NCBI GenBank assembly: GCA_017439545.1
Contig: JAFSIW010000048.1
Location: forward strand, 1 to 33,243
Length of the DNA: 33,243 nt
Direction of reading: 5' to 3'
Source: Clostridia bacterium
GTDB taxonomy: Bacteria > Bacillota > Clostridia > Oscillospirales > Acutalibacteraceae
Shown here: one piece after another, positions 1 through 33,243 of the stretch
Layout: the number at the start of each line of letters is the position of its first letter
How positions within the stretch are numbered: position 1 is the stretch's first letter
The notes under the pieces: generated by a model
What the model saw: the letters and a program-made list of their open reading frames with translations, nothing else
What the model was told of the DNA's origin: nothing
The model's database searches: none
Position numbers and translations under genes: made by a program

Positions 1-264
1 CAAAACAAAAAATGCCGCATTGCTATTGTTTCGTTAAAAAATTATGATAGCGATCCGCAAATTGAAGAAATCAACAAACACTTAAAATACATTGCCGATT
101 CGGAGCAATGTGAATACGGCGATATTGCAACTAAGAAAGTTTGGAACCCAAAAGCAACCATAGATGCAGTATCCTTCGTTTATTCAATTGGCTTTGTTCA
201 TCCCCTCAAAAACAAACGTCCTTTGTACGACCTTGTAAAAATATTGTTTTGCTATAATGCGTAA
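1..264 (+). CDS. 3' end of an unrecognised gene (partial, 87 residues)
   Basis: An open frame enters from the left edge and runs 87 codons to TAA at 262-264; its start lies outside the window. The translation is Lys/Asn/Ile-rich (for example IAIVSLKNYDSD near the start, WNPKATIDAVSF in the middle and PLYDLVKILF near the end). I recognise no family. The reading frame is clearly richer in A and T than the genes after position 790, and the codons differ accordingly, which suggests recent acquisition. It points towards a tRNA-Arg gene 290 bp away, so it could be the last gene of an integrated element. It could also be the remnant of a decayed gene; the missing 5' part prevents a decision. Confidence 0.55.
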   Translation, partial: QNKKCRIAIVSLKNYDSDPQIEEINKHLKYIADSEQCEYGDIATKKVWNPKATIDAVSFVYSIGFVHPLKNKRPLYDLVKILFCYNA

Positions 265-359
265 GGATTAAAAGTCAGTGATAGTAAAAATCATACCCAC
301 TGCTGTATTAATCGTGACTATTTCGCAAAAAAATATAGATAGAACATACGCCTGCGCAA

Positions 360-435
360 ATTAGCAGGATTTTGCGAAAAATCCGATTAGCAGGCGATTA
401 GCAAAACGGTGTTTTTCTGCCAATTTCCTGCTAAT
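360..435. repeat. cluster of ATTAGCAGG-type short repeats in a gene-free AT-rich stretch
   Basis: The stretch 265-517 holds no gene that I can support. Within it ATTAGCAGG occurs directly at 360-368 and 386-394, its shorter form ATTAGCA at 397-403, and the inverted copy CCTGCTAAT at 427-435. A small inverted repeat (GGATTTT/AAAATCC) sits between the first two copies, and another hairpin (CTCACTCA/TGAGTGAG) lies at 485-506. Iterated short motifs of this kind beside a tRNA gene can be recombinase or replication-protein sites, but that is inference. Confidence 0.4.
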
Positions 436-517
436 TGGGATATGGTGAAAGGTTGATTCTGCATTATTCCCTAAAAATGAATAACTCACTCAAGAAAATG
501 AGTGAGCAATAAATAGT

Positions 518-553
518 AAAAGTGCCGAGAAACCTTGATTTCTCGGCACTTTT
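518..553 (-). terminator. intrinsic terminator of tRNA-Arg
   Basis: A perfect 15-bp inverted repeat (arms 518-532 and 539-553, loop CCTTGA) with GTGCCGAG in the stem and A/T-rich outer pairs that leave a T-run on both strands. It begins directly after the encoded CCA of the tRNA, in the right place to end that transcript; it would also stop transcription arriving from the left. Confidence 0.85.
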
Positions 554-630
554 TGGCACCCTGAAGAGGACTCTAACCTCCGACCTGCCGCTTAGGAGGC
601 GGCCGCTCTATACAACTGAGCTATCAGGGC
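554..630 (-). tRNA. tRNA-Arg, anticodon CCT
   Basis: On the minus strand a full cloverleaf can be drawn: acceptor GCCCTGA/TCAGGGT (first pair G-T), D stem GCTC/GAGC, anticodon stem GCCGC/GCGGC with loop CTCCTAA, T stem GGAGG/CCTCT, discriminator G and an encoded CCA (554-556). The anticodon CCT (594-596) reads AGG arginine codons. The D loop is AGTTGTATA and the T loop TTAGAGT, so position 19 is T and position 56 is A instead of the usual G19 and C56. The two changes would still pair with each other. The gene has its own promoter and terminator. Its 3' end faces the AT-rich left edge. Confidence 0.93.
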
Positions 631-745
631 ATATACAATACGATTCAAACCAATGACCATTTGCCTTTTGGCAAAGGCGAGCGTTAAAACACCCACTTAG
701 GAGGGGACTATTATATCCATTTAACTATGTAGGCAACTGCACTTC

Positions 746-774
746 ATTATAATAGAAACCGCCCTGTTTGTCAA
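746..774 (-). promoter_or_regulatory. sigma-A promoter of tRNA-Arg
   Basis: On the minus strand TTGACA (769-774) and TATAAT (746-751) are separated by exactly 17 bp, a perfect consensus match. The predicted start of transcription is near 739, about 110 nt before the tRNA. The -35 box lies in the loop and descending arm of the hairpin at 761-785. Confidence 0.85.
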
Positions 775-795
775 TCAAACAGGGCGACTTTTTTT
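761..795. terminator. hairpin between sanA-like gene and tRNA-Arg
   Basis: GCCCTGTTTG (761-770) and CAAACAGGGC (776-785) form a 10-bp stem with a 5-nt loop. On the plus strand it is followed by a T-run (789-795); on the minus strand it follows the stop of the YdcF-like gene by only a few bases but has a weaker T-rich tail. It probably terminates that gene. It also contains the -35 box of the tRNA promoter. Confidence 0.6.
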
Positions 796-1543
796 AGTAT
801 CCCAGCAGCAAGGCTTTATACACCGCCGCTACTTCTCTTGCCCAATAGCCGGGTGCCATAGAAAGACGGGTGGTACAGCCGATGGCATAGGGAGTCAGTC
901 CGTTTTGCCCCGCAAAGTATGCGCCTCGCCACTGATGGAAGTCATCCGACACGATTGCCACCGTTTTGGACAAGCCTTGTTCTTCTATAATTTCAGCGGA
1001 AAAGCAAAGATTTTCGCTGGTGTTGGTGGCCTGCTCCTCCAGCAAAATCCGCTCAGGCGCAATCCCACGGGCGGTCATATAATTGAACGCCGCCTGTGCC
1101 TCGCTGATGGTTGCCCGATTGCCCACTCCCCCTGTAGCGATGCATTTAGCATTGGGATGGGTATTGAGATATTCGATCGCTTTATCACATCGGTCGGCAA
1201 GAATGAGAGAAGGAGTCTCCCCCACCACCTGACAACCCAACAGCACCACAGTGGCATCTTCCGGCGGAGCATCATTGGCGTTGGCAGTCACGATCATCCC
1301 CACAGGGACCAGCACCATTGCCAAAACAGCCGACAATACAACACAGCCGATGGATGCCCACACCTTATGGCGGGAAAGAGTCGGTTTGATCTTCTCCCAA
1401 AACCATAACACAGCGGCAAGCAGAAGCAGCAGTACCGTGGGATAGATCATTCCGATGTGCATCATACCGATGCACACAGGAAGCATAAACCAAACCGCCA
1501 ACAGCAGGCAAAAAACAGCGGCGATTTTGCGAAACACCTTCAT
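794..1543 (-). CDS. YdcF/SanA-like (DUF218) membrane protein
   Basis: A 249-residue protein with three hydrophobic segments in the first 90 residues (about 5-27, 32-50, 62-85), followed by an extracytoplasmic or cytoplasmic DUF218-type domain. Family hallmarks visible are VVLLGCQV near residue 100, the ATGGVG turn near 136, and the EEQATNTSENLCFS stretch with later VSDDFHQWRG. SanA and YdcF proteins are linked to envelope integrity, and some bind nucleotide-like ligands; the exact reaction is unknown. The start is supported by AGGAAGGAG just upstream. It is the last gene of the leftward block and is separated from yebC by a long palindrome, so it may have its own promoter, although I could not see a convincing one. 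Confidence 0.82.
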   Translation of the reverse strand: MKVFRKIAAVFCLLLAVWFMLPVCIGMMHIGMIYPTVLLLLLAAVLWFWEKIKPTLSRHKVWASIGCVVLSAVLAMVLVPVGMIVTANANDAPPEDATVVLLGCQVVGETPSLILADRCDKAIEYLNTHPNAKCIATGGVGNRATISEAQAAFNYMTARGIAPERILLEEQATNTSENLCFSAEIIEEQGLSKTVAIVSDDFHQWRGAYFAGQNGLTPYAIGCTTRLSMAPGYWAREVAAVYKALLLGY

Positions 1544-1574
1544 TAACGGAACGCTCCTTCCTGTAAAATGATAT

Positions 1575-1606
1575 GCCCCCTTTTGTAAAGGGGGCTTTTA
1601 TCTTTT
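1575..1606 (+). terminator. terminator-like hairpin upstream of the YdcF-like gene
   Basis: GCCCCCTTT (1575-1583) and AAAGGGGGC (1587-1595) form a 9-bp stem followed by TTTTATCTTTT on the plus strand. No plus-strand gene leads into it. On the minus strand it sits in the 5' leader of the YdcF-like gene and lacks a T tail, so it may act as an mRNA-stabilising or attenuating structure instead. Confidence 0.45.
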
Positions 1607-1625
1607 GAATGCAATCTTCTGCACC

Positions 1626-1733
1626 AAAATTGATGCAAATCGGATGAAATTGACGTTTTCTTCACGGACGAAGGCGTATTGTGAATACGTCGAGTCCTGA
1701 AAAAACGGCAAGTTCGCCGATTATATCAATTTT
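1626..1733. repeat. 108-bp imperfect palindrome, MITE/REP-like
   Basis: The left half starts AAAATTGATGCAAATCGG and the right half, read as reverse complement, starts AAAATTGATATAATCGG. The similarity continues through GACGTTTTCTTC versus CCGTTTTTTC to a perfect centre CGTATT-GTG-AATACG at 1675-1689. As RNA it would form one long interrupted hairpin. Its right end overlaps the yebC stop codon by two bases. The structure resembles a short non-autonomous mobile repeat that now serves as the 3' end of the yebC transcript; no transposase is present. Confidence 0.65.
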
Positions 1734-2454
1734 AATTACTCCAATTGTGCCATACTGCCTGCACATCGTCGTTCTCTTCCAGCATATCGATGAGACGTTC
1801 CATTTTTTGGATCGATTCGTCATCGGTCAGCTCGGTGTCGGTAGAGGCGATGTATTCCACTTCGGCAGATACGAAGGAATAACCTTTAGCATCCAATGCG
1901 TCACGTACGGCACCCAATTCGTTGGGATCGGTAGCGATCTCGAACAGGTCTTCGGTGGCGGTAAAGTCTTCGGCGCCTGCTTCCAGCGCATCTTCCATAA
2001 CGGTGTCTTCATCCAAGCCTTCGGCTTCAATGCGGAGCATACCTACGCGGTTGAACATAAACATAACCGAGCCGGATTGCCCCAGATTGCCGCCGTTTTT
2101 GTCAAAGTAATGGCGCATATCCCCTGCGGTGCGGTTGCGGTTGTCGGTCAAGGTTTCTACAATTACAGCAACACCGTTGGGACCGTAGCCTTCGTAAACC
2201 AGGCTTTCGTAATCGGCGCCGCCCGATTCACCCGAGGCTTTTTTGATGATGCGCTCAATATTATCGTTGGGAACGTTGTTTGCCTTAGCTTTGGCAATGC
2301 AGTCACGAAGGCGAGCATTGTTGTTGGGGTCAGGACCGCCCTCCCGCACGATGATGGACATTTCCCGTCCGATCTTGGTAAAGATCTTTGCCTTTTGGGC
2401 GTCGGTCTTTTCTTTTTTTCGTTTAATATTGTTCCATTTAGAATGTCCGGACAT
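1732..2454 (-). CDS. yebC: YebC/PmpR family regulator
   Basis: A full-length 240-residue member of the YebC family (usual length about 240-250). It opens with the diagnostic MSGHSKWNNIKRKK, continues with AQKAKIFTKIGREM and the acidic GGPDPNNNARLRDCI region, and has YEGYGPNGVAVIVE in the central domain. YebC proteins act in the cytoplasm as DNA-binding regulators in some bacteria; recent work on the family points to a role in translation of proline-rich stretches. The start follows AATGGAGGAATAAAATA, giving a strong ribosome binding site 15 bases downstream of the iscU stop, so it is probably the third gene of an iscS-iscU-yebC transcript. Confidence 0.95.
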   Translation of the reverse strand: MSGHSKWNNIKRKKEKTDAQKAKIFTKIGREMSIIVREGGPDPNNNARLRDCIAKAKANNVPNDNIERIIKKASGESGGADYESLVYEGYGPNGVAVIVETLTDNRNRTAGDMRHYFDKNGGNLGQSGSVMFMFNRVGMLRIEAEGLDEDTVMEDALEAGAEDFTATEDLFEIATDPNELGAVRDALDAKGYSFVSAEVEYIASTDTELTDDESIQKMERLIDMLEENDDVQAVWHNWSN

Positions 2455-2469
2455 TATTTTATTCCTCCA

Positions 2470-2910
2470 TTAATTATTGCAGCAACCGCCGTCGTGGCAG
2501 TGTTCACATTCTGAAATATTGCCCACAATGGGAGTGGGGTCGATTCCCTGACGGGTGTAGTAGTCGGCAATGGCGGCTTTGATAGACTGTTCTGCCAACA
2601 CCGAGCAATGGATCTTATGAGCAGGCAATCCACCCAAGGCTTCTACCACCGCTTTATTGGAAAGGGCGAGAGCCTCTTCAATGGTTTTGCCCATAATCAT
2701 TTCGGTAGCGATAGAACTGGTGGCAATAGCCGAGCCACAACCGTAGGTTTTGAACTTCACGTCTTTGATGCGACCGTCCTCCACCTTAATATACATTTTC
2801 ATAATATCGCCGCATTTGGCGTTACCCACTTCGCCGATTCCGTCAGCGTCGGCAATTTCGCCCACGTTACGGGGATTGGCAAAATGTTCCATTACTTGTT
2901 CGGTATACAT
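2470..2910 (-). CDS. iscU: IscU/NifU-type Fe-S cluster scaffold
   Basis: A 146-residue scaffold on which sulfur from IscS and iron are assembled into Fe-S clusters. The three ligand cysteines are visible at about 33 (NAKCGD), 58 (YGCGSA) and 102 (HCSVLA), with the family's opening YTEQVMEHFANPRN. I chose the ATG at 2908-2910 because AAAGGAGA precedes it and because that ATG shares its A with the iscS TGA stop (TGATG), implying translational coupling. An upstream in-frame ATG would add ten residues not typical for the family. Odd point: the C terminus is an extra Cys/His-rich tail (SECEHCHDGGCCNN). Confidence 0.93.
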   Translation of the reverse strand: MYTEQVMEHFANPRNVGEIADADGIGEVGNAKCGDIMKMYIKVEDGRIKDVKFKTYGCGSAIATSSIATEMIMGKTIEEALALSNKAVVEALGGLPAHKIHCSVLAEQSIKAAIADYYTRQGIDPTPIVGNISECEHCHDGGCCNN

Positions 2911-4091
2911 CAGGCATTCTCCTTTACAATTCTCTCCCACAGGGGGGACATAGCCCGCAGGCGCTCCACAATGGGAGGCAGGGCTTGTAAGATAGCATCC
3001 ACATCTTCTTTGGTAGTGTCTTCACCAAAAGACAGCCGCAAAGAGCCGTGGGCAATTTCGTGAGGCAGACCAATGGCAAGCAACACGTGGCTGGGATCAA
3101 GAGAACCGGAGGTACAAGCCGAGCCGGAAGAAGCGCAAATGCCGTGCATATCCAGCATGAGCAACAAGGATTCCCCTTCAATGCCCTCAAAGCACATATT
3201 CACATTGCCGGGCAAGCGATTCACACGGTGACCGTTCACACGGGAGCGTTCAATCTGCAAAGCTTGGTCCATAAAGTAATCCCGCAGTTCTTGCAGTTTC
3301 AAAGCGGTTTCATCCATGGTAGCCACCGCCAAGGTAATGGCTTCACCAAGACCAACGATGCCTGCCACGTTTTCGGTGCCGGCACGGCGTCCCCGTTCTT
3401 GTGCGCCGCCGTCGATGAGTACCGCAGGCAACACGCCGCGGCGAATATACAAAGCCCCTACCCCTTTGGGTCCGTGGAATTTATGAGCCGAAAGGGAGAG
3501 CATATCCACACCAAGCTCGTCCACGTTCACGGGGATGTGACCCACAGCCTGCACCGCATCGGTATGGAACACCACACCGTTCTCTTTACAAACAGCCGCC
3601 AATTCTTTGATGGGCTGAATGGTTCCGATCTCGTTATTGGCCATCATAATGGTGGCAAGTCCCGTTTCGGGGGTGATGGCGGCTTTCAGCTCGTCCACCC
3701 GCACCAAACCGTCTTCATGCACGGGAAGCAGGGTGACCGTAAAGCCTTGTTTTTCCAAAGCCTTTAAGGTGTGAAGCACTGCGTGATGCTCAAAGGCGGA
3801 AGAAATAATGTGGGTCTTGCCCTTTTTCTTCATGGCCTGTGCAAAGCCTTTGATGGCCCAGTTGTCGCTTTCGCTGCCGCCTGAGGTAAAATAGATCTCG
3901 TTCACCCGAGCGCCCAGCGCGGTTGCCACCTGCTCACGGGCGGTTTCTACCGCCGATTTCGCCTCTTCGCTAAAGGAATACAAGCTGGAGGGATTGGCGT
4001 ATTGAGTGGTGAGATATGGCATCATTTTTGTAAGCACCGCAGGAGAAAGTGCGGTGGTTGCCGCATTGTCGGCATATATCAATTTCTTCAT
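2910..4091 (-). CDS. iscS: cysteine desulfurase IscS/NifS
   Basis: A 393-residue PLP enzyme that takes sulfur from L-cysteine as a persulfide and passes it to IscU and other acceptors. Visible landmarks: YADNAATT at the N terminus, EHHAV with the PLP-stacking His near 102-103, HTDAVQ with Asp178, the Schiff-base lysine in SAHKFHG (Lys204), and the catalytic loop [10 protein letters not shown] with Cys326. The ATG at 4089-4091 is preceded by AAGGAGATGCACT, so the longer frame beginning upstream is not needed. It is the first gene before iscU and yebC. No iscR-type regulator lies upstream; instead there is a small inverted repeat in the leader. Confidence 0.95.
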
Positions 4092-4125
4092 AGTGCATCT
4101 CCTTGCGAAGAAAAAAATCATTCGG

Positions 4126-4160
4126 GAGAGTAGGCACACTCTCGACACATTAGTATATCA
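4126..4160 (-). promoter_or_regulatory. extended -10 promoter and inverted repeat upstream of iscS
   Basis: On the minus strand TGATATACT (4152-4160) is an extended -10 box without a good -35. Downstream, near the likely transcription start, GAGAGT (4138-4143 read on minus) and ACTCTC (4126-4131) form a 6-6-6 inverted repeat. A weak -35 together with an inverted repeat suits a regulated promoter, for example by an Rrf2-type protein, but no regulator gene is nearby. Confidence 0.45.
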
Positions 4161-4216
4161 CACTCAAACCCTAAAATCTACCCTTTTTGGCAAGAAAATT
4201 TCAATTTTTTCATAAG

Positions 4217-4244
4217 AAAAAGCCCGAGAGAAAAACCCTCGGGC
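4217..4244 (-). terminator. terminator of the LRR-dockerin gene
   Basis: On the minus strand GCCCGAG and CTCGGGC (4222-4228 and 4238-4244) form a stem followed by TTTTTC. It lies about 40 bp after the stop codon and before the iscS promoter. Confidence 0.8.
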
Positions 4245-4285
4245 AGAATTGTTTCAAGCGCAACACCACAATTTTAAATGCTCGT

Positions 4286-5530
4286 TCACACTCTCTTTTC
4301 AGGGAATGACGGTATTTTCCCTACTACACTACGTAAAATCTCCAATGCATCAGCAGCTGTAATATTTCCGTCGCCATCCATATCAGCCACAGGAATTTGC
4401 GATTGGTGGAACGAATGTTTTCCTACCACGTTTTTGAGCACATACAACGCATCAGTTGCCGAACAATTTTCGTCAGCATCCACATCCCCTGCCAGCGGCG
4501 GGTGATCGGGGTCGGTGAAATAGTCTAAAGGAATAAAGTTAAACTTTGGAAACACAGGCAATCTCACACCCGATTCTGTGTATGCAGGTTCTTCCCATTC
4601 GGCATATTCCATTGCCAAAGTGTTTTTATAACCGTAAATCGTGAAATTGGGATTGGCTTCCCAATATATGCAACAAAGGGTGGAATAATCGATATAGCCG
4701 AATGCCAGCTCTCCGATTTCTACCAATCCTTTGGGCAAAATTACCGAATCGAGTTTTTTGCAATGAAAAAATGCCCTTTCTGCTATATGGGTCAAACTTT
4801 CGGGGAACACAATATTTTGCAAGCTGATGCATCCACGAAAGGCGCCGGAACCGATGGTTTTCAATCCCTCGGGAAGGTTGATTTGTTTAAGAGAGATACA
4901 CCCGCCAAACGCACCGGGTTCGATATTTTCCAAACTATCGGGCAACTCAACCGAAACCAAGGAATGATTGTAGGAGAAGGTGCTTTCCTTAATGGATGTG
5001 ATACCATCGGGAACGATAACAGCGGTAATGCCATTGCATAGATAAAAAGCACTTTCCCCAATTTCGGTCATGGTAGATTCAAACTTTACAGCACCTTTTT
5101 TCATAGCGGGATAATGGAATAACACGGTTTTATCCTTGTTATAAAGTACCCCATCCACCGAGCTGAAATAGGGGTTTTCCTCATCTACCACAATGGTCTG
5201 CAGTCCGCGGTTACCATAGTTAATGCTGCTGCTGATCGTCTTCACGGTTTTGGGTATATACAGCACCCTCAAAACGTCATCCACAAAGGCATTGCCGAAC
5301 TCCACTTTGGTAACGGGATACCCTTCAATGGTTTCGGGAATTTCAAACGTGGTAGAATAACTGCAACGATACATCAGCGAAACTTCGCCGTTGGCAACCG
5401 AGTAGGTGTACTCTTCTTTCGGTTTCTCCGGCGGCTTGTAGTCCGGATTGATATCGGCTGTCGCCGTAACGGATCCTACACAAGTAAACAACAACGATAA
5501 ACAAACAAGAATCAACAGGAATCTTTTCAT
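4286..5530 (-). CDS. secreted BspA-type leucine-rich-repeat protein with C-terminal dockerin
   Basis: A 414-residue secreted protein. A signal peptide occupies about residues 1-26 (hydrophobic LLILVCLSLLF). Residues about 40-300 are BspA-like LRR_5 repeats of the form 'IPETIEGYPVTKVE', 'IGESAFYLCNGI', 'IGSGAFRGCISLQNI', 'IAERAFFHCKKLDSV'. The last about 68 residues form a two-repeat dockerin: DVDADENCSATDALYVLKN...VVGK and DMDGDGNITAADALEILRS...VVGK, both with Ca-binding Asp/Asn loops. The start ATG at 5528-5530 is chosen because AAAGGAG lies 9 bases upstream; the ATG three codons earlier overlaps that site. Likely an adhesion or binding module displayed through the cohesin protein encoded next to it. 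Its own promoter and terminator are present. Confidence 0.9.
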   Translation of the reverse strand: MKRFLLILVCLSLLFTCVGSVTATADINPDYKPPEKPKEEYTYSVANGEVSLMYRCSYSTTFEIPETIEGYPVTKVEFGNAFVDDVLRVLYIPKTVKTISSSINYGNRGLQTIVVDEENPYFSSVDGVLYNKDKTVLFHYPAMKKGAVKFESTMTEIGESAFYLCNGITAVIVPDGITSIKESTFSYNHSLVSVELPDSLENIEPGAFGGCISLKQINLPEGLKTIGSGAFRGCISLQNIVFPESLTHIAERAFFHCKKLDSVILPKGLVEIGELAFGYIDYSTLCCIYWEANPNFTIYGYKNTLAMEYAEWEEPAYTESGVRLPVFPKFNFIPLDYFTDPDHPPLAGDVDADENCSATDALYVLKNVVGKHSFHQSQIPVADMDGDGNITAADALEILRSVVGKIPSFPEKRV

Positions 5531-5602
5531 ATAAACCATCTCCTTTCACTTATTAAACAATTAACGGTTGTATTTATCTCACAATAACCATAATTTTTGT
5601 TT

Positions 5603-5632
5603 ATTATACTATAATCAGCAATACATAATCAA
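5603..5632 (-). promoter_or_regulatory. promoter of the LRR-dockerin gene
   Basis: On the minus strand TTGATT (5627-5632), an 18-bp spacer and TATAAT (5603-5608), about 70 bp before the start codon. Confidence 0.65.
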
Positions 5633-5678
5633 TCGGCAAATACAACAAAGATTCCGTCTCTCTTTTGTACAATAGAAC

Positions 5679-5713
5679 AAAACCGACAGAGCGGTCTGTG
5701 CTCTGTCGGTTTT
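5679..5713. terminator. terminator of the lepA-cohesin unit
   Basis: A perfect 14-bp stem (5679-5692 and 5700-5713; AAAACCGACAGAGC against its complement) with a 7-nt loop and T-runs on both strands. It follows the cohesin gene stop codon by 7 bases. Confidence 0.88.
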
Positions 5714-5720
5714 TAACGAA

Positions 5721-6509
5721 TCATTCTTCGGTTTCGTCCTGCGGGACTTCTAAATCCAGCATATCTTTGGCATCATCGTCCAAGATGGCGGTATGCTCAA
5801 CCACCGGTTTATTGGCTTTCGCGCGGCGAATCCACACAAACAGCAGGGTGGCTACACCGGCTACCACCACAATACCGCCGCATACAGCCCAGAACCAAAG
5901 GGGTGTTTCGGTTTCTACCTGCTTTCCGTCGGACGAAGTGCCGCCGCCAATGGTAGAAACGGTCTTATCTACCACCGCCGAAACCACCACTTGCGAGCCG
6001 TTTTCATCCACCGAGGTTACGGGAGTAACGGTTACGTCGGAAACCGCTTTACCCGATACGGTTACCTTGGCTACCGCTGTGTTGGTGTCGATCTTGTTGG
6101 TATCATAGTCGCAACAGCTAACGGTGTAAAACTGAAACTCGTGGGTGCCGCTTGCTTTGGAGTCCACCTTAAAGGTAACGGTAAACAGGGTGCCTTCATC
6201 CATAATAGGCTGGTTGCCTGCCAGGCTGTACAGCACCTTACCGTCTTTGCAGTTGCCCACAGCCATACAATTGCGAATCAGGTCACCGTCTTCATATTCC
6301 ACAAATTCAAAAGCAGCGGTATCATAAGATACGCGGAAGTCAGCCGCCGCAATGTTGGCGCCCGCCTTCAGACCAAAGGCCACCTGAACGGTAGAGCCGG
6401 GAGCGCAATCCTTGGCGGTTGCCGTCAGAGTTGCAGAAGCCGCCGAAGCGGGGATGGCAACCCACAAAGTCAGCGTTAAAATCATTGCCAATGCCAATAC
6501 ACGTTTCAT
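5721..6509 (-). CDS. single-cohesin membrane-anchored surface protein
   Basis: A 262-residue protein built as signal peptide (about 1-24), cohesin domain (about 25-155), polar linker (156-203), one transmembrane helix (about 204-227, LWFWAVCGGIVVVAGVATLL), RRAK stop-transfer and an acidic cytoplasmic tail (about 232-262). Cohesin features seen are APGSTVQVAFGLKAG at the start of the fold, ADFRVSYDTAAFEFVE, and the closing GTLFTVTFKVDSKASGTHEF and AKVTVSG strands. Cohesins bind dockerins, so this protein is the likely cell-surface receptor for the dockerin proteins in this window. Anchoring is by a membrane helix, not by a sortase or SLH signal. It starts 11 bases after the lepA stop with AGGAGAAATAATT in front, so it is probably co-transcribed with lepA. 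Which dockerins it binds is not shown by the sequence. Confidence 0.88.
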   Translation of the reverse strand: MKRVLALAMILTLTLWVAIPASAASATLTATAKDCAPGSTVQVAFGLKAGANIAAADFRVSYDTAAFEFVEYEDGDLIRNCMAVGNCKDGKVLYSLAGNQPIMDEGTLFTVTFKVDSKASGTHEFQFYTVSCCDYDTNKIDTNTAVAKVTVSGKAVSDVTVTPVTSVDENGSQVVVSAVVDKTVSTIGGGTSSDGKQVETETPLWFWAVCGGIVVVAGVATLLFVWIRRAKANKPVVEHTAILDDDAKDMLDLEVPQDETEE

Positions 6510-6520
6510 AATTATTTCTC

Positions 6521-8329
6521 CTATTCGTCCAATTTAAGAATGGCCATAAAGGCTTCTTGGGGAACTTCCACCGAGCCCAGACTGCGCATTCGTTTTTTAC
6601 CTTCTTTTTGCTTTTCAAGCAATTTCTTTTTGCGGGTGATGTCACCGCCGTAGCACTTGGCAAGCACGTCTTTACGCATCGCCTTCACCGTTTCACGGGC
6701 GATGACCTTGCCGCCGATGGCTACCTGCACGGGAATCTCGAATAACTGACGGGGAATGTGCTCTTTCAGTTTTTCGGCAATGCGGCGCGCCCGTTTATAA
6801 GCATTATCGCTGTGAACGATAAAGGAAAGAGCATCCACAATTTCGCCGTTTAGTAACACGTCCAGCTTCGCCAATTTAGAAGCCATATATCGTTTAGGCT
6901 CATAGTCGTAAGAAGCGTAGCCGCGGGTACGGGATTTCAGCGCATCAAAGAAGTCGTACACAATTTCATTCAGCGGCATTTCATAATGAATATCCACCCG
7001 ATTGGCGGCGGGATATTGCATATCCAAAAAGATGCCTCGCCGTTCCTGACACAGATCCATAATGGTACCCACGTAATCGCTGGGGCTGTAGATGTGCACG
7101 TCACACATCGGCTCTTCTGCCGAGGTGATGGAAGCAGGATCAGGATAGTTGGTGGGATTGTCGATCTCTACCACGCTACCGTCGTTGAGGGTAAACTTAT
7201 ATACTACGCTGGGGGCGGTGGTGATCAGATCCAGATTATACTCCCGTTCCAGCCGTTCCTGAATGATCTCCATATGGAGCAGTCCCAAAAAGCCGCAACG
7301 GAAACCGAATCCCAATGCCGCCGAGGTTTCAGCTTCAAAATGCAGAGCGGCATCGTTCAGTTGCAGTTTTTCCAAAGCCTCCCGCAGGTCGGTATATTGA
7401 GCGCCGTCAGCAGGATACACCCCGCAAAACACCACGGGGCTGACCGCGCGGTAACCGTCCAGCGGTTGGGGGGCGGGGGTTTCTGCCAAGGTGATGGTGT
7501 CCCCCACTCTTGCCTCGTCTACGGTTTTAATGGAGGCGGTAAAGTAACCAACCTCCCCTGCGTTCAGGGTCTGACAGGGCACCAGACTGGTAGCACCCTT
7601 GCGCCCCAATTCCACCACGTTAAAGGTGGCGCCGGTGGCCATCATTTTAATTTGATCTCCCACCGAAAGGGAGCCGCTTTTTACGCGAAAATAGGTCACA
7701 ACGCCTTTATAGGGATCGTAATATGAGTCAAAGATCAAGGCTTGCAGGGGATCATCGGAGCTGCCCACGGGAGGAGGGACATCTCTTACCACCCGTTCCA
7801 GCACCTCTTTAATATTGATGCCGTTTTTGGCGGAAATGCGAGGGGCACTCATACCCTCAATGCCAATGATATCTTCGATTTCGGCGGCAACCCGCTCGGG
7901 CTCGGCGGCAGGCAGGTCGATCTTATTGATGACCGGCACGATCTCCAGCCCGTGATCCACCGCAAGGTAGGTATTGGCCAAGGTTTGGGCTTCAATGCCT
8001 TGGGAAGCGTCCACCACCAGCACTGCGCCCTCGCAGGCCGCAAGGGAACGGGAAACCTCGTAATGGAAGTCCACGTGCCCCGGCGTGTCGATGAGGTTGA
8101 GCTCATAAGTCTGACCGTCGTCCGCCTTATAATAGAGGGTAACCGCGTGGGCCTTGATGGTAATGCCCCGCTCCCGCTCTAAATCCATACTGTCCAACAA
8201 CTGATCTTCCATATCCCGCAGGGCAACCGTTTCGGTAATTTCCAGCATACGGTCGGCCAAGGTGGATTTGCCGTGGTCAATATGGGCGATAATGCAAAAA
8301 TTTCGTATGTTTTCTTGTGGGATGTTCAT
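6521..8329 (-). CDS. lepA: elongation factor 4 (LepA)
   Basis: A 602-residue translational GTPase, the usual length for LepA, which back-translocates or remodels stalled ribosomes. Seen: P-loop [13 protein letters not shown], switch [20 protein letters not shown], and the LepA-specific C-terminal region ending [18 protein letters not shown] and [10 protein letters not shown]. The start is placed at MNIPQENI, with GGGAGATATAGT upstream; the frame stays open 20 codons further up, but that part covers the promoter. The strong promoter lies 30-60 bp upstream, and the next gene downstream is the cohesin protein. Confidence 0.97.
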
Positions 8330-8360
8330 ACTATATCTCCCATTCTGTAAAATCAAAGGT

Positions 8361-8389
8361 ATTATAGCATAAATAAAAGAAAGATACAA
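8361..8389 (-). promoter_or_regulatory. sigma-A promoter of lepA
   Basis: On the minus strand TTGTAT (8384-8389), 17 bp, TATAAT (8361-8366), about 32 bp before the lepA start codon. Confidence 0.8.
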
Positions 8390-8422
8390 CCGCTTTTTTG
8401 CATCCTGTTGGATTTTGTGGGC

Positions 8423-8451
8423 AAAAAACCCGAAGGGATTTCCCTTCGGGT
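8423..8451 (-). terminator. terminator of the lipoprotein gene
   Basis: ACCCGAAGGG and CCCTTCGGGT form a 10-bp stem (8428-8437 and 8442-8451) with a 4-nt loop, followed on the minus strand by a run of six T. It lies just after the stop codon at 8460. Confidence 0.88.
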
Positions 8452-8459
8452 CGAATAAA

Positions 8460-9170
8460 TTATAAGGTTACCGTAACCGATTTTTCTTCGGTTTTAGAAG
8501 GAAATTGATAGGTGATGTCACAGCGGACGGTGGTAACATCATCGGGAAGGCCTTCCACTTCCACAGGATACAACACGGGAGTCACCATAGTCTGACCATT
8601 AAGTTTATCTTCTATGGTAATGTTCATATTTAGCCAATTGTTGTTAACCGACATTCCTTTCACCAACAGATAGGCAGAGGTTTCCGGCTTGCTGTAAGCA
8701 ATCAAAAGCAAATCCGCTTGCTCAAAATAATCAGCAGAATATTGACGTAACGCCGACTGCATCGAATCCGAATTCATTTGATAACCGGTGAGAATCTGCT
8801 TCAATTGTTCCGCCGAACTTACTTTGGTAACCGTCGTACCGGTTTCATCCAATGAACCGTAAGGAAGTTCCCAAAACACGCCATCAGATTCGTTGGTTCC
8901 TTTGTGTTGCACAAAATGCAAGGAATCGATCGGTGCCTGGGACACTTCGGATTGCAGCTCTTTTTGGCTTTCAGAAGCAGATATACTCGGTTGTGAAGCG
9001 GTTTGCTCGTTCCCATCCCCTACGTCCTTGTCAGCCGGATCAGAAGGAATCCCTGAGAGGACAGTATCCACCGGTGTCACATCGGTAGGGGTAACGTCTC
9101 CCTTGCCGCAAGCGGAAAAACACAGCAACACCATACACAATATCAGTCCGTAGATCCATAGTTTCTTCAT
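8460..9170 (-). CDS. lipoprotein of unknown function
   Basis: A 236-residue protein with a lipoprotein signal: MKKLWIYG, a hydrophobic stretch and the lipobox FSAC with Cys21 as the probable lipidation site. Residues about 22-95 are a Thr/Ser/Asp/Pro-rich low-complexity spacer. The remainder forms a predicted mixed alpha/beta domain (for example [13 protein letters not shown] and [12 protein letters not shown] followed by alternating strands); it is faintly reminiscent of PrcB-like C-terminal domains, but I do not claim that. The start at 9168-9170 is set by AGAGGTGATACGT in front and by the promoter 32 bp upstream; the frame stays open further into the promoter. Expression is divergent from the CotH-dockerin gene. 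Confidence 0.75.
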
Positions 9171-9201
9171 ACGTATCACCTCTTTGTTTTGTTGTATATT
9201 T

Positions 9202-9230
9202 ATTATAATACATATGTATATGTGCGTCAA
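9202..9230 (-). promoter_or_regulatory. sigma-A promoter of the lipoprotein gene, with a palindrome in the spacer
   Basis: On the minus strand TTGACG (9225-9230), 17 bp, TATAAT (9202-9207). The perfect 12-bp palindrome ATACATATGTAT (9208-9219) fills most of the spacer and could be an operator. Confidence 0.75.
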
Positions 9231-9264
9231 CTGCCTTTGCACAAGAGATGTTATTCCCTTCCCC

Positions 9265-9293
9265 TTGACAGATCCGCCGATTTTAGGTACAAT
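9265..9293 (+). promoter_or_regulatory. sigma-A promoter of the CotH-dockerin gene
   Basis: TTGACA (9265-9270), exactly 17 bp, TACAAT (9288-9293), 31 bp before the chosen start codon. It is divergent from, and about 35 bp apart from, the promoter of the lipoprotein gene. Confidence 0.8.
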
Positions 9294-9323
9294 AAAACCA
9301 ATCCACCCGAAAGGATGATGACC

Positions 9324-11294
9324 ATGAAACAATGGCTTCGTTACGCCACCGCACTTATGCTGTGCCTGTGTATGCTGTTACCCACCGCCAATCTGTTGGC
9401 GCTGGCGGCACAGCCCACCCAAGTGACCAATTTGCCTACCCTGTATATCACCTTGGACGGGGGTGCGCCCATCGGTACAATCTCAAAAACCACTCAACTG
9501 CCTGCCACCTTTTCTATGCGGGCAGAGGGCTTTGAGGACATTACCGATGCACCCATCACCATTAAAGGACGGGGCAACTCCACCTGGCAATTGCCCAAAA
9601 AGCCCTATCAGATCAAGTTTTCGGTCAAAACCGACCTGCTTGGTATGGGCGCTTCCAAAAAATGGATCCTGCTCGCTAACTATTGGGACAAGACCTTGAT
9701 GCGCAATGCGGTAACCTACGAGCTCGCCAACAAAATGAACAACATTTTTTCGGTAGAGTTCCATCACGTGGACGTTTATATGAACGGACAGTATCAAGGC
9801 AACTATCTGCTGTGCGAAAAAATTGAGTTCGGCGGTCAGCGCATTGACGAAGATACCGCCGCGGGCGCTGTTTTGATGGAGCTGGAGCAACAGTACCGTC
9901 ACGCCGCCGACGGTTGTGATGCTTGCGTGATCACCGATGACGGGGTGCACGTGCTTATCAAAGAACCGGAGCAGGACGAAAACTACACCGTGGAGCAAAT
10001 GGAGGCCACCAAATCCGCCACGCTGAGCCGTCTGAACACCATTGAGCAGGCTATTGCCGACGGGTATGACAGTTATTCGCAGGTAATCGACGTGCCCTCT
10101 TTTATTGATTGGTATATTCAGAATGAGCTTGCCAAAAACTACGACGCCGCCTTTGTTACCAGCAGTTATTGCTATTTAGACAGTCTGGGCGTGTTGCACA
10201 TGGGCCCTGTGTGGGATGTGGACGTGTGCTTTGGCAATCAGGACGTAACCTACCCCGACACCAACGATAACGGGCTGAATTATTACAATTACCGTTCCGA
10301 CAAGGGCGCGTGGTATTTAGGACTGTTTCAGGATGAGACCTTTGTGAAGATGCTGAAAGCCCGTTGGGCAGAGATCAAACGGTTAGGATATCTGGATCAA
10401 ATGGTCAATCGCATTGACTCCTTGGCGGTAGAACTGTGCGACAGTCAGTTTATGGAGACTCAACGCTGGCCCGACGCTATGATGGTCACCCACGTGCGAG
10501 ATCAAGGCAAAGGCACCGGAGGCACACCCTATTTCACCTACGACGAAGAGGTGGAATACTTTAAGGATTGGCTGATTCGCCGGATTGACTGGCTGGACAG
10601 TCAATGGAACGATGGCTATCATCCTTGGCAGCTCTACTCCCCTGTTGAAACGCTGACCGGTGAGGATATCGCCCCTGCCAACGTGACCGTAAGCAACGGG
10701 CAATGGAGTTGGAAGTATATTCGCTACCCCTCTCCCATCAACCGTCGAGTGGCGACCTCGCAGGAGTTTTTTCAATACGATATTGAAAGCGGAAAATATA
10801 TTATCAGCGCCAAATACAAGCATACGGTCAGCAACGCAACCGACGGCATGCTGATGAAGCTGTATGGTATTGCTGAAGACGGGGAACGGTATTTATTGTA
10901 CACCACCGCCGCTACCCACGTAAGTTACGCCACCGCGCCTAAAGATGCCGACGGCTTTGCCACCCTGAGCATTGGCTTTAACACCGCCAAGTATCCCTAT
11001 ATGGAGCATTTTTATGCACAAATCGAAGCCTATAACGGTACAATGGCGATCAAAGAGGTAACCTTGCACCAAAACACCGTCTCCTTTTTGCGGGGCGACG
11101 TCAATCAAGACGGAGCAATTACTGCCGCCGACGCATTGCTGGTACTGCAATCGGTGGTCAGCAAGGTGCAACTGAACGAACAACAAAAGCAGGCCGCTTG
11201 TTGCAGCAAGGACAATGAAGTGAACGCCGCCGACGCGTTGCTGATTTTGCAATTTGTAGTGGGCAAAATCAAGGTATTCCCTGCAGATGCATAA
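9324..11294 (+). CDS. secreted CotH-kinase-like protein with C-terminal dockerin
   Basis: A 656-residue secreted protein. Signal peptide about 1-29. A CotH-type atypical protein kinase domain spans about 40-430, with IKGRGNSTWQLPKKPYQIKF, WILLANYWDKTLMRN, the GNYLLCEKI strand and the catalytic-loop-like HMGPVWDVDVCFGN near residue 292-305. CotH proteins phosphorylate spore-coat or extracellular proteins; they also occur in cellulosome components. A beta-rich, possibly carbohydrate-binding module follows (about 449-580), then a dockerin (about 588-656). The first dockerin loop is canonical (DVNQDGAITAADALLVL) but the second is CCSKDNEVNAADALLIL, lacking Asp at loop positions 1 and 3. The ATG at 9324 is preferred because AAAGGA lies 8 bases upstream; two earlier ATGs overlap that site. 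Confidence 0.88.
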   Translation: MKQWLRYATALMLCLCMLLPTANLLALAAQPTQVTNLPTLYITLDGGAPIGTISKTTQLPATFSMRAEGFEDITDAPITIKGRGNSTWQLPKKPYQIKFSVKTDLLGMGASKKWILLANYWDKTLMRNAVTYELANKMNNIFSVEFHHVDVYMNGQYQGNYLLCEKIEFGGQRIDEDTAAGAVLMELEQQYRHAADGCDACVITDDGVHVLIKEPEQDENYTVEQMEATKSATLSRLNTIEQAIADGYDSYSQVIDVPSFIDWYIQNELAKNYDAAFVTSSYCYLDSLGVLHMGPVWDVDVCFGNQDVTYPDTNDNGLNYYNYRSDKGAWYLGLFQDETFVKMLKARWAEIKRLGYLDQMVNRIDSLAVELCDSQFMETQRWPDAMMVTHVRDQGKGTGGTPYFTYDEEVEYFKDWLIRRIDWLDSQWNDGYHPWQLYSPVETLTGEDIAPANVTVSNGQWSWKYIRYPSPINRRVATSQEFFQYDIESGKYIISAKYKHTVSNATDGMLMKLYGIAEDGERYLLYTTAATHVSYATAPKDADGFATLSIGFNTAKYPYMEHFYAQIEAYNGTMAIKEVTLHQNTVSFLRGDVNQDGAITAADALLVLQSVVSKVQLNEQQKQAACCSKDNEVNAADALLILQFVVGKIKVFPADA

Positions 11295-11310
11295 AAAATT
11301 TGAATAAAAA

Positions 11311-11357
11311 AAACAGCCTTTCTTGTGGTACGGTTCCGTAAGAAAGGCTGTTTTGTT
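11311..11357. terminator. bidirectional terminator between convergent genes
   Basis: AAACAGCCTTTCTT (11311-11324) and its complement (11340-11353) form a 14-bp stem with T/A runs on both flanks. It serves the CotH-dockerin gene on the plus strand and the AI-2E permease gene, hence the whole long leftward block, on the minus strand. Confidence 0.9.
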
Positions 11358-11360
11358 TTG

Positions 11361-12506
11361 TTAAAGCATATCGGGCAGATCCGGTGTGGACGGAGTTTGC
11401 TTTTCCATTTCACGCACCCGCAGGTTCTCTTTCACCAAGCGGTATACGGTTGCGGTAATAGGAACACCAAGCAACATCCCCACTATGCCGCCCAGCGCGC
11501 CGCCGATGGTAATGGCCGCCAGCACGTAAAACGCAGGAAGACCGATCGAATCACCCACAACCTTGGGATAAATCAAATTACCCTCTAACTGCTGCAACAC
11601 AACAATAAACACGAGGAACAGCAAGGCTTTGATGGGGGATTCGGTCAGAATCATAACCGCTCCCACACAAGCGCCGATATAAGAGCCTGCAACGGGAATC
11701 AAGGCGGTAAAGCCCACCAGAACACTGATCATTGTCGCATAAGGGAAACGGAAAATCCACATCCCGATCAGGCACAGCACGCCGAGAATCACCGCTTCGG
11801 TGCATTGACCCACAATATATCGATGGAAGCATTGATCCAAGGTTTTTATGGCATGGCGGATCTTTTGGAACCAACTATCTTTCAAATAGCCTCTGCCGAT
11901 GCGCAAAAAGTGCCGTTGCAGACGCTCTTTAGAGAACAGAATATAAAGGGAAAAAACCACGCTCAGGAACACGGTAACCACGCCCGATACCACGTTTGCT
12001 ACCACAGCCACCACGGTAGAAACCGCCGAGCTGAGTCCGTCGCCCGCCAAATTGACAAACTTGGAGAAGTACTCCATCCAATCAATGGCGGTCAAGGCGG
12101 CAACCCAATCTTTGGGCAATACCCGCGCTACCCAAGGAGTTTGCAACAATTTTTCGATGGCGGGAGGAATTTCGGACACCAAAAAACGGACGCACTCCAC
12201 AAGCTCGGGCACGATCAGCCAGATCAACAGTCCAAATACCGCCGCAAGGGTGATAAGAGCGGCAATCAAGCAAATCGGTCGACGGGTCTTAACAAAAAAC
12301 GCTTTTTGAGATTTGGGGAAATACCATTTTTCATAGCGGCTCATAATAATATTCACTACATAAGCCACCGAGAGACCAATGAGCACCGGTGTAATGGCAC
12401 CTATCAGTGTCCCTAAAAAGGCAGATACACTATCCCAATAATAAATACTTAAAAACAAAGCAAATCCGCAAACTGCTACGCGAATGCAATTTTTCCAAGT
12501 GACCAC
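11361..12506 (-). CDS. AI-2E family permease-like membrane protein
   Basis: A 381-residue integral membrane protein of the AI-2E/PerM (YdiK-YtvI) type. Paired N-terminal helices include FLGTLIGAITPVLIGLSVAYVVN; a large central soluble part follows; the C-terminal helices contain the family signatures VGFTALIPVAGSYIGA and VLQQLEGNLIYPKVVG, then LPAFYVLAAITIGGALGGIVGMLLGVP. The transported substrate is uncertain for this family; some members are sodium/proton antiporters and the link to autoinducer-2 is limited to one member. The start is GTG at 12504-12506: AAAGGAG lies 9 bases before it, whereas an in-frame TTG three codons earlier directly abuts that site. It is the last gene of the leftward block that begins at pyrH. 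Confidence 0.88.
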   Translation of the reverse strand: MVTWKNCIRVAVCGFALFLSIYYWDSVSAFLGTLIGAITPVLIGLSVAYVVNIIMSRYEKWYFPKSQKAFFVKTRRPICLIAALITLAAVFGLLIWLIVPELVECVRFLVSEIPPAIEKLLQTPWVARVLPKDWVAALTAIDWMEYFSKFVNLAGDGLSSAVSTVVAVVANVVSGVVTVFLSVVFSLYILFSKERLQRHFLRIGRGYLKDSWFQKIRHAIKTLDQCFHRYIVGQCTEAVILGVLCLIGMWIFRFPYATMISVLVGFTALIPVAGSYIGACVGAVMILTESPIKALLFLVFIVVLQQLEGNLIYPKVVGDSIGLPAFYVLAAITIGGALGGIVGMLLGVPITATVYRLVKENLRVREMEKQTPSTPDLPDML

Positions 12507-12537
12507 TTCGGTCAACTCCTTTAATAAGTGTGTTCCC

Positions 12538-12586
12538 TAGAGTGACAAATCCGCCTATAAAAACGGAGTTCGGATTTGCCGCTCTA
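12538..12586. promoter_or_regulatory. imperfect inverted repeat between dockerin gene and permease gene
   Basis: TAGAGTGACAAATCCG (12538-12553) pairs with CGGATTTGCCGCTCTA (12571-12586) over 16 positions with one mismatch and one G-T pair, leaving a 17-nt loop. There is no T-run after it, so it is a poor terminator; it may be a processing site, mRNA end protector or protein site. Confidence 0.45.
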
Positions 12587-12588
12587 CC

Positions 12589-15540
12589 CTATGCTTCTAC
12601 CGGGAATTTTTCGATTTTGCCTACCACTTTTTGCAAAATCAGCAAAGCATCGGCGGCACTAATGGTTTGATTACCATCCACGTCGGCGGCGATAAATTGT
12701 TCGGAGGTAAATTCGATTTTGCCTACTACAGATTTCAGTACTTCCAGCGCGTCAGCGGCCGAAACCACACCGTTTTGGTCTGCGTCACCGTAAAGCACGT
12801 CAATTTCATCGGGCAGGTTACGGATGGCTTCCAGAACAGCATCCAGTTTGGCTTTATTGGTGACCAATGCTACCTGTTCTTTATCCAATTCATTATACAG
12901 AGCCAGCGCCTCTTCTGCCGCCGCCAAATCGCTCTTGGCTACGTTTTCGGGATCGGGCAACGCATCAATGGCGTTATTCACTTCGTCGGCACGCAGTTGA
13001 TTGTAGGCATCCACCACGTCGATGAGTTTTTGCAGATTGGTTACCTTGAGTTTTTGGTCATCGGTCAATTCGTTATACATATCCACCACGTTTTGCACGT
13101 CGCCGCCGTCGTTTTTAGTGAGGTAATCGGCTTCGGGCAATTGGGTGATGGCAGAAATCACGGCTTCCACCTGGGTGTCAACCACCACTTCAGGGATTTT
13201 GACCGCTTGAATATTATCAATGACCAAATAAGGAATGGTGGTAGATGAATAGTTAAACCAGCTTAAGCGAAGGATATTGATGTTATCAAGAGAGGTCTCG
13301 TAGGTGACACCGGGGGCAACCGACGCCCCGTTCAGGCCAAATTCGATGGTATGCCAGCCCTTGGTCAAGGTGTTCATGGCTTTCATAAAGTTATAACCGT
13401 CACTCTTTTGGGTACACAGATTCATTTGGAAGCCGTTGGAAGCATCCAGATCCATGGGCACATACAGGTCGAACTTAAGAACGTCATATCCGCTCAGATC
13501 CGCCGACTTGGGCAAGGAAAGGTAGGTCATACCGCCCACTTTATCGCCGTTCACTTGACCCAAAGGATCCCCGTAGGTCATTTTCAGTCCGTGGGTACCT
13601 TGGGTTTTCAAAGCCGAATCCAAAGATGGCGTGGTGCCATAGTTGCCGGAAGCAACCGCCAGATCTTCCCCGTCGTATACCATCAAGGTGTTTTCATCCA
13701 CTTGATAAGGATACTCAACGGTGCTTCTGTTATAGGCATACAGATTGTCAATGTAGAATACCGTTTCGGTGGTAAAGGGCTTGTAGTTATACCAGGTAAA
13801 CCGAATGCGGTTGATATTGGACCAATCGGCAGTATCTTTCACCTTAGGAATGGTGCCGCGGTCTAACTCGATATGATGCCACCCGACTTTTTTATCGTTC
13901 AGCGGATACATATGGTTAAACCCGTCTTGCGAATCGGTACAGAAGTTGATCTGCAGACCACTGCTGCCCATCAGATCTTCGGTGAGATACAGGTCAAATG
14001 CAATGGTATTGTATTTGCTGATATCAGCAGACTTGTTGAACACGTGGTGCATCATACCGCCGATCTTGTTGGAATCGGTATACAAATCAGGGTCGGTGCA
14101 AGCCATTTTAATGCTGTACGAGCCTTGGGTCTTTTCACTGCTCTTGGACACGTTGGTCTTAAAGTCGGTGGAAAGGGTGGAAATATCTTCCCCATCGTGC
14201 AACACCAAAGTATTACCGTTGGTGTAAGGGTAAGTTACGGTGGGAGTGGGGGTGGTTGAGCCACTCTTGGTAGTAGCGATTACGTTATCGATATAAATAT
14301 TGGTTTCTTTGGTACTGCCCACATAGTTGAACCAAGTATACCGAATGGTATTGATCTTGCTCCAATCGGCGGAAGATACCGCTTTACCAACCTTAGACAG
14401 ATCAATGGAAACGTGATTCCAACCGCTGGCGGCGGTTTTATCGTTAATGGTGATCATTTGGTTATAACCGTCTTGTCCGCTGGTAGCAAAGTTAATCTGC
14501 AACCCATTGGAACCGGTCATATCCCGACCGAACAGCACGTCAAACTCCACGTGGGTATATCCGCTCAGGTTGGCGGTAGAAGACAAGGATTGAATGGCCA
14601 TACCGCCGATTTTGGTGGAAGCGGACTGACCGTTGGGGTTGGTACAATTCAAACGCAAACTACCGGTGCCCGATTTCTTTGTGCCGGTATCGTAGTAAAT
14701 ATTGGTGTTATAAGCCGAACTCATACCGGACAAGGATTCGCCGTCGTACAAGGTCAGGCTCCCGTCGCTGTTCTTGTAAGGGTAGGTAACGGTGGGAGCG
14801 GTAGAGCGCAATACGCAGTAACCGCCAACCGTCAGAGAGGGACGACCGCCCGAAAGATTATACGCACTGACCCATTCCACACCGCCGTAAGCCAACGTGC
14901 CACGGGCATTGGTGGGATAAGAGTCCAGCACAAGGAAGCGGTCGGTTGCAGGATCATAGTCAGCAAGGCAAATAAAGTGACCGGGTACGTGAGCGATGGC
15001 TACCGCATCCCCTGCCAGATAGTTTTTCAAAGAGGTTTGGCTGCTAACGTAAATATTATTGTAATAATAGCCGTTGTAATAGTTGGCACTGTTCCAGTTT
15101 TCGGTCCAGGTAATGGGCATATCAAAATTGTAGGTGGAACCGTAACGGGTTTTGAGCGGAGGGGGATTGGACACGTCGGTACCAAAGGTCATATACCGAT
15201 ACATACCGTCCGCATTGGGGTTAAAGGCGCCCAGATTGTAGGCGTAGTTTGCCCAGTCCAAAATAAAAGTTTTGGCTTTGTCGGTGGTATTAAAGGCGCC
15301 GGTTAAGTAGTTGATGGCATTACAGCTGGACAGCACACCACAAGCGGTATCGTAGATACTGCCGCCGCCGTAATAATACCAGGCCCAAGCGCTGTTGCGT
15401 TGGTCCCACGCAATGGCGGTTGAGCCATTGTAATAGGTGTCTGCCGAAGCAGCAGGCGCCGCCACAGCCGCGCCGCATAACAGAGTCAGCATCACCAGTA
15501 AGGATGCGATCCATCTGCGGCTTTGGTTGATCAAGTTCAT
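12589..15540 (-). CDS. large secreted C39-type peptidase-like protein with three beta modules and dockerin
   Basis: A 983-residue exported protein. Order: signal peptide (about 1-33); papain-fold C39-like peptidase domain (about 38-245) with candidate catalytic residues Gln47 (WDQRN), Cys67 (DTACGVLSS), His188 (VPGHFICLADYD) and Asp206 (LVLDSYP); three homologous modules of about 170 residues (about 251-427, 434-606, 607-782), each starting 'YPY...L.YDGE.L' and ending 'YIDN(L/I/V)', like CBM-type jelly rolls; two short helical repeats (about 785-912, TDDQKLKVTNLQKL and DKEQVALVTNKAKL); and a dockerin (about 915-983) with both Ca loops intact. The start follows TAGGAGGAAGAAATT. It lies 48 bp after another dockerin gene and is probably co-transcribed. 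It is likely a surface peptidase held by a cohesin; the substrate is unknown. Confidence 0.88.
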   Translation of the reverse strand: MNLINQSRRWIASLLVMLTLLCGAAVAAPAASADTYYNGSTAIAWDQRNSAWAWYYYGGGSIYDTACGVLSSCNAINYLTGAFNTTDKAKTFILDWANYAYNLGAFNPNADGMYRYMTFGTDVSNPPPLKTRYGSTYNFDMPITWTENWNSANYYNGYYYNNIYVSSQTSLKNYLAGDAVAIAHVPGHFICLADYDPATDRFLVLDSYPTNARGTLAYGGVEWVSAYNLSGGRPSLTVGGYCVLRSTAPTVTYPYKNSDGSLTLYDGESLSGMSSAYNTNIYYDTGTKKSGTGSLRLNCTNPNGQSASTKIGGMAIQSLSSTANLSGYTHVEFDVLFGRDMTGSNGLQINFATSGQDGYNQMITINDKTAASGWNHVSIDLSKVGKAVSSADWSKINTIRYTWFNYVGSTKETNIYIDNVIATTKSGSTTPTPTVTYPYTNGNTLVLHDGEDISTLSTDFKTNVSKSSEKTQGSYSIKMACTDPDLYTDSNKIGGMMHHVFNKSADISKYNTIAFDLYLTEDLMGSSGLQINFCTDSQDGFNHMYPLNDKKVGWHHIELDRGTIPKVKDTADWSNINRIRFTWYNYKPFTTETVFYIDNLYAYNRSTVEYPYQVDENTLMVYDGEDLAVASGNYGTTPSLDSALKTQGTHGLKMTYGDPLGQVNGDKVGGMTYLSLPKSADLSGYDVLKFDLYVPMDLDASNGFQMNLCTQKSDGYNFMKAMNTLTKGWHTIEFGLNGASVAPGVTYETSLDNINILRLSWFNYSSTTIPYLVIDNIQAVKIPEVVVDTQVEAVISAITQLPEADYLTKNDGGDVQNVVDMYNELTDDQKLKVTNLQKLIDVVDAYNQLRADEVNNAIDALPDPENVAKSDLAAAEEALALYNELDKEQVALVTNKAKLDAVLEAIRNLPDEIDVLYGDADQNGVVSAADALEVLKSVVGKIEFTSEQFIAADVDGNQTISAADALLILQKVVGKIEKFPVEA
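13198..14790 (-). repeat. three tandem repeat modules inside the C39-dockerin gene
   Basis: Module 1 is 14266-14790, module 2 about 13723-14241 and module 3 about 13195-13722. Shared protein landmarks are YDGE near the start, IGGM or VGGM, D(V/L)LF or DLY(L/V), a SNGLQINF-type strand, an ADWS-type or SLDN-type turn followed by IN, a WFNY or WYNY core strand and a final YIDN or VIDN strand. They are similar but clearly diverged, so the duplication is not recent. Confidence 0.75.
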
Positions 15541-15561
15541 AATTTCTTCCTCCTAAAATTG

Positions 15562-15578
15562 AAAGTGCCATGCACTTT
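15562..15578 (-). promoter_or_regulatory. small hairpin between the two dockerin genes
   Basis: AAAGTGC and GCACTTT form a 7-bp stem with a 3-nt loop, followed by CAATTTT on the minus strand. It could attenuate or process the transcript between the two dockerin genes; it is too weak to be a confident terminator. Confidence 0.35.
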
Positions 15579-15588
15579 GTTTCCTGTT

Positions 15589-17331
15589 TTATGCTTTGCC
15601 TACCACGATTCTAAGCACCTGCAGGGCATCGGCAGCATCGGCCTTACCGTCATCATTCAGATCCCCCGCCGTAAGTTGATCGGGCGTGAATTGCCGTTTG
15701 CCTACGGTATGCTGTAAAATCCACAGAGCGTCGGTAGCTTCGATCTGGTTGTTACCGTTTACGTCTCCCGAAAGCAAGCCAAGGGGTTTGCGATCAGACA
15801 GATAATCGCCGCTACACCAGCCCAGCATCACGCTACCGTCGGTATTGGTGCCGTAGCACATAAACCACCCGTCTACGTCGCCCCCAAGCAGAGTGACGGT
15901 TGAACCTTTGGGGAACCGACCTAACAGTTCACCGCTTGTAGTCGGCTTGGTACGGCAATTCAGATCATCATCACTGGTGTTGATTTTGGCAGTATAAGTA
16001 GCTGTCGGTTGCGCTACCGCTTGTATACAATCAATCGCAACCGCACCAAGCAATGAAGTAAAAACAATTTCGATGGTGGGCACTCGTGTTACCGTTTGCA
16101 GGGCGGGAACAGGCAGCGTGAGAGTATGCCAGCCGTCCGCAAGTCCCGTCAGATCATACTGCAACGTGGCTTCGTTCATATTAAGCTGTAGAACGGCGTT
16201 TTCGGATTGGGGAAGTTCCAGACACAAAGACATTTGTATAGAAGCGAATCCCGAACCGTTCCATTCGATGGGCATTTTCAAACTGCCGCCCAGATTCATT
16301 ACCACAGGCTCATCATACGAGTCGTAGTTTTTCGGGCTGAACACGATCACTGATTTATCGTCCATGTTCTCGGCGGTAACAGCAGTGTTGGCATCGGTAT
16401 AAATGCCGTTGAGGCGACTGCCGTCGGTCAAGGTGAGGATCGGCCATTGGAAGGTGGGCATCAACTCACCGAAATTGGATGCGCCGCCATAGCCGCCGTA
16501 TTGAGCGAGCATTGCCAGCAGGTCTTTCGGCTCGTTCACCCGCAAACGCAGATACACACCCGCTTGCACAGCGGCGGAATTGCCGCTGTAATATTTCATA
16601 TATTTGCCTTCTAATTGATATTTCTCAATGATCCATGCGTTACTGCCTGCCGATGCCGCCAGCATTGGATTGGTGCCGCTTTCCACCACGGCACCGCTTT
16701 CTTCATAGATGGCGGTGATCAGCGTTTGCTCCGGCGTGGTGGTCAAAGCACCTTGAGGCAAGGCTTCTTCTACCCGTCGCATAATGCCCATAAAGCCGGT
16801 GCGATTGGTATACGAGCCTAACCCGTGTTGCAAGGTGCGGGACCAGACTGCATTTTTCAAGGCGATACCGTATTGGTTTACATCCAGATTCAAATACTCC
16901 TGAAACGCCTTTACCGCCGGCAAGTAGTATTTTTCGCGGGTATACAGCCGTTGCAGGCGGTAAAAACCGCTTGCATCCTCGGCGGCAATGGCTTTCCATT
17001 GAGCATTGAAGTTGGTGCTGTAGGAATCCCCATCTTTCGCATAGGCGTCGCACAATCGGTTGCCCACGCTCACGCCCAATCCCGATGACACACACCATTT
17101 GGCGAAGACGAAGGGAACGCCCGATTTGCTGGCAAACTGATACGCGCCGTAGGAAGCGCCTCCCAGATCGCCGATGCCGCCGGAAATCAGACCGGGGTCA
17201 CCGTTGGACTCGTATTTTTGAGAAACAGTACCAAGAAGGGCATCTTCTAAAGGATCGAGTTCCTCCGCAAAAGCGGGTGGCACGACCCATAACAAACCAA
17301 GGACACACAGCAGTGCAATCACTCGTTTCAC
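15589..17331 (-). CDS. secreted lysozyme-like protein with SH3 domain and dockerin
   Basis: A 580-residue exported protein. Signal peptide about 1-22. The N-terminal region (about 30-290) contains SQKYESNGDPGLISGG...GGASYGAYQFASKSG, a pattern I associate with lysozyme-fold hydrolases of phage tails and peptidoglycan-degrading proteins; Glu41 is the candidate catalytic acid. A beta-rich module (about 330-445) follows, then a bacterial SH3 domain (about 447-515, LNCRTKPTTSGELLG and GWFMCYG...LGWCSGDYL), which often binds cell wall, and a dockerin (about 516-580; DVNGNNQIEATDALWIL, DLNDDGKADAADALQVL). The start is GTG at 17329-17331, fixed by AGGAGG 7 bases upstream; no ATG fits. It begins 11 bp after the polC stop, so it shares the polC transcript. 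Peptidoglycan hydrolysis is inferred. Confidence 0.82.
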   Translation of the reverse strand: MKRVIALLCVLGLLWVVPPAFAEELDPLEDALLGTVSQKYESNGDPGLISGGIGDLGGASYGAYQFASKSGVPFVFAKWCVSSGLGVSVGNRLCDAYAKDGDSYSTNFNAQWKAIAAEDASGFYRLQRLYTREKYYLPAVKAFQEYLNLDVNQYGIALKNAVWSRTLQHGLGSYTNRTGFMGIMRRVEEALPQGALTTTPEQTLITAIYEESGAVVESGTNPMLAASAGSNAWIIEKYQLEGKYMKYYSGNSAAVQAGVYLRLRVNEPKDLLAMLAQYGGYGGASNFGELMPTFQWPILTLTDGSRLNGIYTDANTAVTAENMDDKSVIVFSPKNYDSYDEPVVMNLGGSLKMPIEWNGSGFASIQMSLCLELPQSENAVLQLNMNEATLQYDLTGLADGWHTLTLPVPALQTVTRVPTIEIVFTSLLGAVAIDCIQAVAQPTATYTAKINTSDDDLNCRTKPTTSGELLGRFPKGSTVTLLGGDVDGWFMCYGTNTDGSVMLGWCSGDYLSDRKPLGLLSGDVNGNNQIEATDALWILQHTVGKRQFTPDQLTAGDLNDDGKADAADALQVLRIVVGKA

Positions 17332-17342
17332 GGCAAGACCTC

Positions 17343-20300
17343 CTAAAAGAAACTGATTTGCAGGCTTTTGGGAATCCCCTCCAACGCGCCCATGGAATCC
17401 AATGCTTCCATGACGGTTTTGGACACCCCTGCACGGGACTGAATATCATCCCAACACATAAAGTTGCCTTCTTTGGCGGCTTCTTCCAGCCCGAAAGCGG
17501 CCGAGTCCCCTACCCCTTGAATAGAACCGAAGGGTAGGCGGATCTTCCCGTCTTCTACCACGTAGCGGGTAGCGGCGGATTTTTGCAGATCCACAGGCAG
17601 GAACTGCACCCCGCGGGACATGGCTTCGTTAATGATCTGCAAGGTAACGTAGGTGGTTTTTTCTTTGGCAGATGCGGTTTTATCCCGCTCTTTGGCTTCG
17701 ATCTTCCGCATTTCTGCCCGTACACCCGAAAGCCCCTGATTGATGATTACTGCGTCGCAATCCTCCCCCCGCACCGTAAAGTATGCGGCGTAGAATTCCA
17801 GCGGGCGATGAACTTTATACCAACCAAGCCGCAAAGCCGCGATCATATAAGCGGCGGCGTGGGCTTTGGGGAACATATATTTGATCTTAAAGCAAGAATC
17901 AATATACCATTGGGGTACATCATGTTCTTTCATGGCATTGATGTGTTCTTCGGTAAGCAGTTTTGTTGCCTTCCCTTTACGGACGATTTCCATAATTTTG
18001 AACGCCATTTGAGGGTCTAATCCTTTGTGGATCAGATACACCATAATACTGTCACGGGTACCGATAACCTCGGAAATGGTACAAGTGCCGTTGGCAATCA
18101 GGTCTTGCGCATTGCCCAGCCACACGTCAGTACCGTGGGAAAGCCCCGAAATCTGCAACAGGTCGGTGAAGTTTTTGGGCTTGGAGTCCACGATCATTTG
18201 CACCACAAAGCTGGTTCCAAGTTCCGGCAGAGAAAGGGTGCCCACAGGACAACCGATATCTTGCTGGCTGACCCCCAATGCGGCAGGCGACTCAAACAGA
18301 CTCATAACGTCGGGATCGCTCATGGGCACGGTGGACACGGGAATGCCGGTGTAGTCTTCTAAATATTTATAGATGGTGGGAACATCATGCCCCAACTCAT
18401 CCAGTTTGAGCAGCAGGTCGTGCATAGAACGGAAGTCGAAGTGAGTGGTCTGGGTGGTGCTCTTCACGTCATTGGCAGGGCGCTGAATGGGACAAAAGTC
18501 GTAAATTTCGTGGGTGGCAGGTACCACCACCATCCCGCCGGGATGTTGTCCCGTGGTACGTTTTACCCCTTCACAGCCTGCGGCGAGACGAGCCACCTCG
18601 GCCTTGGTGAACATCAGTCCCCGCTCTTCTTCGTATTTCTTTACATAACCAAAAGCGGTTTTTTCGGCAACACCCGAAATAGTGCCTGCCTTAAACACGT
18701 TTTCACTACCGAACAGGGTTTCGGTATATTTATGAACTTTGGATTGGACTTCCCCTGCAAAGTTCAAGTCAATATCGGGAACTTTATCCCCCTTAAACCC
18801 AAGGAAGGTTTCAAAAGGAATATCGTGACCGTCACGGTTCATGGGTTGACCGCATTCGGGGCAATCCTTGGGGGGCAGGTCAAAGCCCGAGCCGATGGAA
18901 CCGTCTTCAATAAACTCGCTATGTTTACAGTTGGGGCAAATGTAGTGAGGCGGCAAGGGGTTTACCTCTGAAATGCCTGCCATAATGGCGGCAAAAGAGG
19001 AGCCAACCGACCCACGGGAGCCAACCAGATAGCCGTTATCGTTAGAATATTTTACCAGTTTTTGGGCGGAAATATACATCACCGAGAAGCCGTTACCAAT
19101 AATGGCGTCCAACTCCCGTTGCAGGCGGTTTTGTACTAATTCCGGCAAAGGATCGCCGTATATTTCTTTGGCTCTGGACCAGGTAATATCCCGCAGCAGA
19201 TCCTCTGATCCTTCAATGGAGGGCGGAAAACTTTTGTCAACGGGGAACGGTTCTACCGTTTCGTCTACCATATCCGCAATTTTATTGGGATTGGTAATGA
19301 CCACCTCTTTGGCCCGTTCTTCACCCAAATAGGCAAATTCGCTGAGCATTTCGTCGGTGGTGCGATAATACAGAGGGGCTTGTTGGTCGGCGTCGGAAAA
19401 CTTTTGCGCCGCCATAATAATGGCGCGGTAAATGGCATCTTCTTTATTGAGAAAATGTACGTCCCCCGTGGCGCAAACCGGTTTGCCCAATTGATCGGCA
19501 ATGTCGATCACCTTGCGGTTTAAGTCTTGCAGGTCTTTATCAGTCAGCAAATGCTCAAACCGTTTTAAGGTGGCTTCTGCCTTATCCCGCGCGGCTTGCT
19601 TTTTGGCTTCTTCGATCCGCTTGATGTAGTTTTCTTTACGAAGCATAAAAGCGTTGTTGGCGGTAGGCTGAATCTCTAAATAATCATAAAACTCGGCGAT
19701 CTGCTTTAATTCTTCATCGCTTTTTTTATCAATGATAGCTTGGAACAATTCCCCTTGTTCGCAAGCGCTGCCGAAGATCAATCCCTCGCGATGGTTTATC
19801 AAGTCGCTTTTGGTCAGCAACGGGCGCACGTGAAACTGATCTACGTGGGATTTAGAAATGAGTTTATACAAATTCTTTAACCCCACCGCATCTTTTACCA
19901 AAATGATAAAGTGATAGCGTTTGATATTTTTGCGGTCTTCGATCAGATCGGGATGATGGGCATCGGGAATCATATATGCCTCAACCCCGTAAATGATCTT
20001 GATATTGCCGCCGCTTTTTACAATGTTGCGACGGGTTTCAGCCGCTTCGGGGAAGGCGTGCACCACACCGTGGTCGGTAATGGCAATGGCGGGATGCCCG
20101 CAGTTATAAGCTTTCATCACCAGATCTTTGGCGGCAGACATACCGTCCATTTCAGACATATTGGTATGCAAATGCAGTTCTACCCGTTTTTCGAGGGCAT
20201 CGTCAAACACCTTGACCTTTTGCAACGTGGCGATGGAAAAGGGGTAAAAAATATCTTCTTTGGCATATTCGTCATAATTGATCTTGCCGAACATCATCAC

Positions 20301-21152
20301 GCAGGTGCCTTTTTTGATCTTATCTTCAAAAACGCCGTATTGCGCACTGGCCTTTTCGGCGGCGATTTTGGCAGTATACGATCCTGTTTGGTCGGTGAGC
20401 ATAAAGGTAAACCGACAGGTGCGACCGTCACGGGTGTCTCGGCTGTCTACGCTGAAGATTTCGCCCCAAATGCAGGCAGTACCGTCATCGGGAGACACTT
20501 CCTTGATGGGCTTGGGATTTTTAGGCATCCGATTGCCGTAGATGAGCTTAGCCGATTCGGCATAATAAGGTAAACCGTCAGCAGAAGGGCCCGAGAACTT
20601 TACCTCTTTGGGTTTTTCCTGCTTCTCGTCCGCCTTTTTTTGAATGGCTTCCTCCCGCTTGGTCATTTCGGACTGATCCAGCAGGATATCGCCCCCGATC
20701 ACAAGGGAGATCTCACGACCAAACCACCCGCGGCAAAGGGCAGAAAAGGCTTCCTCCACGTGGGCGGTTTTTAACACCCCCGCTCCCCCGTGAGCCAAGG
20801 TCACAGTCACCCGATTGGCCTCAACTGATACGGCGGCATTTTCTAACACGCCTACGATCATAGGCTTTTTTTCTTTTATGTATGACAACATATCCGCAAC
20901 CGAATCACTGTTGTACCAAGCGGCGTTAGGAGTGGGAATCAGTCGCATAGAGCGCAAAGCCAGCGCCTTTGCCACTTGTTGCTCGGTTTGCTCCACGATT
21001 CGTTGGCTAACGTATTGCCTTGTTATAATAACGGCATCCACCCGACGGTCTTCGGCCGAAAAATCCAGCCGCTCCACCGTAGTATCTGCCGGTAGTTGAC
21101 AGTTGTTTTGAGAAAATACAGCGCCAAAGCATTCAACAAAACGCATATTCAT
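17343..21152 (-). CDS. polC: DNA polymerase III alpha subunit, PolC type, apparently without exonuclease domain
   Basis: A 1269-residue replicative polymerase, versus about 1440 for typical PolC. Seen in order: N-terminal domain (about 1-200), OB fold (about 224-315, TACIWGEIFSVDSRDTRDG), PHP domain starting VELHLHTNMSEMDGMS (about 324) with ITDHGVVHAFPE, palm and fingers with the catalytic PDIDLNF, a zinc site (CPNCKHSEF...CPECGQP), KRTTGQHPGGM, and the C-terminal ISGLSHGTDVWLGNAQ and KIKYMFPKAHAAAY. In typical PolC the PHP segment is interrupted after GVEA... by a DEDDh exonuclease of about 170 residues (VVFDVETTGL and so on). Here GVEAYMI runs within about 20 residues into YHFIILVKDAVGLKNLYKL, so that insert is absent. 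Frame is continuous. It follows ispG by 7 bp with AAGGA upstream, and is followed by two dockerin genes. Confidence 0.96.
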   Translation of the reverse strand: MNMRFVECFGAVFSQNNCQLPADTTVERLDFSAEDRRVDAVIITRQYVSQRIVEQTEQQVAKALALRSMRLIPTPNAAWYNSDSVADMLSYIKEKKPMIVGVLENAAVSVEANRVTVTLAHGGAGVLKTAHVEEAFSALCRGWFGREISLVIGGDILLDQSEMTKREEAIQKKADEKQEKPKEVKFSGPSADGLPYYAESAKLIYGNRMPKNPKPIKEVSPDDGTACIWGEIFSVDSRDTRDGRTCRFTFMLTDQTGSYTAKIAAEKASAQYGVFEDKIKKGTCVMMFGKINYDEYAKEDIFYPFSIATLQKVKVFDDALEKRVELHLHTNMSEMDGMSAAKDLVMKAYNCGHPAIAITDHGVVHAFPEAAETRRNIVKSGGNIKIIYGVEAYMIPDAHHPDLIEDRKNIKRYHFIILVKDAVGLKNLYKLISKSHVDQFHVRPLLTKSDLINHREGLIFGSACEQGELFQAIIDKKSDEELKQIAEFYDYLEIQPTANNAFMLRKENYIKRIEEAKKQAARDKAEATLKRFEHLLTDKDLQDLNRKVIDIADQLGKPVCATGDVHFLNKEDAIYRAIIMAAQKFSDADQQAPLYYRTTDEMLSEFAYLGEERAKEVVITNPNKIADMVDETVEPFPVDKSFPPSIEGSEDLLRDITWSRAKEIYGDPLPELVQNRLQRELDAIIGNGFSVMYISAQKLVKYSNDNGYLVGSRGSVGSSFAAIMAGISEVNPLPPHYICPNCKHSEFIEDGSIGSGFDLPPKDCPECGQPMNRDGHDIPFETFLGFKGDKVPDIDLNFAGEVQSKVHKYTETLFGSENVFKAGTISGVAEKTAFGYVKKYEEERGLMFTKAEVARLAAGCEGVKRTTGQHPGGMVVVPATHEIYDFCPIQRPANDVKSTTQTTHFDFRSMHDLLLKLDELGHDVPTIYKYLEDYTGIPVSTVPMSDPDVMSLFESPAALGVSQQDIGCPVGTLSLPELGTSFVVQMIVDSKPKNFTDLLQISGLSHGTDVWLGNAQDLIANGTCTISEVIGTRDSIMVYLIHKGLDPQMAFKIMEIVRKGKATKLLTEEHINAMKEHDVPQWYIDSCFKIKYMFPKAHAAAYMIAALRLGWYKVHRPLEFYAAYFTVRGEDCDAVIINQGLSGVRAEMRKIEAKERDKTASAKEKTTYVTLQIINEAMSRGVQFLPVDLQKSAATRYVVEDGKIRLPFGSIQGVGDSAAFGLEEAAKEGNFMCWDDIQSRAGVSKTVMEALDSMGALEGIPKSLQISFF

Positions 21153-21159
21153 TATTCAA

Positions 21160-22218
21160 TCAGTCCTTCATCAAATTATGTAATTCTTCTTTTAGTCCGT
21201 TTAACAATTGGTCTTCGGGCAGTTTGCGCAGGATCTCACCTTTTTTGAAGATGACACCGCAACCGTCGCCGCCCGCAATGCCGATATCGGCTTCTTTGGC
21301 CTCACCGGGGCCGTTGACCACACAGCCCATCACCGCCACCTTAATGGGGCGATCCACCGTTTCTAACAGTTCTTCTACCTGAGCGGCCAGACCGATCAGG
21401 TCAATTTTAGTCCGCCCGCAGGTGGGACAGGACACAAGGGTTGCTCCTTCCCGTCGCAAGCCGATGGCTTTGAGCAAGCGACGCGCGGCGATCACCTCTT
21501 CCACAGGATCATCGGTCAAGGAAATACGAATGGTATCCCCAATGCCCGAAAGAAGCAATCCACCGATACCTGCGGCCGATTTCATAATCCCCATTTGCTT
21601 GGTGCCCGCTTCGGTCACCCCCAAATGGAGGGGATAATCGCATTTCTCGCTTAGAATGCGATAGGTTTCAAAGGTATTTTGCACGTCCGACGATTTGGCG
21701 GAAATGACAATATCGGTAAAATCAAATTTTTCTAAAAGGGAAGCGTGATACAAGGCGCTTTCAGCCAAGGCGGCAGGAGTAGGTCCACCGTATTTTGCCA
21801 GCAAATGCTTTTCGGTAGAGCCGGAATTTACCCCGATACGAATGGGAATCCCTGCGCTCTTGCAAGCATCCGCTACCGCTTTGACCTTCGTTTCATCCCC
21901 AATGTTGCCGGGATTGATGCGGATCTTATCCACACCCGCTCCAACGCAGGCAAGGGCAATGCGATAATCAAAGTGAATATCCGCTACAATAGGGCAGGAA
22001 ACCGCTTGCTTTAAGGCGGCAATCAGCGGCACGTTCTCTAACGTGGGAACGGCGGCGCGAATGATCTCGCAGCCCGCCTGCTCTAAGGCAATTGCTTGTT
22101 TTACGCTGCCTTCCATGTCGTCTGCAGGGCGATTGAGCATAGATTGCACCGTAACGGGAGCACCGCCGCCTATGGCAACGCCACCCACCGTAACTTGTTT
22201 TGACAAACGCCCTTGCAT
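21160..22218 (-). CDS. ispG: 4-hydroxy-3-methylbut-2-enyl diphosphate synthase IspG (GcpE)
   Basis: A 352-residue Fe-S enzyme of the MEP isoprenoid pathway that converts MEcPP to HMBPP. Seen: VQSMLNRPADD near the N terminus, ADIHFDYRIAL, KIRINPGNIG, and the [4Fe-4S] ligands in the C-terminal domain, SCPTCGRT (two Cys) and MGCVVNGPGE (one Cys and the Glu). The start follows GAGGAGG with 8-base spacing, 4 bp after the rseP stop. It sits in the same transcript as dxr (same pathway) and uppS/cdsA (lipid precursors). Confidence 0.96.
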   Translation of the reverse strand: MQGRLSKQVTVGGVAIGGGAPVTVQSMLNRPADDMEGSVKQAIALEQAGCEIIRAAVPTLENVPLIAALKQAVSCPIVADIHFDYRIALACVGAGVDKIRINPGNIGDETKVKAVADACKSAGIPIRIGVNSGSTEKHLLAKYGGPTPAALAESALYHASLLEKFDFTDIVISAKSSDVQNTFETYRILSEKCDYPLHLGVTEAGTKQMGIMKSAAGIGGLLLSGIGDTIRISLTDDPVEEVIAARRLLKAIGLRREGATLVSCPTCGRTKIDLIGLAAQVEELLETVDRPIKVAVMGCVVNGPGEAKEADIGIAGGDGCGVIFKKGEILRKLPEDQLLNGLKEELHNLMKD

Positions 22219-22222
22219 GCCA

Positions 22223-23329
22223 TTAGCCTCCTCGAATCAATCGAATAATATCGTTGCCGGTAATAACGAGAATCAGACCCAGCAACAGCACGAGACCCGC
22301 GCCGTGCACCCAGCCCTCATACTTTTGAGGTACAGGACGACGAAAGATCACTTCAAACAATAAAAATACCAGCCGACCGCCGTCTAACGCGGGCAGGGGC
22401 ATTAAGTTGACGATACCCAAATTGATGGTGATCATTGCCATAATGTAGAACACCATATCCAGTCCCACGTTGCTGTCTTTGCTGACGGCATTGCTGACCG
22501 TCTCGCTGACGGTGGACACCACCCCAACGGGACCCATCAATTCATTCATACCAAACCGACCGCCGATCAGGTCGATGAGGCTCATCCACACCACGCGCCC
22601 TACCGAAAATGACTCCATCACGGTGCTTTTGATAAAGGTGAGAGGCTTTTTGACAGACATTTTTTCATTCATTACCGCAAAATCAGCCTGAATGTAGGTT
22701 TTGCCGTCTACCTCTTGGGTGGCAAAGGTAACACCGTCCAGCTTGACGGTTTCACCGTCCCGATCCACCACCATGGCAAGGGTATTGTCTTTGCTTGCCA
22801 TCATCATATAAGATAGGTCGGAAGCACAGAACACCCGTCGACCGTCCACCGACACAATGGTATCGCCGGGGCGCAGACCGCTTTGGTAGCTGGGCGCATC
22901 TTTCACAAAGCCGTAGATCTGAGTGGTGAAAAAACTGCCTTGAATGCTCAGCATGATCCCTACCAGAATCAGACCCAACAGCAGGTTATTGATCGCCCCT
23001 GCCGCAATGATCAGCATACGTTGCCACGCCCGCTTTTTTTGAAAAGAACGGTCACTTTGGCTGTCGGTATCCTCCCCTTCCATGGCGCAATAGCCGCCAA
23101 AGGGAACCAACCGCAGAGCATACAAAGTGTCTTTTCCCTGCTTTTTCAGCAAAGCGGGACCGAAGCCTACCGAAAACTCATTGACCTGCACCTTGAACAG
23201 CTTGGCAAAAAAGAAGTGGCCGAATTCGTGGATGACCACCACAATACCAAACAGCAAGATCGCCACGGCGATGGGCCAGGCTGTATGCCAGATTTTTGCT
23301 ACCACATCGGTAAACGACGCTACCATCAT
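22223..23329 (-). CDS. rseP: RIP metalloprotease RseP/YluC
   Basis: A 368-residue site-2 protease. The zinc motif HEFGH lies near residue 35 in the first transmembrane helix, one PDZ domain occupies about 130-210 (PSYQSGLRPGDTIVSVDG), and the C-terminal NLMPLPALDGGR contains the third zinc ligand Asp. It cleaves membrane-bound regulators or leftover signal peptides within the membrane. Start choice: the frame opens with GTG inside the ribosome binding site (AGGTGAAGTAT), so the ATG at 23327-23329 is better; the adjacent ATG at 23324-23326 is equally possible. It follows dxr by about 14 bp. Confidence 0.93.
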   Translation of the reverse strand: MMVASFTDVVAKIWHTAWPIAVAILLFGIVVVIHEFGHFFFAKLFKVQVNEFSVGFGPALLKKQGKDTLYALRLVPFGGYCAMEGEDTDSQSDRSFQKKRAWQRMLIIAAGAINNLLLGLILVGIMLSIQGSFFTTQIYGFVKDAPSYQSGLRPGDTIVSVDGRRVFCASDLSYMMMASKDNTLAMVVDRDGETVKLDGVTFATQEVDGKTYIQADFAVMNEKMSVKKPLTFIKSTVMESFSVGRVVWMSLIDLIGGRFGMNELMGPVGVVSTVSETVSNAVSKDSNVGLDMVFYIMAMITINLGIVNLMPLPALDGGRLVFLLFEVIFRRPVPQKYEGWVHGAGLVLLLGLILVITGNDIIRLIRGG

Positions 23330-23343
23330 ATACTTCACCTAAA

Positions 23344-24489
23344 TCAATTAAAATGTTGCAACACCAATTCTCTGGCTGTTGCATCCGCCTGCAAGACCTG
23401 TTCTACCGTTTGATAGTCCCGATCAAAGGAGGCGGTAAGTACCAGACGCACGGCTTCTTCAATTTGCAAAAAGCCGATCTTTCCCCCTAAAAACATTGCC
23501 ACGGCCTGCTCGTTTGCGCCGTTGACCGCCGCAGGAAACAACCCGCCCAATCGAATGGCTTCTTCCGCCGCCGCAAGACACCCAAAGGTCTCCCGATCGG
23601 GCTGACAGAAGGTCAACCGACCAAACTCGCCCAAGCTCAGCCGCTTAATGGGCGACGGAATACGATGAGGATAGGTCAGCGCATACTGAATGGGCACTCG
23701 CATATCGGGATGGGACAATTGAGCAAGCATAGCCCCGTCTTTCCATTCCACCAAAGAGTGCACGATGCTCTCGGGATGGATGACCACCTGAATCTGATCG
23801 GGCGTTACGTCAAACAAATGGAGGGCTTCGATTACCTCCAGTCCCTTGTTCATCATGGTAGCGGAATCAATGGAAATTTTTTGCCCCATCGACCAATTGG
23901 GGTGCTTGAGAGCCTGTTCCTTGGTTACCGTAGCAAGTTCTGCTCTTGTTTTACCCAAAAACGGACCGCCGGATGCCGTAAGCACCACACTTTGCAGATC
24001 CTCTTTGGGAGAATTTTGTATACATTGAAAAACAGCGGAATGCTCGCTGTCCACCGGCAGAATATTCCGTCCCAGTTTTCGGGCGGTATCCATCACCAAA
24101 GCGCCGCCGGTCACCAAGGTTTCTTTATTGGCAAGGGCGATATGAGAGCCGGCCTCAAGCGCTGTGAGAGTAGGTAGCAAGCCTGCAATACCCACCAAGG
24201 CGTTGAGCACCGTATGGTGCCCCATTGCCGCCAGTTCCAGCACGCCTTGCCGACCGCTCAGTACTTTGGTGGCGGTATCTGCTACCCGCACCTTTAAGTC
24301 GGCGGCTTTTTGCTCGTCTTCCACCGCCGCAAATTCGGGGTGGAAACGGCGAATCTGTTGCTCCAACAAATCAATATTACGGGCGGCTGCCAATGCGCAC
24401 ACCCGAAAATCGGTTTGTTCGATAATATCCAAACATTGGGTTCCGATGGAGCCGGTGGAACCCAAAATACATAAGGTCTTTTTTTCCAT
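23344..24489 (-). CDS. dxr: 1-deoxy-D-xylulose-5-phosphate reductoisomerase
   Basis: A 381-residue enzyme that makes MEP from DXP using NADPH, the committed step of the MEP pathway. Seen: the nucleotide loop GSTGSIGTQ, ALANKETLV, the metal and substrate residues in PVDSEHSA, TASGGPF, HPNWSMGQKISIDSATMMNKGLEVIEA, and the C-terminal helical region AVNGANEQAV. The ATG at 24487-24489 lies 5 bp after the cdsA stop; GGTGA overlapping that stop serves as ribosome binding site, so translation is coupled. Confidence 0.96.
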   Translation of the reverse strand: MEKKTLCILGSTGSIGTQCLDIIEQTDFRVCALAAARNIDLLEQQIRRFHPEFAAVEDEQKAADLKVRVADTATKVLSGRQGVLELAAMGHHTVLNALVGIAGLLPTLTALEAGSHIALANKETLVTGGALVMDTARKLGRNILPVDSEHSAVFQCIQNSPKEDLQSVVLTASGGPFLGKTRAELATVTKEQALKHPNWSMGQKISIDSATMMNKGLEVIEALHLFDVTPDQIQVVIHPESIVHSLVEWKDGAMLAQLSHPDMRVPIQYALTYPHRIPSPIKRLSLGEFGRLTFCQPDRETFGCLAAAEEAIRLGGLFPAAVNGANEQAVAMFLGGKIGFLQIEEAVRLVLTASFDRDYQTVEQVLQADATARELVLQHFN

Positions 24490-24494
24490 TCTTA

Positions 24495-25364
24495 TCACCG
24501 AATGATCAACGGCCACACCTGCATGGTCATAGAAACCACCAGATACACGAAAGGTGCCACCAACAAAATACTGTCAAACCGATCCATTACCCCGCCGTGA
24601 CCGGGCATAATGTTGCCAAAGTCCTTCACGTGGCAGGAACGCTTGATGTAAGAGGCAGACAAATCGCCAAGAGTACCCAAAAAGGCCGCTACAAAAGCAA
24701 TAATCAGCATCAAAGGGATGTTAATGGTTGCGCCTGCTGAGATTTTAGGCAGCATATACACCGCCGAAAGTCCCCACATACCCAGCATATTGAACACCAC
24801 GCCGCCGATAAAACCTTCCACCGTCTTTTTCGGGCTGATCTCAGGAGACAGCTTATGCTTGCCCAAAAACCGACCGGTAAAATAGGCGCCGGTATCAGCA
24901 AGCCAAGAACAGCAACATGCCGTCACCAACAAAAACACTCCGTCACGCTTGGCAAGACCAAAGGCGTCGGTCAAGCCCAAATCCCGCAGGCGAATGAGCA
25001 TAGAAAAGGCGAAAGGAATCAGCACAGTGAGCATAAACAGCAGGCTGATATCCCGCAAGGCGATTTCCTTACGCTTATGGAGCATCACCGACAGCATAAA
25101 CACCGCATAGGCAAAAATCACGATACCTGCATAAGGACGGATGAAACCCACCGTTGTGAACGGAATGAAAGCGGCGAATATAATACTGGTAATGGTCAGC
25201 GGTTTATGAGAAATAAACTTGGTGGCCATAAAGATCTCGCCCACCGACACTGCCGCCAGCAGGCTGACCACAATGTTGAACAGATACTTGTACTCGTCGC
25301 TCACAAACAGCACGGCGATCATTAACAAGACACCCACGGTTGCGCTGATAATTCGTTTAAACAT
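24495..25364 (-). CDS. cdsA: phosphatidate cytidylyltransferase CdsA
   Basis: A 289-residue polytopic membrane enzyme that forms CDP-diacylglycerol from phosphatidic acid and CTP. About eight hydrophobic segments are present. The family signature is seen near the end (GDLSASYIKRSCHVKDFGN and PGHGGVMDRFDS), preceded by SPKKTVEGFIGG. The frame can be opened five codons earlier at TTG, but GGAGG lies 8 bases before the ATG at 25362-25364, which is the better start. One base separates it from the uppS stop. Confidence 0.95.
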   Translation of the reverse strand: MFKRIISATVGVLLMIAVLFVSDEYKYLFNIVVSLLAAVSVGEIFMATKFISHKPLTITSIIFAAFIPFTTVGFIRPYAGIVIFAYAVFMLSVMLHKRKEIALRDISLLFMLTVLIPFAFSMLIRLRDLGLTDAFGLAKRDGVFLLVTACCCSWLADTGAYFTGRFLGKHKLSPEISPKKTVEGFIGGVVFNMLGMWGLSAVYMLPKISAGATINIPLMLIIAFVAAFLGTLGDLSASYIKRSCHVKDFGNIMPGHGGVMDRFDSILLVAPFVYLVVSMTMQVWPLIIR

Positions 25365-25365
25365 A

Positions 25366-26100
25366 CTAAATGCCTCCAAAACGGCGTTGTCTGCCGGAAT
25401 ACCATCCGATCGCCTCGTCTAAATCCTTGGAAGTAAAGTCGGGCCAGAGGGTATCACAAAAATAAATCTCGCTGTATGCCGCCTGCCACAGCAAAAAATT
25501 GGAAATACGATGCTCGCCGCCCGGGCGGATGAACAGATCCACATCACCGCAGGTGTCGGCGTACAAATGCTCCGAAACGGTTTGCTCGGTAATGGCTTCA
25601 GGCGCAAGGCCTTCCTCCTTTGCCTTTGCGGCGATCTTACGAAAAGCGTGAACCAACTCGTCCCGTCCGCCGTAATTGATGGCAAGATTCACCGTGAGTC
25701 CCGTAAAGTGGGCAGAGGAATCCTCGGCGTGCTTCATCAACTGCCGAAGTTCCTCGCTCAAGGGTGCGGGATCTCCCACAAAGCGGATGCGGATCTGCTC
25801 CTTTTGAAACTGATCGGCTTGCTTTAGGTAGTCGCCGAACAGTTTCATCAAGGTGTCCACTTCTTCTTTCGGACGCTTCCAATTTTCGGTAGAAAAGGCG
25901 TAAAAGGTCATGGTCTCTACCCCAATGGAATTGGCGTAGCGACAAATATTTTCAAACACCTTGGCGCCGGCTTTATGCCCTGCGGTGCGGGGCAGTCCCC
26001 GCCCCGTAGCCCACCGGCCGTTCCCGTCCATCACCACGGCGATGTGGCGGGGCAATACGGCAAGAGCAGGCGCCGTTGTTTTTTTGCGAAACCAACCCAT
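25366..26100 (-). CDS. uppS: undecaprenyl diphosphate synthase UppS
   Basis: A 244-residue cis-prenyltransferase that extends farnesyl diphosphate with IPP to the C55 carrier lipid used for peptidoglycan. Seen: HIAVVMDGNGRWA with the catalytic Asp, TFYAFSTENWKRP, NLAINYGGRDE, and IRPGGEHRISNFLLWQ ending YFCDTLWPDF. The usual RTSGE is RPGGE here, a mild variation. The ATG overlaps the frr TAA stop by one base (TAATG), so translation is coupled. Confidence 0.95.
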   Translation of the reverse strand: MGWFRKKTTAPALAVLPRHIAVVMDGNGRWATGRGLPRTAGHKAGAKVFENICRYANSIGVETMTFYAFSTENWKRPKEEVDTLMKLFGDYLKQADQFQKEQIRIRFVGDPAPLSEELRQLMKHAEDSSAHFTGLTVNLAINYGGRDELVHAFRKIAAKAKEEGLAPEAITEQTVSEHLYADTCGDVDLFIRPGGEHRISNFLLWQAAYSEIYFCDTLWPDFTSKDLDEAIGWYSGRQRRFGGI

Positions 26101-26654
26101 TAGAGTTCGGTGATCTCTTTGGACTTTGCCGCAGCGGCATCATCCGCGTTCTTGCAGAATTTATCGGTGAGCTTTTGCACGTCAGTTTCAGCTTTTTTCA
26201 GATCGTCCTCGGTCAATTCGCCGTTCTTTTTCATGGTCTTATACTTGTCAATGGCATCCCGACGGATGGAACGGATAGCTACCTTACCGTCTTCGCAAAC
26301 CTTGGCTACTTCTTTCACCAGTTCGCGACGGCGTTCTTCGGTCAGAGGGGGGAACACCAGACGGATGATGCGACCGTCATTGGAAGGATTGATGCCCAGA
26401 TCGGAAGCCTGAATGGCTTTTTCGATGGATTTCAGGGTAGAAGCATCGTAGGGTTGGATCTGCAGCATTCTTGCTTCGGGCGTAGAAATAGCCGCCATTT
26501 GGTTAATGGGAGTGGGAGTGCCGTAGTAATCTACAACAATACGATCCAGCACGGCGGCGTTGGCGCGGCCCGCACGAATGGCTTTGAATTCATTTTCCAT
26601 TGCGTTGATCGCTTTTTGCATTTTTTCTTGAGTCTTGGTATACAGTTCATCCAT
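26100..26654 (-). CDS. frr: ribosome recycling factor
   Basis: A 184-residue protein, the normal length, that splits post-termination ribosomes with EF-G. Seen: KAINAMENEFKAIRAGRANAAVLDRI, the VDYYGTPTPINQMA turn into the beta domain, RRRELVKEVAKVCEDGKVAIRSIRRDA and a charged C-terminal helix. The start follows TATAGGAGGCAACTAAC. It lies 33 bp after pyrH and overlaps uppS by one base. Confidence 0.97.
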   Translation of the reverse strand: MDELYTKTQEKMQKAINAMENEFKAIRAGRANAAVLDRIVVDYYGTPTPINQMAAISTPEARMLQIQPYDASTLKSIEKAIQASDLGINPSNDGRIIRLVFPPLTEERRRELVKEVAKVCEDGKVAIRSIRRDAIDKYKTMKKNGELTEDDLKKAETDVQKLTDKFCKNADDAAAAKSKEITEL

Positions 26655-26687
26655 GTTAGTTGCCTCCTATAAATTCAATATCAATTT

Positions 26688-27401
26688 TTATTTTACCACC
26701 GTACCAATGGGCTCGCCCATTGCGGCACGGTAAATGTTTTCGGGATCGGACAGATTAAATACCAGAACGGGCAGTTCATTGTCCTGACACATGGCGGCGG
26801 CGGTCATATCCATCACCGACAAATGATTCTCTAAAATCTGAGCATGGGTCAGCTCGCTGAACAACTTGGCATCGGGATTCTTGCGGGGATCGCTGTCATA
26901 CACACCGTCCACGTTAGTGGCTTTAAAAATGATGTCGGCATTGATTTCCGCCGCGCGAAGGGATGCGCCCGTATCGGTAGAAAAGAAGGGATTGCCGGTA
27001 CCGCAACCAAAGATGACCACTCTACCCTTTTCCAAATGACGGATGGCTTTACCACGAATGTAGGGTTCTGCCACCTTGGGCATTTCAATGGCGGTCTGCA
27101 CACGGGCGGTTACACCCAGTTGCTCTAAGCTGTCGGCCAACGCCAGACAGTTGATAACCGTTGCCAGCATACCCATATGGTCGGCACGAGTGCGATCCAT
27201 ATTGCCGCTGCTGCGGCCGCGCCAAAAGTTGCCGCCGCCGATTACAATGGCGATCTGCACCCCTTGGTCTACACATTTTTTAATGCTTTGGCACACGGTG
27301 TTAATGGTGTCAAAATCCAGACCGGACTCTTTGCCGCCGGCCAATACTTCCCCACTGAGTTTTAATAAAATCCGTTTATATTTGGGGGTTGTTTGTTCCA
27401 T
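26688..27401 (-). CDS. pyrH: UMP kinase
   Basis: A 237-residue hexameric amino-acid-kinase-family UMP kinase making UDP. Seen: [48 protein letters not shown], the [14 protein letters not shown] loop and [17 protein letters not shown]. Start preceded by AATAGGAGAGATCAAT. It is the first gene of the long leftward block; the usual rpsB-tsf pair does not lie upstream. A promoter at 27459-27487 and a hairpin in the 5' leader precede it. Confidence 0.96.
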
Positions 27402-27419
27402 ATTGATCTCTCCTATTCC

Positions 27420-27446
27420 AAAAATAGACGAAACTCGCCTATTTTT
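27420..27446 (-). promoter_or_regulatory. hairpin in the pyrH leader
   Basis: AAAAATAGRCGA-type arms (27420-27431 and 27435-27446, 11 of 12 pairs plus a possible G-T) with a 3-nt loop lie between the -10 box and the pyrH ribosome binding site. On the minus strand the descending arm ends in TATTTTT. It could be a small attenuator or an mRNA-stabilising hairpin; I see no riboswitch core. Confidence 0.45.
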
Positions 27447-27458
27447 ATACTCTCTCCT

Positions 27459-27487
27459 ATTCTACCTTATTTTTGGTCAATTGTAAA
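27459..27487 (-). promoter_or_regulatory. promoter of the pyrH block
   Basis: On the minus strand TTTACA (27482-27487), 17 bp, TAGAAT (27459-27464). Transcription would start about 50 nt before the pyrH start codon. Confidence 0.65.
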
Positions 27488-27589
27488 GCATAAAATCGCA
27501 AAATCGGTTGATAATTATTTTACAAGAAGCAAAATCCTTGCTTCCCCGTAAAACAAAGTAAAAAAGAAAAGAAAACAGGTGAAAATACT

Positions 27590-27736
27590 ATGAAAAAGAA
27601 ACGTGCGATCCCCCCGGATCGGCCTTGCGAAGCCATTGTGACCCCCGTGGCTTACGACCCTAAAAGCGGAATGACCATTCCCGGAGAGGAAAACGTAAAA
27701 CGAGCCAAGGACTATGTAGACGAAAACAAAAAATAA
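27590..27736 (+). CDS. small basic protein of unknown function (48 residues)
   Basis: ATG at 27590 is preceded by CAGGTGAAAATACT, a good ribosome binding site. The product begins MKKKRAIPPDRPCEAIV, contains a single Cys and the stretch YDPKSGMTIPGEENVKRAKDYV, and ends in a charged tail; there is no signal peptide or membrane segment. I recognise no family. It is followed after 12 bp by a second small gene with its own AGGAGG, and the pair ends in an intrinsic terminator. That arrangement is the main support that it is real. No convincing promoter was seen in front of it. Confidence 0.6.
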   Translation: MKKKRAIPPDRPCEAIVTPVAYDPKSGMTIPGEENVKRAKDYVDENKK

Positions 27737-27748
27737 GGAGGATCCTCT

Positions 27749-27913
27749 GTGAACGACCAACCCCAAAAACCACCCTTTGCTCCTGCTGACGGCATCTGCC
27801 GCAATGACCGCAAGGTGCAGACCACCTGCACCACCGCCTGCAAGCTGACGCAAAAGGTCAAAGGCAAACACCACCCTGCATCAGCCGAGCGTAAGCCACC
27901 GGAATTTCAATAA
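27749..27913 (+). CDS. small Cys-containing protein of unknown function (54 residues)
   Basis: The start is GTG at 27749-27751, with AAGGAGG 7 bases upstream; the frame runs to TAA at 27911-27913. The protein is Pro-rich at the start (NDQPQKPPFAPADG), then has CRNDRKVQTTCTTACKL with three Cys, and a basic tail ending RKPPEFQ. No signal or membrane segment is present. The Cys spacing hints at metal binding or a disulfide, but that is inference. A perfect 12-bp terminator begins 3 bases after the stop. The last 56 bases overlap an opposing small membrane ORF. Confidence 0.58.
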   Translation: MNDQPQKPPFAPADGICRNDRKVQTTCTTACKLTQKVKGKHHPASAERKPPEFQ

Positions 27914-28067
27914 TGCCAAGAGCCATCGACTCACCGAAGCCGATGGCTCTTGTGTTTTTCTCAGCAACCGCCATTCCCCACAGACAAGCAACTACCGCCA
28001 ACAGCACGATAGCCGCTCCCCAAAAGCCGTATCGAAAATCCTGCCAGGACCACTTAGGATCTTTCAT
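27858..28067 (-). CDS. possible small single-pass membrane protein (69 residues)
   Basis: ATG at 28065-28067 is preceded on the minus strand by GAGGTGAGGGA, a plausible ribosome binding site. The product begins MKDPKWSWQDFRYGFWG, has one clear transmembrane helix (about 17-35, AAIVLLAVVACLWGMAVA), then EKNTRAIGFGESMALG. It overlaps the end of the plus-strand small gene, and its coding region spans that gene's terminator hairpin. Either the two genes are genuinely convergent and overlapping or one is spurious. No family recognised. Confidence 0.45.
   Translation of the reverse strand: MKDPKWSWQDFRYGFWGAAIVLLAVVACLWGMAVAEKNTRAIGFGESMALGIIEIPVAYARLMQGGVCL
27917..27959 (+). terminator. terminator of the two small genes
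   Basis: CAAGAGCCATCG (27917-27928) and its exact complement (27941-27952) form a 12-bp stem with a 12-nt loop, followed by TGTTTTT. It starts 3 bases after the stop at 27913. Confidence 0.78.
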
Positions 28068-28123
28068 TCCCTCACCTCATCATTATATTGGAATTTTCTT
28101 TGCAATTTATTCCCTTGTCGCTA

Positions 28124-28152
28124 TTGTTTTTGCATCGGGGCTATGGTATAAT
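28124..28152 (+). promoter_or_regulatory. promoter of the corrinoid-activator-like gene and downstream genes
   Basis: TTGTTT (28124-28129), 17 bp, TATAAT (28147-28152) with TG at the extended -10 position, 31 bp before the start codon. Confidence 0.7.
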
Positions 28153-28182
28153 GAATTGATTATGACATTGGGAGGCGATCAT

Positions 28183-29688
28183 ATGGCCAGCATCACCCTA
28201 ACAGGTACTTCTCCCCCTGTGGTACTCCACCATCGGATGGGAGAAACGGTGCACGAGACCTTGTCTCGCTACGGTATTTACCACGCCGCTCCCTGCGGAG
28301 GGCAAGGTCTTTGCAAGCATTGCAAGGTGATCATACAAGGCGACGTAACTCCTCCCGCCCGACAGGAATACGAATATCTCAACGACGATGAATTGCTGGC
28401 GGGGGTGCGGTTTTGCTGTATGGCCATTCCCACGGGGGATTGTCAGGTTACTCTGCCCTCTGATCGGTTAACACGGCAGGAGCCCATTGCCACGCAAAAC
28501 GCTTTACCCACTGAAGGAAAACAAGGTTACGCGTTGGGCATTGACATTGGCACCACCACACTGGCGGTATATTTGTACTCCCGCAAAAACGGCGTGCAAA
28601 TGGCAGTTGCTTCCGCCCAGAATCGCCAATCGGCATTGGGAGACGACGTGATCAGCCGCATTGGCGCGGTCACCACCCTCCACGCCTTACCCCGCTTACA
28701 GCAAAGCGTTTGCCAACAACTGACAGAGCTCATTCATTCGGTTTGCCGCAAGGCAAATATTGCCGCAGAGGAGATTTGCACCTGCTCGGTAGCCGCCAAC
28801 ACCACAATGCTGCATCTGCTGACAGGGTTGGACCCCACCTCCATCGGGGTCGCTCCTTTTACCCCCCTTTCTCTGTTCGGCACCATGTATCGGGGAGAAC
28901 AGTTGAATCTGCCTCTTTGGTGTGAGGTTTATCTGATACCGTGCCTCTCGGCCTACGTGGGGGGCGACATTACGGCAGGCATTGTGGCTTGCGGCATGGA
29001 TGAAACCGACGATACCCGTTTGCTTATTGACGTGGGCACCAACGGTGAAATGGCGCTGTGCCACCAAGGTCACATCTACTGTCTTGCTACCGCCGCGGGC
29101 CCCGCCTTTGAAGGAGCGCACATTCACTGCGGAGTAGGCGGCATACCGGGAGCGATCTGTCGGATGGATGAACAAGGTTTCCAAACGGTAGACGATGCTC
29201 CGCCCACAGGCATTTGCGGCTCGGGCCTTTTGGACGCCGTTGCCCTGATGCTGCGGCAGGAGGTGCTGGACGAAACAGGGTATTTGGAAGAGGATTACCC
29301 CTTGATAGAAGGAACGCCACTCGTCCTCACTCCCAAGGATATTCGGGAGATCCAATTGGCAAAATCTGCGATCTGCTCCGGTGTGCTGCGGTTGTGCGAG
29401 CTGGCAGGCATCACGCCACAGCAGGTATCGCAGGTGTATTTTGCAGGAGGATTCGGTTCTCACATCAATCCTCACAGCGCCGCTGCCATCGGGCTGATCC
29501 CCAAGGAGTTGGCGCAAAAATGTGTGGCCGTAGGCAACACCGCAGGATTGGGTGCATCCAAAGCCTCTCTTTCAGAGGGTTTCCGCTTGCGGTTGGATGA
29601 GTTGAGTGATCGGGTCACCTATTTTGAATTATCGGGTGATGCCCGTTTTAATGAATTATTTATGGAAAATATGCTTTTTGAAGGGTAG
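28183..29688 (+). CDS. 2Fe-2S/ASKHA protein related to corrinoid-protein reductive activators
   Basis: A 501-residue protein. Residues about 1-95 form a plant-type ferredoxin domain with ligands Cys38, Cys44 and Cys47 (APCGGQGLCKHCKV) and Cys78 or Cys79. From about 115 an ASKHA ATPase domain follows: GIDIGTTTLAVYL, SVAANTTMLHLLTG, LLIDVGTNGEMAL, GPAFEGAHI, CGSGLLDAV and YFAGGFGSHI. In the RACo family such proteins use ATP to drive reduction of Co(II) corrinoids in methyltransferase systems. No corrinoid protein or methyltransferase lies in this window, so its partner is unknown. The start is set by GGGAGGCGATCAT; the frame is open further upstream through the promoter and terminator, which is not coding. 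Probably the first gene of a four-gene transcript. Confidence 0.87.
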   Translation: MASITLTGTSPPVVLHHRMGETVHETLSRYGIYHAAPCGGQGLCKHCKVIIQGDVTPPARQEYEYLNDDELLAGVRFCCMAIPTGDCQVTLPSDRLTRQEPIATQNALPTEGKQGYALGIDIGTTTLAVYLYSRKNGVQMAVASAQNRQSALGDDVISRIGAVTTLHALPRLQQSVCQQLTELIHSVCRKANIAAEEICTCSVAANTTMLHLLTGLDPTSIGVAPFTPLSLFGTMYRGEQLNLPLWCEVYLIPCLSAYVGGDITAGIVACGMDETDDTRLLIDVGTNGEMALCHQGHIYCLATAAGPAFEGAHIHCGVGGIPGAICRMDEQGFQTVDDAPPTGICGSGLLDAVALMLRQEVLDETGYLEEDYPLIEGTPLVLTPKDIREIQLAKSAICSGVLRLCELAGITPQQVSQVYFAGGFGSHINPHSAAAIGLIPKELAQKCVAVGNTAGLGASKASLSEGFRLRLDELSDRVTYFELSGDARFNELFMENMLFEG

Positions 29689-29695
29689 GAACAAT

Positions 29696-30682
29696 ATGAG
29701 TACAATGCTGGAACAAAATGCCGCAGGCGGTAGTGTGGTCGGCTTTATGCTGATCAAGACCTGTGATAAAAAAGTGTCCTCTAAAAAATTGCCGTATCTG
29801 GATATGGTACTGAGTGACAAGGGCGGTGAGATCTCCGCCAAGTTGTGGGATTATTCTCCCGAGCGCCACGGAGAATTCGGTGCGGGTGACATCATCAAGG
29901 TCAAAGGCACCGTTGATTTGTGGAACGGCTCGCCTCAACTGCGCATTGAGCGCATTCGTTCCAAAATGTCTACCGACGACGTTACGATGGAAGATCTGAT
30001 CGCCGGCACACCCCTTGCGCCTGCCGATATGCTCACGATCATCCACCAAACCATTGATAAGTTTGAAAACAAGGAACTTTCCCGTCTGGTCAGCTTTTTA
30101 TTGGAGCAGGCAGGAGACGGCTTCCTCACCAATTCCGCCGCCGTGCGGATGCACCATACCATGCGGGGTGGGTTGATCTATCACACCTTTTCTATGATGA
30201 ACGCCGCCGCCGCGCTGTGCGACGTGTATCCCTTCCTGAATCGGGATCTGGTATTGGGCGGTATCATTGTGCACGATTTGGGTAAGCTGAAGGAAATCAA
30301 CTATGCCGCCACGGGTCTGGCGGTGGAATACACCCCCAAGGGGAATATGACCGGTCACTTGGTGGGGGGCGCCATTGACATTGCGCTGGCCGCCAAGGAG
30401 TTGAACATCACCGACGAGTGTGTAACGCTGTTGCAACACATTGTGCTGTCCCACCACGGTGTGCCCGAATTCGGCAGTCCCATCGCTCCCATGTTCCCCG
30501 AAGCGCAAGTGGTTGCTACCATTGACAAGCTGGATGCTGAACTGTTTGAAATGACCTCTGCTATGAGCGGTGTTGCGGTGGGTACCACCACGTCAAAGGT
30601 TTGGGGGCTGGACCGTAAATTATACCGTCACAGCGAAGATACCGCCTATCGGCTGTCGGCAGAGGAGGAACAAGGCAAATGA
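29696..30682 (+). CDS. YhaM-type 3'-5' exoribonuclease (OB fold + HD domain)
   Basis: A 328-residue cytoplasmic protein, close to the usual YhaM length of about 314. Residues about 10-95 form an OB-type nucleic-acid-binding domain (FMLIKTCDKK, LPYLDMVLSDKGGEISAKLWD). The HD metal domain spans about 150-290, with HHTMRGGLIYHTFSM, the HD pair at about 193-194 (IVHDLGKLKE) and HIVLSHHG. YhaM trims RNA and possibly single-stranded DNA from the 3' end. The start follows TAGGAACAAT, 7 bp after the upstream gene; the TGA stop overlaps the murT ATG (ATGA). Confidence 0.88.
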   Translation: MSTMLEQNAAGGSVVGFMLIKTCDKKVSSKKLPYLDMVLSDKGGEISAKLWDYSPERHGEFGAGDIIKVKGTVDLWNGSPQLRIERIRSKMSTDDVTMEDLIAGTPLAPADMLTIIHQTIDKFENKELSRLVSFLLEQAGDGFLTNSAAVRMHHTMRGGLIYHTFSMMNAAAALCDVYPFLNRDLVLGGIIVHDLGKLKEINYAATGLAVEYTPKGNMTGHLVGGAIDIALAAKELNITDECVTLLQHIVLSHHGVPEFGSPIAPMFPEAQVVATIDKLDAELFEMTSAMSGVAVGTTTSKVWGLDRKLYRHSEDTAYRLSAEEEQGK

Positions 30683-32055
30683 TGACCCTCCGTTTTTACA
30701 TTGCTCTGTGGGCGGCAAAATGCGCCATTCTTGCCCTACGGCTATTGCGGCGTAACGCCACCCACTATCCCGGGGTGATTGCTCTGAAACTCTGCCCCGA
30801 TTTTCTCAAACTGCTGAAAAAGCCGCAAACCATCATCGGGGTGACCGGCACCAACGGTAAAACCACCGTTGCCAATCTGGTGACCGATATTCTCACCGAC
30901 CAAGGACACAAGGTACTGTCCAATCGGCTGGGCGGCAATATTTTAGGGGGTATTACCACCGTGCTGTTACGAGGTGTGGGCGTGTTCGGCGGTTGCAAAT
31001 ATCCCATGGCGGTGCTGGAGATGGACGAGCGTTCCTCTCGTTTGGTGTTCCCCCACGTACAGCCCGACTATTTGCTGTGCACCAACCTATTTCGGGATTC
31101 CTTTAAGCGAAACGCCCATTCGGAATACATCCAATCCATCCTTAAGAAAGGCATTCCCGCCAAATCTCAATTGCTTCTCAATGCCGACGATCTGATCGCC
31201 TGCGGCATTCGTACCGATAACGACTGCTCTTACTTTGGTGTAGCCCGCCTACCCAATGAAGAAGCAGGAGCGGAAAATATTATTCGTGACGTGTCTGCCT
31301 GCCCGCAATGCGGGCATCCTCTCACCTACGACTTTTGCCGCTACAACCACGTAGGACAGGTGCATTGCGATCATTGCGGACTGCGTTCTCCCCACGCCGC
31401 CGTGCAAGCGGTTTGGGCAAGTGATGGCGTATTGCAAGTAAGAATCGAAGATACCGTACATTCCTTCCCCTTGACCGGCGACAACATTACCGATATTTAC
31501 AACACCACCGCCGCCATTGCCCTGCTGACCAAGCTGGGTCTGACGGTGGAGCAGATTGCCGATTCTCTTACCCGTTGCGGCATTGTGAAAAGCCGTTTTG
31601 ACTGTGTAAAAGTAGGCGACAAGCAGGTAATTATGAACCTTGCCAAGGGGCAAAATCCCATTGCCTGCTCACGGGTATTTGATTATATCCGCAAGACCCC
31701 CGGCAAAAAGGCGGTACTGATTTTGGTGGACGATGCAGGGGATGCCGCCACCACCTCGGAGAATATCGCCTGGATCCATGAAGCGGATTTTGAATTTTTG
31801 AATCAAGACGATATTGTGCAGATCGTAGCAGGTGGGGTACGCTGTCAGGATTATCGGGTACGGCTGTTGCTGGCGGGCGTACCTGCTGAGAAGATCGGCA
31901 CTTACCCCAAAGAGATTCCCGCCGCTGATCTGGTGGATTTTGAAGCGGCAGACACCATCTTTATTTTGTACGACGTATACACCATTCATCTGGCAAACGG
32001 CGCAAAGCAACGGCTATTGAGCCGTATGGAAGGAGGTCAGTCCAATGACCGTTGA
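30679..32055 (+). CDS. murT: MurT-like lipid II isoglutaminyl synthase ligase subunit
   Basis: A 458-residue Mur-ligase-like protein. Seen: an N-terminal hydrophobic segment, P-loop VTGTNGKTT (Lys61), EMDERS, LLLNADD, a four-Cys zinc ribbon typical for MurT (Cys208, Cys211, Cys230, Cys233), YNTTAAIALLTKLG and a C-terminal DUF1727 region (about 300-440). MurT with GatD amidates glutamate of lipid II. Divergences: where studied MurT proteins read roughly AKNP.G this one has LAKGQNPIACS, and the ADG.D.SW.WD stretch appears as AATTSENIAWIHEAD, so activity is less certain. GGAGGAA precedes the start; gatD overlaps by 11 bases. Confidence 0.85.
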   Translation: MMTLRFYIALWAAKCAILALRLLRRNATHYPGVIALKLCPDFLKLLKKPQTIIGVTGTNGKTTVANLVTDILTDQGHKVLSNRLGGNILGGITTVLLRGVGVFGGCKYPMAVLEMDERSSRLVFPHVQPDYLLCTNLFRDSFKRNAHSEYIQSILKKGIPAKSQLLLNADDLIACGIRTDNDCSYFGVARLPNEEAGAENIIRDVSACPQCGHPLTYDFCRYNHVGQVHCDHCGLRSPHAAVQAVWASDGVLQVRIEDTVHSFPLTGDNITDIYNTTAAIALLTKLGLTVEQIADSLTRCGIVKSRFDCVKVGDKQVIMNLAKGQNPIACSRVFDYIRKTPGKKAVLILVDDAGDAATTSENIAWIHEADFEFLNQDDIVQIVAGGVRCQDYRVRLLLAGVPAEKIGTYPKEIPAADLVDFEAADTIFILYDVYTIHLANGAKQRLLSRMEGGQSNDR

Positions 32056-32746
32056 GATTCTGTATCCCGAACTGGGCAATCTGTTTGGTGACACGGGCAA
32101 CGTGCGGTTTTTAAAGGCCTGTCTGCCCGAAGCGGAATTTGTAGAAACCGCGCTGACCGACACGCCCGCTTTTGCAAGCAGGGCTGTGGATCTGATCTAT
32201 ATGGGACCGATGAGCGAATCGGCGCAAATCAAGGTGATTGCCGCCTTGACCCCCTACAAGCAACGGTTGCAGGAGTTGACCGAGCAAGACCTGCCTATGC
32301 TGTTCATCGGCAACGCCTGCGAGGTGCTGTGCAACGGCATTGAAACCCCCAACGGATTTGTAGAAGCGCTCGGTATTCTCCCCTACACCGCCAAGCAAGA
32401 AATGATCAAGCGGTACAACGGCTTGACCATGGGTACCTTTGAAGGGATGACGGTGCTGGGATTTCGCAGTCAATTTACCTTTGGCTACGGCGACAACAGC
32501 CAACACGGCTTTTTGACGGTGGTGCGAGGAGCAGGACTGAATCCCCAAGCGGAGAAGGAGGGTTTTCGGGTACACAATCTGATCGCCACCTACCTGTTGG
32601 GTCCCGTTCTGGTGGTCAATCCCGCCTTTACCCATTGGCTGCTTGGTGTGATGGGCTGTGACCGTCCTCTGCCCTTTGAGGAAGACCTGCAAAAAGCCTA
32701 TGAGATTCGTTTAAAAGAGTTTGAAGACCCCAAGGTAAAGTTTTAA
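32045..32746 (+). CDS. gatD: GatD-like amidotransferase subunit with altered active site
   Basis: A 233-residue protein aligned by eye to GatD over its whole length: GNLFGDTGN at the N terminus (GatD LNLYSDIGN), LIYMGPMSESAQ, ETPNGFVEALGIL, FTFGYGDN and LIATYLLGPVL. GatD normally provides glutaminase activity with a nucleophile Cys in ICGG and a His in TYLHGP. Here ICGG reads IGNA (Gly89 at the Cys position, a Cys only at 92) and TYLHGP reads TYLLGP (Leu185 at the His position). The fold and the partner gene are kept, the catalytic pair is not. Start preceded by GAAGGAGGTCAGTCCA, overlapping the end of murT. Context says it works with MurT, but it may not release ammonia from glutamine. Confidence 0.82.
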   Translation: MTVEILYPELGNLFGDTGNVRFLKACLPEAEFVETALTDTPAFASRAVDLIYMGPMSESAQIKVIAALTPYKQRLQELTEQDLPMLFIGNACEVLCNGIETPNGFVEALGILPYTAKQEMIKRYNGLTMGTFEGMTVLGFRSQFTFGYGDNSQHGFLTVVRGAGLNPQAEKEGFRVHNLIATYLLGPVLVVNPAFTHWLLGVMGCDRPLPFEEDLQKAYEIRLKEFEDPKVKF

Positions 32747-32763
32747 TCGGCAAACAAAAGGGA

Positions 32764-32797
32764 AACGGCACTGTGTAAACACAGTGCCGTTGTTTGT
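32764..32797. terminator. bidirectional terminator after gatD
   Basis: AACGGCACTGTG (32764-32775) and its complement (32780-32791) form a 12-bp stem with loop TAAA, T-rich on both flanks (GTTTGTATTGTT on plus, TTTCCCTTTTG on minus). It separates the convergent gatD and the partial gene at the right edge. Confidence 0.82.
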
Positions 32798-32801
32798 ATT
32801 G

Positions 32802-33243
32802 TTACGGTACCGCTATAATCTGGGTACCTTCGGCGTTTAACGTTACGCCCCAGGCTTCTTCTACCGCACGCTTGCCACCGGCAAAACGGCTGGGCTCTTC
32901 GGCTTGAATGGCATCCACCTGCACGTCTACGTTTAAGGTAAAGGTGCGGTTCACACCCTGTATGCTTTCATCACGGGTTCGTCTGTGCACCGTAAAAGCA
33001 TTGATGATCCGCGCTGCGGTTCCGCCGGCACCAATACGGTACATATAGTAGTATACCATGGGCTCGCTGCCTCTGAGCCAGTGATCCGAATACTCGGTCA
33101 TGGTGTAGTCCGCCGTGTAGGGCATACCGTTGGGGTAGGTACCCGCCGAGCCGTGAGGGGGATCCCCCAAAATCAAGCGACCGTCCGCCTCCCAATTTCC
33201 ATTCGAGTACCAGTTGTTATCTTCCACATTCACCCAGTTTACG
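32802..33243 (-). CDS. 3' end of a secreted protein, possibly TasA/camelysin-like (partial)
   Basis: The frame is open from the right edge to TAA at 32802-32804, about 146 residues; the N terminus is outside the window and the GTG at 33231-33233 is probably not a start. The sequence has Tyr/Trp/Asn-rich stretches (WYSNGNWEADGRLIL), YYYMYRIGAGGTAARII, and ends with VDVQVDAIQAEEPSRFAGGKRAVEEAWGVTL. The last part resembles the C terminus of SipW-dependent TasA/camelysin-type surface proteins ('.V.AIQA...AI..AWG'), which form fibres or filaments. That is a weak, recalled similarity. No dockerin or anchor is seen at its end. Confidence 0.55.
   Translation of the reverse strand, partial: VNWVNVEDNNWYSNGNWEADGRLILGDPPHGSAGTYPNGMPYTADYTMTEYSDHWLRGSEPMVYYYMYRIGAGGTAARIINAFTVHRRTRDESIQGVNRTFTLNVDVQVDAIQAEEPSRFAGGKRAVEEAWGVTLNAEGTQIIAVP

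Follow-up and report, generated by a model that had tools for sequence, protein, structure and literature searches.

A membrane-anchored single-cohesin protein encoded behind lepA as a candidate docking receptor in a dockerin-rich Acutalibacteraceae bacterium

Introduction

Large numbers of dockerins with few cohesins have been reported for R. albus, of which strains 7, 8 and SY3 encode 90, 62 and 58 dockerin proteins and 1, 0 and 1 cohesins, respectively (PMC4081043; here, as for all sources below, statements refer to the excerpts available to us). The R. albus dockerins fall into no significant subgroups (PMC4081043, PMC6118326), and the same pattern of a large dockerin number and few cohesins defines Hungate1000 category iv, wherein the single R. 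albus cohesin was suggested to anchor isolated enzymes on the surface (PMC6118326). In R. albus, the cohesin sits in an adaptor protein that also carries a dockerin, with a membrane helix not mentioned in the available excerpts (PMC4081043, PMC6118326), and the role of dozens of dockerins without scaffoldins was called puzzling for this species (PMC4081043).

Single cohesins with a C-terminal transmembrane helix are known as nonSLH-anchoring scaffoldins from Lachnoclostridium sp. MSJ-17, H. luporum and C. cibarium, and MSJ-17 has up to 39 dockerin proteins, with one dockerin enzyme of the lignocellulose-active kind (PMC11557425). The genomes of that survey were selected for at least one protein with at least two cohesins, therefore assemblies like the one studied here would be left out, and its available excerpts describe neither a lepA linkage nor a tail motif (PMC11557425). 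OlpA of Clostridium thermocellum carries CohI and SLH modules (PMC4045903).

This study analysed a 33,243-nucleotide stretch of DNA (the window) from a Clostridia bacterium assembly (G000; 1.88 Mb, 85 contigs, 87.08% complete), whose source probably lives in the animal gut. G000 resembles R. albus and Hungate1000 category iv in having many dockerins and few cohesins (86 matches versus 3, subject to completeness); unlike R. albus (PMC4081043, PMC6118326), it combines an adaptor with a probable sortase-type cohesin and with a membrane cohesin whose tail is conserved, and GH5, GH9 and GH48 are absent among its dockerin-frame families listed. The window protein shares a single cohesin and a C-terminal helix with the nonSLH-anchoring scaffoldins (PMC11557425). 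OlpA and OlpC are alike in presenting a surface type I cohesin able to take dockerin enzymes directly, but they are SLH-anchored and stand alongside the large scaffoldin CipA (PMC4045903, PMC12811415). The Limousia mucinolysome likewise combines a gut clostridial host, non-cellulase dockerin cargo and an anchored cohesin, but each genome there has 3-6 scaffoldins, which are multi-cohesin proteins with up to 12 cohesins, and anchoring is of the LPxTG type (PMC12997984).

Results

The window encodes a single-cohesin membrane protein directly behind lepA

The features of the window are as follows.

4286..5539, minus strand: BspA-type LRR protein with a C-terminal dockerin (Pfam)
5603..5632, minus strand: promoter-like site ahead of the LRR-dockerin gene (consensus scan only)
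5679..5713, minus strand: terminator-like hairpin of 14 pairs with a T-rich tail, 7 bases past the cohesin stop (consensus scan, sequence)
5721..6509, minus strand: single-cohesin membrane protein, 262 aa (ORF, Pfam, AlphaFold2, Foldseek)
5724..5822, minus strand: acidic tail, residues 230-262 (33 residues; sequence)
5748..5795, minus strand: conserved tail motif, residues 239-254 (genus alignments, shuffle test)
5829..5885, minus strand: transmembrane helix, about residues 209-227 (hydropathy; model helix 204-232)
6063..6419, minus strand: cohesin domain, residues 31-149 (PF00963)
6441..6509, minus strand: signal peptide, about residues 1-23, with A-S-A at its end (sequence by eye; model helix 2-17)
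6521..8389, minus strand: lepA (EF4), the upstream gene, likely a two-gene unit with the cohesin gene (Pfam LepA_C 1e-50; sequence)
9324..11294, plus strand: CotH-like protein with a C-terminal dockerin (Pfam)
12589..15540, minus strand: large protein with a C-terminal dockerin and an N-terminal domain without assignment (Pfam, NCBIfam)
15589..17331, minus strand: protein with a VgrG3-like C-terminal domain (putatively wall-hydrolase-like), SH3_3 and a dockerin (Pfam)

The original prediction had read the protein as signal peptide, one cohesin, linker, membrane helix and acidic tail, and this order was borne out by profile, fold match and hydropathy. PF00963 matched residues 31-149 (E = 2.7e-16), and the score of 60.5 bits against a cut-off of 24.1 answered the cohesin profile search that the prediction had named as its check. 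In an AlphaFold2 model built from seven genus sequences, the cohesin region has block pLDDT values of 83-94, linker and tail are low, and helices appear at residues 2-17 (signal) and 204-232 (C-terminal). The top Foldseek matches of the cohesin model are solved cohesins, 2xdh first (E = 2.7e-11), then those of C. thermocellum and others, and model and matches together identify a cohesin fold. Hydropathy peaks at residues 209-227, with R-R-A-K next and the acidic tail thereafter; because the positive residues come after the transmembrane helix, the tail is predicted to be cytoplasmic. The protein thereby falls within the definition of a nonSLH-anchoring scaffoldin, namely at least one cohesin plus a C-terminal transmembrane helix or other anchor (PMC11557425).

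Besides PF00963, Pfam returned nothing for the window protein at E<=1, including no LPXTG-type anchor family, and inspection by eye likewise found no LPXTG-like motif of a ScaE-type sorting signal; with the motif absent, sortase anchoring of this protein was rejected. Compared with the PDB by sequence alone, it comes closest to the NagJ cohesin of C. perfringens (2jh2), which is no cellulosome anchor, and an 18-row cohesin profile scored best against the PDB entry 3ul4, a complex of the OlpA cohesin with a dockerin.

The gap between the lepA stop and the cohesin gene start is 11 bp, and a Shine-Dalgarno-like AGGAG overlaps the lepA stop codon. Owing to this short gap and the hairpin after the cohesin gene, the cohesin and LRR-dockerin genes are probably not co-transcribed, and lepA and the cohesin gene seem to form a unit of their own, apart from the LRR-dockerin cargo gene. 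The terminator-like and promoter-like sites are consensus matches, of which the region scan gave 11 against a shuffle mean of 6.3 and 12 against 8.0, respectively.

Neighbouring dockerin proteins and their cargo

All four neighbouring proteins named originally as dockerin-bearing matched PF00404 above the curated cut-off (E = 5.4e-9, 1.2e-8, 2.2e-8 and 1.2e-10; type I dockerins). The cargo labels given to them held in part: Pfam recognized the BspA-type LRR (1.8e-43), CotH (3.8e-43) and a VgrG3-like C-terminal domain (1.1e-29) with SH3_3, and the last makes wall cleavage a plausible label for 15589..17331. The C39 peptidase label for 12589-15540 was not supported, as its first 259 residues gave no C39 match at a Pfam threshold of 10 (HMMER filters discard most matches above about 0.1 despite this threshold) and the protein had no NCBIfam match at E<=0.01. 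Only sub-threshold Pfam matches were found in these 259 residues, the best being Phytochelatin (E = 0.055), which we take to be a papain-like peptidase family; from this weak match, the protein may have a papain-like, cysteine-peptidase fold. A Cys-Gly / His / Asp pattern was also seen by eye in this protein.

Adjacency as a sign of partnership was rejected, because groups of four to five dockerin frames in 13 kb are likewise present on contigs C17, C39 and C50 and on another part of C12 (compared by counts alone), and the terminator-like hairpin lies between the cohesin and LRR genes.

A large and uniform dockerin pool

A genome count, also named as a check in the original prediction, gave 3 cohesins and 91 dockerin-bearing frames in G000. 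The predicted combination of a membrane-anchored single cohesin with many dockerin proteins is supported, and the pool of candidate partners is 91 frames, not four. PF00404 returned 95 rows at E<=1, which make up the 91 frames (one, on C85, covered over 1191 of 1486 residues), and 86 matches at E<=0.001; when frames were scanned alone, 86 of the 91 matched at E<=0.001 (15/15, 20/20, 23/25 and 28/31). The A-x-D-A-L motif occurs anywhere in the protein at least once in 88 and at least twice in 79 of the 91 frames. Among the three frames without it are two, on C61 and C37, that encode proteins of metallopeptidase-like appearance (by eye) and whose dockerin is of another type; other types were seen in no frames beyond these three. 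This uniformity suits one specificity, as judged from the motifs. The dockerin lies at the C-terminus in 54 frames, near the N-terminus in 24 and elsewhere in 10; the remaining three frames were missed by the pattern applied.

Among the Pfam families listed for the 91 frames, LRR_5 occurs in 4, GxGYxYP_C in 6 and SBP_bac_1 in 3; CotH, S8 peptidase, GH25, Amidase_2, CHAP and CAP occur once each, and glycoside-hydrolase and carbohydrate-binding domains are scattered through the frames. GH5, GH9 and GH48 were not among the families listed (25 of 37 for set A3). The cargo had been described as non-cellulase, which is fair on the families listed; "non-carbohydrate" would be unfair, given the glycoside-hydrolase-related and carbohydrate-binding proteins present alongside those for adhesion and wall activity.

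Eight paralogues of about 1,000 residues carry N-terminal dockerins (including those at L117, L100, L121, L130, L155 and L166). Their model has low confidence (mean pLDDT 65.2), and Foldseek ranks beta-glucuronidases, beta-galactosidases and a GH5 mannanase first by E-value, with TM-scores of just 0.1-0.3; the family is perhaps glycoside-hydrolase-like, which we regard as a lead. Another three proteins with N-terminal dockerins, paralogues of one another (L135:1387-2952, L165:307-1887 and L168:210-1754), resemble ABC solute-binding proteins. SBP_bac_1 was confirmed singly for L135 and L168 and is presumed for L165; the L168 dockerin is under the Pfam cut-off, and one of the two singly re-checked proteins had no dockerin match at E<=0.001. 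The idea that the dockerin replaces the lipid anchor of a solute-binding protein beside its transporter was rejected, as the C22 and C52 neighbourhoods show no obvious permease by eye.

Three cohesins in three separate genes

The three G000 cohesins lie in three separate genes (PF00963; two above cut-off), and the 18-row cohesin profile, which includes these three, returned the same three at E<=0.1. The second cohesin protein has 248 aa and ends in NPATGD-helix-KK; the NCBIfam NPXTG model gave it 18.4 bits, under the cut-off of 23.5, and on these sequence features it is probably a sortase-type, wall-linked anchor. The third, of 382 aa, is an adaptor with a cohesin (20 bits, under the Pfam cut-off) and a dockerin. 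Four sortase matches above cut-off and no SLH domain were found in G000. The claim of one anchor by a membrane helix was thus upheld for the helix and for the lack of SLH, but not for a sole candidate anchor, given the NPATGD protein, the sortase matches and the adaptor.

No protein with the two or more cohesins expected of a cellulosome was detected in this 87% complete assembly by PF00963 and the 18-row profile, in agreement with the predicted lack of a multi-cohesin scaffoldin, although such proteins are present in the genus mate G001. Divergent cohesins can be missed: PF00963 gives the two-cohesin protein of G002 just E = 0.024, and the 18-row profile may miss others.

The lepA linkage across the genus and cohesin counts across the family

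The numbers of dockerins and cohesins in G000 and its genus mates G001-G004 are 86/3, 47/20, 76/7, 74/5 and 43/5, respectively (dockerins by PF00404 at E<=0.001; cohesins by the 18-row profile at E<=0.01), with 3, 21, 4, 3 and 3 cohesins by PF00963. A membrane cohesin lies right behind lepA in all five genomes, as a tandem pair in G001 and G002; a LepA-end pattern recovered the linkage in four, and the G004 lepA, whose 3' end reads differently, was recognized by sequence. The 3' end of the lepA frame at L170:1-744 also reads differently, as in G004, by error or real change. Outside the genus, no LepA end was found near matches of the window protein within the flanks of 27 fetched loci, with a pattern that misses broken frames.

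In G002-G004, a TrkH-like gene (Pfam-checked in two) follows the lepA-linked cohesin, with a TrkA gene next in two; at L171, the remaining 0.9 kb past the TrkH-like gene is other sequence, with no TrkA. In the window, the LRR-dockerin gene occupies this TrkH-like position. G001 has about 20 cohesins, several of which share a frame; one such frame, of 915 aa, gave several matches. G002 encodes a protein with two cohesins and a C-terminal helix directly after lepA-cohesin-cohesin-trkH-trkA (L172:6820-8490). The five cohesins each of G003 (96% complete) and G004 (90%) are all in separate frames.

The family survey covered 55 genomes, one per genus and including G000; at E<=0.001, dockerins were matched in 44 of them and cohesins in 41. 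At least 20 dockerin matches occur in 12 genomes, and seven of these (six of 11 without G000) have three or fewer detected cohesins, namely G000, G005, G012, G017, G020, G024 and G036; as the 18-row profile is tuned to the window's genus, cohesin counts in other genera are lower bounds. Among 16 cohesin frames chosen, not at random, from nine family genomes, a hydrophobic helix on the C-terminal side, with or without a sortase-like motif, occurs in 10, a dockerin in five (one by pattern, four by eye) and neither in one.

A conserved tail motif

A block like ILxxDxxxLLxL is common to the tails of five of seven aligned genus membrane cohesins, one per genome, and is weakest in G001. For each of four block widths, none of 3,000 shuffles reached its best-block score, in a test that ignores shared ancestry; this shows conservation, as distinct from selection or function. 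Over the whole protein, three genus copies are 39-46% identical to the window protein and the G001 copy 26%. A 207-aa protein of G000 (L218:1033-1653, on C54), zinc-ribbon-like by eye and without a Pfam match at E<=0.001, has a stretch resembling the motif, and its E = 0.029, the next match in the genome, is within chance for one search.

Discussion

Based on these findings, we propose, with somewhat better than even confidence, that the window protein acts as a monovalent receptor in the membrane, on which the members of a large dockerin secretome dock. The outward-facing cohesin on the membrane would take dockerins one at a time, and some 90 secreted proteins with a mixture of functions would be its partners. 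With the probably wall-linked single-cohesin protein and the cohesin-dockerin adaptor at its side, it would display these proteins singly, with no multi-enzyme scaffold. The lepA linkage may give a steady receptor supply, with cargo genes regulated separately. This proposal draws on the cohesin identified by profile and fold, on three single cohesins facing 86 dockerin matches, on the uniformity of the dockerins, on the lepA linkage, on the kept tail, on the C-terminal-side helices of 10 of the 16 family cohesin frames and on the OlpA complex as the best PDB match of the 18-row profile. Against it, three cohesins could serve some 90 dockerins only if the receptors were abundant, a scaffoldin may be absent from the 87% complete assembly, multi-cohesin proteins occur in G001 and a two-cohesin protein at the G002 lepA locus, and NagJ is the best PDB match by sequence.

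It is possible, though doubtful, that the part of the genome missing from the assembly encodes the multi-cohesin scaffoldin of a conventional cellulosome-like system, in which the membrane cohesin would serve as an accessory anchor: scaffoldin genes, being repetitive, tend to be poorly assembled, G000 is incomplete and G001 does have multi-cohesin frames, but the cohesins of G003 and G004 are all in separate frames beside 74 and 43 dockerin matches, a dockerin type beyond the A-x-D-A-L kind is confined to at most three of the 91 frames, and low cohesin counts recur across the family. We consider it quite improbable that the dockerins are no partners of the window cohesin, binding scaffoldins of other species or serving another purpose while the cohesin has one special ligand, since one or more lepA-linked membrane cohesins are retained in all five genomes of the genus together with 43-86 dockerin matches, and the window cohesin is intact and conserved; such a separation would agree with the interspecies docking proposed for R. 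albus and with the undetermined dockerin roles elsewhere (PMC4081043).

The docking receptor proposed here belongs to a real and recurrent but little-studied arrangement of known parts. Publications already describe both the excess of dockerins over cohesins and the lone cohesin with a C-terminal helix, and the new elements are the tail conservation and the lepA linkage, neither of which was found raised for any cohesin in the excerpts of the literature examined. Because this lineage offers a defined candidate receptor, membrane-anchored and lepA-linked in all five genus genomes, a single cohesin and a handful of dockerins would suffice to test one-at-a-time display. As a rather unlikely extension, the tail motif could be a cytoplasmic docking peptide through which the receptor couples dockerin occupancy, or its own localisation or turnover, to a cytoplasmic partner, with scaffoldin-free single docking as a standard alternative to the cellulosome in the family.

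Two further cohesin settings were noticed. In three genus mates (L034, L041 and L037), a short single-cohesin protein is encoded; the two frames that are complete start like lipoproteins by eye and lie between EamA transporter and zinc-type dehydrogenase genes (one each Pfam-checked), and this type is absent from G000 by the 18-row profile, which includes those proteins. At L002:1403-2302, the NPATGD-type cohesin gene lies behind a PSP1-domain gene (PF04468), and L044 and L045 look similar by eye.
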